A stretch of 64,000 nucleotides of DNA from Rhizobium sp. BK399. GTDB lineage: Bacteria > Pseudomonadota > Alphaproteobacteria > Rhizobiales > Rhizobiaceae. The translations under genes were made by a program, and so were the position numbers. Below, piece after piece: positions 1 through 64,000 of this stretch; the stretch's first letter is position 1; each line of letters starts with the position of its first letter. The notes under the pieces are model-generated. The model did no database searches. It saw nothing but the letters and a program-made list of their open reading frames with translations, and was not told the origin of the DNA. The DNA lies in assembly GCF_014194695.1 (NCBI RefSeq), contig NZ_JACIAH010000002.1:124001-188000 (forward strand). Reading direction: 5' to 3'.

Positions 1-142
1 AGACGCCGTGATGGCTCTTGCGCTCGGCCGGCTCGCTGGGGCCGATAAGCGCTACGCCTTCGATCATACCCGAAAGATGGCGGGCAGCAGCCGCGCCCAT
101 CATTCCGCGTCCGACGATCATCACCTTGAAATCAACTGCCAT
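1..142 (-). CDS. FAD/NAD(P)-dependent oxidoreductase, N-terminal fragment
   Basis: Only the first 47 codons are in the window; the gene runs off the left edge. Translation from the ATG at 142-140 gives a beta strand followed by VGRGMMGAAAARHL, a GxGxxG dinucleotide-binding fingerprint near residues 10-23. This is typical of DAO-type FAD-dependent amine/amino-acid oxidoreductases, but substrate and subfamily cannot be read from the fragment. A GAGGT ribosome binding site precedes the start. The class (Rossmann oxidoreductase) is well supported; FAD rather than NAD is inference. Confidence 0.6.
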   Translation of the reverse strand, partial: MAVDFKVMIVGRGMMGAAAARHLSGMIEGVALIGPSEPAERKSHHGV

Positions 143-243
143 ATGTCACCTCATTTTCCGAGGTCGGATAACACAGGCGCCACGTTGAATCATATTGTTA
201 AGTGCCAGCTCGAAGCGATTCTCGAACAAGCACTTTCAAGCGA

Positions 244-759
244 TCAAAGCATCGCCAGGACCTTGCCGCAGTAAGCCTTGGAAACCGGGTTCATGCGGGT
301 TGCGCCATGGCCGGCATTGTACTTCAGGATCGTACCGCAAGTTTCGCCACCGCCTAGCTGATGTGCTGCAGCCAGATACTTCATGCCGAACTTGATGTTC
401 GTCTCAGGGTCGAACAAGCCCTTCGCAGGGCCCGAGTAGCCCATCATGCGTGCCGTCGCCGGCTTGATCTGCATGAGGCCGATTTCGCCCGCGCTGCCGC
501 GTGCATTCGGATTGAAATTGCTCTCGACGCGCACGACCGCACGAGCAAGCTCGACGGGGACGTTGTACTGGTTGGCATACTTGACGATGATCGCGGAATA
601 TTTGTTGGCTGTGAAATCCGGCATTGCATAACCGCTGGTGCGGTCAACGGTCTTCAAGGGGATTGTCTGAGATCTTGCGCCCCATTCGCCTGCGAAGGCG
701 CAGTTGATACCCATCAACAGTGCGCTGGCGCACACTGCAGCAGAAATGATCTTCTTCAT
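244..759 (-). CDS. Secreted Slt-type lytic transglycosylase
   Basis: A 171-residue exported murein hydrolase. A Sec signal peptide covers about residues 1-23 (cleavage after AFA). The SLT domain follows: RVESNFNP with the probable catalytic Glu79, then GEIGLMQIKP (residues 91-100) and a C-terminal KYNAGHG segment. The family cleaves the MurNAc-GlcNAc bond to give 1,6-anhydromuropeptides in the periplasm. It is small, essentially signal plus catalytic domain, like the specialised transglycosylases of alphaproteobacteria that open the wall for envelope machines. No secretion system adjoins it, so a housekeeping role is equally possible. Confidence 0.88.
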   Translation of the reverse strand: MKKIISAAVCASALLMGINCAFAGEWGARSQTIPLKTVDRTSGYAMPDFTANKYSAIIVKYANQYNVPVELARAVVRVESNFNPNARGSAGEIGLMQIKPATARMMGYSGPAKGLFDPETNIKFGMKYLAAAHQLGGGETCGTILKYNAGHGATRMNPVSKAYCGKVLAML

Positions 760-1019
760 TTAGTCTAATTACTCCGACCCAAAGAATTTCCGGATCGCAG
801 TTGAAATAACAATCCGGTCGTATGCAGCAGATACATATTAGATATTCTGCAGCAATTCTTTTTGTTTCAATTGACGGCCGCTCGAAACCCCAAACAACAC
901 AAGCGGCGCCGTTCGACGGTTGGCGTTAGACCATCGCAATGAGGAGATAATAGGGAAATGATGTGGCGACGCAGCAGACTCTCAAAATCCTGAGAATCCG
1001 CGCCACCCTAAAGTACTAC

Positions 1020-1784
1020 TTATGCGGCGTATCGCGGCAGCGACGCCAGCAAACGGTGCAGCGTGTCGATCGTCGAAAAATCCGCGATCCCGTCGATTCG
1101 AGCGGGCCGAAAATGGCGCTGGAAAGCCTCGATGTCGCCCGCCATCTTGTCGGAGAATTGGCCTGTGATCTCAGTCGCATAACCGTAAAGCGAGAGCATC
1201 GACTGCAGAGCCTCGACCGGCTGGCCGCTGTCGCCGCGTTGGAAAAATCTTCCACCGGAGATCGCAGCAGGCTCAACCCAATGCCCCACACCGGCCTTGT
1301 GCAGGCCTGACCAAGGAAATTTTTCTCCCGGATCAACCTTCCGAATCGGTGCTACATCGGAGTGCCCAAGCACCCTTTCGGGGGTAATGGACCAACGTTG
1401 GCCGCAATCGCGACACAATTCAATGACCGCTTGAATTTGTTCTTGCGGATACTCAGGGAGCCCTCCGGGATGACCCGCATTGGCGATCTCGATCCCGATC
1501 GACAAAGAGTTGATATCGGTCTCCCCCCGCCAGTAACTTTTGCCGGCGTGCCAGGCACGGCGCTCCTCGGGGACGAGCTGCAGAACCTCGCCATCTTCAC
1601 CAACGAAGTAGTGGCTCGAGACCTGACTTTCGTCCCGACAGAGCCACTCCAAGGCTCCGTCAGGCGTCGGCATGCCTGTATAGTGAAGAAGGATCATGTC
1701 TGGCCTGCGCCCATCAGCACGTTCGCCGTGATTTGGCGATGGGCGAACGGTTGCTTTCCGGTAGTCGGCCTCGAACGAGGTCAT
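1020..1784 (-). CDS. AmpD-like N-acetylmuramoyl-L-alanine amidase with peptidoglycan-binding domain
   Basis: A 254-residue Amidase_2 enzyme. The metal ligands are visible: His34 in MILLHYTG, and His141 and Asp151 in GHSDVAPIRKVDPGEKFPW. The conserved Glu in GIEI is near 99. Residues of about 185-250 look like a PG_binding_1 repeat. There is no clear signal peptide, which fits cytosolic recycling of anhydro-muropeptides (AmpD/AmiD type), although the extra binding domain is unusual for a purely cytosolic AmpD. The start codon overlaps the stop of the upstream DnaJ-family gene by 4 nt, so the two are translationally coupled. Confidence 0.88.
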   Translation of the reverse strand: MTSFEADYRKATVRPSPNHGERADGRRPDMILLHYTGMPTPDGALEWLCRDESQVSSHYFVGEDGEVLQLVPEERRAWHAGKSYWRGETDINSLSIGIEIANAGHPGGLPEYPQEQIQAVIELCRDCGQRWSITPERVLGHSDVAPIRKVDPGEKFPWSGLHKAGVGHWVEPAAISGGRFFQRGDSGQPVEALQSMLSLYGYATEITGQFSDKMAGDIEAFQRHFRPARIDGIADFSTIDTLHRLLASLPRYAA

Positions 1785-2488
1785 GCTGCGCGGCGTTCCT
1801 TCTCGATTGCCTCGTAGGCTGCATTCAGCGCAGCCATGCGCTCATTGGCAATCGCATGGAACTCGGCCGGCACGCCCCGCGAAATCAGGCGATCAGGATG
1901 ATGTTCGCTGACAAGTCCATGATAGCGGCGACGGATCGTCGTGAAGTCGTCGGAGGGCGAAACGCCGAGCACCTTGTAGGGATCGCGGCCCATGGAAACA
2001 TGCCGCGCTGCAATTCGTTCGAAATGATCTTCATTCATATGGAAGATCTCGCTCACGTGCCGCAGGAACGCCAATTCCTTCTCATGGATGAGCCCATCCG
2101 CTTTGGCGATATGGAAAAGACCGTCCAGCACCTCTTCCAGGACCGGGCAATTGGCTGCGCATGTCACGCACAAGGATGACAGGCGCTCCGCATAGGCTTC
2201 ATAGCCGGCAACGTCCTGACGCGCCAGATTGTAGAGGCGTGCGACATTCTTTGCCTGCTCCGGCGGGAACTCGAATATCTCGCCAAAGGCATCCACCTCC
2301 CGCTCGCTCACGATTCCATCGGCCTTGGCCATTTTTGCGGACAGAGCGATGATGGCGACCGAGAAGGCCACCTTGCGGCGCGTCTCGGGATCGCCCTCGA
2401 AAACTGTCCGGATAGCCTCGACCACCGCCGAAAGGACGTTGCCCGCGGTGTTGCCAATGGCATTCAGCAGTTTTTCCCAGAAGGACAT
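1781..2488 (-). CDS. DjlA-like co-chaperone (TerB plus C-terminal J domain)
   Basis: The N-terminal two thirds (about residues 35-150) resemble the TerB/tellurite-resistance helical domain, including KADGIVSEREVDAF and a repeat of the same acidic pattern in KADGLIHEKE. The C-terminus is a J domain starting near DPYKVLGV with the HPD motif in SEHHPDRL, so it should stimulate DnaK ATPase. No membrane segment like that of E. coli DjlA is obvious. I chose the ATG at 2488 (MSFWEKLLN), 235 aa, because GAGAGA precedes it; an upstream in-frame start at 2530 is possible. It overlaps the amidase gene downstream (ATGA). Confidence 0.85.
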   Translation of the reverse strand: MSFWEKLLNAIGNTAGNVLSAVVEAIRTVFEGDPETRRKVAFSVAIIALSAKMAKADGIVSEREVDAFGEIFEFPPEQAKNVARLYNLARQDVAGYEAYAERLSSLCVTCAANCPVLEEVLDGLFHIAKADGLIHEKELAFLRHVSEIFHMNEDHFERIAARHVSMGRDPYKVLGVSPSDDFTTIRRRYHGLVSEHHPDRLISRGVPAEFHAIANERMAALNAAYEAIEKERRAA

Positions 2489-2901
2489 AAAAGTCTCTCG
2501 CAGCGCAAATAGGTTAGACACCTTGACCAAATAAAGCCTGCGTTTGCAAGGCGGCGATTGGTCGTAGGAGCGAATACAGCTTTCACATTTCGGTAATTGT
2601 CGCCCCGATGCTGAAGCATACGCCGCATTCGCATTGCCTCATATGACACCAAAGGATAGGCTGCGGTGACGACGGCACGGCGCCCGGCGCACCGCTGCTC
2701 CGCGCGCGCTCGGAGATTTCCACAATCGATCTCAACGGCTATCCGAAGCTTGAAACGATTATATCGTCGTTCAGCCTATCTTCGCCGTTTTGGTGCAGGA
2801 TTTTCACAATAACTACACTTTACATGCCCCTTTCCCTGTCGCATCCATGCGTTAGGTAGGCAGCACGCAGGTGCTCTGATAAGAGACACGATGGAGGGAT
2901 C
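2489..2901. other. Intergenic region between divergent genes
   Basis: 413 nt separate the minus-strand DjlA-like gene from pfp. It must contain both promoters. I see no convincing ORF, RNA gene or strong hairpin. GATAGGCTG (about 2655) recurs inverted as CAGCCTATC (about 2774), but the spacing is too large to call an operator. Confidence 0.5.
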
Positions 2902-4113
2902 ATGGCCAAACAGAAAGTCGCAATGCTCACGGCTGGAGGCCTGGCGCCCTGTCTGTCGTCGGCGGTTGGCGGGCTGATCGAACGCTATAGCGACGTCGCG
3001 CCCGACATCGAACTCGTCGCCTATCGCTCCGGCTATCAGGGCGTGCTTCTCGGCGACAGCATCAAGATCAACGCAGACATGCGCCAGAAGGCGCCGCTTC
3101 TGCATCGCTACGGCGGTTCGCCGATCGGCAATAGCCGCGTCAAGCTCACCAACGCAGCCGATTGCGTGAAGCGCGGCCTGGTCAAGGAAGGCGAGAATCC
3201 GCTGCGCGTTGCCGCCGAGCGCCTCGCCAACGATGGCGTAACCATCCTTCACACCATCGGTGGCGACGACACAAACACCACCGCCGCCGATCTCGCGGCA
3301 TATCTGGCTGCCAACGGCTACAATCTGACGGTCGTCGGCCTCCCGAAGACGGTCGACAACGACGTCGTTCCTATCCGCCAGTCACTCGGCGCGTGGACGG
3401 CGGCCGAAGTCGGAGCGCATTTCTTCGACAACGTCAGCAACGAGCAGACGGCAGCACCGCGCACCTTGATCATCCATGAAGTCATGGGGCGCCACTGCGG
3501 ATGGCTGACGGCCGCGACGGCGCGTGCCTATCTGCAACGGACGAAGAACTACGAGTACGTTGGCGGCTTCATGACGAACGCCAAGATGAAGAGCATCGAC
3601 GCGGTCTACCTGCCCGAAATGGCTTTCGACCTCGATGCGGAAGCGGCACGCCTGAAGGAAATCATCGACCGTACTGGCCATGCGACCGTGTTCGTCTCGG
3701 AAGGCGCCTGCCTCGATGCAATCGTCGCGGAACGCGAAGCCGCCGGCGAGACCGTCAAGCGCGACGCTTTCGGACACGTCAAGATTGACACGATCAATGT
3801 CGGCGGCTGGTTCCAGAAGCAGTTCGCTGGCCTCATCAACGCCGAACGCTCGCTCGTGCAGAAGTCCGGCTATTTTGCGCGCTCGGCTCCCGCTAACGGC
3901 GATGACCTTCGCCTGATTCAGAGCATGACCGACCTCGCCGTTGAAAGCGCCCTCAACAAGGTGTCCGGTGTGACTGGCCACGATGAAGCACAAAACGGCA
4001 AGCTCAGGACGATCGAGTTCCCGCGCATCAAGGGCGGCAAGGCCTTCGACACCTCCACCAAGTGGTTCGGCGAAGTCATGGACACGATTGGCCAGAAATA
4101 CCGGGCAGCATGA
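2902..4113 (+). CDS. pfp: Pyrophosphate--fructose 6-phosphate 1-phosphotransferase
   Basis: A 403-residue phosphofructokinase that interconverts fructose 6-phosphate and fructose 1,6-bisphosphate. The phosphoryl-donor loop reads GGDDTNT (near residue 119), where ATP-dependent enzymes have GGDGS; Asp in the second position is the recognised marker of PPi dependence. The catalytic loop PKTVDND (near 149) and the substrate loop EVMGRHCGW are intact. The ATG follows GGAGGGATC. PPi-PFK is common in rhizobia, where the Entner-Doudoroff route dominates, and the enzyme may serve gluconeogenic flux. It stands alone on the plus strand with a LysE exporter 58 nt downstream. Confidence 0.93.
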   Translation: MAKQKVAMLTAGGLAPCLSSAVGGLIERYSDVAPDIELVAYRSGYQGVLLGDSIKINADMRQKAPLLHRYGGSPIGNSRVKLTNAADCVKRGLVKEGENPLRVAAERLANDGVTILHTIGGDDTNTTAADLAAYLAANGYNLTVVGLPKTVDNDVVPIRQSLGAWTAAEVGAHFFDNVSNEQTAAPRTLIIHEVMGRHCGWLTAATARAYLQRTKNYEYVGGFMTNAKMKSIDAVYLPEMAFDLDAEAARLKEIIDRTGHATVFVSEGACLDAIVAEREAAGETVKRDAFGHVKIDTINVGGWFQKQFAGLINAERSLVQKSGYFARSAPANGDDLRLIQSMTDLAVESALNKVSGVTGHDEAQNGKLRTIEFPRIKGGKAFDTSTKWFGEVMDTIGQKYRAA

Positions 4114-4171
4114 TTGACTGAGGGTTGATATGGTGTCTTTGCTTTTGTCCTAGGGAATAGGAGGAGATTCC

Positions 4172-4807
4172 ATGTCGCTCGAAGCCTGGTTCGCTTTTGC
4201 CGCTGCGTCTGCAATCATGCTGGCCATCCCTGGCCCGACGATTCTCCTCGTTGTTTCCTATGCGCTCGGGCACGGACGCAAGACGGCGCTTGCGACGGTA
4301 ACCGGCGTGGCGCTCGGCGACTTCACCGCGATGACCGCATCATTGTTCGGATTGGGGGCCGTGCTCGCGGCCTCCGCAACCCTGTTCACGGTGCTGAAGT
4401 GGATCGGCGGCGCCTATCTGATCTGGCTCGGGATCAAGCTCTGGCGGGCGCCGGTGATTTCCGAACCGATGGCAGACAATGACAACCTGCCCGAAAAGAA
4501 ATCCCTCAAGGTTTTCCTCCACGCCTATGTCGTCACGGCTCTCAACCCGAAGAGCATCGTCTTCTTCGTCGCATTCGTTCCGCAGTTCTTGAATCCGTCT
4601 CAGCCGTTCTTCGGCCAGATGCTCATCATGGAAGCCACCTTCCTGGTGCTCGCCACCATCAATGCCTCGACTTATGCGCTGGCAGCAAACGCGGCGCGCG
4701 GGCTCATCCGTAAGGCGAGCGTTCAACGCGCAGTCAACCGTACCGGCGGCACTCTGCTCATTGCCGCGGGCGCCGTAACGGCCGGCTATCGCCGCATCGC
4801 CGCGTAA
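4172..4807 (+). CDS. LysE/RhtB-family amino-acid exporter
   Basis: A 211-residue inner-membrane protein with about six hydrophobic segments. The N-terminal signature PGPTILLVVSYALGHG is typical of the LysE/RhtB superfamily, which exports amino acids, homoserine lactones or related metabolites by proton exchange. The conserved LNPKSIVFF motif lies in the middle. GGAGGAG sits just upstream of the ATG. Substrate cannot be deduced. Confidence 0.88.
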   Translation: MSLEAWFAFAAASAIMLAIPGPTILLVVSYALGHGRKTALATVTGVALGDFTAMTASLFGLGAVLAASATLFTVLKWIGGAYLIWLGIKLWRAPVISEPMADNDNLPEKKSLKVFLHAYVVTALNPKSIVFFVAFVPQFLNPSQPFFGQMLIMEATFLVLATINASTYALAANAARGLIRKASVQRAVNRTGGTLLIAAGAVTAGYRRIAA

Positions 4808-4920
4808 ATATTTTCGGCGGGTTGCAGCAAAGCAACGAATACGTTAATGGCGGAATCCGGGCTTAAGGTTTTTGGTAACTTCTAACGCTGCCGGGGCGGC
4901 GCGTTCACGAAAGTGAGAGT

Positions 4921-5856
4921 ATGGTAGCGATCGGTTTTTCCGGCCTGAAACGCAGTCTCGTCGTTTCGACGATGCTCTGCGGCGTTGTTGCCGGATGCAC
5001 GAGCGTCGAATACACCTCGCAGGCAGAATTGACCGCTCTCCAGACAGTTGTACCGACACCGAAGCCGGGCGAAGATGCCACACTTGCCGCCGTGCCTGCC
5101 GGCGAAGGCAGCACTGAAACGGCGATGGTCCCTGCCACGGACCCGACAGCGGCTGCTCTCGCAGCCCCAGCCATGCCGACCGCGGCGCCTTCACAACCAG
5201 GCGGTCAGATCGAGCCTACCGCCGCAACGGGTTATGCGCAGATTCCCCTTACTCCCGAGATGACGGCAATACAGTCCGTCATACCCATTCCGCGTCCTGG
5301 CACCCCCTCCCCGTCAACGCAGCTCGCCTTTGCCGCAACGCCCCAGGCCGGCAGCGGCGCCATCGCCGCCCTTTCCGCAATCGACACCACGCCGCACCCG
5401 ATGATGGACTACGGCTTCGACACTTCGGGTCCATCCGACCCGCCTGCTGCCCCGCCGATGTTCAGCGACAGCGACGACGACGGCGCGCCGACCGTGGAAA
5501 AAAGCGCGATCACCAAGATCATCGACAAGTATTCGAAGATGTATGAGGTGCCCGCCTCGCTGCTTCACCGCGTCGTCCACCGCGAAAGCCGCTACAATGC
5601 CAAGGCTTACAACAAGCGTGGCTACTTCGGCCTGATGCAGATCAAGTACAACACGGCGAAGTCGATGGGCTACGAAGGCGAGCCCGCCGGTCTGTTCGAC
5701 GCCGAGACCAACATCAAATACGCCGCCAAGTATCTGCGCGGCGCCTGGCTCGTGTCCGACAGCAGCGAAGACAATGCCGTCCGCCTTTACGCCCGTGGCT
5801 ATTATTACGAGGCCAAGCGCAAAGGTATGGACGACGTCGCCCAGGGCAATTATTGA
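4921..5856 (+). CDS. Lytic transglycosylase lipoprotein
   Basis: A 311-residue protein with a lipobox (CGVVAGC, Cys near residue 26), so it is probably anchored in a membrane facing the periplasm. A long Ala/Pro/Thr-rich low-complexity linker (about residues 40-185) precedes a C-terminal SLT domain: HRESRYNAKAYNKRGYFGLM, with Glu in HRES as the probable catalytic acid, then the NIKYAAKYL helix. The linker would let the catalytic domain reach across the periplasm to murein. It converges on the next gene, with a 7-nt overlap of the two stop regions. Confidence 0.87.
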   Translation: MVAIGFSGLKRSLVVSTMLCGVVAGCTSVEYTSQAELTALQTVVPTPKPGEDATLAAVPAGEGSTETAMVPATDPTAAALAAPAMPTAAPSQPGGQIEPTAATGYAQIPLTPEMTAIQSVIPIPRPGTPSPSTQLAFAATPQAGSGAIAALSAIDTTPHPMMDYGFDTSGPSDPPAAPPMFSDSDDDGAPTVEKSAITKIIDKYSKMYEVPASLLHRVVHRESRYNAKAYNKRGYFGLMQIKYNTAKSMGYEGEPAGLFDAETNIKYAAKYLRGAWLVSDSSEDNAVRLYARGYYYEAKRKGMDDVAQGNY

Positions 5857-7235
5857 CCATTATGGTCCAGCGTAGCGAGTAGCTCCTTCACCAGCATCTG
5901 CGGCTTGTAGCGAAGCCAGCTTGGCGTTAACCCAAGTCTGACGACGACGAGTTTCGCCGACGGCACGATCGCCACGCTCTGCCCGTCATGTCCTTCCATC
6001 CAGAATGTATCGTCGGGAAGACCGGCTAATGCACTGCTATCGCCACCCGGCGCGGCAAGCCAGGCTTGCGCCTGCGTATATTTGCCGCCTGAGGATGCCG
6101 TCGGCGTCCTCATCGCCGTCATGAAGCGTTCCGGCAGCAGCCGCTCCCCATTCCAGACGCCGTCCTGAAGAAGGAACTGCCCGAAACGGGCCCAGTCCCG
6201 CGCGGTGGCGTAGAGATAGGAGCTGCCGGCGAATGTGCCGCGTGCGTCGACCTCCAGAACCGCGCTCGACATGCCGATCGGATCGAACAGGGCCATCTTG
6301 GGATAGGCAAGCGCTGTCTGCATGTTGCCGATGCGATCCATCCATATCTTCGAGATGAGAACCGATGTGCCGCTGGAGTAGTTGAAGCGCTCGCCAGGAC
6401 TGGCCTCCAATGGGAGGCTCGCTGGCAGTACCGTCATATCCGCATCGAGATAAAGCATCCGAGTGACGTCAGCGACCGTGCCATAGCTTTCGTTGAAGGC
6501 TAGGCCGCTCTGCATGCCCATGAGGTCGCTGAGCTTGATTGTCGAGTGATCACCACCCTGCCACTGCGGCAGGAGCGCTATGTCATCAAATGTTATTCTG
6601 TTGTCGAGCATCAGCCGCCCGACAATCGCAGCGTTGACGGTCTTTGTCATGGACCAGCCTGTCAGCGGCGTCGTTGGACCGAAGCCGTCGCCATAGCGCT
6701 CGGCGATGATGCGGCCATTGTGAACGACGACGACGGCGCGCATGGCCGGACCGAGCAAATCTTTGTTCGCAAGCAGCGCGTCGACACCGCTATCATGGAC
6801 ATCAGCGACGGTGTTACCCTCTGGCCATATCGCCTCATTTGGAGAGCTTTGAGCTCCCGGCCCGTCTGGCACCGCGCGCGCTGCCGTTTCAAAGTCCCCG
6901 TCTGGCACGCTGCTACAGCCGAGCGCGCCGCGATAGATTGCATAACCCGGTGCGAAAAGCCCAAGGATACGGGCAGTAACCCGCTTTTCCTGCCGGTCGA
7001 CAGCCACACGCACCAGCCGCAGCAGCGGGTTTCCCGGCGCCTGCACGTCCTCATGGAGCACCTGTTCAGGATCCCTTCCCGCGAGAAAGACGTTCGAGCA
7101 AACGATCTTGGCCGCATAGCCATCCCCCACGCGCAGCAGTTCCGGCGGGCTGACATAGAGCCAGGCGGCGCCCATGGCGACAATCACTACCAGCAGAAGA
7201 GCAAGTGATTTTACGACACGCAGCACAAATCGCAT
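5850..7235 (-). CDS. Membrane-anchored beta-lactamase-family serine hydrolase
   Basis: A 461-residue class C beta-lactamase/DD-peptidase-fold protein. An N-terminal hydrophobic segment (about residues 8-28) anchors or exports it. The catalytic SxxK is in WSMTKTVN. The second motif appears as YSSGTS, where the family usually has YxN, and the third as GHDGQ near the C-terminus, an HxG variant. Such proteins are often esterases, D-aminopeptidases or amidases rather than antibiotic-resistance enzymes, and nothing here indicates resistance. It is transcribed away from btaA, sharing a 172-nt intergenic region. Confidence 0.83.
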   Translation of the reverse strand: MRFVLRVVKSLALLLVVIVAMGAAWLYVSPPELLRVGDGYAAKIVCSNVFLAGRDPEQVLHEDVQAPGNPLLRLVRVAVDRQEKRVTARILGLFAPGYAIYRGALGCSSVPDGDFETAARAVPDGPGAQSSPNEAIWPEGNTVADVHDSGVDALLANKDLLGPAMRAVVVVHNGRIIAERYGDGFGPTTPLTGWSMTKTVNAAIVGRLMLDNRITFDDIALLPQWQGGDHSTIKLSDLMGMQSGLAFNESYGTVADVTRMLYLDADMTVLPASLPLEASPGERFNYSSGTSVLISKIWMDRIGNMQTALAYPKMALFDPIGMSSAVLEVDARGTFAGSSYLYATARDWARFGQFLLQDGVWNGERLLPERFMTAMRTPTASSGGKYTQAQAWLAAPGGDSSALAGLPDDTFWMEGHDGQSVAIVPSAKLVVVRLGLTPSWLRYKPQMLVKELLATLDHNGQ

Positions 7236-7343
7236 CTACGGTCCTCCCTGCGTGCAAGAGAAGCAGGAAAGCCCGTACAGCGAAAGACCCCAGGGTGCGG
7301 CTGGCCCTGCATTTCCTGTCGTCGGCCGCCCTGCCCACAGCCC

Positions 7344-7361
7344 GCGTCATCAAACTGTAGT
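7344..7361 (+). promoter_or_regulatory. PhoB-box-like site before btaAB
   Basis: GCGTCAT-CAAA-CTGTAGT matches the Pho-box layout (two CTGTCAT-type heptamers, 4-nt AT-rich spacer) at 5 of 7 bases in each half. It lies 46 nt upstream of the btaA ATG. btaAB is induced by phosphate starvation through PhoB in Sinorhizobium meliloti, so position and function fit. The 13-nt core GTCATCAAACTGT is identical to the site at 35538-35555. Confidence 0.6.
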
Positions 7362-7407
7362 CACGACGCGCTAAACGCCCTGAACGCTAAAAGGGTGAAA
7401 GACTCAT

Positions 7408-8652
7408 ATGACGGAATTTGCACCGGATGCCGGCTTCCGCAAGAACCGGAAACTCAAGGCAGCCCTTCTCCGCCACAACGCCTTCTCCAAGGCGGGCTTT
7501 TCGGAACGGCTCTTTGGCCTTTTGTTTTCCGGTTTGGTTTATCCGCAAATCTGGGAAGATCCCGATCTCGACATGCTGGCGATGGAGCTTCAGCCCCATC
7601 ATCGCGTCGTGACAATCGGCTCCGGCGGCTGCAATATGCTCGCCTATCTCTCTAAGGGTCCAGCATCGATCGATGTGGTCGACCTCAATCCGCATCATAT
7701 CGCCCTCAATCGGCTGAAGCTTGCGGCATTCCGTCACCTTCCCGGACACACCGACCTCGTTCGCTTCCTCGCAAAGCCGCGTGAAACGTCGAACAGCCAC
7801 GCGTTCGACCAGTTCCTCGCGGCAAACCTCGACGACGCAACCCGGAACTACTGGAACAGCCGCAAGTTCGGTCGCCGGCGCGTCACCGTCTTCGACCGCA
7901 ATATCTACGAAACCGGTCTGCTCGGACGGTTTATCGGCGCGGCTCACCTTCTTGCCCGCCTGCACGGCGTCGACCTCACGGAGATGACAAAGGCGCGTTC
8001 GCTGCGCGAGCAGCGCCAGTTCTTCGATGAGAGGATCGCACCGCTGTTCGACAAACCCGTCGTGCGCTGGATTGCCGGACGCAAAAGCTCGCTATTCGGC
8101 CTCGGCATCCCGCCGCAGCAGTACGACGAACTGGCAAGCCTCGCGGCAGATCAGTCGATCGCCCCGGTTCTGCGGCATCGGCTTGAGAAGCTGGCCTGCC
8201 ACTTCCCGATGCAGGAGAACTATTTTGCCTGGCAGGCCTTCGGGCGCCGCTACGCCCCCGAAGGCGAAGGACCGCTTCCGACCTATCTCGAGCCTGTAAA
8301 CTACGAGGTGATCCGCGCGAACGTCGATCGCGTCAACGTTCATCACGCCAGCTTCACCGAGCTCCTTTCAGGAGAGCCGGCTGCCTCGCGCGATCGCTAC
8401 ATCCTCCTGGATGCGCAGGATTGGATGACGGACGAGCAACTCAATGATCTCTGGGCAGAAATTAGCCGGACGGCGCGTGAAGGTGCTCGGGTGATTTTCC
8501 GCACCGCCGCGGAAAAGAGCATCATCGAAGGGCGTCTGTCGCCTGCCATCCGTGATCAGTGGACCTACATGGAGGAACGTTCCCTCGAGCTGACGGCGCT
8601 CGATCGCTCGGCAATCTACGGCGGCTTCCATATTTACAGGAAGACGGCGTGA
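7408..8652 (+). CDS. btaA: S-adenosylmethionine:diacylglycerol 3-amino-3-carboxypropyltransferase
   Basis: A 414-residue DUF3419 protein. It transfers the 3-amino-3-carboxypropyl group of SAM to diacylglycerol, the first step of betaine lipid (DGTS) synthesis at the membrane. A SAM-binding segment is visible as IGSGGCNMLAYL followed by the acidic strand VVDLNPHH (about residues 72-98). Length matches rhizobial BtaA, and btaB follows with a 4-nt overlap. DGTS replaces phospholipids when phosphate is short; the PhoB-like box upstream is consistent with that control. Confidence 0.93.
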   Translation: MTEFAPDAGFRKNRKLKAALLRHNAFSKAGFSERLFGLLFSGLVYPQIWEDPDLDMLAMELQPHHRVVTIGSGGCNMLAYLSKGPASIDVVDLNPHHIALNRLKLAAFRHLPGHTDLVRFLAKPRETSNSHAFDQFLAANLDDATRNYWNSRKFGRRRVTVFDRNIYETGLLGRFIGAAHLLARLHGVDLTEMTKARSLREQRQFFDERIAPLFDKPVVRWIAGRKSSLFGLGIPPQQYDELASLAADQSIAPVLRHRLEKLACHFPMQENYFAWQAFGRRYAPEGEGPLPTYLEPVNYEVIRANVDRVNVHHASFTELLSGEPAASRDRYILLDAQDWMTDEQLNDLWAEISRTAREGARVIFRTAAEKSIIEGRLSPAIRDQWTYMEERSLELTALDRSAIYGGFHIYRKTA

Positions 8653-9320
8653 GCGGGGTCGACACGAACCCGGTGGCCAAAGACGACGGCCATGCCGCCC
8701 TGATGGATGGTATGTACCGCTACCAGCGCCACATCTATGATCTGACGCGCAAATACTACCTGCTTGGCCGTGATCAGACGATCCGCGATCTGAATGTGCC
8801 GGCGGGCGGCACCTTGCTGGAAGTCGGTTGCGGCACCGGTCGCAACATGGCGCTGGCCCATAAGCATTATCCGCAAGCTCGGCTCTACGGCCTCGACATC
8901 TCACAGGAGATGCTGATCTCCGCGCGCAAGACATTCGAGAGCAAGGCCACGATCCCGGACTTCCGCGTCGCCGACGCAACGGCATTCACGCCTCGCGAAT
9001 TTGGCGTCAGCGGATTCGACCGGATCCTGATCTCCTATGCGCTCTCCATGATCCCCGACTGGGAGTGCGCCGTCGACTCAGCCCTTGCCGCTCTTGCCCC
9101 CGGCGGCGAGTTGCACATAGTCGATTTTGGCCAGCAGGAGCGGCTGCCAGGGTGGTTCGCGCGCTTTCTCAAGGCATGGCTGCGAAAATTTCATGTCTCG
9201 CCGCGCGCTGATTTGCGACAGGTTCTCGAGTCCCAAGCCTCTGAAAATCAAGCACGACTAATATTCGAAACCATGGGCGGCGGGTATGCCTGGCGGGCTG
9301 TCATTGTGACCAAAGCTTGA
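8649..9320 (+). CDS. btaB: Diacylglyceryl-homoserine N-methyltransferase
   Basis: A 223-residue class I SAM methyltransferase that trimethylates diacylglyceryl-homoserine to give DGTS. Motif I is LLEVGCGTGRN (about residues 57-67), followed by the acidic strand YGLDIS. I place the start at the GTG of 8649, which overlaps the btaA stop (GTGA), instead of an in-frame GTG further upstream inside btaA. This is the usual rhizobial arrangement. Identification rests on the fold plus the btaA partner. Confidence 0.92.
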   Translation: MSGVDTNPVAKDDGHAALMDGMYRYQRHIYDLTRKYYLLGRDQTIRDLNVPAGGTLLEVGCGTGRNMALAHKHYPQARLYGLDISQEMLISARKTFESKATIPDFRVADATAFTPREFGVSGFDRILISYALSMIPDWECAVDSALAALAPGGELHIVDFGQQERLPGWFARFLKAWLRKFHVSPRADLRQVLESQASENQARLIFETMGGGYAWRAVIVTKA

Positions 9321-9450
9321 CATTTCGCTTGAAACTAACCGAATTTTTACGTTGATATGGGAAATAGAGGGGACATTCCTCGCTGGACACGTCTTTCACG
9401 AAGGTCGAGCTGTGGGGCAAAAAATCCATTCGTTTCGCGACGGAACACCT

Positions 9451-10248
9451 ATGCGCCGGCTTCTGTTTTGCGTTTTGCCGTTGGCTATCATGCTCGCCGG
9501 ATGCACGTCATCGGGCTATGACTATCTCGAAACAGCGTCCGTAAAGCCGAAAACGCGCTTCAAGGACACCGATCCCCAGGACTTCGGCGCAAAGCATCCG
9601 GAGCAGCAGCCGATCCACGGCATCGACGTTTCCAAGTGGCAGGGCAATATCGACTGGCAGACGGTCAAGGGCTCTGGCGTTGCCTTTGCGTTCATCAAGG
9701 CGACCGAAGGCAAGGACCGCATCGATCCGCGCTTCAACGAGTACTGGCAACGCGCCCGCGCCGTCGGCATTCCTCACGCGCCCTATCACTTCTACTATTT
9801 CTGCTCGACGCCCGACGAGCAGGCTGACTGGTTCATCCGTAACGTGCCAAAGGAATCGATGCGCTTGCCGCCGGTCCTCGACGCCGAATGGAATGCGGAA
9901 TCGAAGACTTGCCGCCTTCGCCCGGATCCGGCGACGGTTCGCGCCCAGCTTCAGCGCTTCATGGATCGCCTCGAGGCCTATTACGGCAAGCGGCCGATCA
10001 TCTATACCTCGGTCGACTTCCACCGCGACAATCTCGTCGGCTATTTCCAGGATTATCACTTCTGGGTTCGCTCCACTGCCAAGCATCCCGAGGTCACGTA
10101 TGCCGACCGCCGTTGGGCCTTCTGGCAGTACACGTCGACGGGCGTCATCCCTGGCATCAAGGGACCGACGGATATCAATGTTTTCGCCGGATCGACGCAG
10201 AACTGGCACAACTGGGTGGCAGCGGTATCGAGGGACACAAATTCTTAG
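9451..10248 (+). CDS. GH25 muramidase lipoprotein
   Basis: A 265-residue glycoside hydrolase family 25 (Chalaropsis-type lysozyme) protein. Start at ATG 9451 gives a lipoprotein signal with LAGC (Cys near residue 17). The domain opens with HGIDVSKWQG, continues through FAFIKATEG, and carries the DxE catalytic signature in VLDAEW. The end WQYTSTG...DINVF is also family-typical. It should cleave beta-1,4 MurNAc-GlcNAc bonds hydrolytically. A longer in-frame start at 9352 would bury the lipobox and is unlikely. Confidence 0.9.
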   Translation: MRRLLFCVLPLAIMLAGCTSSGYDYLETASVKPKTRFKDTDPQDFGAKHPEQQPIHGIDVSKWQGNIDWQTVKGSGVAFAFIKATEGKDRIDPRFNEYWQRARAVGIPHAPYHFYYFCSTPDEQADWFIRNVPKESMRLPPVLDAEWNAESKTCRLRPDPATVRAQLQRFMDRLEAYYGKRPIIYTSVDFHRDNLVGYFQDYHFWVRSTAKHPEVTYADRRWAFWQYTSTGVIPGIKGPTDINVFAGSTQNWHNWVAAVSRDTNS

Positions 10249-10331
10249 CAACGTCCGGCGGTCTTTCTTGCTTCCGTCACAATCATTTGGGAAATCGACT
10301 GAAATTCCATTTGATGACGAGGATCGAAACT

Positions 10332-11564
10332 ATGTACCGCTCGCCCGCAAGCCGCACGGCACTTGCACTCCTTTTTGCCGCTGGTCTCGCCACCGGCGCC
10401 GCCGCAGAAACGCCGGCATCGAGTGCACCGGCTTCGCAGGCAGCAGCCCCGGCATGTGACGGCGACCTCACGGACTTTCTCGCCGGCGTGAAGGCCGACG
10501 CAATTGCCGCCGGTGCATCGGCCGAGGCCGCAGACAAGGCGCTGGAAGGCGCGCAGATCGACCAGAAGGTCTTGAGCCGCGACCGCGCTCAAGGCGTGTT
10601 CAAGCAGACCTTCCTGGAGTTCTCGCAGCGCACCGTCAGCCAGGCTCGCCTCGATATCGGCCGCCAGAAGATGAAGCAATATGCGGATGTCTTCGCCCGC
10701 GCCGAGCAAGAGTTTGGGGTGCCCGCTGGCGTCATCACCGCCTTCTGGGCCATGGAAACGGATTTCGGCGCCGTGCAGGGCGACTTCAACACCCGCAACG
10801 CCCTCGTGACCCTCGCCCATGATTGCCGGCGGCCGGAGTTGTTCCGCCCGCAGCTGATCGCCCTCATCGAAATGGTTCAGCATGGTGACCTCGACCCGGC
10901 AACCAACACCGGCGCCTGGGCGGGAGAGATCGGTCAGGTCCAGATGCTGCCGCGCGATATCGTTGCCTATGGCATGGACGGCGACGGCGATGGCCACGTG
11001 CGCCTCAAGCAGAGCGCTCCTGATGCGATTCTGACGGCAGCAAAGTTCATCCAGCATCTCGGCTTCCAGAAGGGCCAGCCGTGGATCCAGGAAGTCACCC
11101 TTCCCGAAGGCCTGCCCTGGGAGAAGTCGGGCATCGGCGGTCCCCTGACGGCCGGCGAATGGTTTGCCCTCGGCGTCAAGCCGCGGGATGGGAACACCAA
11201 CTTCGGTAACCTGCACGCCGACTTGATCCTGCCGCAGGGCCGCCTCGGAGCGACCTTCATCGCCTACCCGAATTTCCAGATCTATCTCGAATGGAACAAG
11301 TCGTTCATCTACACGACGTCGGCAGCCTACTTCGCGACCCGTCTTGCTGGTGCGGAGACCTACCTCAAGGGCACGCCGGAGCAGGGTCTTTCCAACGACC
11401 AGATGAAGGAACTGCAGACCAAGCTCGGAACCCTCGGCCACGACGTCGGCAAGGTCGACGGCATCCTGGGTTCGGGCACGCGCGTAGCCATCCAGAAGGA
11501 GCAGCAGCGTCTCGGCATGCCGGCCGACGGCTGGGCAACGCCGACACTTCTGAATTCGCTGTGA
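10332..11564 (+). CDS. MltB-type lytic murein transglycosylase with C-terminal peptidoglycan-binding domain
   Basis: A 410-residue exported enzyme. ATG 10332 follows a GAGG site and gives a clean signal peptide ending AAA about residue 25. The catalytic domain carries FWAMETDFG, with Glu as the likely catalytic residue, and the GEIGQVQMLP motif. Residues of about 350-410 form a PG_binding_1 module (LQTKLGTLGHDVGKVDG). It cleaves glycan strands to 1,6-anhydro products in the periplasm. An ATG 18 nt upstream (10314) is an alternative start. A strong terminator follows. Confidence 0.9.
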   Translation: MYRSPASRTALALLFAAGLATGAAAETPASSAPASQAAAPACDGDLTDFLAGVKADAIAAGASAEAADKALEGAQIDQKVLSRDRAQGVFKQTFLEFSQRTVSQARLDIGRQKMKQYADVFARAEQEFGVPAGVITAFWAMETDFGAVQGDFNTRNALVTLAHDCRRPELFRPQLIALIEMVQHGDLDPATNTGAWAGEIGQVQMLPRDIVAYGMDGDGDGHVRLKQSAPDAILTAAKFIQHLGFQKGQPWIQEVTLPEGLPWEKSGIGGPLTAGEWFALGVKPRDGNTNFGNLHADLILPQGRLGATFIAYPNFQIYLEWNKSFIYTTSAAYFATRLAGAETYLKGTPEQGLSNDQMKELQTKLGTLGHDVGKVDGILGSGTRVAIQKEQQRLGMPADGWATPTLLNSL

Positions 11565-11583
11565 TTACTGATTCAGCACGCTT

Positions 11584-11610
11584 AAAGCCGGGTCTCAGAC
11601 CCGGCTTTTT
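11584..11610 (+). terminator. Rho-independent terminator after the MltB-type gene
   Basis: A perfect 11-bp stem (AAAGCCGGGTC / GACCCGGCTTT, loop TCA) runs into a T-run, 20 nt after the stop codon. Confidence 0.9.
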
Positions 11611-11862
11611 CATTTGTTCCATGGTTTCAGAGACTTCGCCTAGCCTTCATCTTGCCGCATGTGTGAAGGCGGGATCGCTGACTTTAACGCCAAGTTAAAA
11701 TCTGTGAATATTTTTCCGTCGCAATTTTGCCAGTGATTTCATCACGTTGCCCGCAAGCCAGCATTGTCGATGTGACATTTTCGCCGCAGTGCAGTATAAA
11801 ATCTGCTTTCCAAGCGACACATTCGCGACATATTATCGCGGCGTTAACGCAAGGAGACAGAC

Positions 11863-11940
11863 ATGGGACTTACACAATCCTTGAATGTCCTTTTGGTCAG
11901 CGCGGCGTTTGCATTCGTATTGACAATGCTTTTCATCTAA
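11863..11940 (+). CDS. 25-residue single-span membrane peptide
   Basis: ATG at 11863 to TAA at 11940 encodes 25 residues beginning MGLTQSLNVLLVSAAF. After the polar first six residues nearly the whole chain is hydrophobic, enough for one transmembrane helix. A near-consensus AAGGAG lies 6 nt before the ATG. The gene is isolated: a terminator ends the upstream unit 253 nt before it and another hairpin with T-run follows at 12001-12034, so it is its own transcription unit. No function is known to me. The strong initiation signal and dedicated unit argue for a real small protein; conservation is untested. Confidence 0.6.
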   Translation: MGLTQSLNVLLVSAAFAFVLTMLFI

Positions 11941-12000
11941 ACGTCGTGCCGATTGAACAGTGCCGAGACTCCTGAGTAGCGAAACAGTTCAATGAATCGG

Positions 12001-12034
12001 AAAAGCGCATCCCACGGAGATGCGCTTTTCTTTT
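12001..12034. terminator. Bidirectional terminator between the small peptide gene and metF
   Basis: The stem AAAAGCGCATC / GATGCGCTTTT (12001-12029, loop CCACGGA) is followed by CTTTTT on the plus strand; the A-run on the left side gives a T-run for minus-strand transcription from metF. Confidence 0.88.
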
Positions 12035-12055
12035 TGTCCTCTAATCTGGGCCAGC

Positions 12056-12955
12056 CTAGGCGGCAGCGCCGGCCTTTCTGGCCCCTTCCCGGGTAAAGCC
12101 GAGATTGGTCAGCACTGCCGACACGAGAGGCGAGCGATTCATCGTGTACAGATGGAAATCGGTGAGCCCGCGACGAGCGAGGTCTTCGATCTGCTCGGCC
12201 GCAACCTCGGCGGCAACCTTTGCTCTCTCTTCGGGCTTGTCGTCGAAGCCCGCAAAGCGCTCATCCAGAAACGCCGGTATCACGGTGCCGCAAGCGCCGG
12301 CAAACCGCTTCAGCTGCGTCAGGTTTTGGATTGGCATGATACCCGGCACAATAGGAATATTGACGCCGGCAGCCCGCACCTTTTCCAGATAGCGCTCGAA
12401 ATTGTCGTTGTCGAAGAAGAACTGCGTCAGCGCGCGGGTCGCGCCGTTGTCCGCCTTTTGCTTCAGCATATCGATATCGGCGGCGGTATCACGGCTCTCC
12501 GGATGCTTTTCGGGGTAGGCCGAGACCGAAATCTCGAAGTCGCCGATTTCACGCAGTCCGGCAACCAGTGCTGCTGCATTCGCATAGCCGCCGGGATGCG
12601 GCTGGTAGGGTGCGCCGACGCCGCCAGGGGCATCGCCTCGAAGCGCAACGAAGTGCTTGACGCCAACTTTGCGGAAGCTGTCGATCACGCTGTGCGTTTC
12701 GTCCTTCGTCGCGCCGACGCAGGTGAGATGCGACGCCGTGGCAAGCGGGGTTTCGGCGAGGAAGCGCGACACGGTCGCCAACGTTGGTGCCTTGGTAGTC
12801 CCACCGGCGCCATAGGTCACCGACACAAAGTCCGGGTTCCAGTCCTGCAGCTCGTTGACCGCGTTCCACAGTTGTCCTTCCATCTCTTCCGACTTCGGCG
12901 GAAAGAACTCGAAGGAAATGCCGATCTTGCGGCGCGCGTCGCTGTTCAAAGCCAT
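12056..12955 (-). CDS. metF: 5,10-methylenetetrahydrofolate reductase
   Basis: A 299-residue MTHFR. It reduces methylene-THF to methyl-THF, the methyl donor for methionine synthase (metH, 49959-53732). The N-terminal SFEFFPPKSEEME motif contains the conserved catalytic-region Glu. Further family segments are FVSVTYGAGG (about 50) and HFVALRGDAPGG (about 110). The start at 12955 (MALNSDARRK) is preceded by GGGAG; an in-frame start 39 nt upstream would run into the neighbouring gene. Only 4 nt separate it from the upstream regulator gene, so the two form an operon. Confidence 0.93.
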   Translation of the reverse strand: MALNSDARRKIGISFEFFPPKSEEMEGQLWNAVNELQDWNPDFVSVTYGAGGTTKAPTLATVSRFLAETPLATASHLTCVGATKDETHSVIDSFRKVGVKHFVALRGDAPGGVGAPYQPHPGGYANAAALVAGLREIGDFEISVSAYPEKHPESRDTAADIDMLKQKADNGATRALTQFFFDNDNFERYLEKVRAAGVNIPIVPGIMPIQNLTQLKRFAGACGTVIPAFLDERFAGFDDKPEERAKVAAEVAAEQIEDLARRGLTDFHLYTMNRSPLVSAVLTNLGFTREGARKAGAAA

Positions 12956-12959
12956 TTCA

Positions 12960-13982
12960 TTATCTCCCGGCAAGTATGGGTTCGGCGCCTTCACTCACGG
13001 CTGAGGCCGTGAGGCGCCGAGGGTCGCGCGCAAGCCAAACAGTGACGGTGAGCCCCTGCCCGCTTTGATGACCCGGGTGAAGATCGACGACCTGCTCGAC
13101 ATCCAGCCCGGCCTTGCGCAGCCAGTCGGACATCGACTGATGCGAGAAGCCGAGGCGAACATGCGCGTGCTCGTCGCGAAGGTATTCCAGCCCGTGTGGG
13201 GCAAGATCGATGATAAGAAGCCGTCCGCCTGGCCGCAGCATGCGCGCGGCCTCGCCGATTGCGATCTCCGGCTGATCGAAGAAATGCAGCACCTGATGGA
13301 TCGTCACCACGTCGAAATCCTGCGCCTCGAACGGCAAATTCAGGATATCGGCGTGACGAACGGATGCCTTGGTGATCCCTGACTTGTCGAGGTTGGCGCG
13401 CGCCACGCTCAGCATGTCGCGGCTGGCGTCGACGCCGATCGCCCGGCGATAGAGGCCAGATAGAAGCTCGAGGATGCGTCCTGTCCCGGTGCCCAGATCG
13501 AGAAGCGAGTCGATCGGCTGGCTGCCGAGCAACCGTATGACGGCGGCATCGACCTCTTCATCGGCGGCGTGCAGGCGGCGAAGCTCGTCCCATTCCGCCG
13601 CGTTGCGGCTGAAATAGGCCTGCGCGCGCTCGGCCCGCTGACGTTTGACCGTCGCCAGCCGTTCGCTGTCGCGAAGGACGACGGGGTCGTTCTCGGAGGC
13701 ATGCGCCAGCAGGCTGCGCACGAAAGCGGCCGCTTTGCCATCCTGCCGAAGGCGGAAATAGGCCCAGGCGCCTTCCTGGTAGCGGTCGATCAGATCCGCT
13801 TCGCCCAGCAGCTTGAGGTGACGAGAAATACGCGGTTGGGACTGGCCAAGGATTTCCGTAAGATCGGTCACGGTCAGGTCGCCCGCCGCCAGCAGAGCCA
13901 GAAGACGCAGACGCGTCGGCTCGCCGGCCGCCCTGAGGACGTCCACCAAAGCATCCAATCCAAGTCTGATAGGCTCACCCAT
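12960..13982 (-). CDS. sahR: ArsR-family regulator fused to a SAM/SAH-binding methyltransferase domain (SahR type)
   Basis: A 340-residue two-domain protein. Residues of about 10-90 are an ArsR winged helix (GEPTRLRLLALL ... SQPRISRHLKLL). Residues of about 130-300 are a class I methyltransferase fold with LLDLGTGTGRILELL and the acidic strand GVDAS. This architecture is that of SahR, described in Proteobacteria as a repressor of SAM-cycle genes that senses S-adenosylhomocysteine. Supporting context: it is co-transcribed with metF, and an identical palindrome precedes both it and metH. Start at 13982 keeps the palindrome upstream; a start at 14000 is also in frame but would place the ATG inside it. 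Confidence 0.82.
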   Translation of the reverse strand: MGEPIRLGLDALVDVLRAAGEPTRLRLLALLAAGDLTVTDLTEILGQSQPRISRHLKLLGEADLIDRYQEGAWAYFRLRQDGKAAAFVRSLLAHASENDPVVLRDSERLATVKRQRAERAQAYFSRNAAEWDELRRLHAADEEVDAAVIRLLGSQPIDSLLDLGTGTGRILELLSGLYRRAIGVDASRDMLSVARANLDKSGITKASVRHADILNLPFEAQDFDVVTIHQVLHFFDQPEIAIGEAARMLRPGGRLLIIDLAPHGLEYLRDEHAHVRLGFSHQSMSDWLRKAGLDVEQVVDLHPGHQSGQGLTVTVWLARDPRRLTASAVSEGAEPILAGR

Positions 13983-13997
13983 ACCCGATCCAATCAA

Positions 13998-14019
13998 CAT
14001 ATAAAGATATCTTTATGTG
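13998..14019. promoter_or_regulatory. Palindromic operator before the sahR-metF operon
   Basis: The perfect 16-bp palindrome ATAAAGATATCTTTAT occupies 14001-14016, with two further complementary pairs outside a single mismatch. It lies about 20 nt before the chosen start of the ArsR-type gene. The same 16-mer recurs upstream of metH at 53777-53792. Autoregulation by the encoded regulator is the natural reading. Confidence 0.75.
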
Positions 14020-14093
14020 ATTTGAATAGGTGTGGCAAGCTGGAATTCCATCCATTCACGAAATTAGCTGCTCGGATCACGACATAGGTGCGC

Positions 14094-14124
14094 GCAAAAA
14101 AAAGCCCCGGCGAACCGGGGCTTT
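14094..14124 (-). terminator. Terminator of ettA
   Basis: Stem AAAGCCCCGG / CCGGGGCTTT with a CGAA tetraloop; an A8 run at 14094-14103 supplies the U-tract for minus-strand transcripts leaving ettA. Confidence 0.88.
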
Positions 14125-14151
14125 CATATAGCTGGAGTCGCTCTTTGGCGA

Positions 14152-15801
14152 TCAGCGCGTCAGGCGCTTATAGGTCACGCGGTGCGGATTGATCGAGTCG
14201 ACGCCGAGACGGCGCATCTTGTCCTTCTCGTAGTCCTCGAAGTTGCCCTCGAACCATTCGACATGGCTGTCGCCCTCAAAGGCGAGGATATGCGTCGCCA
14301 GGCGGTCGAGGAACATGCGATCGTGGCTGATGATGACAGCGCAGCCGGCGAAGCTTTCGAGCGCGTCCTCGAGGGCTGCGAGCGTTTCCGTATCCAGGTC
14401 GTTGGTCGGTTCGTCGAGCAGGATGACGTTGCCACCGGCCTTCAACATCTTGGCCAGGTGGACACGGTTGCGCTGACCGCCGGAAAGCGTGCCGACCTTC
14501 TGCTGCTGGTCGCCGCCCTTGAAGTTGAAAGCCCCGCAATAGGCGCGCGAGTTCACTTCGTGCTTGCCGAGCTTGATGATGTCGTTGCCGCCGGAGATTT
14601 CCTCCCAGACCGTCTTGTTGCCGTCGAGCGCATCGCGGCTCTGGTCGACATAGCCGAGATCGACAGTCTCGCCGATCCGGATGTCGCCGCTATCGGGCTT
14701 CTCTTGGCCGGTGATCATGCGGAACAACGTCGTCTTGCCGGCGCCGTTCGGACCGATGACACCGACAATGCCGCCGGGCGGCAGCTTGAAGGTGAGGTTT
14801 TCGATGAGCATCGTATCGCCATAGCCCTTGGTGAGGTTCTCGGCTTCGATGACGACCTGGCCAAGACGCTCGCCGACCGGGATGACGATCTGCGCATCGC
14901 CGGGGCGACGGGCCTCTGCCGCTGCGACCAACTCGTCATAGGCACGGATACGCGCCTTGGACTTCGCCTGGCGGGCCTTCGGGCTGGCGGCCATCCATTC
15001 CTGCTCGCGGCTGATTGCCTTCTGGCGGGAGGCCTCTTCGCGCCCCTCCTGCTGCATGCGCTTGGCCTTCGATTGCAGATAGGCGGAGTAGTTGCCCTCG
15101 TAGGGGATACCGCGACCACGGTCGAGTTCGAGGATCCAGCCCGTGACATTGTCGAGGAAGTAGCGATCGTGGGTGATCATCAGGACGGAGCCGGGGTACT
15201 GGCGCAAATGTTTTTCAAGCCAGGCAATCGTCTCGGCGTCGAGGTGGTTGGTTGGTTCGTCGAGCAGCAGCAGGTCGGGCTGCGCCAACAACAGGCGGCA
15301 GAGCGCTACACGGCGCTTTTCGCCGCCGGAGAGCTTCTCGACCGAAGAGTCGCCTGGCGGGCAGCGCAGCGCGTCCATGGCCATTTCGACCTGGCTTTCG
15401 AGGTCCCAGAGGTTCTGGCTGTCAATGACGTCCTGGAGCTTGGCGCCCTCTTCCGCCGTCTCGTCGGAATAATTCATCATCAGCTCGTTATAGCGATCGA
15501 GGATCGCCTTCTTCGGAGCAACACCTTCCATGACGTTTTCGAGCAGGGTTTTGGCGGCATCGAGCTGCGGTTCCTGCGCGAGGTAGCCGAGTGTGGCACC
15601 TTCAGCAAGCCAGGCCTCGCCGGTGTATTCCTTATCGAGGCCGGCCATGATGCGTAGTACCGTCGACTTACCGGCGCCGTTTGGTCCGAGGATACCGATC
15701 TTGGCATCAGGATAAAAAGAAAGGTGGATGTTTTCCAGCACCTTCTTGTTGCCGTACGCCTTGTTGAGGCCGGCCATATGATAGATGAACTGACGTGCCA
15801 T
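14152..15801 (-). CDS. ettA: Energy-dependent translational throttle protein (ABC-F)
   Basis: A 549-residue soluble protein with two ABC ATPase domains and no membrane segments. Each domain has a Walker A (GPNGAGKST near 40, GPNGAGKTT near 355) and a signature ([22 protein letters not shown]). Between them lies a basic, helical linker of about 80 residues ([20 protein letters not shown]) corresponding to the P-site tRNA interaction motif. EttA binds the ribosomal E site and gates the first elongation step according to ATP/ADP level. Length and order match EttA rather than Uup. Monocistronic. Confidence 0.93.
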
Positions 15802-15932
15802 TGATTGTTCGCTCCGCGGCGGGATTTAAGTTTGCCGCTATGTAGGCGAATTGGGCTCAAGGAGCAACGCGCGAAGGCTAAAAACCAGAGGCTTTTGTGG
15901 CCTTGCGGACATTTTGCAGAGGGACGGCGTCA

Positions 15933-17738
15933 CTACCAAAGCTTCGCGTGATCGATGCGAAAGAGTTGGAAATCGCTCGGCTTCGCATAAGGAACCCTCT
16001 CGAGACCCGGCCAACTTTTCCCAGCCGCCAAAGCCGCATAGAGCGGAGCCTGCTGTAGATCGGCCGCCAGCGGAAATCGGCATACAGCCACATAGTCGAA
16101 GGGCTCCAACGCCGCGCGGCGGACCGCCGCGTCAGACGAGGTGAAGGCCTCGAACATGCGTCTCATACCGGGCGACGCACGGTGGAATGGCACTGCGCCG
16201 ACAGAAAATCCTGCAGGACGTGCGAATAACACGCGCAACGCGATGCCCTGAGGAAGCGCAATTCGTCCCGCGGCGACCGAATTCAGAACACCGAAATCCT
16301 CGCCGTCGCAGTCGCTGGCCGTCATGTAATCGACCGCATCGAATACGTGCATCGGCGGTCGGATGACAAGGCAAAGAACCGCTGGCGCAAGAACGGATGC
16401 AAGGGCAAATCCGACAGCCACTCGCACTCCTCGCGTTGGCGATCGGGCATTTAGATAATAGGCAATCGCCGCTGGCAGAAACGGCGGTATGAGCGCAATC
16501 GGAAAGCGGATGTTCCGCAAGACGTCAAACGTCAGAAGCAGGGAGGCAAGACCCACGGCGAATGCAACCCCCACGCCGAACTTTTGCTGTCGTATCTGCG
16601 CGGCGACGTAAGGTGCAGCCAGAAGGGCACCGCAAGTGGAAAGCGCCAGCAGCGCAACGGTGGAGTATTGCGCACTCTCGTAAAGGTAGAGGAAGCTGTT
16701 CTCCTGCCAAATGCGAGAGAACCAAAACGCGCGCGATACCGGATCGATCATCTGATAGGGGCCGCCGAGACAGCGTGGAAAATACCACGCAGCCAGGCCA
16801 AGGACGAATGCGCTTGACAGGCCCAGCCATAGGATTTTTGCGAAGATCGATGAGCGATCCGGCACCACCCAAACTACGCAGGACAGGGTGGCGGACATTC
16901 CGATCAACAGAAACAGATAGGGTGCGGAAAAGGCATCGCATTGCGTCGAAACGATGCCGTCCGGGCCAATGAAGGCAAGCGCGGCAGCACCGGCGACGGC
17001 ACTCATTGCGGGACCGCTGGCAATAATCATCGCCCGCGCATCCCTGACGCCGGCAATGTAGCAGAGGACCAGCCCGGCGTAGGCAACAACGACCAGCGGC
17101 AGGCATTCCAGTCCGATGACGATGGAGAGCGCCGCAGCGCCCCCCACGAGCGCGCCGCCCAACTGATCCCAGCGAACAAGACCGGACACCATAAGCATCA
17201 TCGCGACCAGTTGGCCATCGTGGTGGTCAATGCGGCCCGGCGAGAATTCGAACACGGCAACCGCCATGAGAATTGTCATCAGCATCAACATCAGCAACGA
17301 CGACAAGCGCGACGTCGGCTGATCGGCCATCAACCGTTTCACGGTGGACGCAACCGGCAGGCAGAAAAGGGCGAGCATCAACGGCGGCCAGATGCGGAAA
17401 GAGAAGGAGATAGCCTGATCGATGGGCATGAACGGCCGCAGCAACGTCGCTATTGCCGCGTAAGGTAGATCGATCAATCTCGACCAGGGCGAAACGTAAG
17501 CTTCGGGCATTGAAATGAACGGCAGCGTAAGATCGAACCACCGACCATCCGGCGACATCAGATACCGGATCTGCAACTCACGCATCTGGTCATCGAGATC
17601 ACCGAGGAACAACACCCCGTCGGCGAGATCGAACAGAACAATGGCAAGCCCTGTGATGTAGACTGTGAGAAAGGTGCGCAGAAATGGCCTGCTGTCAGGC
17701 AAGACCTTCAAGTCGGCTCGCGATAGAACTGCATCCAT
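15933..17738 (-). CDS. GT-C-type polytopic membrane glycosyltransferase, STT3-like
   Basis: A 601-residue protein with about a dozen hydrophobic segments and a soluble C-terminal tail (from about residue 480). The first periplasmic loop contains GDLDDQMRELQIRYL and then SPWSRLIDLPYA. The second contains SPGRIDHHDGQL. An acidic pair in the first loop and an RIDHH motif after a later helix resemble the GT-C fold of oligosaccharyltransferase STT3/PglB-like enzymes that use polyprenyl-linked donors. The usual WWDYG motif is not seen. Acceptor and donor are unknown, and no polysaccharide genes flank it. Assignment is by motif resemblance only. Confidence 0.55.
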   Translation of the reverse strand: MDAVLSRADLKVLPDSRPFLRTFLTVYITGLAIVLFDLADGVLFLGDLDDQMRELQIRYLMSPDGRWFDLTLPFISMPEAYVSPWSRLIDLPYAAIATLLRPFMPIDQAISFSFRIWPPLMLALFCLPVASTVKRLMADQPTSRLSSLLMLMLMTILMAVAVFEFSPGRIDHHDGQLVAMMLMVSGLVRWDQLGGALVGGAAALSIVIGLECLPLVVVAYAGLVLCYIAGVRDARAMIIASGPAMSAVAGAAALAFIGPDGIVSTQCDAFSAPYLFLLIGMSATLSCVVWVVPDRSSIFAKILWLGLSSAFVLGLAAWYFPRCLGGPYQMIDPVSRAFWFSRIWQENSFLYLYESAQYSTVALLALSTCGALLAAPYVAAQIRQQKFGVGVAFAVGLASLLLTFDVLRNIRFPIALIPPFLPAAIAYYLNARSPTRGVRVAVGFALASVLAPAVLCLVIRPPMHVFDAVDYMTASDCDGEDFGVLNSVAAGRIALPQGIALRVLFARPAGFSVGAVPFHRASPGMRRMFEAFTSSDAAVRRAALEPFDYVAVCRFPLAADLQQAPLYAALAAGKSWPGLERVPYAKPSDFQLFRIDHAKLW

Positions 17739-17813
17739 TCCGCACTCGCCCCAGCAAACAGCGGCCAGACATTAATCCAATCCGATTAATATTCGGCTAC
17801 ATGAGCAAAAACA

Positions 17814-18551
17814 CTAAAACCCAGCAGCGTCCACGACGCCCTGATCGCAGCCGAACGAGGTTCGCCCTGCCCCTTGAATGAGGTCGCGCAGGCTCGCTCC
17901 GTCATTCGAGGTGGCGTCCTCCGACAGGCCGATCGTGAGCTCGTCAATGACACGGCCTCCGCCGCCGGCGCGCCGACAACTCATCTTGACCCGATCGCCG
18001 GCGCCCGGGCCGAAGCTCTTGTCGAACGCAGCCTTGATCGCCTCCGCCGTCAGCGGCTTGCCGATGTTGGCAGCGAAAAGATCGCGGACAGCAGAGGCGT
18101 TCAGCTGATCGATGAGGCGAACCGACGTCGCAAAATAGTCGTCGGCACTCATCTTTGTGCAAGTACCGTGTTTGATCCACTCATGGCGCTCCAGCCCGGA
18201 TTGCGTTCCAGGCATCGCCTTCTCAAGCGCGGCTTTGGTCTCCGCCGAAAGCTCTACCTCAGGCAGTTTCTTCCAGTTACCTTCCTTGTCCGCGGTCCGC
18301 AGCGTGCCCGAGACATCACAATAGTCCTTGCGCATCGGCCAAAGCCCGTGCAGCGAGAAATTGGTCGCATCAAACCTGTCCTTGGTCTGACTGCTGCATT
18401 CCGGCTTGCGCTGGTTGGTTTCACAGAAGGCCGGTTGCCAGCTGGCTGCCAAAATGAAGCGCGTCCTTCCACCCGCATCCTGGGCTCCAGCGGTGCCAGC
18501 AGTCGTGATCGCAATCAGGAATAAAGCCGTGCGCAGAAATGGATTGCTCAT
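17814..18551 (-). CDS. Secreted ribonuclease T2 family protein
   Basis: A 245-residue exported protein with signal peptide to about residue 23 (TAGA|QDA). Both conserved active-site segments are present: CAS I as FSLHGLWP (His68) and CAS II as HEWIKHGTC (His123, Glu124, His129). These histidines and the glutamate cleave RNA through a 2',3'-cyclic phosphate intermediate. Eight or more cysteines suggest disulphides in the periplasm. Start at 18551 follows GGGAGGG; two further in-frame ATGs lie just upstream. The likely role is degrading external or periplasmic RNA for phosphate and nucleosides. Confidence 0.9.
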   Translation of the reverse strand: MSNPFLRTALFLIAITTAGTAGAQDAGGRTRFILAASWQPAFCETNQRKPECSSQTKDRFDATNFSLHGLWPMRKDYCDVSGTLRTADKEGNWKKLPEVELSAETKAALEKAMPGTQSGLERHEWIKHGTCTKMSADDYFATSVRLIDQLNASAVRDLFAANIGKPLTAEAIKAAFDKSFGPGAGDRVKMSCRRAGGGGRVIDELTIGLSEDATSNDGASLRDLIQGAGRTSFGCDQGVVDAAGF

Positions 18552-18708
18552 CTTCATCCCTCCCAGGAACAATTCATGAACAAGAAATCATGGTGGGTCT
18601 GTTTTCACAACCCTCAATCCCTAGGGTGCTAAAATCCAGTCGCATAAATATTGGGATGTGTTGCATTTCGCGGACGATCTGATCTTCTCGCGCAGACGGG
18701 AGGATTTG

Positions 18709-19638
18709 ATGTTTGCAGATACGCAACGCCTTGAAACGGCGAACGCCTCGCTCGGCTTTCATCATGAAGCGGCACAATCCGAGGCACGCGGAATTATCGT
18801 TGTCTCCCATGGGTTGGCCGAGCATTCCAAGCGCTACGCCGGTTTTGCGGCGGCGATGGCGACGCGTGGTTATCATGTCTTTGCCTTCGATCACCGTGGA
18901 CATGGCGAGACGACTGCTGCGGATGCTCCGATCGGACGCTTTGCCCGCCGCGATGGTGTCAGGCAGGTGATCGATGACGTCTCTGCCGTACGCGACCGCG
19001 CTGTGGCACAGTATCCCGGCCTGCCAGTCATCGTTTTCGGGCATTCGATGGGAGGTCTCATCGCGCTGAACGCTGCTGTGACCCATCCCGAGAAATATGA
19101 CGCCGTCGCCGTCTGGAACTCCAATTTTAGCCCAGGCGTCGCAGGGCGGGCAGCACAAGCGATCCTGCTGGCCGAACGGGCCTTGAAGGGCTCCGATGTG
19201 CCAAGCGGCATTTTGCCGAAGCTCACCTTCGGCACTTGGGGAAAGTCCATTGCCAATCGTCGAACGGAGTTCGACTGGTTAAGCCGCGACCCTGTCGAGG
19301 TCGACAAGTATATCGCCGACCCGCTGTGCGGCTTCGATGCCTCCGTTTCCCTCTGGCTCGATATTTTCGAACTGACGTTTCGCGCGCCGCAAACGCCGCA
19401 TCTGGACCGTCTGCCGAAGCAGACACCGATCCATCTTGTTGGTGGCGGGCAGGATCCGGCGACGGATGGCGGAAAAGCGGTGATCTGGCTTTCAAACCAT
19501 TTGAAAGCGCATGGCTTCTCCCGTATCACGACACAGATATATCAGGACATGCGCCACGAAACGCTGAATGAAATTGGAGCGGACGCGGCCATCGCCGCAT
19601 TCGCCGACTGGTGCGACGAAGCGATCGCGAGATCCTGA
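18709..19638 (+). CDS. Alpha/beta hydrolase, monoacylglycerol-lipase/lysophospholipase-like
   Basis: A 309-residue hydrolase-4 type protein. The nucleophile elbow is VFGHSMGGLIAL with Ser113, and the oxyanion/cap entry region reads SHGLAEHSKRY with FDHRGHGETTA. This pattern is typical of PldB/monoglyceride-lipase-like enzymes. Start at ATG 18709, directly after GGAGGATTTG; an in-frame GTG-like start 51 nt upstream is less likely. The stop lies 16 nt before the DMT transporter gene, so it appears to be the first gene of a four-gene operon. Confidence 0.82.
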   Translation: MFADTQRLETANASLGFHHEAAQSEARGIIVVSHGLAEHSKRYAGFAAAMATRGYHVFAFDHRGHGETTAADAPIGRFARRDGVRQVIDDVSAVRDRAVAQYPGLPVIVFGHSMGGLIALNAAVTHPEKYDAVAVWNSNFSPGVAGRAAQAILLAERALKGSDVPSGILPKLTFGTWGKSIANRRTEFDWLSRDPVEVDKYIADPLCGFDASVSLWLDIFELTFRAPQTPHLDRLPKQTPIHLVGGGQDPATDGGKAVIWLSNHLKAHGFSRITTQIYQDMRHETLNEIGADAAIAAFADWCDEAIARS

Positions 19639-19654
19639 ACCGAAGGATTTCGCG

Positions 19655-20611
19655 ATGAGCCATGGTATTTCTTCCCGTCCCGTTTCTGCTTCAGAGGTTT
19701 CGACCGGCATTCTGCTGATGTTCCTATCGGTGCTCGTATCGCCGATCATCGACATCTTCTCCAAGCTTGCGATCGCGACGATTCCCGCGGCGGAAATCAC
19801 AGGCGCTCGGTTTGTTGTCCAGGCCCTCTGCATGCTGCCGATCGTTGTCTGGCGCGGAAGCTGGAAGGGCTTCTCGTGGCGCGCCAACATCTTTCATGCC
19901 ATCCGCGGCGCCATCATAACGATCTCGATGGTCTCCTTTGTCACGACGCTGAAGTACATGCCGGTTGCCGACGCTATCGCGATCTTCTTCGTCGAGCCGA
20001 TCATATTGACGATCCTGAGCAGCATCTTCCTCAAGGAGACGATCGGTTGGCGCCGCTACACCGCTTGCGGCGTCGGCTTCTTCGGAGCAATGCTGATCAT
20101 TCAGCCAAGCTTTCAAGAGGTAGGGTACGTGGCGCTTCTGCCCGTCGTCAGCGCCTTTTGCATTGCCATCTTCGCCTTGATGACACGCGTGCTTTCACAC
20201 CGGGAAGACCCGTGGGCGATGCAGTTTCAGATGGGCATCTGGGGTCTATTGTTCTGCGCCATTCTGCTCGCGCTCGGCAGCGGCACGGGTTCCGACGTCT
20301 TTGACTCGGTGATGCCGGATGGCCGTGGCTACCTCTACCTGCTCGGCGTCGGCGTCACGGCGGCCATTGCCGGCATCTTCGGTGTCTATGCCTACCGCGC
20401 CGCGCCCGCCTCCACATTGGCGCCCCTTCAGTATTTCGAGATCGTGTCGGCAACCATTTTTGCCTGGCTCGTCTTCGGCGACTTCCCGGATGCGCTCAAG
20501 TGGCTCGGCATCTTCATCATCATCGCCTCGGGGCTGTACATTATATGGCGCGAGCGGCGCTTTGCATCGAAGCCCGTATCCGATACACCTCAATCGGCCC
20601 TGGCGCCCTGA
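19655..20611 (+). CDS. DMT-superfamily (EamA) transporter
   Basis: A 318-residue inner-membrane protein with about ten predicted helices arranged as two EamA repeats (about residues 20-150 and 165-300). Typical segments are the first-repeat helix VADAIAIFFVEPIILTILS and the second-repeat RAAPASTLAPLQYFEIV. The family exports or imports small metabolites and substrate cannot be assigned. ATG 19655 follows GAAGGA. It sits 18 nt before the CoA-transferase gene; co-expression suggests it handles a substrate or product of the pathway. Confidence 0.85.
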   Translation: MSHGISSRPVSASEVSTGILLMFLSVLVSPIIDIFSKLAIATIPAAEITGARFVVQALCMLPIVVWRGSWKGFSWRANIFHAIRGAIITISMVSFVTTLKYMPVADAIAIFFVEPIILTILSSIFLKETIGWRRYTACGVGFFGAMLIIQPSFQEVGYVALLPVVSAFCIAIFALMTRVLSHREDPWAMQFQMGIWGLLFCAILLALGSGTGSDVFDSVMPDGRGYLYLLGVGVTAAIAGIFGVYAYRAAPASTLAPLQYFEIVSATIFAWLVFGDFPDALKWLGIFIIIASGLYIIWRERRFASKPVSDTPQSALAP

Positions 20612-20629
20612 TCTGCTCGTGGGAGGAAC

Positions 20630-21832
20630 ATGACGGACAATCAGCCCCAAAAGCCGCCGCTGTCCGGCATCCGCGTCATCGAGCTCGCCCGCGTGCTCGC
20701 CGGCCCATGGGCCGGCCAGATGCTGGCCGATCTCGGCGCCGATGTGATCAAGGTCGAAAACCCGGATGGAGGCGATGACACCCGGCACTGGGGCCCACCC
20801 TTTGTCGAGGGTGCCAACGGAGAAAACCTTTCCGCTGCCTACTATCACTCTGCCAACCGCGGGAAGCGCTCGATCACTGCCGATCTGAAGCGCGAGGAAG
20901 ACCAGGCACTGGTTCGCCGCCTCATCGCCACGGCCGATGTGGTCATCGAGAACTTCAAGCTCGGCGGGCTCGTGAAATACGGCCTCGACTACGAGAGCCT
21001 GAAGAAGATCAACCCGAAGCTTGTTTATTGCTCGATCACGGGTTTCGGCCAGAACGGTCCCTATGCCAGCCTGGCAGGCTACGACTATATCGTTCAGGGC
21101 ATGTCGGGTTTCATGTCGATCACCGGTGAGCCCGACGGGCAGCCGATGAAGGCGGGCGTTGCGATCGCCGACATATTTACCGGCATCTATGCGGTCGCAG
21201 CCATCGAGGCAGCGCTGATTCACGCACAGAAGACCGGCGAAGGGCAGTTGGTCGATATGGCGCTGCTCGATGTCCAGTCAGCCGTACTGGCCAACCAGAA
21301 CATGAACTACCTGGTCTCCGGCCGCGCCCCGACACGGCTTGGAAACGCACATCCGAATATCTCGCCCTATGAAGTCGTCCCCGCCGCCGATGGCTATCTG
21401 ATTCTCGCGGTCGGCAACGATGGCCAGTTCCGCCGCCTATGTGCGATCCTCGGTCTCGAGGGTACTGCTGACGATCTACGTTTTTCGACGAACAAGGCGC
21501 GCGTCGCGAACCGTGACGAGGTCCGCAGGCTCGTTTCCACCGAAACGTTGAAATGGCAGAAAGCCGACCTTCTTAAAGCCTGTGAGGCCAACGCCGTTCC
21601 GGCCGGTGCGATCAACACCATCGAAGAAATGTTTGCGGATCCACAAATTGAGGCGCGTGGATTGCGGGTAGATCTCGCCGACGCAAAGGGTACGGTCATT
21701 CCCGGCGTCAGGACGCCGGTCGTGCTGTCGCAGACGCCGTTGCGTTACGAGCGGCCGAGCCCGCGGCTGGGAGAACATCAGGAGGAGGTTCTGGCGGAAC
21801 TCGCCGAACTGGAGGGGAAAAGACCATCATGA
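20630..21832 (+). CDS. Family III (CaiB/BaiF) CoA-transferase
   Basis: A 400-residue CoA-transferase that moves CoA between carboxylic acids through an enzyme-aspartyl intermediate. Recognisable segments: GIRVIELARVLAGPWAGQML (about 14-33), DVIKVENPDGGDDTR, the central ITGFGQNGPYA, and GEGQLVDMALLD, whose first Asp corresponds to the catalytic aspartate of formyl-CoA transferase. A GGGAGG site precedes the ATG and the stop overlaps the next ATG by 4 nt. Pairing with a ThDP enzyme recalls the frc-oxc pair of oxalate catabolism, but the actual acid is unknown. Confidence 0.88.
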   Translation: MTDNQPQKPPLSGIRVIELARVLAGPWAGQMLADLGADVIKVENPDGGDDTRHWGPPFVEGANGENLSAAYYHSANRGKRSITADLKREEDQALVRRLIATADVVIENFKLGGLVKYGLDYESLKKINPKLVYCSITGFGQNGPYASLAGYDYIVQGMSGFMSITGEPDGQPMKAGVAIADIFTGIYAVAAIEAALIHAQKTGEGQLVDMALLDVQSAVLANQNMNYLVSGRAPTRLGNAHPNISPYEVVPAADGYLILAVGNDGQFRRLCAILGLEGTADDLRFSTNKARVANRDEVRRLVSTETLKWQKADLLKACEANAVPAGAINTIEEMFADPQIEARGLRVDLADAKGTVIPGVRTPVVLSQTPLRYERPSPRLGEHQEEVLAELAELEGKRPS

Positions 21833-23487
21833 AAAAGACTGGCGGAGAACTGATCGTCGAGGCCTTGAAAGCAAATGGGGTGAAACGCCTCTCCTGCGTG
21901 CCCGGCGAGAGTTTCCTTGCCGTACTCGACGCGCTCTACGATAGCGACATCGACGTGATGGTTTGCCGCCAGGAAGGCGGCGCGGCCATGATGGCAGACG
22001 CATGGGGCAGGCTCGCCGGCGAGCCCGGCATCTGCATGGTAACCCGCGGTCCGGGCGCTACGAATGCCACCGCAGGGCTGCATATCGCCAGGCAGGATTC
22101 TATCCCGATGATCCTGTTCATCGGGCAAGTCCAACGCGATGCAAGGGAACGCGAAGCCTTTCAGGAGGTCGAGTTCCGCCGTGCGCTGACGGAGTTCAGC
22201 AAGTGGGTAGGCGAGATCGACGACGCAGCGCGCATCCCGGAATTCGTCACCCGTGCCTTTGCAATTGCAACATCCGGCCGCCCCGGCCCCGTCGTCCTGT
22301 CACTGCCCGAAGACATGCTCCGAGACGAGGTAGAGGCGCCCCGCGCCAAGCGTTACTCGCGCGTCGAAGCTCATCCCGGCCGCCGCCAGATTGACGACTT
22401 TTACTTGCGGCTACTGAAGGCCGAGCGACCGATGGTCATCGTCGGCGGCACGCGCTGGGATGCGGATGCGGTGGCCGACCTGAAAGCGTTCTCAGAACGC
22501 TTCGCGCTCCCTGTCGGTTGCTCGTTCCGTCGACAAATGCTGTTCGACCACCTGCACCCAAACTACGCCGGGGATGTCGGCATCGGCATCAACCCCGCGC
22601 TGGCTAAGGAGATCAAGGAGAGCGATCTGCTGATCCTGCTCGGCGGACGGATGTCGGAAATGCCCTCCTCCGGCTATACGCTGATCGACATCCCTTACCC
22701 GCAGCAATCACTCGTCCACGTTCATCCGGATCCGTCAGAGCTTGGCCGTGTCTACCGACCCGACCTCGCAATCAGCGCGAGCCCGAGCGACTTCGTTGCG
22801 GATCTTGCTGATCTGGAGGCGCCCAGCGAACTCAGATGGGCGGAACGAACCGAACGGATGCATCAGACCTACATGGCATGGTCGACGCCACCGCAAACCG
22901 GTCCCGGCCCGGTCCATATGGGACCGATCATGGAGTGGATCGAGGCAAACACGCGGCCAGACACGATCTTCACCAACGGTGCCGGCAACTATGCCACCTG
23001 GCTGCACCGCTTCCATCGCTTTCGTCAATTCAACACCCAAGCGGCACCGGCGTCCGGCTCCATGGGTTACGGCCTGCCCGCCGCAGTCGCCGCCAAGCAG
23101 CTCTTTCCCGAACGCGAGGTCATCTGTTTCGCCGGAGACGGCTGCTTCCTGATGCACGGCCAGGAATTTGCGACCGCCGTGCGCTATGACCTGCCGATCA
23201 TCGCCATTGTCATCAACAACGGCATTTACGGCACCATCCGGATGCATCAGGAGCGCGAGTACCCAGGGCGCGTCAGCGGCACCGATCTGACCAACCCGGA
23301 CTTTGCCGCCCTTGCACGCGCTTATGGTGGCCATGGGGAGACGGTCGAGACGACGGAAAGCTTCGCAGCCGCTTTCGAGCGTGCAAGGGCGAGCGGCAAA
23401 CCCTCGATCATCGAGGTAAAGCTCGACCCGGAAGCCATTACGCCGACGCGCACGCTGTCCGAAATCGCCCAAACAAAAAGCCGGTGA
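21829..23487 (+). CDS. Thiamine-diphosphate-dependent enzyme, acetolactate-synthase-like
   Basis: A 552-residue protein with the three-domain layout of the POX/AHAS family. The N-terminal pyrimidine-binding domain has the catalytic Glu in VPGESFLAVLDAL (about residue 25) and GGAAMMADAWGRL. The central domain lies around 195-330. The C-terminal pyrophosphate domain carries GDGCFLMHGQEF...INNGIYG, the GDG-(x)n-NN cofactor motif. It is translationally coupled to the CoA-transferase, so an oxalyl-CoA-decarboxylase or 2-hydroxyacyl-CoA-lyase-like reaction is a reasonable guess, not shown by sequence. True biosynthetic AHAS normally neighbours its small subunit, absent here. Confidence 0.82.
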   Translation: MKKTGGELIVEALKANGVKRLSCVPGESFLAVLDALYDSDIDVMVCRQEGGAAMMADAWGRLAGEPGICMVTRGPGATNATAGLHIARQDSIPMILFIGQVQRDAREREAFQEVEFRRALTEFSKWVGEIDDAARIPEFVTRAFAIATSGRPGPVVLSLPEDMLRDEVEAPRAKRYSRVEAHPGRRQIDDFYLRLLKAERPMVIVGGTRWDADAVADLKAFSERFALPVGCSFRRQMLFDHLHPNYAGDVGIGINPALAKEIKESDLLILLGGRMSEMPSSGYTLIDIPYPQQSLVHVHPDPSELGRVYRPDLAISASPSDFVADLADLEAPSELRWAERTERMHQTYMAWSTPPQTGPGPVHMGPIMEWIEANTRPDTIFTNGAGNYATWLHRFHRFRQFNTQAAPASGSMGYGLPAAVAAKQLFPEREVICFAGDGCFLMHGQEFATAVRYDLPIIAIVINNGIYGTIRMHQEREYPGRVSGTDLTNPDFAALARAYGGHGETVETTESFAAAFERARASGKPSIIEVKLDPEAITPTRTLSEIAQTKSR

Positions 23488-23502
23488 GCGAAACTCACCG
23501 GC
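23475..23502 (-). terminator. Terminator for the minus-strand ridA unit
   Basis: Stem GCCGGTGAG / CTCACCGGC (loop CGAAA) followed on the minus strand by T5. It overlaps the last codons and stop of the convergent ThDP-enzyme gene, so it may also serve the plus-strand operon. Confidence 0.78.
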
Positions 23503-23526
23503 CTTACAAATCGCGGTGCCGTCGAC

Positions 23527-23871
23527 TTAGTCGAGGGCGGCCGTAACTGTGAACTCGACCTTGTACTTCGGCGCAGCAAGCTTGGCTTCGCTGGTTGCGC
23601 GAGCCGGCGTGTTCGCCGGATCGACCCAGGCTTCCCAGGCAGCGTTCATTTCTGCGAAGTAGGACATGTCGGAAAGATAGATCAGCGTCTGCAGGATCTT
23701 CGACTTGTTCGAGCCGGCTGCAGCAAGCAGACGATCGACTTCGGCGAGCGCCGACTTGCACTGTTCCGTGACGCTTTCGCCTTCGCCCACCTGGCCAGCG
23801 AGGTAGACGGTGTTGCCGTGGATGACTGCGCCGCTCATGCGGGCGCCGACGTCGATGCGCTTGATTGTCAT
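23527..23871 (-). CDS. RidA family protein
   Basis: A 114-residue YjgF/YER057c/UK114 domain, the whole length of the family. RidA proteins deaminate reactive enamine/imine intermediates, such as 2-aminoacrylate made by PLP enzymes, in the cytosol. Visible segments are HGNTVYLAGQVG and the C-terminal LAAPKYKVEFTVTAAL. The active-site arginine expected in true RidA near residue 105 is not obvious (the corresponding segment reads LAAPKYKVEF), so this may be a Rid1-7 subgroup member with another role. AGGAGA precedes the ATG. Confidence 0.85.
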   Translation of the reverse strand: MTIKRIDVGARMSGAVIHGNTVYLAGQVGEGESVTEQCKSALAEVDRLLAAAGSNKSKILQTLIYLSDMSYFAEMNAAWEAWVDPANTPARATSEAKLAAPKYKVEFTVTAALD

Positions 23872-23897
23872 GATTGTCTCCTATTGACGAAATGAAA

Positions 23898-23922
23898 GAC
23901 GCCGCTGGATTGAAGCGGCGTC
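23898..23922 (-). terminator. Hairpin after the DUF442 gene
   Basis: Stem GACGCCGCT / AGCGGCGTC with a 7-nt loop lies between the DUF442 gene and ridA on the minus strand; only a short TTTCAT tail follows, so it may attenuate rather than end transcription. Confidence 0.5.
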
Positions 23923-23944
23923 GAACCTGGATCAGTGATCAGTA

Positions 23945-24283
23945 CTATGCGCGGATGTGGTGCGTCTTCTGATAGATCGCGGTCGAACGCGCACCGGAAC
24001 GGCAATAGCCGAGCATCGGACGCGGAAACTCGTCCAAGGCATCGACCATGCCCGCAATAGCCTCCTCATTGACGCCCATAGGGCCGACCGGCACATGCGC
24101 GATATCGAGACCGAGTTCCTTGGCGCGCGCTGCTACCAGCGCAAAAGGCGTCTGGTCGGGGCTTTCATCGTCCGGACGATGGCAGACGATCGATTTGAAA
24201 CCCAAAGCCTTGATCTGGTCGAGATCCTCGACCGAAATCTGCCCGGAAACGGAGTACTCGTCGTCGATCTGGCGAATGTCCAT
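23945..24283 (-). CDS. DUF442 / beta-lactamase-hydrolase-like phosphatase domain protein
   Basis: A 112-residue stand-alone DUF442 domain (TIGR01244 type). This domain has a dual-specificity-phosphatase-like fold with the loop CRSGARS (Cys94, Arg99), matching the CxTGxRS motif of the family. It is found alone or fused to persulfide dioxygenase (Blh) in rhizobia and is linked to sulfide stress or biofilm growth. Here it stands alone with an AGGAGG site upstream. The substrate is unknown. Confidence 0.8.
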   Translation of the reverse strand: MDIRQIDDEYSVSGQISVEDLDQIKALGFKSIVCHRPDDESPDQTPFALVAARAKELGLDIAHVPVGPMGVNEEAIAGMVDALDEFPRPMLGYCRSGARSTAIYQKTHHIRA

Positions 24284-24352
24284 CGCTAATCCTCCTGAAA
24301 TCGTGGGGTGAATGACTACGCCGCCCCATGCGCAGCGTCAACCGCAGATCAC

Positions 24353-25192
24353 TCAAACGAAGGCGAAGCTGAGCGCATAATCGCGGCTCTCGCCGGGCTT
24401 CAGCATGACGAATTCGCCCGCCGCTTCCAACTCGGAGCGTGATACCCATCGATGCGACACCGGCTCGATGCCGAGAACATCGACAGGCGTCTTTTGATTG
24501 CGCCAGACCTGCAGGTGCGGCAGCGTCTCGGCAAGAATTCGCACTCTGAGAACCCTGCCACCAGTGGCAGCAATCGGGCCAAGCCGCACCTCGGCGAAGC
24601 CGCCTTCCGTTGCCGGCGCCTCCACGCAGAAGATGCCGCCCGGTTCCTCGCCGAAATTCCAAGGGAAGCCACCGCCATCGAGCATCTTGCCTTCGAGTCG
24701 GGTGCCCGCGTCGAACCACTTCCCACCGATGTTCATATGGTACATCAGGAAGGTCGGAACGACCTTGTCGCTCGTGTTGACGACCTTGTCTCTGAGGCTG
24801 ACTTCGCCTGTCCCGCCGTGGATGAACCAATGGCGCTCGATGCGCGCCGGCAAGCCTTCGACGGTTACGATATCGATGTCCGCCCTGCACTCGGCATTGC
24901 CATTCTCGAACTTCGTCCAGAGAACTTTGGCTGCATGGCCGGGGCCTGATCCATGCAAGGGATATACCTTCCCGTCGGCGCGGCCGGGTATGGGCTCACG
25001 ATGACGGATATGATCCGGTCCGCAGGTAAAGAGGAAGCCCTGCACGGAATGCGAAATGCGCGCATCGCCGTCATCCGGAACCGCCTCCTTGGGAGCAACA
25101 TCGACGCCGTTGACAACACATCCGCCGACATCCATCAGCGACGTCTCGTCAAGCATCAGTTTCGGCCCCTTAGCGGCGGCAAACTCGATCAT
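24353..25192 (-). CDS. Aldose-1-epimerase-like (DUF4432 type) carbohydrate-binding protein
   Basis: A 279-residue protein with the beta-sandwich signature of galactose-mutarotase-like folds. PLHGSGPGHAAKV, EVSLRDKVVNTSDKVVPTFLMYHMN and FVMLKPGESRDYALSF are features seen in DUF4432/aldose-epimerase-like proteins. These bind sugars and may interconvert anomers; no catalytic assignment is made. ATG 25192 follows GGGAGGAAG; an in-frame start 108 nt upstream would extend into the promoter region. The DUF442 and RidA genes follow on the same strand. Confidence 0.7.
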   Translation of the reverse strand: MIEFAAAKGPKLMLDETSLMDVGGCVVNGVDVAPKEAVPDDGDARISHSVQGFLFTCGPDHIRHREPIPGRADGKVYPLHGSGPGHAAKVLWTKFENGNAECRADIDIVTVEGLPARIERHWFIHGGTGEVSLRDKVVNTSDKVVPTFLMYHMNIGGKWFDAGTRLEGKMLDGGGFPWNFGEEPGGIFCVEAPATEGGFAEVRLGPIAATGGRVLRVRILAETLPHLQVWRNQKTPVDVLGIEPVSHRWVSRSELEAAGEFVMLKPGESRDYALSFAFV

Positions 25193-25424
25193 CGTCCAAC
25201 TTCCTCCCGTTCTGACCACCTTTGCACGGTTATGTCGTGCCGCCGAATTCGTCAATCGCGACCACACGCTGAGCGCACCGGAACCGACCCATGCCCCCAA
25301 ATGTTTATGACCAAAGGAAAAATCACGGAGTTTTTATCTTTTGTTCAGCACGATTTCATAAATTCCACACTAGCGTCAAAATTCGCAGGTGTGTGTCGGC
25401 CAAGTCACTGAAGGGTCTAAAGAC

Positions 25425-26780
25425 GTGAATCGCTTTGTAATATCGGGATTGTCTGCCGCAGCAGCCCTGCTGGCCATCGCTGTCGCGGCACCCTCTGCCG
25501 AGGCGCAGCAGTTTTATAATGGTCGCCAACGTGACGTCGTCTTCGTGGCGCCAAACGGCGATATCCTCGACTACATCCCTTCGGGCGCAGCCTACGCACG
25601 CGACCGGCGCGGCAACCGTGTCCTCATCGATCCCTACGGCAATGTGATCGCAACCGAGATGCGTGCGCGTGGCTACTACCCGCGCCCGCCGGTGCGCGAC
25701 GCCTACAATGGCGATGGCTACTACGGAAACGATCCGTACGGCGATGCCCGTTACTCCGAACGCGGTGCAGTCACCGGCTCGATCCCACGCGACGCTGCGA
25801 TCGACCGACAGCCGCTTGACGATCAGCCTTACCCGCCGGGCGGCGATAACTATGCGTCCATCGAGCAGGATCAGCAGACACCCGAGATGTTGGAGCCGAA
25901 GCCGCCCCAGGAGCCGGTGATCACGCTCAAGAACAAATCGAAGTCCGAAATTGTTGCGCTGCAGGTTTTCCTTGATCGCGCTGGCGTGTCTCCCGGCGCC
26001 ATCGATGGCCGCATGGGCGCGAACGTCACCAAGGCAATCTATGCCTACCAGCAGATGGCCGGCGAGACGCTTGACCCCAACAACACCGATGCCATTCTCG
26101 AGCAGTTGCGGATGACGGGCGGTCTACCGCTCGTCAGCTACACGATCACGCCGGCGGACGCCGCCGGCCCTTACGTAGCGGAAATCCCGGAGGACTACGC
26201 CCACAAGGCCGCCATGTCGTCTCTCGGCTACACTTCGACAACCGAGATGCTCGCCGAGCGCTTTCACATGGACGAAGGTTTCCTGAAGGAAATCAACCCA
26301 GGCGTGGATTTCACCGTCCCCGGCACAATCATCAAGGTCGTTAATCCGGGCGACGCAAAGGGTGGAGCAGTTGCGCGCATCGTGGCAGACAAGGGCCGCA
26401 AGCAGGTCTTCGCCTATGACAACAGTGGCAACTTGATCGCCGCTTACCCGGCCTCGATCGGATCGACGGACACGCCCTCGCCCTCCGGCACCGTGACGGT
26501 CGAGCGCGTCGCCTTGAACCCGGGCTACACCTACAATCCGAAGATCAACTTTCAGCAGGGCGCCAACGACAAGATCTTGAATATCCCACCGGGTCCCAAC
26601 GGACCTGTCGGCACGGTCTGGATGGCGCTCTCGAAGCCGACCTACGGCATCCACGGAACGCCGGAGCCGTCGAAGATCGGCCGCACGCAGAGCCACGGCT
26701 GCATCCGTCTCACGAACTGGGATGCCACCGAACTGGCGAAGATGGTCAAGCCCGGCGTCACGGTCGAATTCGTCGATTGA
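25425..26780 (+). CDS. L,D-transpeptidase (YkuD) with peptidoglycan-binding domain
   Basis: A 451-residue exported cell-wall crosslinking enzyme. GTG 25425 gives a signal peptide ending AEA about residue 25. A Tyr/Gly/Asp/Arg-rich region (about 30-150) follows, then a PG_binding_1 repeat (VALQVFLDRAGVSPGAIDG, near 180-240). The C-terminal YkuD domain has HGTPEPSKIG and the catalytic SHGCIRL. It forms 3-3 crosslinks or attaches outer-membrane proteins to murein; rhizobia have many paralogues. It converges on the ParA gene with a shared terminator between them. Confidence 0.9.
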   Translation: MNRFVISGLSAAAALLAIAVAAPSAEAQQFYNGRQRDVVFVAPNGDILDYIPSGAAYARDRRGNRVLIDPYGNVIATEMRARGYYPRPPVRDAYNGDGYYGNDPYGDARYSERGAVTGSIPRDAAIDRQPLDDQPYPPGGDNYASIEQDQQTPEMLEPKPPQEPVITLKNKSKSEIVALQVFLDRAGVSPGAIDGRMGANVTKAIYAYQQMAGETLDPNNTDAILEQLRMTGGLPLVSYTITPADAAGPYVAEIPEDYAHKAAMSSLGYTSTTEMLAERFHMDEGFLKEINPGVDFTVPGTIIKVVNPGDAKGGAVARIVADKGRKQVFAYDNSGNLIAAYPASIGSTDTPSPSGTVTVERVALNPGYTYNPKINFQQGANDKILNIPPGPNGPVGTVWMALSKPTYGIHGTPEPSKIGRTQSHGCIRLTNWDATELAKMVKPGVTVEFVD

Positions 26781-26801
26781 TCCCAGGCGGCACCAACCAG
26801 A

Positions 26802-26829
26802 AAAAATGCGCCTCTACGGGCGCATTTTT
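26802..26829. terminator. Bidirectional terminator
   Basis: AAAAATGCGCC / GGCGCATTTTT with a six-nt loop lies between the convergent L,D-transpeptidase and ParA genes; A- and T-runs flank the stem, so both strands can terminate. Confidence 0.9.
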
Positions 26830-26848
26830 CATTTGTCGATCAGGTTAT

Positions 26849-27562
26849 TCAAGCGGCAGAGCGGATCAGGGGGCCAGTACTGCGCGCCGGCTCCGGCAGT
26901 TTGACTGGTACCTTCGCCATGATCTCTTCAGCAAAGCAGCGAGCGTTCTCGCGCGCCTTGTCGAGGTTGCTGACACGGGCTGGATCGAGGGAATGCAGCG
27001 TACCGCCGCAGTCGAAGAGATCGCGGAAGGCTGAGCGTTCGATGATCGCAGTATCGAGCACCGGCACCTGACGCTCGCTCAGCAGCGACTTGACGATCGA
27101 GAGTGCCCGCGTCGTTACCATCGAGTTGACGCGCGTGAGGACAACCGAGTGCCCAATGCGGATACCCGCCTTCTCATCGAGATATTGCAGCAGCTCGAGC
27201 ACCTGCGCACCGCCGCGCGCGTCCATCGCGCACCCCTGGATCGGGATCAGCACGCGGTCTGAAAGCCCGATGGCCGTCGCCAACAGCGGATTGCGCGCGC
27301 CTGGGAGATCGATGATGAAGTAATCCGTATTGTGCTTGTTTTCCGAAATGTGCAGCGGCAGGGACGCCGATGTGACGAAGTCGATCACCGAGATGTTGGG
27401 CACGTGGCCGGACACCTCATGCCATCGCGTGATCCAGTGCTGCGGATCGGCATCAAGGATGGTCACCCGATAGCCCTTTTGGGCAAGCTCAGTGGCGAGG
27501 AGAAGTACGGCTGTCGTCTTGCCGGCGCCGCCCTTGGTGTTTGCGAAAGTGATGACTGGCAT
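26849..27562 (-). CDS. ParA/MinD-family ATPase, orphan
   Basis: A 237-residue deviant-Walker ATPase. KGGAGKTT (residues of about 10-17) contains the signature lysine of ParA/MinD proteins. Walker A' is ILDADPQHW, and FIIDLPGARNPLL provides the switch II region. ATG 27562 follows GAGGA. No parB, parS-like cluster, repABC or min genes are adjacent, so it is not the chromosomal or plasmid ParA of a visible locus. Orphan ParA-like proteins often position protein cargos such as chemoreceptors or polar factors; its cargo is unknown. Confidence 0.85.
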   Translation of the reverse strand: MPVITFANTKGGAGKTTAVLLLATELAQKGYRVTILDADPQHWITRWHEVSGHVPNISVIDFVTSASLPLHISENKHNTDYFIIDLPGARNPLLATAIGLSDRVLIPIQGCAMDARGGAQVLELLQYLDEKAGIRIGHSVVLTRVNSMVTTRALSIVKSLLSERQVPVLDTAIIERSAFRDLFDCGGTLHSLDPARVSNLDKARENARCFAEEIMAKVPVKLPEPARSTGPLIRSAA

Positions 27563-27733
27563 GGTCGGTCCTCGAAGGGAAAATGTGAGCCTCTCTATGG
27601 CTCTGTCGCGCACTCTCGGAAGCATCGTGCGGTTAATGCATCCTTTCTAATCATGGTTAACAACTTCTAAACGCGACACCTGAAATTGCGGCCAGCATTT
27701 CTTGCACTTAGGCACAATCACGACGCCATGAAC

Positions 27734-27767
27734 AAAAAAGGCCCGGAAAGCCTAGGCTTTCCGGGCC
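27734..27767 (-). terminator. Terminator of the amine-catabolism operon
   Basis: A 13-bp arm GGCCCGGAAAGCC is repeated inverted almost without spacer, followed on the minus strand by T6. It lies 27 nt after the stop of the Fe-alcohol dehydrogenase. Confidence 0.9.
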
Positions 27768-27794
27768 AGTTCAGGTCCGCCTTCTTCTCTAAGT

Positions 27795-28940
27795 TCAGAA
27801 GCAATCCTTAAAGAGTGCCTTGGTATTTTCGAGCGTCATCTTGACCGGATTGCCGCCAGCGCTCGGATCTTCGATCGCCATGGCCGAAAGCTCATCGATT
27901 CGGTCGGGCTTGATTCCCATCGCAGAAAGGCTGTCGGGAACGCCAAGTTCAGAGCGAAGCTGCAGCACGTAGTCGTAAAAACCGTCGAAACCGCCGGAAA
28001 TGCCGAGATAGGCAGCAGCGCGCGCGATCTTCTCCTCGATCGCCGAACGATTGAAGCGAAGCACCGCCGGCATCACGACGGCATTCGTCATGCCGTGATG
28101 CGTGTTGTAGACCGCCCCGATCGGATGCGACAGCGCGTGGATGGCGCCAAGCCCCTTCTGGAACGCGACCGCACCCATGGCTGCGGCCGACATCATGTTG
28201 GCGCGGGCTTCGAGATCGGTGCCTTCCTTGTAGGCGCGCGGCAGGTATTCCTTGACGAGACGCATACCCTCAAGCGCGATGCCTGCCGACATCGGGTGGT
28301 AGAACGGCGAAGAATAGGCTTCCAGGCAATGCGCGAAAGCATCCATGCCGGTGCCGGCGGTGATGATTTTCGGCATTCCGACCGTCAGTTCCGGATCAGC
28401 GATGACAACGCCCGGCAGGAACTTCGGATGGAAGATGATCTTCTTCACATGCGTTTCGGAATTGGTGATGACGCTGGCGCGACCGACTTCCGAGCCGGTG
28501 CCTGCTGTGGTCGGCACCGCGACAATCGGCGCAATGCCGTCGAGGCTGGCACGCGTCCACCAGTCGCCGATATCCTCGAAGTCCCAGACGGGCCGCGTCT
28601 GGCCGGCCATGAAGGCGACGCACTTGCCGAGGTCGAGCCCCGAACCGCCGCCGAAGGCGACGACGCCGTCATGGCCACCATCCTTGAACGCCTTGACACC
28701 AGCTTCAAGGTTCTTGTCATTCGGGTTCGGGTCAACATCCGCGAAGATCGCGCGGCCGAGACCAGCTTCTTCGAGAATGTCGAGCCCCGTCTGGGTGATC
28801 GCCATCGACGCCAGACCGCGGTCGGTGATCAGCAGCGGCTTCTTCATGCCGAGGCTCTTGCAGGCGTCCGCCAGTTCCTTGATGCGCCCCCGACCGAGCT
28901 TGAAGGCTGTCGGGTAGCTCCAGTTGGCTGTGATGTTCAT
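27795..28940 (-). CDS. Iron-containing alcohol dehydrogenase
   Basis: A 381-residue group III (Fe-ADH) enzyme interconverting an alcohol and aldehyde with NAD(P). It contains the nucleotide loop FGGGSGLDLGKCVAFM (about 97-112), VPTTAGTGSEVG, and the metal-binding histidines in FAHCLEAYSSP and HALSHPIGAVYNTHHG. The ATG overlaps the stop of the upstream aldehyde dehydrogenase by 4 nt, so the pair would act on the same aldehyde or alcohol. Substrate is likely a small amino alcohol or derived aldehyde, judged from the neighbouring glutamine-synthetase-like gene. Confidence 0.9.
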   Translation of the reverse strand: MNITANWSYPTAFKLGRGRIKELADACKSLGMKKPLLITDRGLASMAITQTGLDILEEAGLGRAIFADVDPNPNDKNLEAGVKAFKDGGHDGVVAFGGGSGLDLGKCVAFMAGQTRPVWDFEDIGDWWTRASLDGIAPIVAVPTTAGTGSEVGRASVITNSETHVKKIIFHPKFLPGVVIADPELTVGMPKIITAGTGMDAFAHCLEAYSSPFYHPMSAGIALEGMRLVKEYLPRAYKEGTDLEARANMMSAAAMGAVAFQKGLGAIHALSHPIGAVYNTHHGMTNAVVMPAVLRFNRSAIEEKIARAAAYLGISGGFDGFYDYVLQLRSELGVPDSLSAMGIKPDRIDELSAMAIEDPSAGGNPVKMTLENTKALFKDCF

Positions 28941-30322
28941 GCTGTGACTTTCTTCAGATGATAGGATTTCGGACGCGTCAGGTTCTGGAAGCCGATGATC
29001 GACAACGAGCCGCCACGGCCGGTTTCCTTGACGCCGGTCCAGCAGAGCGCCGGATCGAGATAGTCTGCGCGGTTCATGAACACCGTGCCGGTTTCGATCT
29101 CGCGACCAAGCCGCCCTGCCCGCTCCGGATCCTTCGTCCAGAGCGAAGCCGTCAGGCCATACTGGCTGTCGTTCATCAGGGCGATTGCCTCGTCATCGCT
29201 TTTGACCTTCATGATGCCGACGGCAGGGCCGAAAGTTTCTTCGCGCATGAAGGCCATCGAGTGATCGACGTTGACGAGGATCTGCGGCGCAAGATAAGCG
29301 CCACCATCATCCTGCGGAAAGAGCTTCGGATCGACCAGGGCCTTGGCACCCCTGGAGACAGCATCGGCGACCTGCTCGCGCACCACCTTGGCGAAACGTT
29401 TGTTTGCCATCGGGCCGAGCGACGTCTCCGGATCAAGTGGATTGCCGAGCTTGTAGTTCGACACCCAAGCGACCGACTTCTCGACGAAGCTGTCGTACAG
29501 CGATTCATGCACATAAATGCGCTCGATACCGCAGCAGCACTGACCGGAATTATAGGTCGCGCCGTCCATCAGCGTATCGACCGCTGCATCGAGGTCGGCG
29601 TCTTCCATGACGTAGCCCGGATCCTTGCCGCCGAGCTCGAGGCCAAGACCGGTAAACGTGCCGGCCGCCGCACGCTCCATCGAGCGCCCGCCTTCGACCG
29701 AGCCGGTGAAGTTCACGAAGTTGAAGCTGCCGGCGGCAATTAGCGCCGACGTCCTCTCGTGGTCGAGGAATACGTTCTGGAAGACGTCCTCGGGAACGCC
29801 GGCCTCGACGAACGCCTGCACCAGCCGCTCCCCGACAACAAGCGTCTGCGACGCATGCTTCAGAACAACGGTGTTGCCCGCCATCAGCGCCGGCGCGATC
29901 GTGTTGATCGCTGTCATGTAGGGATAGTTCCAAGGCGCCACGACGAAGACGACGCCATGCGCTTCGCGCTCGATGCGGCGCTCGAACTTGTCGCTTTCTT
30001 CGACGACAAGCGGCGCCAGCGCATCGGCGGCGATCGAGGCGACGTAGTTGGAGCGCTCGTTGAAACCCTTGTACTCACCGCCGTAGCGGATCGGTCGGCC
30101 CATCTGCCAGGCAAGCTCCGGCACGACGACGTCGGACATTTCATTGAGCCGCGCGACGCCCTTCAACACCAGCTGAACGCGCTGTTCCAGCGGCCGCTTT
30201 GCCCAGGCCTTCTGCGCCTTGCGCGCACGCGCCACCGCGTCTTTCGCCGCCTCCAGCGAAAGCGCCGGGCGTTCGGCGTAAACCGATCCGTCGATCGGTG
30301 AAATGCATTGGATCATTCCCAT
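28937..30322 (-). CDS. NAD(P)-dependent aldehyde dehydrogenase
   Basis: A 461-residue ALDH. The cofactor segment VVAPWNYP (about 120), the general base in LELGGKDPGYV and the catalytic cysteine in NSGQCCCGIERI (about 270) are intact. ATG 30322 (MGMIQCISPIDG) follows AGGA; longer in-frame starts add residues unlike the family. It oxidises an aldehyde to the acid. The gene is coupled to the Fe-ADH downstream and lies 105 nt after the gamma-glutamylamine-synthetase-like gene, matching pathways where gamma-glutamyl-aminoaldehydes are oxidised. Confidence 0.9.
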   Translation of the reverse strand: MGMIQCISPIDGSVYAERPALSLEAAKDAVARARKAQKAWAKRPLEQRVQLVLKGVARLNEMSDVVVPELAWQMGRPIRYGGEYKGFNERSNYVASIAADALAPLVVEESDKFERRIEREAHGVVFVVAPWNYPYMTAINTIAPALMAGNTVVLKHASQTLVVGERLVQAFVEAGVPEDVFQNVFLDHERTSALIAAGSFNFVNFTGSVEGGRSMERAAAGTFTGLGLELGGKDPGYVMEDADLDAAVDTLMDGATYNSGQCCCGIERIYVHESLYDSFVEKSVAWVSNYKLGNPLDPETSLGPMANKRFAKVVREQVADAVSRGAKALVDPKLFPQDDGGAYLAPQILVNVDHSMAFMREETFGPAVGIMKVKSDDEAIALMNDSQYGLTASLWTKDPERAGRLGREIETGTVFMNRADYLDPALCWTGVKETGRGGSLSIIGFQNLTRPKSYHLKKVTA

Positions 30323-30427
30323 GATCTTCATCCTATGTTTTGGCATGCCGAAACCGGCGGACGCCCCAAACAATCTCCCGAGATATGGAAATCGTGTGAC
30401 AGGACGCCGTCCGGCCTTGGCTACGCT

Positions 30428-31795
30428 TTATGCTCTTTCGAAACCGCGCGCCACTTCCCAGTCGGTAACGCGACGATCGTATTCTTCCTGCTCCCACTCG
30501 GCAGCACGGGTATAGTGGTCGATAACGTCATCGCCGAAGGCGCTACGCAGCATCTTCGATTCCGTCATGGCAGCGGTTGCTGCACGCAGGGTGCGCGGGA
30601 TCTCGCGGACGCTGCGAGCGCCGTAGGCGTCGCCGACAAACGGCGACTCCAGCTCCATCTTCTTCTCGATACCCTCGATGCCGGCGGCGAGCAGTGCCGC
30701 AAACGCGAGATAAGGGTTGAGGTCCGAGCCGCCGACACGGCACTCGATGCGGATCGCGCGGGTATCGTCGCCGCAGAGCCGATAGCCGGCCGTGCGGTTG
30801 TCCTTGCTCCAGATCGCCTTCGTCGGCGCGAACGTGCCAGCCATGAAGCGCTTGTACGAGTTGATGTAAGGCGCAAGGAAATAGGTGATCTCGCTGGCGT
30901 GTGCGAGAAGACCGGCCACATAGTTGTTCATCAGCGGTGACATGCCGTACTTGCCGCCTTCGTCGTAGAAAAGCGGTGTCTTACCGTCGGCGCTCCAGAG
31001 GGACTGATGGATGTGCGACGAGCTACCAGCGGCATTGTAGTGCCACTTCGCGAGGAAGGTGATCGCCCTGCCCTTCGACCAGGCGATCTCCTTGCAGCCG
31101 TTCTTTATGATGGAGTGGCGGTCGGCCATGGTAAGCGCGTCGGCATACCGCACGTTGATTTCCTCCTGGCCCGCCGACGCCTCACCCTTCGAGTTCTCGA
31201 CCGGAATACCGGCGCCTTGCAATCCGGTTCGGATTGCCCGCATGACCTCCTCTTCCTTGGTCGTCTGGAAGATGTGGTAGTCTTCGTTGTAGGCGCTGGC
31301 GAGCTTGAGGTTGCGATAACCGGATGCGTGTGCAGATTCGTAGGTCTGGTCGAATAGGAAGAATTCGAGTTCCGAGGCCATGAACGCCTTCATGCCCATG
31401 TCTTCCAGTCGCTTGACCTGCTTTTTCAGGATCGCGCGCGGCGAATGCGGTACTTCTTCATGCGTGTGGTGGTCAAGGAGGTCGCAGAGCACGAGCGCGG
31501 TGCCTTCGAGCCATGGAATGCGGCGCAGCGTCGAAAGATCGGGCTTCATCGTGTAGTCGCCATAGCCTTTTTCCCAGCTTGTCGCCTTGTAGCCGGACAC
31601 GGTTTCCATCTCCATGTCGGTGGCAACGAGATAGTTGCAGCTATGCGTTTCCTTCCACGCGCTTTCCAGGAAGTATTCGGCCTGAAACCGCTTGCCCATC
31701 AGGCGGCCCTGCATGTCCACCTGGCACGCCAGAACCGTATCGATGCGCCCATCGGCTACATCCTGCTTGAGATCGTCGAGGGTATAGATGCTCAT
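30428..31795 (-). CDS. Glutamine-synthetase family protein, gamma-glutamylamine-synthetase-like
   Basis: A 455-residue GS-family ligase. It keeps the catalytic fold markers: metal-binding Glu in ASELEFFLFD, GQEEINVRYADAL, the ATP-site KWHYNAAGSSSHIHQSLW, and NRTAGYRLCG ... RIECRVGGSDLNPYLAFAALL. Sequence style and neighbours (APC permease, ALDH, ADH, N-formylglutamate amidohydrolase) fit PuuA/GlnA4-type enzymes that ligate glutamate to putrescine, ethanolamine or similar amines, not GlnA. Start at 31795 follows GGCGGAT; an in-frame extension to 31996 would overlap the permease gene. Substrate unknown. Confidence 0.83.
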   Translation of the reverse strand: MSIYTLDDLKQDVADGRIDTVLACQVDMQGRLMGKRFQAEYFLESAWKETHSCNYLVATDMEMETVSGYKATSWEKGYGDYTMKPDLSTLRRIPWLEGTALVLCDLLDHHTHEEVPHSPRAILKKQVKRLEDMGMKAFMASELEFFLFDQTYESAHASGYRNLKLASAYNEDYHIFQTTKEEEVMRAIRTGLQGAGIPVENSKGEASAGQEEINVRYADALTMADRHSIIKNGCKEIAWSKGRAITFLAKWHYNAAGSSSHIHQSLWSADGKTPLFYDEGGKYGMSPLMNNYVAGLLAHASEITYFLAPYINSYKRFMAGTFAPTKAIWSKDNRTAGYRLCGDDTRAIRIECRVGGSDLNPYLAFAALLAAGIEGIEKKMELESPFVGDAYGARSVREIPRTLRAATAAMTESKMLRSAFGDDVIDHYTRAAEWEQEEYDRRVTDWEVARGFERA

Positions 31796-31893
31796 GGTGA
31801 ATCCGCCTGAACTTGGAACTGAAATCGGTGCAACGAAAGAGCATGCAGTGAAACGAGTGAGCCGCCGTGATGCGTTTTCGTTGATCCGGAGAA

Positions 31894-31915
31894 CGGGGCC
31901 GCTATCGCGGCCCCG
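31894..31915 (-). terminator. Intra-operon GC hairpin between permease and ligase
   Basis: CGGGGCCGC TATC GCGGCCCCG forms a perfect 9-bp stem in the 145-nt gap downstream of the APC permease. There is no U-tract, so an mRNA-stabilising or attenuating structure is as likely as termination. Confidence 0.45.
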
Positions 31916-31940
31916 GAGTCGGAGAGGGAAGTCGAGAACC

Positions 31941-33488
31941 TCAGGCTTCGCCGACTGCCTTTTCGGCTGCTGCGATCTCCGCCTGACGGCGCGCAACCTC
32001 GTCGCCGATCGGCGGTCCCTTGAAGCGGCGGTTTTCGAAGCCGAACCATACGATCGCGGTCAGCACGAGGAAGCCGACGGTGATGTAGAGAGCCCAATCG
32101 TTCGGAGGCTGGATGCCAAGAACGAAGATCAGCACCATCGCGAGGATCGACAGGATCGCGAACAGCTTGAACATGCCCTCGCCGAGGTTCCACGGCCCCA
32201 TCTTGTCCCACTTCGACGTGCCCCAGGCAAAGAGGCCGAGGGTGATCGGGATCGCGAAGGAGAAGAACAGGAAGATGACCGTGCACGATACGACGATCGT
32301 GTAAACCGGCGTCTCACCGATCGAAACGAGCGACGAGCCCCAGACGAAAAGGACAGCGAGGATCGATCCGGTCCAGATGGCCGCGACCGGAGTACGGTAC
32401 TTCGGGCTGACCTTCGACAGCGCCTTCGATGCAGGCAGACCGCCGTCACGCGAGAAGGCGAAGATCATACGCGAGACCGAGGTCACCGTTGCCAAGCCGC
32501 ACAGCCACTGGCTGACGAAGATGGCGAGGTAGAGCAGATCCTTGACAACAGGGTTCACCTGGCTGTCCATCGCCCAGAAAAATACATTCCAGCCCTGCTT
32601 GGCTGCATCGTCCATGTTCGGCAGCATCAGCACGAAAGCGCACAGCATGATGTAACCGAAGAGCGCCGACCACAGGACCGAGGAAACCATGCCGCGTGGC
32701 ACGGAATGCGCGGCTTTGACCGTTTCTTCCGAGGTATGCGCCGAAGCATCGTAGCCGGTGATCGTGTAGATTGGCAGCAAGAGACCGAGCAGGAAGACCC
32801 ACGCGCCCGAAGTCGACGGCCAGACATTGCCACCCGCTTCGCCGGAGTAATTGGCGAAGGTAAAAAGCCGACCAATGTCATAGGACGGTGCTGCCAACAG
32901 GCAGACAGCGGCCAGTACGATCGCCGTCGCAAAGATCAGATAACCGGAGAAGTCCGTCAGCTTCGCCGTCAACCCAATCCCCATGTGGTTCACGAGCGCC
33001 TGCGCACCGGTAATGATAACCAGGAAGACGATGCGGACCATCGTGGTGTCTGTCAGGCCGAAGTAGCTTGTCCCGAAGGCGCCCATGAAGAAGTAGTAGG
33101 TGCCGACGTTGATCGCGCCCAGAACGGTGACGAGACCGAGCAGGTTGAACCATGCGGTTACCCAGCCGGTGAAGCGGTTGCCGAGAATCGAGCCCCAATG
33201 GTAGAGGCCGCCCGCGGTCGGATAGGCCGAACTGATCTGCGCCATCGCGACAGCGAACACCAGCGAGACGAAGCAACCGACCGGCCAACCGATGCCGATC
33301 GCCGCACCGCCGGCACCCGCCGTGGCTTGCGCCAGTGAGTTGATACCGCCGGAGAGGATGCAAATAATGGAAAACGAAACGGCAAAGTTCGAGAACGAGC
33401 TCATCCGCCGTTCCAGCTCCTGGGCGTAGCCCATGGAGTGCAGGATATGCATATCCTGCTTCTTGTCGTGATCCGTGTAATCGGACAT
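31941..33488 (-). CDS. APC-superfamily amino acid/amine permease
   Basis: A 515-residue inner-membrane protein with about twelve hydrophobic helices. The first helix region SFSIICILSGGINSLAQA and the cytosolic loop AYPTAGGLYHWGSIL are typical of the APC family (GABA/choline-type subfamily). The motif GYDASAHTSEET is characteristic of that subfamily. It likely imports the amine or amino acid metabolised by the downstream ligase and dehydrogenases. ATG 33488 follows GGGGGAAG. Confidence 0.88.
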   Translation of the reverse strand: MSDYTDHDKKQDMHILHSMGYAQELERRMSSFSNFAVSFSIICILSGGINSLAQATAGAGGAAIGIGWPVGCFVSLVFAVAMAQISSAYPTAGGLYHWGSILGNRFTGWVTAWFNLLGLVTVLGAINVGTYYFFMGAFGTSYFGLTDTTMVRIVFLVIITGAQALVNHMGIGLTAKLTDFSGYLIFATAIVLAAVCLLAAPSYDIGRLFTFANYSGEAGGNVWPSTSGAWVFLLGLLLPIYTITGYDASAHTSEETVKAAHSVPRGMVSSVLWSALFGYIMLCAFVLMLPNMDDAAKQGWNVFFWAMDSQVNPVVKDLLYLAIFVSQWLCGLATVTSVSRMIFAFSRDGGLPASKALSKVSPKYRTPVAAIWTGSILAVLFVWGSSLVSIGETPVYTIVVSCTVIFLFFSFAIPITLGLFAWGTSKWDKMGPWNLGEGMFKLFAILSILAMVLIFVLGIQPPNDWALYITVGFLVLTAIVWFGFENRRFKGPPIGDEVARRQAEIAAAEKAVGEA

Positions 33489-33506
33489 GACTTCCCCCTG
33501 TTTAGC

Positions 33507-33532
33507 GATCATCCGCGGGATTGCGGATGATC
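33507..33532 (-). promoter_or_regulatory. Hairpin in the permease leader
   Basis: A perfect 10-bp inverted repeat GATCATCCGC / GCGGATGATC (loop GGGATT) sits 18 nt upstream of the APC permease ATG, just before its ribosome binding site. It could be an operator or an mRNA structure that controls translation. No known riboswitch is recognised. Confidence 0.45.
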
Positions 33533-33614
33533 ATCCAGTGCCAAAGTGCCCGTGACGTTTTCGCCTACGGGCGGATCGCAGTTAGACTGCTCCCTGGGGT
33601 CTTTTTTTTCATTG

Positions 33615-34388
33615 TCAGGCGTCCAGGCTTTGCTGGAGAAGCCCTGTCAGATAGTCGGCCACGACCCCTTGACCGTCTTCGTCTGAGATGAGGTCGTTGC
33701 GGACCTCGATCATTACATTGCGGAGCCCATTGGACAGCCCATGCAGGATCAGCGTGTGGGTCACGCCATCCGCAGGGCCATAGGGCTCGTTGCGTTCGAT
33801 TTTGTAGAGAGGCGAGCCGGACGATGCGGCGTTCAAAACGCTGTCTGCAAAGCGGCTGTCTTCGTCGTGCAGTATACCAATTTCCACAGCGCGCGTCTTG
33901 CCGTGGTACACCGGAGTGAAGCTGTGGACCGTTGCAATCACCGTCTCCCGCCCCCTCGCCTTACGATCGCGAATCAGTGCGCGAATGGCGTCATGGAAAG
34001 GAATATACAACGCTTCTGTCCGCGCGAGGCGTTCTTCCCCGCTGAGATGGGCATTGCCCGGTATCTCATAGACTTCGCTCTTCTCAGGCATGGCTCCGGC
34101 TGACTCCGGTGGCCTGTTGCAATCGTAGATCAGCCGAGAAAATCGCTGGTAGATGAGTGTGGCATCGAGAGCCTCCGAAATCCCGCGGGCCACGGCCAAA
34201 GCGCCCGGATCCCAGGCAATATGACTTTCCAGCGCTTCATCGGAGAGACCGAGTGTTCCGTACCGCTCAGGCAGCAATCGGGAAGCATGCTCGCAGATCA
34301 CCAGCAACGAGCTCCTGCCGTTCGGTCGCTCGACCGAAACGCATTCGCCTTCCGCTTCGCTTAGGACCTTGAACTGAGCAGCCACCAC
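33615..34388 (-). CDS. N-formylglutamate amidohydrolase family protein
   Basis: A 257-residue HutG-like amidohydrolase. It has LLVICEHASRLLPERYG near the N-terminus, SRLIYDCNRPPES, and TVHSFTPVYHGKTRAVEIGI in the middle, matching the zinc hydrolase family that releases formate or an amine from N-acyl glutamate. In this cluster it could hydrolyse a gamma-glutamyl or N-formyl intermediate. No other histidine-degradation (hut) gene is present. It is transcribed divergently from the RpiR regulator gene. Confidence 0.85.
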   Translation of the reverse strand: MVAAQFKVLSEAEGECVSVERPNGRSSLLVICEHASRLLPERYGTLGLSDEALESHIAWDPGALAVARGISEALDATLIYQRFSRLIYDCNRPPESAGAMPEKSEVYEIPGNAHLSGEERLARTEALYIPFHDAIRALIRDRKARGRETVIATVHSFTPVYHGKTRAVEIGILHDEDSRFADSVLNAASSGSPLYKIERNEPYGPADGVTHTLILHGLSNGLRNVMIEVRNDLISDEDGQGVVADYLTGLLQQSLDA

Positions 34389-34464
34389 AGGCGCATCCCG
34401 ATCATTAATAAAGTATGTATAAGAAAAGAATTCTTCACGTTTCGACGACTGTCAAGCGCACTCT

Positions 34465-34518
34465 GAAAATTTCTTTTCATGACAGTAGTTGACATGGATT
34501 GTGACAGCGTTGTTAACT
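34465..34518 (+). promoter_or_regulatory. Putative operator and promoter before the RpiR-family gene
   Basis: TGAAAA-TTTC-TTTTCA (34465-34480) is a perfect 6-bp inverted repeat of the kind bound by RpiR/HexR regulators. TTGACA at 34490-34495 and TTAACT at 34513-34518, 17 nt apart, make a plausible sigma-70 promoter. The region lies between divergent genes. Motif-level evidence only. Confidence 0.4.
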
Positions 34519-34564
34519 TTCAGTGGGAAAGTGGCACAAGACCAATCCCGGGGAGCATGATCGC

Positions 34565-35437
34565 GTGACCGCTGCGTCGAAGACAGTTTCGGACGTAATC
34601 CATTCGCATTTTGGCACGCTGACGCGGGCTGAAAAGCAATTGGCTGAGAGCCTTTTGGACAACTACCCTGTCTCCGGACTGGGAAGCATAACGACGATTG
34701 CTGAGAACGCCGGTGTGTCAACGCCAACGGTCGTGCGCATGGTCCAGAAGCTTGGGTTCAAGGGCTATCCCGACTTTCAGTCGCACCTCCATCAGGAAGT
34801 CGAAGCAACGATTTCAAACCCTATCGCCAAGCACGACCGCTGGGCCTCCAATGCGCCGGGCACGCATATTCTGAACCGCTTTGCCGACGCGATCATGGGC
34901 AATCTGCGCCAGACGCTGAGCGCGCTCGATACAGCGACGTTTGACAGCGTCGCCTCCCTCCTCTCCGACCGCAAGCGCGGCCTCTATTTTGTCGGCGGAC
35001 GCATCACCGGCGCGCTCGCCGAATACTTCTTCACGCATATGCAGGTCATTCGCCCGAACACCGCTCTGCTCTCATCTAATTCGAGCAGCTGGCCGCAATA
35101 CGTCCTCAATTTGAATCCCGGCGACTTGTTGGTCATCTTCGATATCCGCCGCTACGAGCAGGAGATGGTCAGTCTCGCGACCGCGGCCCGCAAGCGCGGA
35201 GCCGAGATTGTCGTGTTTACGGATCAATGGGGATCGCCTGCCGCCAAGCTCGCGCGCCACACGTTTCGTGTGCAGATCGAGGCCCCATCGGCCTGGGATT
35301 CATCAGTCGTCACTCTCTTTATTGTCGAAGCGCTGATCGAAGCCGTTCAGAGTTCGACATGGGACGAAACGAAAGAACGCATGAAAACGCTGGAGGGTCT
35401 GTTCGAACAAACCAGGCTCTTCCGCAAACTCAGTTAG
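34565..35437 (+). CDS. MurR/RpiR-family transcriptional regulator
   Basis: A 290-residue regulator. Residues of about 1-80 are the RpiR-type HTH (SITTIAENAGVSTPTVVRMV). Residues of about 115-245 are a SIS sugar-phosphate-binding domain with YFVGGRITGALAEYFFTHM and LLVIFDIRRYEQEM. I use GTG 34565, preceded by GGGGAG; a GTG at 34523 is also in frame. It may control the divergent N-formylglutamate amidohydrolase/permease genes, the ABC importer downstream, or both. The effector is unknown. Confidence 0.85.
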   Translation: MTAASKTVSDVIHSHFGTLTRAEKQLAESLLDNYPVSGLGSITTIAENAGVSTPTVVRMVQKLGFKGYPDFQSHLHQEVEATISNPIAKHDRWASNAPGTHILNRFADAIMGNLRQTLSALDTATFDSVASLLSDRKRGLYFVGGRITGALAEYFFTHMQVIRPNTALLSSNSSSWPQYVLNLNPGDLLVIFDIRRYEQEMVSLATAARKRGAEIVVFTDQWGSPAAKLARHTFRVQIEAPSAWDSSVVTLFIVEALIEAVQSSTWDETKERMKTLEGLFEQTRLFRKLS

Positions 35438-35537
35438 GAGGGAAAATACGACAGCGAGATGACAGGCCGCGCTTGAGTGAACAACGTGTCGTAAATGAAA
35501 CACCGCCGCCAAATGCCTGCTATACAAAGAAAAAATA

Positions 35538-35555
35538 AGGTCATCAAACTGTCAC
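35538..35555 (+). promoter_or_regulatory. PhoB-box-like site before the ABC importer operon
   Basis: AGGTCAT-CAAA-CTGTCAC fits the Pho box (5/7 and 6/7 matches to CTGTCAT with a 4-nt spacer), 62 nt before the GTG of the binding-protein gene. The 13-nt core is identical to the site before btaA at 7344-7361. Confidence 0.6.
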
Positions 35556-35617
35556 GAAAGCTTCACGTAACGTCAGTAACAGCATCGTCAGACACTGAAC
35601 CACGAAGGAGAACAACA

Positions 35618-36721
35618 GTGATCTCTAATATTTCTAGAATTCTTTCACTTTCTACTGCAATTGTTGTTGCTTCGACTGCAATCGCAGCCGCTGAACCGAG
35701 CGCTGAACTCATCGCTGCCGCCAAGAAGGAAGGTACGCTGACCACCATCGCGCTTCCGCACGACTGGTGCGGCTACGGCGACGTCATCGCCGGCTTCAAG
35801 GCCAAGTACGGTCTCGAAGTCAACGAGCTGAACCCGGACGCCGGTTCGGGCGATGAAATCGAAGCCATCAAGGCCAACAAGGGCAACACCGGCCCGCAGG
35901 CTCCAGACGTGATCGACGTCGGCCTCTCCTTCGGTCCGTCAGCAAAGGCCGACGGCCTGATCCAGCCCTACAAGGTCTCCACCTGGGATTCGATCCCGGA
36001 TAGCGCCAAGGATGCTGACGGCTTCTGGTACGGCGACTACTACGGCGTCCTCTCGTTTGTCGTGAACACCGACATCGTCAAGGAAGTCCCGAAGGACTGG
36101 GCCGACCTGAAGAAGTCGGACTACGCCAACAGCATCGCCCTCGCTGGTGATCCGCGCGCGTCGAACCAAGCTGTCCAGGCAGTTTACGCCGCAGGTATCG
36201 CAGCCGGTGAAAAGGATGCGACCAAGGCTGGTGAAGCCGGTCTCGCCTACTTCGCCGAACTCAACAAGGCCGGCAACCTTGTGCCTGTCATCGGCAAGTC
36301 TGCCTCGCTCGCTCAGGGCTCGACCCCGATCGTCGTCGCCTGGGACTACAACGGCCTGTCCTGGCGCGATACGCTGAAGGGCAACCCGCCGGTTGAAGTC
36401 GTCGTTCCGGCATCGGGCGTTAACGCTGGCGTCTACGTCCAGGCGATCTCCGCCTTCGCTCCGCATCCGAACGCTGCAAAGCTCTGGATGGAATACCTCT
36501 ATTCGGACGAAGGTCAGCTTGGCTGGCTGAAGGGCTATTGCCACCCGATCCGCTTCAACGACCTCGCAGCCAACAAGAAGATCCCGCAGGAGCTTCTCGA
36601 CAAGCTGCCGCCGGCTGCTGCCTATGAAAAGGCTGTCTTCCCGACGCTCGACGAGCAGGCTGCTGGCAAGGCTGCCATCACCGGCAAGTGGGACAGCGTT
36701 GTCGGCGCGAACGTTAAGTAA
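35618..36721 (+). CDS. ABC transporter substrate-binding protein (class F / iron-polyamine-like)
   Basis: A 367-residue periplasmic binding protein. GTG 35618 follows a consensus GAAGGAG and yields a signal peptide ending AIAA about residue 24. The mature protein starts AELIAAAKKEGTLTTIALPH, the N-terminal pattern of the Fe3+/thiamine/spermidine cluster (SBP_bac_6/8). No iron-binding tyrosine pair is obvious, so iron is not assumed. With the PhoB-like box upstream, a phosphorus-containing ligand such as a phosphonate or phospho-ester is an inference worth testing. It is followed by an attenuating hairpin, then two permeases and an ATPase. Confidence 0.85.
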   Translation: MISNISRILSLSTAIVVASTAIAAAEPSAELIAAAKKEGTLTTIALPHDWCGYGDVIAGFKAKYGLEVNELNPDAGSGDEIEAIKANKGNTGPQAPDVIDVGLSFGPSAKADGLIQPYKVSTWDSIPDSAKDADGFWYGDYYGVLSFVVNTDIVKEVPKDWADLKKSDYANSIALAGDPRASNQAVQAVYAAGIAAGEKDATKAGEAGLAYFAELNKAGNLVPVIGKSASLAQGSTPIVVAWDYNGLSWRDTLKGNPPVEVVVPASGVNAGVYVQAISAFAPHPNAAKLWMEYLYSDEGQLGWLKGYCHPIRFNDLAANKKIPQELLDKLPPAAAYEKAVFPTLDEQAAGKAAITGKWDSVVGANVK

Positions 36722-36735
36722 TCTTTGACACAAGG

Positions 36736-36770
36736 CCTCTCCGCCCTTGGGCGGAGAGGTTTCGTTTTCA
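36736..36770 (+). terminator. Attenuating terminator between binding protein and permeases
   Basis: An 11-bp perfect stem CCTCTCCGCCC / GGGCGGAGAGG (loop TT) followed by TTTCGTTTT lies 15 nt after the SBP stop and inside the operon. Such hairpins keep binding-protein mRNA in excess of permease mRNA. Confidence 0.8.
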
Positions 36771-36793
36771 TTGCCCCGATAAGGCTGTCGTCT

Positions 36794-37687
36794 ATGAGCA
36801 CCGTTTCAACATCCGTGGTCACGACCACGTCCATGATAAACCGCGACAAGATCGTAGACTGGCTCGGCATCGCACCGTTCATGATCTTCGCGTTGCTGTT
36901 CCTTATCGTGCCGACGCTTTATCTCGTGGCAGGCGCCTTCCTGACGCCTGAAGGCAATCTGACGCTCCAGAACATTGCCGACTTGTTCACGCCGTCGATC
37001 CTGAGCGCCTACTGGATCAGCATTCGGGTTTCGGTCGCCTCCGCCCTCGGCGGTGCGCTGATCGGCTTCTTTCTCGCCTGGGCCATCGTCCTCGGCGGCC
37101 TCCCAAACTGGGTCCGCTCGGGCCTTCTGACTTTTTCCGGCGTTGCTTCAAACTTCGCCGGCGTGCCGCTTGCTTTCGCCTTCCTCGCCACGCTTGGGCG
37201 CACCGGGCTCGTCACCGTATTGCTGCGCGATTGGTTCGGCTTCAATCTCTATTCCACCGGCTTCAACCTACTGAGCTTCTTCGGGCTCACCCTCACCTAC
37301 ATGTACTTCCAGATCCCGCTGATGGTGCTGATCCTGACGCCGGCTCTCGACGGGATGAAAAAGGAGTGGAAGGAAGCCGCGCTGATCCTCGGCGCCACCA
37401 ACGGTCAGTATTGGCGGATGGTCGCCTTCCCGATCCTCTGGCCGAGCCTGATGGGCACGACGCTGCTGCTCTTTGCAAATGCTTTCGGTGCCATCGCGAC
37501 CGCCTACGCGCTGACCGGTAGCTCGCTGAACATCGTGCCGATCCTGCTCTATGCGCAGATCCGCGGCGACGTTCTTCACAATGCCAACCTCGGCTATGCG
37601 CTGGCGCTAGGCATGATCGTCATCACCGGCCTCTCCAATCTCCTCTACATCCTGCTGCGCATGCGCGCTGAACGGTGGCAAAAATGA
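36794..37687 (+). CDS. ABC transporter permease (first of pair)
   Basis: A 297-residue inner-membrane protein with about six helices of the BPD_transp_1 type. The cytoplasmic EAA loop is EWKEAALILGATNGQYWRMV (about residues 195-214), which contacts the ATPase. ATG 36794 gives a short hydrophilic N-terminus before the first helix. It pairs with the next permease, whose ATG overlaps its stop by 4 nt. Confidence 0.88.
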   Translation: MSTVSTSVVTTTSMINRDKIVDWLGIAPFMIFALLFLIVPTLYLVAGAFLTPEGNLTLQNIADLFTPSILSAYWISIRVSVASALGGALIGFFLAWAIVLGGLPNWVRSGLLTFSGVASNFAGVPLAFAFLATLGRTGLVTVLLRDWFGFNLYSTGFNLLSFFGLTLTYMYFQIPLMVLILTPALDGMKKEWKEAALILGATNGQYWRMVAFPILWPSLMGTTLLLFANAFGAIATAYALTGSSLNIVPILLYAQIRGDVLHNANLGYALALGMIVITGLSNLLYILLRMRAERWQK

Positions 37688-38472
37688 AGACTTCACGCCT
37701 TGGAGCCTGGATCGCCATTGCGTTCGGCTCGATTTACTTCCTGCTGCCACTCATCGCCACGATCGAATTCTCGCTGCGTATGCGCCGCGGCACATACAGT
37801 TTCGACGCCTACGCCTCGGTTTTTTCCGATGCGCAGTTCCGCGAAACCTTCGGCTATTCGATGCTGATGGCTCTGTTGACGATCATCTTCGGCATGCTGC
37901 TTGTGGTACCGACCGCCTACTGGGTGCGTCTGCGCCTGCCGCAAATCCGCCCGGTCGTAGAATTCATCACGCTGCTGCCACTGGTTATCCCGGCGATTGT
38001 GATCGTCTTCGGCTATCTGAGAATGTACAACTCATCCTCGATCCTGCCGCTGACGGGCTCGACCTCAGGCACCAACGTCCTGCTCGTCCTTTCCTATATG
38101 ACGCTGTCACTACCCTACATGTACCGTGCGGTCGACACGGCGATGCGCGCAATCGACGTCCGCACCTTGACGGAGGCGGCCGAGAGCCTCGGCGCCAGCT
38201 GGACGACGATCATGTTCAAGTGCATCTTCCCGAACGTCATGAGCGGCGTGCTCTCGGGCGCCTTCATCACGCTCGCGATCGTCATGGGCGAATTCACCAT
38301 GGCCGCTCTCCTCAATCGTCCGGCCTTCGGCCCCTACCTGCAGCTGGTCGGCGCTAACCGCGCTTACGAGCCGTCGGCGCTGGCGGTCATCGCCTTCTCG
38401 ATCACCTGGCTCAGCATGGGCCTGCTCAATCTCGCCTCCCGCTTTCACCGAGCCGCTCCGGCCAAGTCGTAA
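37684..38472 (+). CDS. ABC transporter permease (second of pair)
   Basis: A 262-residue PotC/CysW-type permease with about six helices and an EAA loop reading EAAESLGASWTTIMFKCIFP. The start at 37684 overlaps the preceding stop (ATGA); a GTG 9 nt upstream is also in frame. It forms the heterodimeric channel of the importer with its upstream neighbour. Confidence 0.88.
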   Translation: MKTSRLGAWIAIAFGSIYFLLPLIATIEFSLRMRRGTYSFDAYASVFSDAQFRETFGYSMLMALLTIIFGMLLVVPTAYWVRLRLPQIRPVVEFITLLPLVIPAIVIVFGYLRMYNSSSILPLTGSTSGTNVLLVLSYMTLSLPYMYRAVDTAMRAIDVRTLTEAAESLGASWTTIMFKCIFPNVMSGVLSGAFITLAIVMGEFTMAALLNRPAFGPYLQLVGANRAYEPSALAVIAFSITWLSMGLLNLASRFHRAAPAKS

Positions 38473-38486
38473 GGTATCTGGTTTTC

Positions 38487-39548
38487 ATGGCTTTCCTCGA
38501 ACTCGCAAACCTCAAGAAATCCTTCGGCGCAACGCAGGTCGTGCATGACTTCAACATGCAGATCGAGAAGGGTGAATTCATTTCCTTCCTCGGCCCCTCG
38601 GGCTGCGGTAAGACGACCGTCCTGCGCATGATCGCAGGCTTCGAAACGCCCTCCGCCGGCCGCATAGCCATCGGCGGCAAGGAACAAAACAATCTGAAGC
38701 CGAACAAGCGCAATATCGGCATGGTTTTCCAGGCTTACGCGCTGTTTCCCAACATGACAGTTCACGACAACGTAGCCTTCGGCTTGAAGGTCGCCGGTGA
38801 GCAGGCAACCGAAATCGATCAGCGGGTAAAGGAAATGCTCGGGCTGATTAAGCTCGACCACCTCGCCGACCGCTATCCCTATCAGCTCTCAGGTGGACAG
38901 CAGCAGCGCGTGGCGCTGGCACGTGCGCTGGCGGTGCGCCCACAGGTGCTGTTGCTCGACGAGCCGCTGTCTGCCCTCGACGCCAAGATCCGCGTATCAC
39001 TGCGCGAGGAAATCCGCGCGATCCAGCAGAAGCTCGGCATCACCACCGTCTTCGTGACGCACGACCAGGAGGAAGCCCTGTCGATCTCCGACCGCATCGT
39101 CGTCATGAACGCTGGTCGCGCCGACCAGATCGGAACACCCTTCGAGATCTACAACACGCCGGCCACGCGCTTCGTCGCCTCCTTCGTCGGCACGCTCAAC
39201 ATGATCGAGGCCAAGGTCGTCGATCCCGCCGTCAACCGTATCCAGATCGGCGATCAGGGGGTCACGCTAAAGCAGTCCGTCGCGGCTTTCAAAGCGGGCG
39301 ATACGGTGTCTCTGGCGCTACGTCCGGAAGCCGGATCGTTGGCCGAGAGCGCACCATGCGACACGAAGCTGACCGGTCAGGTCGTCTCCGCGCACTTCCT
39401 CGGTTCGGTTATCCGCACCCGCATGAACGTCGGCGGCAACGTCATTTCCTTTGACATGTTCAACAGCCCCGGCGTAACGCCGCCACAAGCCGGAGAAACC
39501 GTAACGCTCCGTTTCATGGCAGCGGACCTGCTCGTCATCCGAGACTGA
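38487..39548 (+). CDS. ABC transporter ATPase (PotA/FbpC-like)
   Basis: A 353-residue ATPase energising the importer. Walker A GPSGCGKTT (about 36-44), Q-loop FQAYALFPNM, signature LSGGQQQRVALARAL and Walker B LLLDEPLSALD with H-loop VTHDQEE are all present. A C-terminal TOBE-like regulatory domain spans about 270-350. Length and TOBE domain match the polyamine/iron/phosphonate (PhnT) subfamily. It is the last gene before a strong hairpin. Confidence 0.9.
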   Translation: MAFLELANLKKSFGATQVVHDFNMQIEKGEFISFLGPSGCGKTTVLRMIAGFETPSAGRIAIGGKEQNNLKPNKRNIGMVFQAYALFPNMTVHDNVAFGLKVAGEQATEIDQRVKEMLGLIKLDHLADRYPYQLSGGQQQRVALARALAVRPQVLLLDEPLSALDAKIRVSLREEIRAIQQKLGITTVFVTHDQEEALSISDRIVVMNAGRADQIGTPFEIYNTPATRFVASFVGTLNMIEAKVVDPAVNRIQIGDQGVTLKQSVAAFKAGDTVSLALRPEAGSLAESAPCDTKLTGQVVSAHFLGSVIRTRMNVGGNVISFDMFNSPGVTPPQAGETVTLRFMAADLLVIRD

Positions 39549-39590
39549 GCGCGCCCTAACCTTTGCGGTTTTGCCACACTCGTTCCCGCA

Positions 39591-39626
39591 TTTCCGGCGC
39601 CATAGCTGAGGCGCCGGAAATTGCTT
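39591..39626 (+). terminator. Terminator of the ABC importer operon
   Basis: An 11-bp perfect stem TTTCCGGCGCC / GGCGCCGGAAA with an 8-nt loop, then TTGCTT, 42 nt after the ATPase stop. The weak U-tract leaves room for readthrough into the MFS gene. Confidence 0.7.
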
Positions 39627-39684
39627 GAAATGGCGACGTCGATGCGCAACGACGGCTGAAACGTTTTCGTTAAGCAAAGTCAGC

Positions 39685-41022
39685 ATGATGTCTCCCACGA
39701 CGACAGCCTCCGCGCCTCGCCGCCTCACTTCGCAGGATTTTCGCACACTCGGTCTTTCTGCTCTCGGGGGTGCGCTTGAGTTCTACGACTTCATCATCTT
39801 CGTCTTCTTCGCGGCGGTGATTGGCAAGCTGTTCTTTCCAGCCGACATGCCGGAATGGCTGATAACGATCCAGACGTTCGGGATCTTCGCCGCCGGCTAT
39901 CTGGTTCGTCCGCTCGGCGGCATCATCCTCGCCCATTTCGGCGACCTCTTTGGCCGCAAGCGCGTTTTTGCCTTCTCGATCCTGCTGATGGCGCTCTCTA
40001 CGCTCGGCATGGCGGCGATGCCGACCTATGCGACCATCGGCATTGCCGCTCCGATCCTCCTTGTGCTCATGCGCATCCTGCAAGGTGCGGCGATCGGCGG
40101 TGAAGTGCCCGGCGCTTGGACCTTCGTGGCCGAACACGTTCCTTTCCGCCGGGTCGGTTTCGCCTGTGGCTTTCTCTGCTCCGGCCTGACGCTTGGCATC
40201 CTGCTCGGATCCTTCGTCGCAACGATCATTAACTCAGTCTTCACACCAGATGATGTCGCCGCCTATGCATGGCGCATCCCTTTCTTCCTGGGCGGCATCT
40301 TCGGCCTGGTTGCCGTCTATCTGCGCCGCTGGTTGCAGGAGACACCGATCTTTGCGGAGATGAAGCAAGCCCTCTCACTCGTTCCGGAGTTGCCGCTGAA
40401 AGCCGTCCTGCGCGACTACCCGCGCGGCGTCATCATCTCCATGCTGCTGACCTGGATCCTGTCGGCCGGTATTGTCGTGACGACTCTGATGACCGCGACC
40501 TTCCTGCAGAAGCTCTATGGCTACACCGCTCTGCAGTCGCTTGCGGCCACCAGCTTCGGTACGCTCTTCCTGATCTTCGGAACCGCTGCTGCCGGCGCAA
40601 TCGTCGATCGGGTTGGCTCAGGACGCTTCTTTGTTGTCTCCAGCATCTTCTTTGGTGCAGCAACCTTCGCCTTCTATACCTACGCGGGCGTTTCGCTGAC
40701 CGTCCTCTTCACGCTCTACGCTATCATGGGGCTTTCAGTCGGCATGGTTGGAGCAGTACCCTACGTCATGGTCCGCGCCTTTCCGGCCCGCGTTCGTTTC
40801 AGCGGCCTCTCCTTCTCCTACAACGTCTCCTATGCGATTTTCGGCGGCCTGACGCCTCTTGCAGTCGCATCGCTGCTGCCAATCAATCCGATGGCTCATG
40901 CCTACTACCTGCTCTTCATCGCCGCCCTCGCCTTCGTGCTAGGGCTCTATCTGATCGCCAAGGGAGACAGCGTCGAGGCAGACGTCGGCATCGAGGAACT
41001 CACCGAGCGCCTCGCCGCCTAG
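39685..41022 (+). CDS. MFS transporter, metabolite:H+ symporter (MHS) type
   Basis: A 445-residue twelve-helix transporter. The first cytosolic loop motif GDLFGRKRVFAFSILLMA (about residues 88-105) and GGEVPGAWTFVAEHVPFRR near 150 are typical of the citrate/proline/alpha-ketoglutarate MHS branch. It imports an organic acid or zwitterion driven by protons. Two adjacent ATGs (39685, 39688) could start it. A small NIPSNAP gene follows 51 nt downstream. Confidence 0.87.
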   Translation: MMSPTTTASAPRRLTSQDFRTLGLSALGGALEFYDFIIFVFFAAVIGKLFFPADMPEWLITIQTFGIFAAGYLVRPLGGIILAHFGDLFGRKRVFAFSILLMALSTLGMAAMPTYATIGIAAPILLVLMRILQGAAIGGEVPGAWTFVAEHVPFRRVGFACGFLCSGLTLGILLGSFVATIINSVFTPDDVAAYAWRIPFFLGGIFGLVAVYLRRWLQETPIFAEMKQALSLVPELPLKAVLRDYPRGVIISMLLTWILSAGIVVTTLMTATFLQKLYGYTALQSLAATSFGTLFLIFGTAAAGAIVDRVGSGRFFVVSSIFFGAATFAFYTYAGVSLTVLFTLYAIMGLSVGMVGAVPYVMVRAFPARVRFSGLSFSYNVSYAIFGGLTPLAVASLLPINPMAHAYYLLFIAALAFVLGLYLIAKGDSVEADVGIEELTERLAA

Positions 41023-41073
41023 CTGTCGGAGGCGTGTGGCCACCGTCCGGCTTTGCTTCAAAGGAATGCTTCA

Positions 41074-41379
41074 ATGATTACTTGCTATCTGCGTTACACG
41101 ATCGACCCATACAAGGTTGCCGAATTCGAGGAGTATGCGCGCCTCTGGATTCCGATCGTCAATCGAATGGGAGGCACGCATCACGGCTATTTCCTGCCGT
41201 CCGAGGGCGCGAACAACATTGCCATTGCGCTGTTTTCGTTCCCGAGCCTCGCGGCCTACGAAGACTATCGCACGCGCATGGCAAGCGATCCCGAATGCCA
41301 GGCCGCATTCGATCTGGACAAACGAAATCGCAGCATCATCAGCTACGAGCGCAGTTTCATGCGCCCTGTCCTTGGCTGA
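41074..41379 (+). CDS. NIPSNAP family protein
   Basis: A 101-residue ferredoxin-like (dimeric alpha-beta barrel) protein. The N-terminal MITCYLRYTIDPYKVAEFEE and the aromatic-rich YFLPSEGANNIAIALFSFP match NIPSNAP domains, whose biochemical role is largely unknown. ATG 41074 follows AAAGGA; an in-frame start 21 nt earlier is less likely. It probably shares a transcript with the MFS transporter. Confidence 0.8.
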   Translation: MITCYLRYTIDPYKVAEFEEYARLWIPIVNRMGGTHHGYFLPSEGANNIAIALFSFPSLAAYEDYRTRMASDPECQAAFDLDKRNRSIISYERSFMRPVLG

Positions 41380-41391
41380 TCGATAGAAATG

Positions 41392-41419
41392 GAAAGCCCC
41401 GCTCTATGGCGGGGCTTTC
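41392..41419. terminator. Bidirectional terminator
   Basis: GAAAGCCCCGC / GCGGGGCTTTC with a six-nt loop sits between the convergent NIPSNAP gene and the sugar ABC operon. Confidence 0.85.
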
Positions 41420-41435
41420 AGTTTGAAGTCGGGCT

Positions 41436-42437
41436 CTAGCGGATTGCCTGGTCATTGGCATCGAACCGATGCATGTGGCCCGTGTCCGGCGTCGCATAGA
41501 CGATCTCATCCGGCTCGTACTTATGCTCCCCGAATAGCCGCGCCGTGATCAGGCCGCACTGCTCGGATTCGAGATAGATGATCGTGTCCGCGCCGAGATG
41601 TTCGACGTGGACGACCTTCGCCCGCCATGTTCCCTGCTCGCGCGAAAGGGTGAGATGCTCCGGGCGCACGCCGACAGTCTTTGCGCCCGCATCTCCAACC
41701 TTGTCACCCGGAATGAAGTTCATCATCGGCGAACCGATGAAACCCGCAACGAAGGTGTTTGCGGGACGGTTGTACAGCTCCATCGGTGAACCGACCTGCT
41801 CGATCGCGCCGGCATTCAGGACCACGATCTTGTCGGCGAGCGTCATCGCCTCGACCTGGTCGTGGGTGACGTAGATCATCGTCGCCTTGAGGCTGCGGTG
41901 CAGCCGGGCGATTTCGAGGCGCGTCTGAACACGCAAGGCTGCGTCGAGGTTCGACAACGGTTCGTCGAAAAGGAAGAGCGCCGGCTCGCGCACGATCGCA
42001 CGGCCAATGGCGACGCGCTGGCGCTGGCCACCAGAAAGCTCCGCCGGGCGCCGCGCGAGATACGGTTCAAGCGACAGCATCGAGGAGGCCTTCTTGACGA
42101 GCGTCTCGATCTCGTCCTTCGGCGTGCCGGCCTGCTTGAGGCCAAGGCCCATGTTGTCCTTGACCGTCAGGTGCGGATAGAGCGCGTAGGACTGGAACAC
42201 CATCGCGATGCCGCGCTTGGCGGGAGGCGTCAGCGTCTCGTCCTTGCCATTGATGAGAACGGCACCCGAGGTGACGTCTTCCAGTCCGGCAATGCTGCGC
42301 AACAGGGTTGATTTGCCGCAACCCGAAGGTCCGACAAAAATGACGAACTCGCCGTCCTTGACCTCCAGGTCGATGCCCTTGAGCACCTCATGCGTGCCGT
42401 AGGTCTTGCGGATGGATTTGAGTTGAAGCGATCCCAC
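41436..42437 (-). CDS. Sugar ABC transporter ATPase (UgpC/MalK-like)
   Basis: A 333-residue carbohydrate-type ATPase. Walker [11 protein letters not shown]-loop [10 protein letters not shown], signature [15 protein letters not shown], Walker [13 protein letters not shown] and H-loop VTHDQVEA are intact. The C-terminal MalK-type regulatory domain ([10 protein letters not shown]) spans about 230-330. It begins with GTG at 42437 preceded by AAGGA. Last gene of the five-gene operon SBP-permease-permease-dehydrogenase-ATPase. Confidence 0.9.
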
Positions 42438-42449
42438 TAGTCGTATTCC

Positions 42450-43532
42450 TTACAGTTTGACCGGCTCTTGGAGCCTGACGGCCTGGCCGATACGCACGCT
42501 TTCGTCGGCGGCGAGGCAGATGCGCAGCGAAGCGACGGCGTCTGCCATGTGGCGGTTGAGGTCGATGTCCTCGCGAATGGCCTTCAGCATGAAAGCCTGC
42601 TCGCGGTCGCAGAGTTCCTGATGGCCGGGCTCGCCCTCCATCGTCATGTCCTGGTCCGGTCGGATGAACTTTCCGTCAGGTCCCGTCTCCGCGGTGTGCA
42701 GGCGGATAACCGAGGTCTTTGTGTGAGCGTCGATATCGTCAGACTTGGCGTTCGGGTCCATGACGATCGAGACCGATCCCTTCGGCGACATGATGTCTTT
42801 CACGAAGAACGCCGTTTCCGAGATCATCGGCCCCCAGCCGGCCTCGTACCAGCCGACGGAACCATCCTCGAACAGCACCTGAAGTTGGCCGTAGTTATAC
42901 ATGTCGGGTGCAATTTCGTCGGAGAGCCGCAATCCCATCCCTCGCACCTCCACCGGCTTGGCATCGGTGATCTGGCACATGACATCGACATAGTGCACGC
43001 CGCAATCGACGATCGGCGACGTCGTCTGCATCAGCGATTTGTGCGTCTCCCACGTCGGACCACTGGACTGCTGGTTGAGATTCATACGGAAGACATAAGG
43101 GCCACCGAGCTTGCGCGCCTCTTCTATCAATCGCATCCAGGATGGGTGGTGGCGAAGGATGTAGCCGATCACCAGCTTCCGGCCAGCCTTCTTTGCCGCC
43201 GCGACGACGCGCTCAGCATCGGCGACAGTTGTCGCCAGCGGCTTTTCGACGAAGACATCGCAACCTGCCTCGAAGGCAGCGACCGCGTAGTCGGCGTGGG
43301 TGTCAGAATAGGTGCAGACTGCGCAGAGATCCGGCTTTAACTCGACAAGTGCTGCCAGGAAATCCGAATAGATCTCGTAGCCCCGCAACTCCTCAGGCAG
43401 CTTTGGCTTGGAGCGGTTGACCAGCCCGACAATCTCGAAACCGGGATTGTTGTGGTAGGCCAACGCATGGCTGCGTCCCATATTGCCGAGGCCGGCGACG
43501 AGAACGCGGATTGACTTGTCGGACGCACTCAC
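42450..43532 (-). CDS. Gfo/Idh/MocA-family oxidoreductase
   Basis: A 360-residue NAD(P)-dependent sugar or inositol dehydrogenase. The Rossmann fingerprint is VLVAGLGNMGRSHA at the N-terminus, VFVEKPLATT (about 95) carries the catalytic-region Lys, and VDCGVHYVDVM has the metal or substrate His. GTG 43532 overlaps the upstream permease stop (GTGA); a longer ORF begins upstream but lies inside the permease gene. It likely oxidises or epimerises the sugar imported by the operon. Confidence 0.88.
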   Translation of the reverse strand: MSASDKSIRVLVAGLGNMGRSHALAYHNNPGFEIVGLVNRSKPKLPEELRGYEIYSDFLAALVELKPDLCAVCTYSDTHADYAVAAFEAGCDVFVEKPLATTVADAERVVAAAKKAGRKLVIGYILRHHPSWMRLIEEARKLGGPYVFRMNLNQQSSGPTWETHKSLMQTTSPIVDCGVHYVDVMCQITDAKPVEVRGMGLRLSDEIAPDMYNYGQLQVLFEDGSVGWYEAGWGPMISETAFFVKDIMSPKGSVSIVMDPNAKSDDIDAHTKTSVIRLHTAETGPDGKFIRPDQDMTMEGEPGHQELCDREQAFMLKAIREDIDLNRHMADAVASLRICLAADESVRIGQAVRLQEPVKL

Positions 43533-44371
43533 TTGACCGCTCCCGAAGTAATGCCGCGGATCAGCTGCCGCGAGAAGATGACGTAGAGAACGAGGATCGG
43601 CAGGATCGCCAACGAAAGTGCCGCAAGCACTGCGTTCCAATTGGTCACGAACTGACCGATGAAGATCTGCGATCCGAGGGTGACCGTCTTCGTTGCTTCC
43701 GACGGCGCCAGGATCAAGGGGAACCAGAGATCGTTCCAGATCGGGATCATCGTGAAGACGGCAACGGTGGCCATGGCCGGGCGCACCAGCGGCAGCACCA
43801 ACCGGAAGAAGATCGAATATTCCGACAGCCCATCGATGCGACCGGCATTCTTCAGATCGTCGGAGACGGTCCGCATGAATTCCGACAGGATGAAGATCGC
43901 CAGCGGAATACCCTGCGCCGTATAAACGAGGATCAGCGCCGTCAGCGTGTTGACGAGGCCGGCTGCCACCATCCCCTGCAGGATGGCGACCGTGCCGAGG
44001 CGGATCGGGATCATGATGCCGATCGCCATGTAAAGACCCGTCAGCGTGTTGCCCTTGAACTTGTATTCGGAGAGAGCGAAGGCGGCCATCGCGCCGAACA
44101 ACAGCACGAAGAAGATCGAAACGACCGTGACGATGAAGCTGTTCTGGAAATAGGTGGCAAAGTCACCCTGCCCCAGCACGGTCTGGTACCCGACAAGGCT
44201 GAATGTGGAGGGCGTCGGCACCTGCATCGGCGAACGGAAGATCGCGTTGCGGTCCTTGAACGAGTTGATGATCGTTAGGAACACCGGGAAGATGGCAACC
44301 AGCGTATAGCCGATAAGTGCCAGGTGAACGAGACCGGTGCGGATTGGGGATGTGCGTGCTCTGTTGGACAT
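43529..44371 (-). CDS. Sugar ABC transporter permease (MalG-like)
   Basis: A 280-residue six-helix permease. The EAA loop reads DDLKNAGRIDGLSEYSIFFR, the typical form of CUT1-family sugar permeases. ATG 44371 follows GAGGAGGG. Partner of the MalF-like permease, whose gene ends 10 nt upstream. Confidence 0.9.
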   Translation of the reverse strand: MSNRARTSPIRTGLVHLALIGYTLVAIFPVFLTIINSFKDRNAIFRSPMQVPTPSTFSLVGYQTVLGQGDFATYFQNSFIVTVVSIFFVLLFGAMAAFALSEYKFKGNTLTGLYMAIGIMIPIRLGTVAILQGMVAAGLVNTLTALILVYTAQGIPLAIFILSEFMRTVSDDLKNAGRIDGLSEYSIFFRLVLPLVRPAMATVAVFTMIPIWNDLWFPLILAPSEATKTVTLGSQIFIGQFVTNWNAVLAALSLAILPILVLYVIFSRQLIRGITSGAVK

Positions 44372-44381
44372 GACACCCTCC

Positions 44382-45329
44382 TCAGAACTGGTACCGGCGC
44401 ATGCGCCGCTGGATGGCAAAGAGATAGAAAGACACGCCGGCGAGGATGATCAGGAACATCACTGTCGCGATCGTCGCCCCCATTGAGCGGTCACCGAGCT
44501 GCAGCTGGAAACCGAAGAACGTGCGATAGAGCAGCGTACCAAGGATGTCCGTCGACATATCGGGCCCGGCAAGCGCACCTTGCACTGTATAAACCAGGTC
44601 GAAGGCGTTGAAATTTCCGACGAATGTCAAGATCGAGATGATGCCGATCGCCGGCAGGATAAGCGGCAGCTTAATCTTCCAGAATTGTGCCCAGCCGGTG
44701 ATGCCGTCGCACTCGGCGGCTTCGATCACCTCTTCCGGGATGCTGAGAAGCGCTGCGTAGATCAGCATCATCGGAATGCCGATGTACTGCCAGTTCGAGA
44801 TCAGCGACACGGCGATCAGCGCCGGTCCGGATTGTCCGAGCCATGGAGCGAAGAGCGACTTCATGCCAACAAGGCTCATCAGCCACGGCGCAACGCCCCA
44901 GATCGGCGACAGGATAAGCTTCCAGATGAAGCCGACGATCACGAAGGAAAGCAGTGTCGGCAGGAACATCGCGGTGCGGTAGAACGCCACGAAGCGCAGC
45001 CGCGGCGTCGACAGCAGCGCGGCCAGCGCGATGCCGATCGGATTCTGCACGCACATGTGAATGAGGAAGAAGATGAAGTTGTTGACCAGCGCGTTCCAGA
45101 AGTCACGGGCCCAGCGGGCATCGCCGAACAGCACCTTGTAATTCGCGAGACCGACGAAGGCAGGCGCGCCATCGACCGTGTTGTAGAACGAAAGCCTCAG
45201 CGTTTCGATCAGCGGCAGGATCATGATCGCCGAGTAGACGACGAATGCCGGGAAAAGAAAGACGCCGATGTGCCAGCGCACGGGGCGCTTGATGGGAACG
45301 ACATCGACAGCGGATAGGGCTTCGCTCAT
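44382..45329 (-). CDS. Sugar ABC transporter permease (MalF-like)
   Basis: A 315-residue CUT1 permease with about six helices and an EAA loop EEVIEAAECDGITGWAQFWK. The start at 45329 (MSEALSAVDV) is chosen over an in-frame start at 45380 that lies close to the intergenic hairpin; neither has a perfect ribosome site. It forms the channel heterodimer with the following MalG-like protein. Confidence 0.88.
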   Translation of the reverse strand: MSEALSAVDVVPIKRPVRWHIGVFLFPAFVVYSAIMILPLIETLRLSFYNTVDGAPAFVGLANYKVLFGDARWARDFWNALVNNFIFFLIHMCVQNPIGIALAALLSTPRLRFVAFYRTAMFLPTLLSFVIVGFIWKLILSPIWGVAPWLMSLVGMKSLFAPWLGQSGPALIAVSLISNWQYIGIPMMLIYAALLSIPEEVIEAAECDGITGWAQFWKIKLPLILPAIGIISILTFVGNFNAFDLVYTVQGALAGPDMSTDILGTLLYRTFFGFQLQLGDRSMGATIATVMFLIILAGVSFYLFAIQRRMRRYQF

Positions 45330-45396
45330 GGCTTTTGCCTGTTCTTCTTGGCGGCGCCTCTGGCGCAGCGCATCTGACACGGCGGGCAGAACGCCC

Positions 45397-45452
45397 TTTC
45401 CTCTAATCGTCTCCCCGTCCGCTCGGGTTTCGAAGGCGGCGGGGAGAGGAAA
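45397..45452 (-). terminator. Intra-operon hairpin between binding protein and permeases
   Basis: CCCCG (45413-45417) pairs with CGGGG (45440-45444) and TTTCCTCT (45397-45404) with AGAGGAAA (45445-45452), giving a long bulged stem downstream of the SBP gene on the minus strand. It probably protects or attenuates mRNA so that SBP exceeds permease. Confidence 0.55.
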
Positions 45453-45515
45453 AGCGGATACGAAATTGGCTTTGAGCCGGCGTGAGGGACGGCTGACGCC
45501 GCCCCTCGGCTTTCA

Positions 45516-46775
45516 TTACTTGCCTGGCTTGTACCAGCCGTCGAGGCCCTTCTGGAGCTTGTCGGCGGCTGCCTGCGGCGTGTCGGTGCCGTTGATGACG
45601 TTCGCCGACTCAATCCAGGTCTCGTTTTCGAGGTTTGGCGTGCCGCGCCCGAGGATCTGATAGGTCGAACGGATCGTCGACTTGTACGGGCCGCGCCAGG
45701 AAACGAATTCCTGAGCCAGCGGATCGCTCATCTTCACCGGGTTGGAGTTCAGGCTGAAGAAGCCCGGCAGCGAGTTCGCGTAGATGTCGGCGAATTCGCC
45801 GGACGCAACCCACGACAGGAACTTCTTGGCTTCTTCGGCATGCGTGCTCTTGGCATTCAGCGCGACGCCAATATCCGGATGGTCGGAGATGTAGCCCTGG
45901 TCGCCAGCCTTCGGAACCGGCGGCGGGAAGGCGCCCATCTTGAACTGCGCCTGGCTGTTGAACAGCGCGATTTCCCAGGAACCGGCCGGGTAGATCGCCG
46001 CACGACCGAGCGTGAAGAGGTTCTGGCTATCCGAATAGGTCTGAGCTTCGAAGCCATCGCCAAGGTACGGCTTCCACTTGGCGAGCTCTTCATACGGCTT
46101 GACCCAGTCGGCATCCGTCAGCTTCTGCTTGCCTTCGATCAGCGCCAAACGACCGTCTTCACCCTTCCAGTAGTTTGGGCCGATGTTCTGGTAGCCCATG
46201 GTTGCGGCTTCCCAGAGGTCCTTCGTGCCCATGGCGAGCGGGATATAGGTGCCGTCCGCCTTGATCTTCTCCAGAGCTGCGAAGAACTCGTCTTCCGTCT
46301 TCGGAACGGAGATGCCGAGCTTGTCGAAGGCGTCCTTGTTGTAGATGAAGCCGTGGATGACCGAAGCCATCGGCACGCAGAAGGTGGATTTGCCGTCATC
46401 GGTCGACCAGGCAGCCTTGGCAACCGGCGTGAAATTCTCCATGCCAGACAGGCTCGTGAGATCGGCGAGCTGCTGCTTCTTGAAGAGTTCAAGAGACGTA
46501 TCGAACGGACGGCAGGTGATGATATCGCCAGCGGAGCCCGCATCGAGCTTGGCATTCAGCGAAGCGTTGTATTCCGTCGGCGCGGTCGGCGAGAAGACGA
46601 TCTTGATGCCCGGGTTCTTGGCTTCGAACGCCGGGATGATCTTTTCCTGCCAGATCTGCAGGTCGTCGTTACGCCAGCTTTCGACCGTCAGCGTGACGTC
46701 GGCGGCATGAGCGAAGCCGACGGATGTCAGCAGGCTCGAAGCCAGCAGGAAGCCTTTCAGTGCAGTGTGTCTCAT
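45516..46775 (-). CDS. Extracellular sugar-binding protein of the ABC importer
   Basis: A 419-residue SBP_bac_1 (cluster D) protein with a signal peptide ending AHA about residue 24. The mature N-terminus DVTLTVESWRNDDLQIWQ and the segment SAGDIITCRPFDTSLELFKK are typical of CUT1 oligosaccharide-binding proteins. ATG 46775 follows AGGAGAGGG. The divergent kinase gene resembles GlcNAc kinase, so an amino sugar or disaccharide is the best guess. First gene of its operon. Confidence 0.9.
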   Translation of the reverse strand: MRHTALKGFLLASSLLTSVGFAHAADVTLTVESWRNDDLQIWQEKIIPAFEAKNPGIKIVFSPTAPTEYNASLNAKLDAGSAGDIITCRPFDTSLELFKKQQLADLTSLSGMENFTPVAKAAWSTDDGKSTFCVPMASVIHGFIYNKDAFDKLGISVPKTEDEFFAALEKIKADGTYIPLAMGTKDLWEAATMGYQNIGPNYWKGEDGRLALIEGKQKLTDADWVKPYEELAKWKPYLGDGFEAQTYSDSQNLFTLGRAAIYPAGSWEIALFNSQAQFKMGAFPPPVPKAGDQGYISDHPDIGVALNAKSTHAEEAKKFLSWVASGEFADIYANSLPGFFSLNSNPVKMSDPLAQEFVSWRGPYKSTIRSTYQILGRGTPNLENETWIESANVINGTDTPQAAADKLQKGLDGWYKPGK

Positions 46776-47299
46776 TTCCCTCTCCTGTTTTGAGCGCCGA
46801 TAAGGCGCCGTTCTTGACCTGAAACGAGCGACTGCATGCACGAGGTGACACGCAGCGCCCCATTGAGGGCCGTCAACAACTGCCGGCCCGAAAGCTCGAT
46901 CGGCACGACAGGCAAACACCCGTCGACCAGACAGCGTACCCGAACAAGAAACCGATCCGGCACAGCCATGAAAGGGAAAACTGACGGCAAGAACGGCTTG
47001 AGGGCGACAAAGCCGCCACGACCGATTCCGCATTTCATCGAGTGGCCCGGCTTATCTCAGTCCTGCCGGTTTATCGCTGCCCGATGCGCTGTTCCCTTTG
47101 AGTTGAATTAAGGCCAAAAAAATACCAATTGTCCAGCCAATTTTAACATCTGAACGACAGAAATGCTGCATTGAAAATTTTATCGTTCAAAATCAATAAT
47201 ATAAAAAGATGAATTTTTGCTACGCTTTGCACTTGGTAAATGGTATTTTTTTGGTATTGTAATAAAAACGAGGGAAACGAGCGGATTTTCGGTGGTTCA
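46776..47299. other. Divergent regulatory region
   Basis: 524 nt separate the SBP operon from the kinase-GntR operon. The left 325 nt are GC-rich with no supported ORF (an 88-codon minus frame here is unconvincing). The right 180 nt are strikingly AT-rich and hold the repeats listed at 47114-47256. Both promoters should lie here. Confidence 0.55.
47114..47256. promoter_or_regulatory. TGGTA-type operator cluster, probable GntR binding sites
   Basis: CCAAAAAAATACCA (47114-47127) recurs as its exact inverted copy TGGTATTTTTTTGG (47241-47254), 113 nt apart. TGGTA also occurs at 47234 and 47252. NGT/ACC half-sites are characteristic of GntR/HutC regulators such as the one encoded at 48181. Two distant sites on either side of a divergent promoter region could allow looping. 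Confidence 0.55.
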
Positions 47300-48184
47300 A
47301 TGACAGAACTTGCGATCGGCATTGATGGCGGCGGCTCCAGTTGCCGCGCCGCGGTCACGAATGCGGCGGGGCATATCCTCGGCCGTGGCACAGCCGGTCC
47401 GTCGAACATCCTCTCCGACCTCGACAATTCGCTGCTCAACATCGTGGCGTCGGCCAGAAACGCATTGCGCGACGCCGGCCTATCGCCTGAAACCGTTTCC
47501 ACCGTCGCTGCCGTGGTTGGCGTTGCCGGCGCGAACGTCGGCGATTATGCCGAACGGATCGAGCGCGCCCTGCCCTTTGCCAGACGCCGGGTTGTCACTG
47601 ACGCAACGACAGCCCTGCAGGGAGCTCTCGGCGATTACGACGGCGTGATCGGCGCATTCGGCACAGGGTCCGTTTACAATGCGCGCCGCAACGGCAAGCT
47701 CTACGGCATTGGAGGCTGGGGGTTCGTTGTCGGTGATCAGGCAAGCGGCGCTCGCCTCGGCCGCGACCTCTTGGAGCAGTCCCTGCTTGCGCATGACGGG
47801 GTGCGCCCGTCCTCGCCTGTGACCCAGACCGTCATGGCCGAGTATGGCGACAATCCCGAGCGCGTCGTCGAGTTCGCCCATGTATCCCGTCCCAATGACT
47901 TTGCCCGCTATGCACCCGTCGTTTTCGAGGCTGCAGCCAAGGGCGACCCGGTTGCGACGGCGATCGTTCGGAACGCAGCAGCCTCGATCGGAGAGAGCCT
48001 TGATGCACTGCTCTGGCCGGAATGCGAGGCGATCTGCCTGTTGGGCGGGCTGGCGAACGCCTATCGCCCGTGGCTCGCAGAACGTCACGTTGCTCTGCTG
48101 CGCGAGCCGCGCGGCGACGTCCTGCAGGGCGCCATCGATCTCGCTGTGAAGTTTCTGCACGAGGAAGGAGCCGGCGCGGTATGA
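47300..48184 (+). CDS. N-acetylglucosamine-kinase-like BadF/BadG/BcrA/BcrD ATPase
   Basis: A 294-residue ASKHA-fold sugar kinase. The N-terminal phosphate-1 motif is IGIDGGGSSCRAAV. The phosphate-2 segment VTDATTALQGAL (about 100) and the hallmark GAFGTGSVYNARRNGK are conserved in GlcNAc/glucosamine kinases. It would phosphorylate the sugar entering through the divergent ABC importer. Its stop overlaps the GntR start by 4 nt. Substrate assignment to GlcNAc rather than another amino sugar is inference. Confidence 0.85.
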   Translation: MTELAIGIDGGGSSCRAAVTNAAGHILGRGTAGPSNILSDLDNSLLNIVASARNALRDAGLSPETVSTVAAVVGVAGANVGDYAERIERALPFARRRVVTDATTALQGALGDYDGVIGAFGTGSVYNARRNGKLYGIGGWGFVVGDQASGARLGRDLLEQSLLAHDGVRPSSPVTQTVMAEYGDNPERVVEFAHVSRPNDFARYAPVVFEAAAKGDPVATAIVRNAAASIGESLDALLWPECEAICLLGGLANAYRPWLAERHVALLREPRGDVLQGAIDLAVKFLHEEGAGAV

Positions 48185-48945
48185 CCGACGATTTTGCAAA
48201 CCTTCTCTCCCCCGAACGCCTTCAGGCCGGCGGCACCGGCCCGCTTTACGTCAAACTGCGCCGCACGTTGGAAGATGCCATTCGAACAGGCACGCTTGGC
48301 CATGGCGACGCTCTGCCACCCGAGCGTGACATCGCGGAATTTGCAACAGTCAGCCGGGTGACTGTGCGCAAGGCAATTGATGAACTGGTTGCCGACGGAC
48401 TGTTGGTTCGCCGCCATGGCTCCGGCACCTTCGTGACCAAGCCCGTTTCGAAGGTCGAGCAGCGCCTTTCGCAGCTCACGTCCTTTACCGAGGATATGGC
48501 CCGTCGGGGCATGACCTCGCGCTCTGAATGGCTGCACAAGGGCATTCATACGCCCTCGCCGGATGAAATGATGATTCTCGGCCTCGCGACGGATGTCAGG
48601 GTCTCACGCCTCAGCCGATTGCGCATCGCTGATGACCAGCCGCTGGCTATCGAAAACGCCAGCGTCTCTGGAGAATTCCTGCCCGATCCCTTTGTCGTGA
48701 CAACGTCGCTTTATGCCGAACTCGAGCGCCGTCAGGTCCGCCCGGTCCGCGCCGTGCAGCGGATTTCCGCTACCAACATGAAGGAAGCCGACGCCCATCT
48801 GCTCGGCGTACCCGTCGGCGCTGCAGGGCTGTCGATCGAGCGTATCTCCTATCTCGGCTCGGGGCGAGCGGTTGAATTTACGCGCTCGCTCTATCGCGGC
48901 GATGCCTATGATTTTGTCGCCGAACTGACGATCGGCGTGCCGTGA
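48181..48945 (+). CDS. GntR-family regulator with UTRA domain (HutC subfamily)
   Basis: A 254-residue repressor-type protein. The winged helix spans about residues 15-85 (ALPPERDIAEFATVSRVTVR), and the UTRA effector domain covers about 100-250 (VSRLSRLRIADDQPLAIENA). UTRA domains often bind phosphosugars such as GlcNAc-6-P. It likely controls its own operon and the divergent SBP operon through the TGGTA sites. Start ATG 48181 overlaps the kinase stop. Confidence 0.9.
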   Translation: MTDDFANLLSPERLQAGGTGPLYVKLRRTLEDAIRTGTLGHGDALPPERDIAEFATVSRVTVRKAIDELVADGLLVRRHGSGTFVTKPVSKVEQRLSQLTSFTEDMARRGMTSRSEWLHKGIHTPSPDEMMILGLATDVRVSRLSRLRIADDQPLAIENASVSGEFLPDPFVVTTSLYAELERRQVRPVRAVQRISATNMKEADAHLLGVPVGAAGLSIERISYLGSGRAVEFTRSLYRGDAYDFVAELTIGVP

Positions 48946-48972
48946 TGCCTGGTCGCATTGAAGAGACGGCGA

Positions 48973-49869
48973 ATGGCGTCTATTCCATGTACCATGACAG
49001 CTCGCATCACACTCCTCGACAGCATCTCCGATCCCGGAAATCCCGCAAAGCCGAATGACGACAGCTTCGGCTGCAACGAGTCCTGCGCCTTCGTCATCGA
49101 CGGTGCCACGGGGCTCGGCGACCGCCAATATATGGATGTGGCGGGCAGTGACGCCGCCTGGATCGCCCAGCATTTCGCTCGCGGCTTTGAGGATCAGATC
49201 ACTCGTGAGTCCAGCATCTCGGAGGTTGCGCGCGGCCTCTCGGTCGCAGCCCGGGCAGCTTTTCTCCGACACAACGAGAACGTGCCGCGTTATGCCTGGC
49301 CATTGACAGCATTCGCGATGCTGCATCAGACACGCGATGGCTTCTACTTCATCGGCCTCGGCGACTCCAGCGTCTTCCTGCTACAGGAAGACGGCTCCGC
49401 CACCATGCACATGGCAATCCCGGGTGCCTATCAATATGAGCAGAACCAAGCCCGAAAACACATTGCGCGCACAGGCGGCATCACGAAGGAAGGTGGCGCG
49501 CTCGGCAATACCGAGACCCTCGCCTCGTTGCGCCAGCACCGCGAACGGCAGAATACGCCGGAGAGCGGGGTCTGGACCCTAGGCCTCGTACCGGAGGCAG
49601 CCGACCACCTGATTTCTGAACGGCTGGATGTCGGGCGCAAGGCGCACGCAATTGTCTGCAGCGACGGCCTTTCGGATCTCGCGGTCCTTTACGCAGCCTA
49701 TGATTCAGCGGGCCTCGTACGCACCGCACGCGACAAGGGCTTGCGGCCAATGCTTGATGAACTCAGGCACTTCGAACGCGAGATCGATCCCGAAGGCCTC
49801 CGCTACCCGCGCTACAAGCAGAGTGACGATACCACCGCCCTGCTTGTCGAATTGACGCCTGACGCCTGA
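48973..49869 (+). CDS. PP2C-family serine/threonine phosphatase-like protein
   Basis: About 298 residues with the metal-ligand pattern of PPM/PP2C phosphatases: FVIDGATGLG (metal Asp-Gly), IGLGDSSVFLL, VCSDGLSDL and the final SDDTTALLVEL. All four acidic motifs are present, so it should be catalytically competent. I chose ATG 48973 after GAAGAGACGG; ATG 48994 is an alternative. It follows the GntR gene by 27 nt on the same strand and probably shares the transcript. Linking a PP2C to a sugar-import regulon is unusual and the target is unknown. Confidence 0.78.
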   Translation: MASIPCTMTARITLLDSISDPGNPAKPNDDSFGCNESCAFVIDGATGLGDRQYMDVAGSDAAWIAQHFARGFEDQITRESSISEVARGLSVAARAAFLRHNENVPRYAWPLTAFAMLHQTRDGFYFIGLGDSSVFLLQEDGSATMHMAIPGAYQYEQNQARKHIARTGGITKEGGALGNTETLASLRQHRERQNTPESGVWTLGLVPEAADHLISERLDVGRKAHAIVCSDGLSDLAVLYAAYDSAGLVRTARDKGLRPMLDELRHFEREIDPEGLRYPRYKQSDDTTALLVELTPDA

Positions 49870-49958
49870 GACAACTTTCGATTCAGAATCAGTGCTTTGC
49901 GCCGAAAACCTGAATCAATCAATGCAGCCGTTGAATCAAATACTGAAGACGCAGCCAC

Positions 49959-52900
49959 TCAGGCCGCGTCCTCGATCTCCTCGTCGCGCTTGCGCGGCAC
50001 GTAGTTAAGAACCGGCCCAAGCCAGCGCTCGACCTCCGCAACATTCATGCCCTTGCGGTTCGCGTAATCCTCGACCTGATCCCGCTCCACCTTGGCGACG
50101 CCGAAGTAGTAGGAATCGGGGTGGCCGATGTAGATGCCGGAAACGGAAGAGCCCGGCCACATCGCATAGCTCTCGGTGAGCGTCACCCCAGCCGCCTTCT
50201 CCGCATCGAGCAGGCCGAACAGCGTCTTCTTTTCGGTATGGTCAGGCTGTGCCGGGTAACCCGGTGCCGGGCGGATACCGGCATATTCCTCGGTGATGAG
50301 CTGCTCATTGCTGAGATGCTCGTCCTTGGCGTAGCCCCAGTATTCGCGACGTACCTGTAAGTGCATGCGCTCGGCGAAGGCTTCGGCGAAGCGATCGGCC
50401 AGCGCCTTCACGAGGATCGACGAATAGTCGTCGTTGGCGCGTTCGAAGCGTTCCGCGATCGCGACCTCCTCGATACCGGCCGTGACGACGAAGCCGCCGA
50501 TATAGTCCTGAACGCCGCGTTCGACCGGCGCAACGAAGTCCGACAGCGCGACGTTCGGCCGGCCGTCACGCTTCGACAGCTGCTGGCGCAGCGTGAAGAA
50601 GGTTGCAAGCTCGTCCTTGCGGCTCTCGTCCTTGAACAGGCGGATATCGTCGCCAACCGCGTTCGCCGGCCAGAAGCCGATGACGGCACGCGGGTGGAAC
50701 CACTTCTCGTCGATGATCTGCTTCAGCATCGCCTGCGCATCGGCCCATAGCGCACGAGCGGCCTCGCCCTGCTTCTCATCCTCGAGAATAGCCGGGAACC
50801 GACCACGCAACTCCCAGGTCTGGAAGAACGGCGTCCAGTCGATGTACTTGGCGATATCAGCGAGATCGTAGCCGTCGAACACCTTGGTGCCGAGGAAGCT
50901 CGGTTTGGTCGGCTTATAGACCGCCCAATCGACCTGTTGCGCATTTTCGCGGGCGCGGGCAAGCGGCAGACGCACTTTCTCGGCCTCGCTGCGCGCATGT
51001 GCCGCCGCCACCTTGGCGTATTCGGCGCGGATGTCGGCCACGTAGCCGTCGCGATTGTCAGGCGACAGCAGCGTCGAGACCACACCGACGGCACGGCTCG
51101 CATCCGTGACGTAGACAGCCTGACCCTTGTTGTAGCCCGGATGGATCTTGACGGCCGTGTGGACACGGCTCGTCGTCGCGCCACCAATCAGCAACGGCAG
51201 GTCCAGACCCTGACGCTCCATCTCGGCGGCGACATGCACCATCTCGTCGAGCGACGGCGTAATCAGGCCCGACAGGCCGATGACGTCAACCTTCTCGGCA
51301 ACGGCGGTCTCGAGGATCTTCGTCGCCGGCACCATGACGCCGAGGTCGATGATCTCGTAGTTGTTGCAGGCGAGCACGACGCCGACGATGTTCTTGCCGA
51401 TATCGTGGACGTCGCCCTTGACGGTCGCCATCAGGATCTTGCCGGCAGCCTTGCGGTCGTCGCCGCCGTTCTGGCGCTTCTCCTCTTCCATGTAAGGGAG
51501 GAGCACGGCCACAGCCTGCTTCATCACGCGCGCCGACTTGACGACCTGCGGCAGGAACATCTTGCCGGAGCCGAACAGGTCGCCGACCACGTTCATGCCG
51601 GCCATCAGCGGGCCTTCGATGACGTGAAGCGGACGCTCGGCCTTCCGGCGCGCCTCTTCGGTATCGGCGTCGATATATTCGGTAATGCCGTTGACCAGCG
51701 CATGCTCGAGACGCTTCTCGACCGACCATTCGCGCCAGGAGAGATCCTGCACGCGTCCTTCGCGCGCAGCCCCGCCACGGAATTTCTCGGCCACTTCGAG
51801 CAGCCGCTCAGTCGCGTCACTGCGGCGGTTCAGCACCACGTCCTCGCAGGCCTCGCGCAATTCCGCGTCGATCTGGTCATAGACGGCAAGCTGGCCGGCA
51901 TTGACGATACCCATGTCCATGCCCGCCTGGATGGCGTGGTAGAGGAACACGGCATGCATCGCCTCGCGCACCGGCTCATTGCCGCGGAACGAGAAGGACA
52001 GGTTCGACACGCCGCCCGAAATATGCACCAGTGGCATCGTCTTGCGGATCGTTCGGGTCGCCTCGATGAAGTCAACGCCGTAGTTGTTGTGCTCCTCGAT
52101 GCCGGTCGCGACCGCGAAGACGTTCGGATCGAAGATGATGTCTTCAGGCGGGAAGCCCGCCTTCTCGGTGAGCAGCTTGTAGGCGCGGGCGCAGATCTCG
52201 ACCTTGCGTTCGTAGCTGTCTGCCTGCCCGGTCTCATCGAAGGCCATGACGACGACAGCCGCACCATAGGCATGCAGCAGCTTCGCCTGCGCCAGGAAGT
52301 TCTCTTCGCCTTCCTTGAGCGAGATCGAGTTGACGATCGGCTTGCCCTGCACCCGCTTCAGGCCGGATTCGATGATCGAGAACTTCGAACTGTCGATCAT
52401 CACAGGCACGCGGGCGATATCCGGCTCGGCGGCGATCAGGTTCAGGAACTCGACCATCGCCTTTTCGGAATCGATCAGGCCCTCGTCCATGTTGATGTCG
52501 ATGATCTGCGCGCCGTTTTCGACCTGATCGCGCGCCACGTCGAGCGCCGCCGTGTAATCGGCATTGGTGATCAGCTTGCGGAATTTGGCGGAGCCAGTGA
52601 CGTTGGTGCGCTCACCGACGTTGACGAAAGGAATATCCTTGGTCAGCTCGAACGGCTCGAGGCCCGACAGCGACATGAACGGCCGATGCTCGGGGATCGG
52701 GCGCGGCTTGTACTTCGCCACCACCTCGGCGATCGCCTTGATGTGTTCAGGCGTCGAGCCGCAGCAGCCGCCAACGATGTTGACGAGACCCTCGCGGGCG
52801 AACTCGTCGATCTGCGCCGCCATCAGCTCCGGCGTCTCGTCATACTGGCCAAACTCGTTCGGCAGGCCGGCATTCGGATAGGCGCAGATGAAGGTGTCAG

Positions 52901-53732
52901 CAACGCCCGACAGCTCCTGCAGGTGCGGACGCATGGCGTTGGCGCCGAGCGCGCAGTTCAGGCCGATCGTGAACGGGTTGGCGTGACGCACCGAGTTCCA
53001 GAAGGCGGTCGGCGTCTGGCCGGAGAGCGTGCGGCCGGAAAGGTCGGTGATCGTGCCCGAGATCATGACCGGCAGGCGAATGCCCTTCGCCTCGAAGCGC
53101 TCCTCGCAGGCAAAGATGGCGGCCTTCGCATTCAGCGTGTCAAAGATCGTCTCGATCAGGATAATATCGGCGCCGCCATCGATCAGGCCGTCGATCTGCT
53201 CCGCATAAGCTGCCCGCAGGTCATCGAAGGTGACGGCACGGAAGCCGGGATTATTGACGTCGGGGGAGATTGAGGCGGTGCGGTTCGTCGGGCCGATCGC
53301 GCCGGCGACGAAGCGACGCTTGCCGTCCTCGCGCTCGGCGCGGATGCAAGCGCGGCGCACGATCTCCGCGCCTTCCTTGTTCAGCGCGTAAACCTCGCCT
53401 TCCATCGCGTAATCGGCCTGGGCGATCCGCGTCGACGAGAAGGTGTTGGTCTCGAGAATATCGGCGCCGGCCTTGGCGTATTTGTAATGGATTTCCTCGA
53501 TCGCATCCGGCTGCGACAGGATCAGAAGGTCGTTGTTGCCCTTCTGATGGCAGGCACAGCCGATGAAACGATCGCCGCGGAAATGGTCTTCATCGAAGCC
53601 CAGACCCTGGATCTGCGTGCCCATGGCACCATCAAGGACGAGGATGCGTTCGCTCGCGGCTTTCTTGAGCGCAGCAAACACTTCACTACCGTCGCGCTTC
53701 GCCCCTTCGGAACCAAACAGAGTATCAAACAC
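49959..53732 (-). CDS. metH: Cobalamin-dependent methionine synthase
   Basis: A full-length 1257-residue MetH transferring methyl from methyl-THF to homocysteine via cobalamin. Domains in order: homocysteine-binding (about 25-340; [12 protein letters not shown] and the zinc site ending [10 protein letters not shown]); pterin-binding (about 365-630; [16 protein letters not shown]); B12 cap and Rossmann (about 660-910) with [10 protein letters not shown] providing the cobalt-ligand His; and the SAM-dependent activation domain (about 930-1240; [12 protein letters not shown]). It works with metF. A 20-bp palindrome upstream matches that before the sahR-metF operon, and no cobalamin riboswitch is seen in the 42 nt between it and the ATG. 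Confidence 0.96.
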
Positions 53733-53774
53733 GGGCGGACTCCTTGACGTCGTTGCAGACCAGATGGTCCAATC

Positions 53775-53794
53775 ACATAAAGATATCTTTATGT
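53775..53794. promoter_or_regulatory. SahR-type operator before metH
   Basis: ACATAAAGATATCTTTATGT is a perfect 20-bp palindrome 42 nt upstream of metH and contains the exact 16-mer seen before the ArsR-methyltransferase gene (14001-14016). The divergent AGE-epimerase gene begins 110 nt to the right and might also be affected. Confidence 0.8.
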
Positions 53795-53904
53795 CAATAT
53801 ATGCCCGTCATGTGGCGGCTTTGCGGCGCTTGGCAGATGACAGACTCGGGCGGCCCCTATATAGGCGGTTGCGAAGGCTTTGTGCACGAAATCGGAGGAG
53901 TATC

Positions 53905-55164
53905 ATGGCACCTGCAAACGGCGACGCCGCGCTCGGAAACTGGACCACCCGCAGCTACCACCGCAACTGGCTGCTTGCGCAGGCAAACGGGCTCTTCGAT
54001 TTCTTCCAGCACAACTCCGTCAACCCGAAGGGCGGCTTCTTCGATCTCGACGACACCGGCAATCCACTCAATGCCGCCGCCCAGGTTCGTCCGATCCATA
54101 TCGCGTCTCGCGCCGTCCACTGCTTTGCGATCGGCGCGCTGCTCGGTCGCCCCGGCGCCTCCGACGTCGTCGACCACGGCATGCACTACATCTGGAACCA
54201 TCACCGCGACACCAAGAACGGTGGCTATTTCTGGTCGCTCGATGACAACGGCCCCGTCGACACAAACAAGCAGGGCTACGGCCACGCTTTCGTCCTGCTT
54301 GCGGCATCCGCGGCGAAGACAGTCGGCCATCCGCTGGCCGACGGCATGCTTGCCGATATTACCGAGGTCCTGAACACCAAGTTCTGGGAAGCCAAGCACG
54401 GCGCAATTGCCGAGGAGTTCACCGCCGAATGGCAGCCACTCGACGGCGGCAACTACCGCGGCCAGAACTCCAACATGCATCTCACCGAAGCGCTGATGGC
54501 CGCCTTCGAGGCGACGGGTGATCGCGATTATCTCGCCAAGGCCGAAAGCATCGCCGACCTCGTCATCCGTCGCGCTGCCGGTTCCGTCGGCTGGCGCGTC
54601 GGCGAGCATTTCACCACGGCTTGGAGCCTCGACAAGGACTACTATCATCCAAACGAGATGTTCCGGCCGGCAGGCACAACGCCCGGCCACTGGCTGGAAT
54701 GGGCACGCCTCCTCCTCCAGCTCTGGGTGCTCGGCGGCAAGAAGCAGGAGTGGATGCCGGATGCGGCCAGGAGCCTTTTCTCGCAGTCGATCGCGCTCGG
54801 TTGGGACGACGAAAAGGGTGGCTTCTTCTATACGCTCGACTGGGACGACAAGCCGGCCAAGCGCAACAAGCTGTGGTGGCCGGCCTGCGAAGGCGCCGCT
54901 GCCGCGCACTTCCTCAATGATCACCTGCCGAGCGACTACCACGAGGAACACTACCGCAGGATCTGGAACGTGATCGAGCGCTCGTTCATCGACCACAAGA
55001 ACGGCGGCTGGCATGAGGAATTGACGGAGGATCTCGTTCCCTCGCACAGCCTCTTCCCCGGCAAGGGCGACATCTACCACGCCCTGCAGGCATGCCTGAT
55101 CCCCCTCTTCCCGGCGACCGGCAGCCTGACCAAGGTCATCGCGGAAGCGGGCGGCAAAATCTGA
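53905..55164 (+). CDS. AGE-family epimerase/isomerase
   Basis: A 419-residue (alpha/alpha)6-barrel protein of the N-acylglucosamine 2-epimerase family, which includes D-mannose isomerase. Recognisable: RPIHIASRAVHCFAIGALLG, GYGHAFVLLAASAA, NYRGQNSNMHLTEALMAAFE and the C-terminal KNGGWHEELTED, with the usual His/Arg/Glu active-site residues. The start ATG 53905 follows GGAGGAG; the open frame upstream crosses into the metH promoter. Whether it acts on mannose or acetylated amino sugars cannot be told; no other sialic-acid gene is present. Confidence 0.87.
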   Translation: MAPANGDAALGNWTTRSYHRNWLLAQANGLFDFFQHNSVNPKGGFFDLDDTGNPLNAAAQVRPIHIASRAVHCFAIGALLGRPGASDVVDHGMHYIWNHHRDTKNGGYFWSLDDNGPVDTNKQGYGHAFVLLAASAAKTVGHPLADGMLADITEVLNTKFWEAKHGAIAEEFTAEWQPLDGGNYRGQNSNMHLTEALMAAFEATGDRDYLAKAESIADLVIRRAAGSVGWRVGEHFTTAWSLDKDYYHPNEMFRPAGTTPGHWLEWARLLLQLWVLGGKKQEWMPDAARSLFSQSIALGWDDEKGGFFYTLDWDDKPAKRNKLWWPACEGAAAAHFLNDHLPSDYHEEHYRRIWNVIERSFIDHKNGGWHEELTEDLVPSHSLFPGKGDIYHALQACLIPLFPATGSLTKVIAEAGGKI

Positions 55165-55170
55165 TTTGAG

Positions 55171-55205
55171 CAAGCGCCACCTCCGTGGCGCTTGACCATT
55201 ATTTT
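55171..55205 (+). terminator. Terminator after the AGE epimerase
   Basis: A 10-bp perfect stem CAAGCGCCAC / GTGGCGCTTG with a CTCC loop, followed by a loose ACCATTATTTT tract, 7 nt after the stop. Confidence 0.75.
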
Positions 55206-55300
55206 CGAGCGCAGGCCACGACGCTGGCCCACTGTCGCCAAGCGACGACAAGCAGCCGGAATGATTGTGCGCTGAAAAACAGATCGGTGCGAGGTTTTGT

Positions 55301-56554
55301 ATGACGCTTATCCCAACGGCCAATTGGGCGGCCAGCTTTCACTATGGATTCCGAGACTGCCTATACCCGTCTTCCCTGGACGCGGTTTGCGAAATCGTGG
55401 CGCGATCGCCAAAGATAAAGACGCTGGGATCCGGCCACTCGTTCAATGCGATCGCGGATGGCGAAGTTGCCCTGTCGCTCGCCGATCTGCCAATCAACCC
55501 TCTCGTCGAGAGTGACGGAACGCAAGTTTCCGTTGCCGGTCATTGCACCTATGGCGAGCTTGCGCTTTTCCTCCATCGCCATCGTCTGGCCGTTCACAAC
55601 CTGGCCTCCCTACCCCACATCTCCATCGCCGGAGCGATCGCAACAGCGACGCACGGCTCGGGCAATCGGAACGGCAATCTGGCGACGGCGGTCTCAGGAC
55701 TCGAAATTGTCGCTGGCGACGGCCGCCTGATGAAAGTTGCTCGCGGCGATGCCGATTTCGCCGGCATGGTCGTGCACCTCGGCGCCCTTGGTGTCGTTAC
55801 ACGTGTGACGCTTGACGTTCAGCCGGAGTTTCAGGTCGCGCAGTGCGTCTACGACGGATTGGCTTGGGACAAGCTCTTGGCTAACCTCGATGAAATCATG
55901 GCTTTGGGTTACAGCGTCAGTGTGTTCACCCAATGGGGCCAGCAAGTGGGGTCGATCTGGGTCAAGAGAACCGCATCAGACGATAAATGGCCTGCGGACA
56001 TCCACGGTGCAACGCGCGCAACGGTCAACCGGCATCCGATAAGCGGATTGGATGCACAAAACTCCACCGAACAACTCGGGCAGTATGGGCGCTGGTCCGA
56101 CAGGCTACCGCACTTCAAGATGGGCTTCACGCCGAGCAACGGCGAGGAGATACAGTCCGAGTTCCACATCCCACGGGAATACGGAGCGGCTTCCATCGAC
56201 GCTCTGCTGTCGATCCGTGAGAAGTTTGCCCATCTGGTGCAGGCGGCCGAGTTCCGGACAGTTGCGGCAGATGAACTATGGCTCAGCCCGCAATATCGCC
56301 GCGACACGCTCTCGATCCACTTCACCTGGACTCGGGATCAAGACGCGGTGAACGCGGCTGCGAGGCACATTGAGCAGGCGCTGTCGCCCTTCGCGCCCCT
56401 GCCACACTGGGGCAAGGTTTTCACGGGCCACCACGTCGGCGGCAAATATGAAAAGCTTGCCGAATTTGCCCGCCTCCGAGACCGGATGGATCCGGAGCGG
56501 ACGTTCTCCAACCCGTGGTTGGAAACCGTCGTATTCGGCTCAGGTGAAGGCTAA
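55301..56554 (+). CDS. FAD-dependent alditol/aldonolactone oxidase-like protein
   Basis: A 417-residue VAO-family flavoprotein. The FAD domain has LGSGHSFNAIAD (about 40-51), where the His matches the covalent flavin-histidine of alditol oxidase (AldO), followed by ISIAGAIATATHGSGNRNG. The C-terminus GKVFTGHHVGGKYEKL with DRMDPERTFSNPW is the ALO/AldO signature. It would oxidise an alditol or aldonolactone with oxygen. There is no signal peptide. ATG 55301 follows GAGG. Xylitol/sorbitol oxidase or gulonolactone dehydrogenase activities are alternatives. Confidence 0.86.
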   Translation: MTLIPTANWAASFHYGFRDCLYPSSLDAVCEIVARSPKIKTLGSGHSFNAIADGEVALSLADLPINPLVESDGTQVSVAGHCTYGELALFLHRHRLAVHNLASLPHISIAGAIATATHGSGNRNGNLATAVSGLEIVAGDGRLMKVARGDADFAGMVVHLGALGVVTRVTLDVQPEFQVAQCVYDGLAWDKLLANLDEIMALGYSVSVFTQWGQQVGSIWVKRTASDDKWPADIHGATRATVNRHPISGLDAQNSTEQLGQYGRWSDRLPHFKMGFTPSNGEEIQSEFHIPREYGAASIDALLSIREKFAHLVQAAEFRTVAADELWLSPQYRRDTLSIHFTWTRDQDAVNAAARHIEQALSPFAPLPHWGKVFTGHHVGGKYEKLAEFARLRDRMDPERTFSNPWLETVVFGSGEG

Positions 56555-56666
56555 GCGCTGGCCGCGAACGAGGTTTGGCTCGACCTGATCGAACTGCAAC
56601 TTTCTCCGGAAGGGATCGCTGGCAGCACAGAGCTCGCGCTTCAAACTACGCCAGCTGGAATGGCAA

Positions 56667-57158
56667 TCATGCCAGGCGCAACGCGTCGAGATCCTTCGCC
56701 AGCATCAGGGCGAGCGCCTCGACCACAAGGTTGTGGTCGTCGCGCTGTGGCAAGCCGGAGACGGTGACTGCTCCAATGCAGCCGGTGCCCTTTACATTGA
56801 TCGGAAAGCTGCCGCCGTGTGGCGCATAGTCGGCATCCAACAGGCCGTTGTCGGCAACCGTCTTGCCCTTCTGCTTGAGGTCGAGGCCGATTGCATAGCT
56901 GCTTCTGAAATAGCGTAGCACCAGGTTGCGCTTGCGCCGTACCCATTGAACGTTATCCGGCGTAACGCCCGGGAGCGCGGCATAGAAAACCGGCATTGCA
57001 TGCAGCGTGACATCGATCGCGACGCCGAGACCGCGTTCGCTCGCGAGTTCCTGCAGGAGCCTGCCGAGCTGCCATGCCGTCGTGAGATCGAAGGTGTCGA
57101 AGCTTAGCAGCCTCTCCTGGTCGGCGATCCGTCCGAGGTCTTCATCGGGCATGGTCAT
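56667..57158 (-). CDS. UPF0303 / GlcG-HbpS-like family protein
   Basis: A 163-residue cytosolic protein of the UPF0303 family (heme-degrading-domain-like fold). Conserved segments include FYAALPGVTPDNVQWVRRKR (about 70-89) and DYAPHGGSFPINVKGTGCIG near the C-terminus. Function in bacteria is not established. ATG 57158 follows AGGAGAGGG; the longer frame upstream to 57284 crosses non-coding sequence. Confidence 0.8.
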   Translation of the reverse strand: MTMPDEDLGRIADQERLLSFDTFDLTTAWQLGRLLQELASERGLGVAIDVTLHAMPVFYAALPGVTPDNVQWVRRKRNLVLRYFRSSYAIGLDLKQKGKTVADNGLLDADYAPHGGSFPINVKGTGCIGAVTVSGLPQRDDHNLVVEALALMLAKDLDALRLA

Positions 57159-57351
57159 GTTTGTTCCCTCTCCTGCAATGCTTTTTTCTGAACAAATGCA
57201 AGCGGAAGGGAAAAGTAAAGCAGAATCGTGGCGATACCCTAGAGCTACAGGAGAGCATTGTGAATGATCGCGGATTGTCGGCATCGCGGTCTAGCGCAGT
57301 CGTATCGGCACCGGCCACAAAATGGATTGACGCACCACATAACGCGGCGGG

Positions 57352-57377
57352 GGCCGGCGCAGACAATTGCGCCGGCC
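57352..57377 (-). terminator. GC hairpin downstream of the 57445-57828 gene
   Basis: GGCCGGCGC / GCGCCGGCC with an 8-nt loop; no U-tract on either strand, so termination is uncertain. Confidence 0.35.
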
Positions 57378-57444
57378 TCAAGCAGTCCTTCATGCCCCTG
57401 TGATTTTCATGCCGGAAGCGCGACGGATCACCGCAGTCCGCCAC

Positions 57445-57828
57445 TCAACTGTCGGCGTGGCGTTCAGCCGTCTGTTCCGCAACGGCGGCGATTTCAGGCA
57501 CGCCGTTGGCCAGAAGGCGCTTGCGAACCAGGACGCCCATGACGCGGGCGGCGGTCGAGAAACTCATTTGGTCGAGCGGTCCCTCGCCTTCCCAAGGCTT
57601 TGTCAGCCGTTCGGTGACGGCCCCGACGATATTCATCGGAACGATATCGTCGCATTGGCGCATCGCTTCAAAGACCTGGCTGATGGGAACGACGCGTCCT
57701 TCGAAGGTGACGATTGGTTCCGTGAGTTCCGTATCCCACTCTTCGAAGGCATAGAGTGCTTCGCGGAAGAGTTCCTGAAGGGTGAACGGGGCGTGTCCAT
57801 TGTGAAGCGGCGGCAAGGCATTCGTCAT
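57445..57828 (-). CDS. Conserved-looking hypothetical protein
   Basis: A 127-residue acidic cytosolic protein that I do not recognise. It has no signal, membrane segment or catalytic motif; predicted secondary structure is mainly helical (LQELFREALYAFEEWDTEL, SQVFEAMRQCDDIV). The start ATG 57828 has a near-perfect AAGAGGAGACAGAC leader, which supports it as a real gene. Flanking genes give no functional hint. Confidence 0.65.
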   Translation of the reverse strand: MTNALPPLHNGHAPFTLQELFREALYAFEEWDTELTEPIVTFEGRVVPISQVFEAMRQCDDIVPMNIVGAVTERLTKPWEGEGPLDQMSFSTAARVMGVLVRKRLLANGVPEIAAVAEQTAERHADS

Positions 57829-58006
57829 GTCTGTCTCCTCTTTAGGGCTAGTGCCATTCCTCCTTTTCGGCCGGGCAGCTACGTGGGAAGCAGAACTCAG
57901 GTTTCCCCTGCGGGACCGAATAACACGATCTATGTTATAGTGTAATATATGCGTGAGAAAGCCTTTTATCGGCCTCACGGTTCCCGCGCACCGTAGAAAA
58001 GAAATA

Positions 58007-58038
58007 GGCCATTGATATTGCAGCGAATATCAATGGCC
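58007..58038 (-). terminator. Terminator after the SIMPL-domain gene
   Basis: A 13-bp perfect stem GGCCATTGATATT / AATATCAATGGCC (loop GCAGCG) with TATTTCTTTTC on the minus side, 39 nt past the stop. Confidence 0.82.
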
Positions 58039-58077
58039 GTTTAATCTCAAATGGAAGGCGGCCGAGCCACCCGACGA

Positions 58078-58821
58078 TCATTGCGCGATCGAAAACGTCA
58101 CGTTGACGGTAATGTTGTAGCTCGTCTCACCGCCCTGGATGGGAACGGCTGAGTCGGCCCCCTCCTTCATCATTGCTGCCCGAAAAACCGGCACCGGCTG
58201 CGGGCGCGGCAGGGTCTCGGTGATCTCGACCACGCGGCCGAGCTTGACATCGGCGGCTTCGGCAAGCGTCTTCGCCTTCGCGATGGCATTGGCAACGGCA
58301 TTCTTGCGTGCCTCCTCCATCGCTTTCTCCGGCTTGTCGTTGGTGAACTGGATGTCGCCGCCCTGGTTGACGCCGAGCGTAACCGCCTCGTCGAGGATGG
58401 CGCCGAGCTTGGACAGGTCGCGGACACGCACGCTCAGCGAATTGGACACCTGGTATGCGATCAACTCCGGGGGCTTGGGCTGGCCATCGTTGGATTGCGG
58501 ATAATTGAATTGCGGTTGCACGGAAAAGCCGGAGGTCTGGAGATCCCGCTCGGCAATACCTGCCTTTTTCAGCGCAGCCAGCACCTCGCTCATCGCCTTA
58601 TTGTTCTCGTCGAGCGCTTCACGTGCGGTTTTTGCCTGCTTCACAACGGAAAGGTTGAGCACCGCCATGTCGGGCGCTACGCTGGCCTGGCCCTCGCCGC
58701 TAACGGAAATCACGGGCTCGCGAGACTGGGAATCGGCAGCCAGCGTCGGCAGTGCCGTGGCAGCAGCGGTCGGAAGGCTCAGCAGAAGGCTGAAGGCGAT
58801 TGTTCTGGTGTTAGGCAACAC
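58078..58821 (-). CDS. Periplasmic SIMPL-domain (DUF541) protein
   Basis: A 247-residue exported protein. The signal peptide covers about residues 1-28 (TLAA|DSQ). The mature part is one SIMPL domain: EPVISVSGEGQASVAPDMAV at the start and the end SYNITVNVTFSI. Bacterial homologues (such as BP26/Omp28 of Brucella) are periplasmic or outer-membrane associated and oligomeric; molecular function is poorly known. Monocistronic between a terminator and the tRNA locus. Confidence 0.87.
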   Translation of the reverse strand: MLPNTRTIAFSLLLSLPTAAATALPTLAADSQSREPVISVSGEGQASVAPDMAVLNLSVVKQAKTAREALDENNKAMSEVLAALKKAGIAERDLQTSGFSVQPQFNYPQSNDGQPKPPELIAYQVSNSLSVRVRDLSKLGAILDEAVTLGVNQGGDIQFTNDKPEKAMEEARKNAVANAIAKAKTLAEAADVKLGRVVEITETLPRPQPVPVFRAAMMKEGADSAVPIQGGETSYNITVNVTFSIAQ

Positions 58822-58976
58822 GATATTTCACTCCGTGATTGTGAAGTCTCGTTTGTCGTCTTGCCGATTGATTGTGAAGCTATTGCGGCAGTCCCTTGTG
58901 ACCGCTGCAGAATTGCGTTAGAGCGAAACCCGTTCCGGGGAACCATTGCGCCGGACACGGCAGCGACGTTGCCGCC

Positions 58977-59052
58977 GGGCCTGTAGCTCAATGGTTAGAG
59001 CCGGCGGCTCATAACCGCTTGGTTGGGGGTTCGAGTCCCTCCGGGCCCACCA
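58977..59052 (+). tRNA. tRNA with CAT anticodon, tRNA-Ile2-like
   Basis: A 76-nt cloverleaf including encoded CCA. The acceptor stem GGGCCTG pairs with CGGGCCC (one G-T), the anticodon stem-loop GGCGG-CTCATAA-CCGCT shows anticodon CAT, and the T loop is TTCGAGT. The D arm and anticodon region (GGTTAGAGC..GGCGGCTCATAACCGCTTGGT) look like tRNA-Ile2, whose C34 is modified to lysidine by TilS, more than elongator tRNA-Met, but the isotype is inferred. Its 3' end abuts an integrase-bearing element. Confidence 0.9.
59010..59052 (+). other. Probable attachment site (left end) in the tRNA 3' half
   Basis: The integrase gene ends 63 nt from the tRNA 3' end. Tyrosine integrases of this kind usually recombine within the anticodon-to-3' end portion and restore the tRNA. 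The matching right-end repeat lies outside the window, so the exact core is unknown. Confidence 0.5.
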
Positions 59053-59097
59053 ATTTCCTTTAATATCAATGCCTTACATGGGCGAGTCACCTAAGAT

Positions 59098-59114
59098 TCA
59101 CTTATTTTAAGTGA
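59098..59114. repeat. Inverted repeat next to the integrase stop
   Basis: TCACTTA-TTT-TAAGTGA is a perfect 7-bp inverted repeat, nested in GAGTCAC (59084-59090) and GTGACTC (59111-59117). It could be the integrase terminator on the minus strand or arm-type binding sites in attL. Confidence 0.5.
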
Positions 59115-59115
59115 C

Positions 59116-60288
59116 TCATTCAACGGCCCGAAGCCGCCGCACCTGCGCCGAACGGCGAGTCCCGGCCTCGGCGGCGCGGAAAGCCATCGGCTCGGCTTCC
59201 AATTCGTTCAAGTAGATCGTCGTCGTCGTCAGATTTTTGTGGCCCAATGCCTTTTGCAGGGCGAATACGTCAGTCTGGCCATTGCTTGCGCCCTCGGCGA
59301 TCTCGCTCGCGAAAGTCCGGCGCAAGCCGTGCAGCGAAAAGCCCTCGCCTTCAAATCCGGCCTGTGCGGTCCAGATTGCCATCTGGTTCGTCAAGGATTT
59401 CTCGCTGAAAGCCGTGCCGAATGTCGTCTTCAGGATCGAGCCGCCTCGGCTTCGATCAAGCGCGTTCAAGGCTTCCTCCAGTTCAGGCCGGACGACTAGC
59501 ACTATCTTGACGTTGCCGCCATTGCCCTTGTTCTTTTGCGTCTCGAATTCGATCAGCGTGGCGACCTGTATCTCGTCGTTTTCGTCGATGTACCTTTTCG
59601 TCCGCACCTGATCCCATGCGATCCGCGCAATGTCGCCGCGCCGCCCGCAGCCATACCTTGCCAGCGCATAGGCCGTCCGCGCCGGGCTGCCGAGCGCATG
59701 GCGTTTCTCGTAAGCCTGACAAACATGATCAGGCCAGCGCTTTTGCGGCGTGGCCTTCGGCAACCGTGGCCGTTCCAAATCGAGGCCCAAATTGCGGATT
59801 GCCGCGCACTCAGGAAAGGCGTTGATCGCCGCCTTGAACAATTTGCGGATCGCGATTCCGACGCGCTTGGCCTTGTGCGGGCCAAGGCTTTTCAAATGCG
59901 CGCGGAGCAAAGGCAACAGTTCGGCCTCTGACGTGGTGACAGCGGCACCGCTGAATGTCGCGGTCGAATTCGGCACCATGCGAGCATTCAGGAAAATCTC
60001 CGTAAAGCGCCGATGTCCCAGCGTCGTTTGCGGATCAAAAGCCTTCCATTCGTCGCTCCGCTTCCATGCGACAAAGGCGTCGCTGAATGTCGGGGGCTTC
60101 TTTTCGACCTTCTTCTCGGCGGGTGCGTCGACCAGCAGCCTCAATCGTTCGTAGACCTCGGCGAATTCTACCGAGTCGATATCTGGCGGCAGGGTTTTCT
60201 GGCCGACCAGCGGGTGGCGATAGACAAGCTTGCCGCCCTTCAGCTGGTGGACGTTCGCCCATTGCTCGAATCGCTGCTTACGCGCCAT
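59116..60288 (-). CDS. int: Tyrosine recombinase (site-specific integrase)
   Basis: A 390-residue integrase. The N-terminal half (about 1-110) carries an Arm/DUF4102-poor but phage-integrase-like region, and a SAM-like core-binding domain covers about 65-165. The catalytic domain has the box I Arg in RYGCGRRGDI (216/217), box II HGLRR (His320, Arg323), LGHKN (His350) and Tyr359 in TIYLNE, so it looks active. Its 3' end faces the tRNA, the usual arrangement. The start overlaps the XRE-regulator stop by 11 nt, so the two are co-expressed. Confidence 0.93.
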   Translation of the reverse strand: MARKQRFEQWANVHQLKGGKLVYRHPLVGQKTLPPDIDSVEFAEVYERLRLLVDAPAEKKVEKKPPTFSDAFVAWKRSDEWKAFDPQTTLGHRRFTEIFLNARMVPNSTATFSGAAVTTSEAELLPLLRAHLKSLGPHKAKRVGIAIRKLFKAAINAFPECAAIRNLGLDLERPRLPKATPQKRWPDHVCQAYEKRHALGSPARTAYALARYGCGRRGDIARIAWDQVRTKRYIDENDEIQVATLIEFETQKNKGNGGNVKIVLVVRPELEEALNALDRSRGGSILKTTFGTAFSEKSLTNQMAIWTAQAGFEGEGFSLHGLRRTFASEIAEGASNGQTDVFALQKALGHKNLTTTTIYLNELEAEPMAFRAAEAGTRRSAQVRRLRAVE

Positions 60289-60469
60289 GCTCGCCTCCCT
60301 CGATCTTGGTGTTCTCCATGACCAGCCTGAGAAGGCCTTCGTAGCTGAAAGCCCGGCCCTGCTCGATCCCGTTCAACGTCCTTGGGCTCATGTCCAGGTA
60401 CGCCGCCGCGACGGCTACCGAATGCGGCTTGCGCCATTGCTTGAGCTTCTCGCCTAGTGTCATTTCCAT
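60278..60469 (-). CDS. Small XRE-like HTH protein
   Basis: A 63-residue helix-turn-helix protein. The segment SVAVAAAYLDMSPRTLNGIE (about 17-36) fits a Cro/CI-type HTH, and GLLRLVMENTKIEGGE continues the fold. It overlaps the integrase start and is transcribed with it, so it may be an excisionase-like directionality factor or a regulator of integration. It is too short for an effector domain. Confidence 0.65.
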   Translation of the reverse strand: MEMTLGEKLKQWRKPHSVAVAAAYLDMSPRTLNGIEQGRAFSYEGLLRLVMENTKIEGGEHGA

Positions 60470-60511
60470 TGCGCGAATCCTTCCTGTCGGTTGCTTGCGG
60501 GTTGACGTTAA

Positions 60512-60562
60512 TGCGCGCTATGCGCAGTTGGAAGTCAGTCCTTGCATTTCCGAAAGGGAAAT
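60512..60562. promoter_or_regulatory. Palindromes in the divergent control region of the element
   Basis: TGCGC-GCTAT-GCGCA (60512-60526) and ATTTCC-GAAAG-GGAAAT (60546-60562) are perfect inverted repeats upstream of the XRE gene. The 243-nt region also holds two GCGACGT copies. These are candidate operators for the XRE protein. Confidence 0.45.
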
Positions 60563-60712
60563 TTTGGCATGCGATACCGTCGGCCAAAAGCGCCCTCGCT
60601 TTTGACATAACTTATTGATTAGCCGCGACGTTTCGGCTTGGAAAACGCTTGCGACGTCAAGCGCTCGCATGTAATTTAAGCGCTATCTAATATTCAAGCA
60701 AGGCGTCCGAAA

Positions 60713-60931
60713 ATGGATGATCGAATCCGCTTCAAAGAGATCGAGGCAAGATACAAGATCAAACGCCCGGAGTTGTCCGTGCTGCAAAAGCACGCCGGTT
60801 ATCCTCGGCCTGCCAAGCGCGGCCCTCATCAAAGCGATCCAGCCGAATATGATCTCGCCATCTGTGATCATTGGGACCGGCGCATCAACGAACTGAAACA
60901 GGAGATCGCGGAGCTAATGGCCTCCGCATGA
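60713..60931 (+). CDS. Small unknown protein of the element
   Basis: A 72-residue hydrophilic protein starting MDDRIRFKEIEARYKIKRPE. The pattern KRPELSVLQKHAGYPRP resembles a degenerate helix-turn-helix with a proline-rich wing, followed by an amphipathic helix (RRINELKQEIAELMAS). It is transcribed divergently from the regulator-integrase pair. It could be an AlpA/excisionase-like factor, but no family is recognised. Confidence 0.5.
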   Translation: MDDRIRFKEIEARYKIKRPELSVLQKHAGYPRPAKRGPHQSDPAEYDLAICDHWDRRINELKQEIAELMASA

Positions 60932-61193
60932 AATGAAACCGCCCGGCTTGCGAGAGCCGAGCGGCGGAAGGACATGGATACCATTAGAAGCCGCTAAAGT
61001 ATAAGTCCTCCGCCTCCCTCCCGCAAGCCGCGCCATTGCCATAAAGGCAACGCGCAATGTCAACGTTATTCGAAGTGCAGGCCTGATATGTCCGCCCGGC
61101 TGGTTTCACCCCACCAGCCGATCACCAAGGCCCGCCCCGGACTCGGGCATTCCCTTTTTGGCAACGCCGCCTCTCCCGATCAGGAGGCGGGCC
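60932..61193. other. Non-coding stretch before the primase-like gene
   Basis: 262 nt with no supported gene. A 37-codon frame (61088-61201) overlaps the next start but has no convincing ribosome site and no recognisable product. Confidence 0.4.
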
Positions 61194-62090
61194 ATGATTG
61201 ATTTCACGACAGCCCGAACCCTCTTGGCCGACCGCGACGAATTCGATTGCGCCTGCCCGGAATGCGGCCCCGGCTGCAAGTCGCCAGCCAATCGCGTCCG
61301 AAAGGTTCTCCGCCTCTGGCCCATTGCCGATGGCATCATTGGCTACCATTGCTGCCGTTGCCCCGTTGAGCAATCCGGCTATGTCCGCGACGGCCATGCC
61401 CCCGCCCTTACCGCCGAGCAAAGGCAGGCGATTGCAAGGCATAGGCGGGAGGCGCAGCGAAGGGCCGAGGCCAAGGCGGAAAGCAAGCGGGAGTTCGTCC
61501 GCAAGCTATGGGGCGAAAGCCGGGATAGCGCCGACAGCGCGTGGGTCGAAAGCTACCTTGGTGGGCGCGGCCTGAGATTGCCCGCCGATACCTATTGGCG
61601 AAAGCGGACGCTCAGATACCATCCCGCCTGCCCATTCCGCGACGATCCGCCCGGCCCGGCATTGCTGGGCGCGTTCACGACGTATCCGCTGACAATCCCG
61701 CGCGATCCTTATGAGGATCCGGAAGTCGAGGCGATCCATCGCATTCGCGGGCGCGGCCATGACAACAAGGCCATGCTTGGCCCGGTCGCCGGAAAGGCGG
61801 TGCAATACGGCAGCTGGGAAACGGCAAGCCGGGCGGTCTTGTCCGTCTGCGAAGGTGTCGAAGACATGATCGCCCTTGTCGCGAAGGGCGTCTTTCCGAT
61901 CTGGGCCATGGGTAGCGCGGGCGCAATCGCCTCGCTGCCGCCCCTGCCGTATCCGAGCAAGCTCGTCGTCTTCGCCGACAATGACGAAACCGGATTGAAT
62001 GCCGCCAGGTGCGCCGCCAGGCGTTGGGCCGAGGCCGGAACGCCAGCGCGGATCAGGTATCGTTCCAGCGGGGACTATGCCGATGGATGA
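61194..62090 (+). CDS. Toprim-domain primase-like protein
   Basis: A 298-residue protein. The N-terminal zinc ribbon reads CACPECGPGCKS (Cys19-28) with HCCRC (52-56). A helical, charged middle (about 75-110) follows. The C-terminal Toprim domain shows LSVCEGVEDMIAL (catalytic Glu) and VVFADNDETGLNAA (the DxD-type metal site). This matches the short phage/plasmid Toprim proteins (DUF7146-like) rather than DnaG, lacking a separate catalytic N-terminal DnaG core. AGGAGG sits 7 nt before the ATG. It overlaps the ATPase gene by 8 nt, suggesting joint priming and unwinding. Confidence 0.82.
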   Translation: MIDFTTARTLLADRDEFDCACPECGPGCKSPANRVRKVLRLWPIADGIIGYHCCRCPVEQSGYVRDGHAPALTAEQRQAIARHRREAQRRAEAKAESKREFVRKLWGESRDSADSAWVESYLGGRGLRLPADTYWRKRTLRYHPACPFRDDPPGPALLGAFTTYPLTIPRDPYEDPEVEAIHRIRGRGHDNKAMLGPVAGKAVQYGSWETASRAVLSVCEGVEDMIALVAKGVFPIWAMGSAGAIASLPPLPYPSKLVVFADNDETGLNAARCAARRWAEAGTPARIRYRSSGDYADG

Positions 62091-63144
62091 CCAGTCCCGC
62101 TCTGAGCATTTCGAGGATTTCGCGGCCCGACCACAGCAGGCGAAGAAGAAGACGGCGGCGGCAGGACCGCCAATGCCAGACACCATTTCCGGTGCCGATC
62201 TGATGGCCGCTACATTCCCGGAGATCGATTTCGTCGTTCCGGGCATCGTCGCACCGGGTGTCACAATGCTGGCCGGGCGACCGAAAATCGGGAAGTCATG
62301 GCTGACCATGGATTGGGGACTGGCCGTCGCCAACGGCGGCTTCGCCCTCGGCAATATCAAGGTCACGCAAGGTGGCGTCCTGTATTTGGGCCTTGAGGAC
62401 AATCGCCGTCGCCTGCAAGCACGGCTCAAGCAGATCGCGCCCGGTCAGGAAATCCCGGCAAATCTGCATTTCGCCTGCGAATGGCCGCGATCCGATCAGG
62501 GCGGGGCCGATCTGATCCGCCGCAAGCTGACCGAGATAGAAAACCCCCGCCTTGTCATCATCGACGTGATCGGCAAGCTCCGCCCGCTTCGCGCGCCGAA
62601 AGACCTCTATCTGGCGGACTACTTGGCAATCGAGCCGATCAAGAAGATTGCCGACGATTACGCCAACCTCGGAATTGTCGTCTGCCACCATGTTTCAAAA
62701 CGTCAGGACGCCGCCGATCCGTTCGATTGCGTATCTGGCTCGACCGGCTTGACCGGAGCTTGCGATACCGTCGCGATCCTCGCCCGCGACACGCAAGGGA
62801 CGACGCTCTACGGGCGGGGCCGCGACGTCGAGGAATTCCATATCGCGCTGTCTTTCGACGCCAGCCACGGCCAGTTCGCCAGCCTTGGTGACGCCGACGA
62901 GGCGCGCCGATCCGAACAGCGGCGGGCGATCCTGAAGGCGCTTGACGAACACGGCCCGATGCGCCCGGCAGACATCGCAAAGGCCACCAGCCTGAAAGCC
63001 GCGAATGTCTACACGCTATTGGCGAACATGGTGAAAAAAGGCGAGATCGAGAAGGACGAGGCCGGAAAATACGGACGATCCAATCGGGAATCCAATCGAG
63101 GAACAAATTCCTACGAAAACGGCAGATGGTCAGTATACCAATGA
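62083..63144 (+). CDS. RepA-like AAA (RecA-fold) ATPase with C-terminal winged helix
   Basis: A 353-residue hexameric-helicase-type ATPase (AAA_25/RepA-like). Walker A is GRPKIGKSW (65-73), Walker B LVIID (157-161), and IVVCHHVSKR a sensor-like strand. The last about 60 residues form a winged helix (RPADIAKATSLKAANVYTLL). Probable role: replicative helicase or initiator of the element. ATG 62083 is chosen; ATG 62077 is 6 nt upstream. Two TCCAATCG repeats of the downstream cluster lie inside its last codons. Confidence 0.83.
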   Translation: MDDQSRSEHFEDFAARPQQAKKKTAAAGPPMPDTISGADLMAATFPEIDFVVPGIVAPGVTMLAGRPKIGKSWLTMDWGLAVANGGFALGNIKVTQGGVLYLGLEDNRRRLQARLKQIAPGQEIPANLHFACEWPRSDQGGADLIRRKLTEIENPRLVIIDVIGKLRPLRAPKDLYLADYLAIEPIKKIADDYANLGIVVCHHVSKRQDAADPFDCVSGSTGLTGACDTVAILARDTQGTTLYGRGRDVEEFHIALSFDASHGQFASLGDADEARRSEQRRAILKALDEHGPMRPADIAKATSLKAANVYTLLANMVKKGEIEKDEAGKYGRSNRESNRGTNSYENGRWSVYQ

Positions 63145-63332
63145 TTTCAGAGGCTTAAGCTGTCTTCGAATTATGTCTCGCACACACAAGGGTATTTGAT
63201 CGATTGGATTTGTATCAATAGGAGGAAAATAGGCAATGAAAACAGATAGATAAGATCCATCGATTTTAGGGGTGGTCCGATTGGATCGATTGGATTTTGC
63301 CGGAATCCAATTCGATCCAATCGATCCAATCG
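63079..63332. repeat. Iteron-like repeat cluster, possible origin
   Basis: Seven exact copies of TCCAATCG or its complement lie at 63079, 63091, 63201, 63278, 63287, 63316 and 63325, plus one imperfect copy near 63305. The last four form a perfect 19-bp inverted repeat CCGATTGGATCGATTGGAT (63277-63295 / 63315-63333) with a 19-nt loop. The region between is AT-rich. This layout is like iterons beside a Rep protein. Confidence 0.72.
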
Positions 63333-63358
63333 GTACTTGGTAGGAAGGGATTGAAAAA

Positions 63359-63733
63359 ATGGCGACGAGAAAGCGTCCGGTTGCAAAGCTTCCGAAGGAG
63401 ATCAGGCGCCTCTTGCGGGGCCTCAAGGACTATACGCTGGTGGTCGGGCCGATAGTCTGGCAGCCGATCGATGACGGCGGGCGGGCCTACTACTTCATGG
63501 TTTCAGGCTGTGACCGGGCCGAGGGGTTCTGGTCCGTGTCCGTTCATATCGGGCGCGAGCATGACGAAAAGATGCAGGCCGCGTTTCTAGCGATGGTCAT
63601 AAAGCCGGGTCGTCTGATCCAGCTTTTCGACGACGAATTGGACGCGGTTTCCTGCTGCGATCAGCTTTGGCATTGCGCCAAGATGCAATCCATCAAGGCC
63701 CACCTGAAAGCCGAGCGCCAAGCCAACCCATGA
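63359..63733 (+). CDS. Unknown protein of the element
   Basis: A 124-residue soluble protein, basic at the N-terminus (RKRPVAKLPKEIRRLLRGL) with a mixed alpha/beta core. No family is recognised. It directly follows the repeat cluster and precedes the last gene by 13 nt, suggesting a shared transcript started near the cluster. AAGG lies upstream of the ATG. Confidence 0.55.
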   Translation: MATRKRPVAKLPKEIRRLLRGLKDYTLVVGPIVWQPIDDGGRAYYFMVSGCDRAEGFWSVSVHIGREHDEKMQAAFLAMVIKPGRLIQLFDDELDAVSCCDQLWHCAKMQSIKAHLKAERQANP

Positions 63734-63746
63734 GGAGGAAACCGCC

Positions 63747-64000
63747 ATGCCGAAAGCTAAGCCTAGAACGCCGCCGTCAATGTCTGCCAGGCAGGCCGCG
63801 CCGACGCCGATACAGCAGGACGACGCAGCCACCCGGAAACTGATCCGGGAGCTTGAGGAGGACACCGAGGAATATCTTGACGAGGCGCGGCTCCGCATGC
63901 GGCGGGAGGTCGGCCAGCTACTGGACGCCATGGCAGATATCCGGGATCTCTTGCGCCGGGTGCCGCCCCGGACGGCGGAGGCGTTGGAGCGGCTGGCCGA
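63747..64000 (+). CDS. Partial unknown protein, acidic coiled-coil region
   Basis: Open from ATG 63747 to the window edge (84 codons seen). GAGGAGG precedes the start. After a Pro/Ala/Gln-rich N-terminus (about 1-25) it has a strongly charged helical stretch (KLIRELEEDTEEYLDEARLR) typical of a coiled coil. Only a fragment is visible, so no function is suggested. Confidence 0.6.
   Translation, partial: MPKAKPRTPPSMSARQAAPTPIQQDDAATRKLIRELEEDTEEYLDEARLRMRREVGQLLDAMADIRDLLRRVPPRTAEALERLA

What the first reader, a model, noticed from the sequence alone, without database searches (positions are those of the whole stretch)
63079..63332. Seven-copy TCCAATCG cluster with a 19-bp perfect inverted repeat
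Repeats start in the last codons of a RepA-like ATPase gene and end just before the next gene. This looks like an iteron origin or partition/repressor site for the element, and it is not explained by any gene.
Basis: seen in the sequence. Interest (0 to 1): 0.75.

Follow-up and report, generated by a model that had tools for sequence, protein, structure and literature searches.

The report
Helicase gene carrying its own origin
Seven copies of one nine-letter DNA word, two of them inside the last codons of a helicase-like gene of an integrated bacterial element, are likely the start site of the element's replication, predicted to be read by that protein's own winged helix, and related elements carry similar clusters whose words change in step with residues of that helix.

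Summary
In detail: all 7 TCCAATCG copies of the window lie at 63079-63332. The unit is ATCCAATCG; the 19-bp inverted repeat is two tandem doublets facing each other. It is the window's strongest repeat cluster.

It begins where the winged helix of a RepA/DnaB-fold ATPase ends, in an 11.8-kb element at a tRNA-Met gene (integrase, primase, capsid protein, PifA-like cargo).

Of 162 non-redundant homologous loci (window included), 101 have a repeat cluster (z>=4) behind the winged helix; controls 8/169, 3/152, 1/162. Words differ between elements, run in 9-bp steps, and mostly form arrays in opposite orientation. Plasmid pATHE01 shows it as (SIH)6. Word and winged helix covary: in 36 loci base 3 is best predicted by residue 311 and base 7 by residue 310, neighbours on the recognition helix; the second link weakens under the strictest thinning.

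Best reading: an iteron origin read by the helicase's own winged helix, working like SaPI/PICI Rep-ori but on another helicase fold. Binding and replication are untested.

The parts
58977..59052 (+). tRNA-Met gene, integration target
   Evidence: ARAGORN
59037..59052 (+). left attachment repeat, 16 bp; second copy at C2:194859-194874, outside the window, which makes the element about 11.8 kb
   Evidence: exact direct repeat, seen in the sequence
59116..60288 (-). tyrosine integrase
   Evidence: PF00589 E 3.3e-9; phrog_1 E 1.3e-19
60278..60469 (-). small HTH regulator, weak call
   Evidence: HTH_31 E 0.0013, below Pfam cut-off
60713..60931 (+). 72-aa ORF, no family
61158..62090 (+). Toprim primase (an internal ATG lies at 61194)
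   Evidence: Toprim_3 E 6.4e-9, DUF7146 E 7.3e-9; phrog_510 DNA primase E 1.2e-12
62083..63144 (+). RepA/DnaB-fold ATPase with C-terminal winged helix; predicted initiator-helicase
62914..63078 (+). codons of the winged helix, residues 278-332; recognition helix 306-318 with Y310 and T311
   Evidence: helix position
63078..63086 (+). iteron 1, ATCCAATCG, inside the ATPase codons
63090..63098 (+). iteron 2, inside the ATPase codons, 12 bp from iteron 1
63099..63277 (.). AT-rich core between the iteron groups (contains iteron 3); candidate unwinding region, inferred
   Evidence: GC about 0.38-0.42; 100-bp GC minimum of 0.35
63201..63209 (-). iteron 3
63278..63286 (-). iteron 4
63287..63295 (-). 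iteron 5, 9 bp from iteron 4
63315..63323 (+). iteron 6
63324..63332 (+). iteron 7, 9 bp from iteron 6
63277..63333 (.). 19-bp perfect inverted repeat made of iterons 4-5 and 6-7
63359..63733 (+). 124-aa ORF, no family
63747..64000 (+). 88-aa ORF, runs past the window end (C2:187747-188013)

Best explanation
The seven ATCCAATCG copies at 63078-63332 are most likely the replication origin of an integrated 11.8-kb element, predicted to be bound by the winged helix of the RepA/DnaB-fold ATPase whose last codons contain the first two copies. Shown by calls: position, copy number and orientation; homologous ATPases with a cluster in the same place but a different word; 9-bp steps; covariation between word and recognition helix. 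Inferred: after excision the ATPase binds the iteron arrays through its winged helix, assembles as a ring on the AT-rich core between them, unwinds it, and the neighbouring Toprim primase starts synthesis. That would be a self-loading helicase-initiator, functionally like SaPI Rep at its ori. Because the word changes with the helix, each element would fire only its own origin.
For: Cluster far above chance. In 162 non-redundant loci (window included) 101 have z>=4 in the 500 bp behind the winged helix, against 8/169 gene body, 3/152 further downstream, 1/162 upstream. In 68 non-redundant loci with z>=8, 51 have same-orientation copies exactly 9 bp apart (156 pairs at 9 bp, 35 at 8), also where both copies lie after the stop codon (62 at 9, 25 at 8), so the step is not only a reading-frame effect; where there are two or more tandem arrays, first and last face opposite ways in 37 of 44, p 5e-6. 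Word similarity follows winged-helix similarity after correction for the ATPase core (n=60, partial r 0.264, p 0.0005). With bases 3 and 7 of the word hidden while the register was set, residue 311 carries most information on base 3 (excess 1.02 bits, next position 0.45) and residue 310 on base 7 (0.62, next 0.43) among residues 40-332 with few gaps, in 36 loci; R/K-G, Q/T-A, F/Y-C holds in 31 of 34. Residue 311 stays first at AAA identity cut-offs 0.85, 0.70 and 0.60. Circular plasmid pATHE01 has six tandem 9-bp copies directly behind the winged helix, its highest-scoring repeat window. Fold: DnaB and RSF1010 RepA.
Against: No binding, excision or replication data. 61 of 162 non-redundant loci fall below z 4, among them close relatives such as L054 (48% identity; z 0.7). 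At the strictest thinning (21 loci) residue 310 ranks only third for base 7. The window itself scores 4 of 6 in the register and is not among the 36 loci; its T311-A pairing is matched by one other locus (L271), and the rule falls to 38 of 47 when weaker registers are admitted. The rule was read off the same data it was counted on. The AT-rich dip is not specific: 51 of 61 loci without a cluster also have lower GC there, against 90 of 101 with one. No consistent GC-skew switch at the clusters. The first two copies in the window are 12 bp apart, not 9.
Confidence: 0.77

Rival explanations
1. Partition, incompatibility or operator site: the repeats bind an element protein to segregate the element or to control the genes downstream, and replication starts elsewhere.
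For: The cluster lies upstream of ORF 63359; tandem and inverted short repeats are also typical of centromeres and operators (established knowledge). Iterons in plasmids can also serve copy control.
Against: The clusters follow the ATPase, not the downstream gene: tblastn found neither the 124-aa nor the 88-aa ORF in 20 larger loci, 15 of which have a cluster at p<=0.01. The word covaries with the ATPase's own winged helix. No exact copy lies elsewhere in the window, so none at the operon promoter. No sigma-70-like promoter at the cluster (0 found, 0.5 expected).
Confidence: 0.12
2. RNA hairpin: the 19-bp inverted repeat works as a hairpin in the mRNA, a terminator or translation switch for ORF 63359.
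For: Folds at -39.3 kcal/mol, z -2.70, 0 of 200 shuffles as stable.
Against: Only four of the seven copies take part, and any two inverted doublets would fold. In relatives the tandem arrays are usually tens of bases to about 200 bp apart. The terminator scan gives one site, as many as expected by chance.
Confidence: 0.04
3. Former origin: the ATPase still resembles an initiator but the element is a relic or is replicated only by the chromosome or a helper phage, so the cluster is not active.
For: Only one capsid gene and no terminase or portal were recognised among the element's ORFs that were searched; no copy-number data.
Against: Integrase, primase and ATPase frames are open, both 16-bp attachment repeats are identical, all seven iterons are exact. 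Relatives are found in 117 stretches of viral contigs.
Confidence: 0.07

Closest known systems
SaPI / PICI Rep-ori module (PMC6092414, passages and one section seen; PMC7581432, passages seen)
   Same: Origin immediately 3' of the helicase-initiator gene; short iterons in two sets around an AT-rich region; helicase reads the iterons with its C-terminal domain; primase next door; tyrosine integrase and att sites.
   Different: PICI Rep helicases are DUF927- or D5/Primase_Cterm-type (PMC7581432); this ATPase has the RecA-type fold of DnaB/RSF1010 RepA. 9-bp iterons in strict steps, often written into the gene's last codons; Toprim primase.
RSF1010 RepA hexameric helicase
   Different: RSF1010 uses a separate iteron-binding protein, RepC, and an oriV elsewhere (recalled); here a winged helix is fused to the ATPase and the iterons lie behind it.
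Iteron plasmids with Rep/TrfA/RepE-type initiators (PMC4980987, search listing only; spacing recalled)
   Same: Repeated initiator sites beside an AT-rich stretch.
   Different: Those iterons are about 20 bp and in direct orientation (recalled); here 9-bp steps and arrays in opposite orientation; the initiator is itself helicase-like.
Caldicellulosiruptor bescii plasmid pATHE01 (NC_012036)
   Same: Homologous ATPase (32% identity), winged helix followed by six 9-bp iterons in frame as (SIH)6, then copies in the opposite orientation.
   Different: Autonomous plasmid in Bacillota; a longer 718-aa protein whose N-terminal part is not homologous to the window ATPase; all copies inside the gene.

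Membership tests
SaPI/PICI Rep-ori replicon | origin region directly 3' of the initiator gene | tested here: met
   cluster 63078-63332 starts in the last ATPase codons; same place in 101 of 162 non-redundant loci
[quoted passage not shown]
   iterons 1-2 and 4-7 around a GC-poor core; the GC dip itself is not specific to loci with iterons
SaPI/PICI Rep-ori replicon | Rep helicase of the DUF927 or D5/Primase_Cterm families | tested here: not met
   AAA_25, RecA-type fold like DnaB/RepA
SaPI/PICI Rep-ori replicon | autonomous replication and phage-dependent induction | not testable with these tools
   needs cells and phage
RSF1010-type RepA helicase | RecA-fold hexameric helicase core | tested here: met
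RSF1010-type RepA helicase | separate iteron-binding initiator protein (RepC) | tested here: inconclusive
   the family scans of element ORFs named no such protein, but several small ORFs have no family
Iteron plasmid (about 20-bp iterons) | iteron period of about 20 bp | tested here: not met
   9-bp step: 156 same-orientation pairs at 9 bp in 68 loci; the 20-bp figure is recalled
Capsid-encoding phage satellite | integrase and att repeats at a tRNA gene | tested here: met
Capsid-encoding phage satellite | own major capsid protein | tested here: met
   L010:10511-11764, phrog_617 E 4.1e-24, PF05065 E 1.1e-5
Capsid-encoding phage satellite | packaging in a helper-dependent particle | not testable with these tools
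   no terminase or portal recognised in the ORFs searched; needs experiment

The most novel reading that the evidence does not exclude
A widespread class of self-loading replicative helicases of the DnaB/RepA (RecA-fold) type carries its own origin reader: a fused winged helix that reads 9-bp iterons written partly into the last codons of the helicase gene itself. Two neighbouring residues of the recognition helix set two bases of the iteron (R/K-G, Q/T-A, F/Y-C at base 3; R/K or not at base 7), so each satellite, integrative element or plasmid has a private origin password. This would be a RecA-fold counterpart of the SaPI Rep-ori system.
Probability: 0.6. Interest if true: 0.76.

Novelty: new variant of a known kind. 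Interest (0 to 1): 0.62.

Why it matters
If true, it adds a second helicase fold to the small set of helicases thought to find and open their own origin, and it gives an origin-finding rule (look behind the winged helix of AAA_25 ATPases) for satellites, integrative elements and plasmids whose origin is unknown. The covariation between two helix residues and two bases turns origin specificity into something that can be read and tested from sequence. It also suggests why related elements could share one cell: different words.

Tried and rejected
GC-skew switch as an origin mark: in the window the skew rises behind the cluster, but over 94 non-redundant loci with clusters there is no consistent change (45 of 94 positive, p 0.089 at 1 kb; likewise at 2 and 3 kb). 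AT-rich dip as proof of an unwinding region: present, but also in most loci without clusters. RNA hairpin and terminator: see rivals. Operator for the downstream ORF. A DnaA-box check was written but the script stopped on a file error before it, and it was not repeated.

Single-sequence scans of genome contigs and viral contigs found no relative; the alignment A1 found 183 and 117 candidate stretches, of which the best 80 each were kept and used. Phage and plasmid records gave 13 and 9 records; 12 of these were fetched.

The three sibling elements with a related capsid gene or integrase but another helicase-like gene (L128, L129, L132) showed no comparable cluster behind that gene, except four exact GGCGGGCCA copies over about 130 bp in L129, not tested for significance.

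Structure comparison: the listed rows cover model residues 32-276 and barely test the winged helix; it rests on Pfam and the confident model.

Literature: nine answered full-text searches listed no paper that I recognised as describing iterons behind AAA_25/winged-helix ATPases. The library holds open-access papers only, so this is not proof of absence from print. The original paper on the C. bescii plasmids is recalled, not seen.

Rows dropped before counts: of 217 loci, 8 whose match did not reach the winged helix; then 40 of 209 as more than 85% identical; 7 of the remaining 169 lack a full 3' region. L016-L038 (weak hits) and L053 (fragment) were not used. The register test used 36 of 106 non-redundant rows with z>=4 (register score at least 5 of 6, unambiguous). 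In one search the 22 intervals were chosen by me.

Full report
WHAT IS THERE. The seven TCCAATCG copies are all the exact copies in the 64-kb window and they lie at 63079-63332. All carry a 5' A, so the unit is ATCCAATCG: + at 63078 and 63090, - at 63201, 63278 and 63287, + at 63315 and 63324. The 19-bp perfect inverted repeat (63277-63295 / 63315-63333) is the two tandem doublets facing each other. The window's repeat score peaks here at 83; the next place scores 16 in 2,548 overlapping windows. In the 6.43-Mb genome there are 67 copies of ATCCAATCG, these 7 in one place.

WHERE IT IS. A 16-bp direct repeat of the 3' end of tRNA-Met (59037-59052) recurs at C2:194859, giving an element of about 11.8 kb. 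It holds an integrase, a small HTH protein, a Toprim primase, an AAA_25 ATPase with a C-terminal winged helix, the cluster, two small ORFs, a Schlafen AlbA_2 protein, a KAP ATPase that matches PADLOC's PifA model at 5e-109, and an HK97-type capsid protein. The host genus is likely Rhizobium: G071, same genus as the window's genome, has a contig of the same length and match position as Rhizobium sp. CCGE 510.

CONSERVED POSITION, CHANGING WORD. In a first set of 45 loci, 27 had a significant repeat cluster (p<=0.01) around the 3' end of the ATPase gene; controls 2/45 (gene body), 3/43 (further downstream), 2/40 (upstream). So 61 of 162 have no clear cluster. The words differ: CGGTAACAA, CGATAACA, CGCTAACA, CCAATCTTA, GTCCCAACC and others.

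SHARED ANATOMY. In the 68 non-redundant loci with z>=8, 51 have same-direction copies exactly 9 bp apart; 156 pairs at 9 bp, 35 at 8, 23 at 18, 17 at 12. Counting only copies behind the stop codon, 62 at 9 and 25 at 8, so the step is not only due to reading frame. Sites lie wholly in codons in 24 loci, wholly behind the stop in 26, on both sides in 18. With two or more tandem arrays, first and last point opposite ways in 37 of 44 (p 5e-6). In codons the copies become tripeptide repeats, for example VGT in L064 and SIH in pATHE01. GC is lower behind the winged helix in 90 of 101 loci with clusters, but also in 51 of 61 without.

A PLASMID WITH THE SAME LAYOUT. C. bescii pATHE01 (NC_012036, 8,291 bp, circular) has a homologous ATPase, the only one of its 7 annotated genes whose name suggests replication. 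Directly behind its winged helix come six tandem ATTCACTCT, then single copies and three GAGTGAA in the opposite direction; this is the plasmid's highest-scoring repeat window (173 against a median of 10). That these are its origin is inferred.

THE WINGED HELIX READS THE WORD (statistical evidence). Word similarity tracks winged-helix identity beyond core identity: n=60, partial r 0.264, p 0.0005; the reverse (core given winged helix) is 0.111, p 0.002. For a sharper test, each word was placed in the frame CGNTAANA without using bases 3 and 7. Over residues 40-332 with at most 20% gaps, base 3 is best predicted by residue 311 (excess information 1.02 bits, next 0.45 at 307) and base 7 by residue 310 (0.62, next 0.43 at 307), in 36 non-redundant loci. 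R/K-G, Q/T-A, F/Y-C holds in 17 of 18 (register score 6), 31 of 34 (5 or more) and 38 of 47 (4 or more), permutation p 5e-5. Keeping only loci whose cores differ by 15, 30 or 40%, residue 311 stays first; residue 310 stays first at 15 and 30% but is third at 40% (21 loci). The rule was read from the same data, so an independent set is still needed. The window (Y310, T311; CGATTGG) has a weaker register and is not among the 36; its T311-A pairing is shared with L271 only.

MECHANISM. Shown: anatomy, conservation, covariation. Inferred: the ATPase binds its arrays, forms a ring at the AT-rich core, opens it, and the Toprim primase starts synthesis. [quoted passage not shown] no other known bacterial replicon' (PMC6092414, passages). 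The present family has that organisation on another helicase fold, which would widen that statement. PLE of Vibrio cholerae also uses iterons but with a RepA_N initiator not predicted to be a helicase (PMC7145576, passages); plasmid pRN1 needs a stem-loop downstream of its replication gene (PMC4234260, abstract).

WHAT IT IS NOT SHOWN TO BE. No binding, excision or copy-number data exist here. The element fails the PICI helicase criterion, so it is not filed as a PICI; it works like one. Relatives occur widely in short viral contigs: 57 of the 80 kept IMG/VR contigs are at most 20 kb (my count).

Noticed in passing
L010:10511-11764 (C2:192511-193764); L086, L128, L129, L130, L131, L132: The element carries a lone HK97-type capsid protein. 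Nine of 148 genomes of the genus (own included) have a relative; elements at tRNA-Glu (L128) and tRNA-Leu (L129) and L132 combine related capsid with related integrase or primase but other helicase-like genes, so the replication module seems to be swapped.
   Followed up: partly
L086 (G151): Relative with capsid, HNH nuclease, small terminase and a short tape-measure-like protein beside the ATPase and iterons; L132 also encodes a tape-measure-looking 827-aa ORF (by eye). A satellite with its own capsid and tape measure would be unusual.
   Followed up: partly
L010:6123-9646 (C2:188123-191646): Schlafen AlbA_2 protein and a KAP ATPase matching PADLOC PifA (5e-109) sit between the replication and capsid parts, likely anti-phage cargo; L128 has a distant KAP-like ORF.
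   Followed up: no
L106 and L111: Homologous ATPases with 9-bp repeats lie in a Streptococcus suis phage-like record and a Subdoligranulum plasmid record beside tetracycline-resistance genes, so the same kind of origin may serve resistance-carrying elements.
   Followed up: no
   Followed up: no
window 19263-19350: ARAGORN reports a tRNA-Asp of 88 bases, long for tRNA-Asp; possibly a variable-loop or prediction oddity.
   Followed up: no
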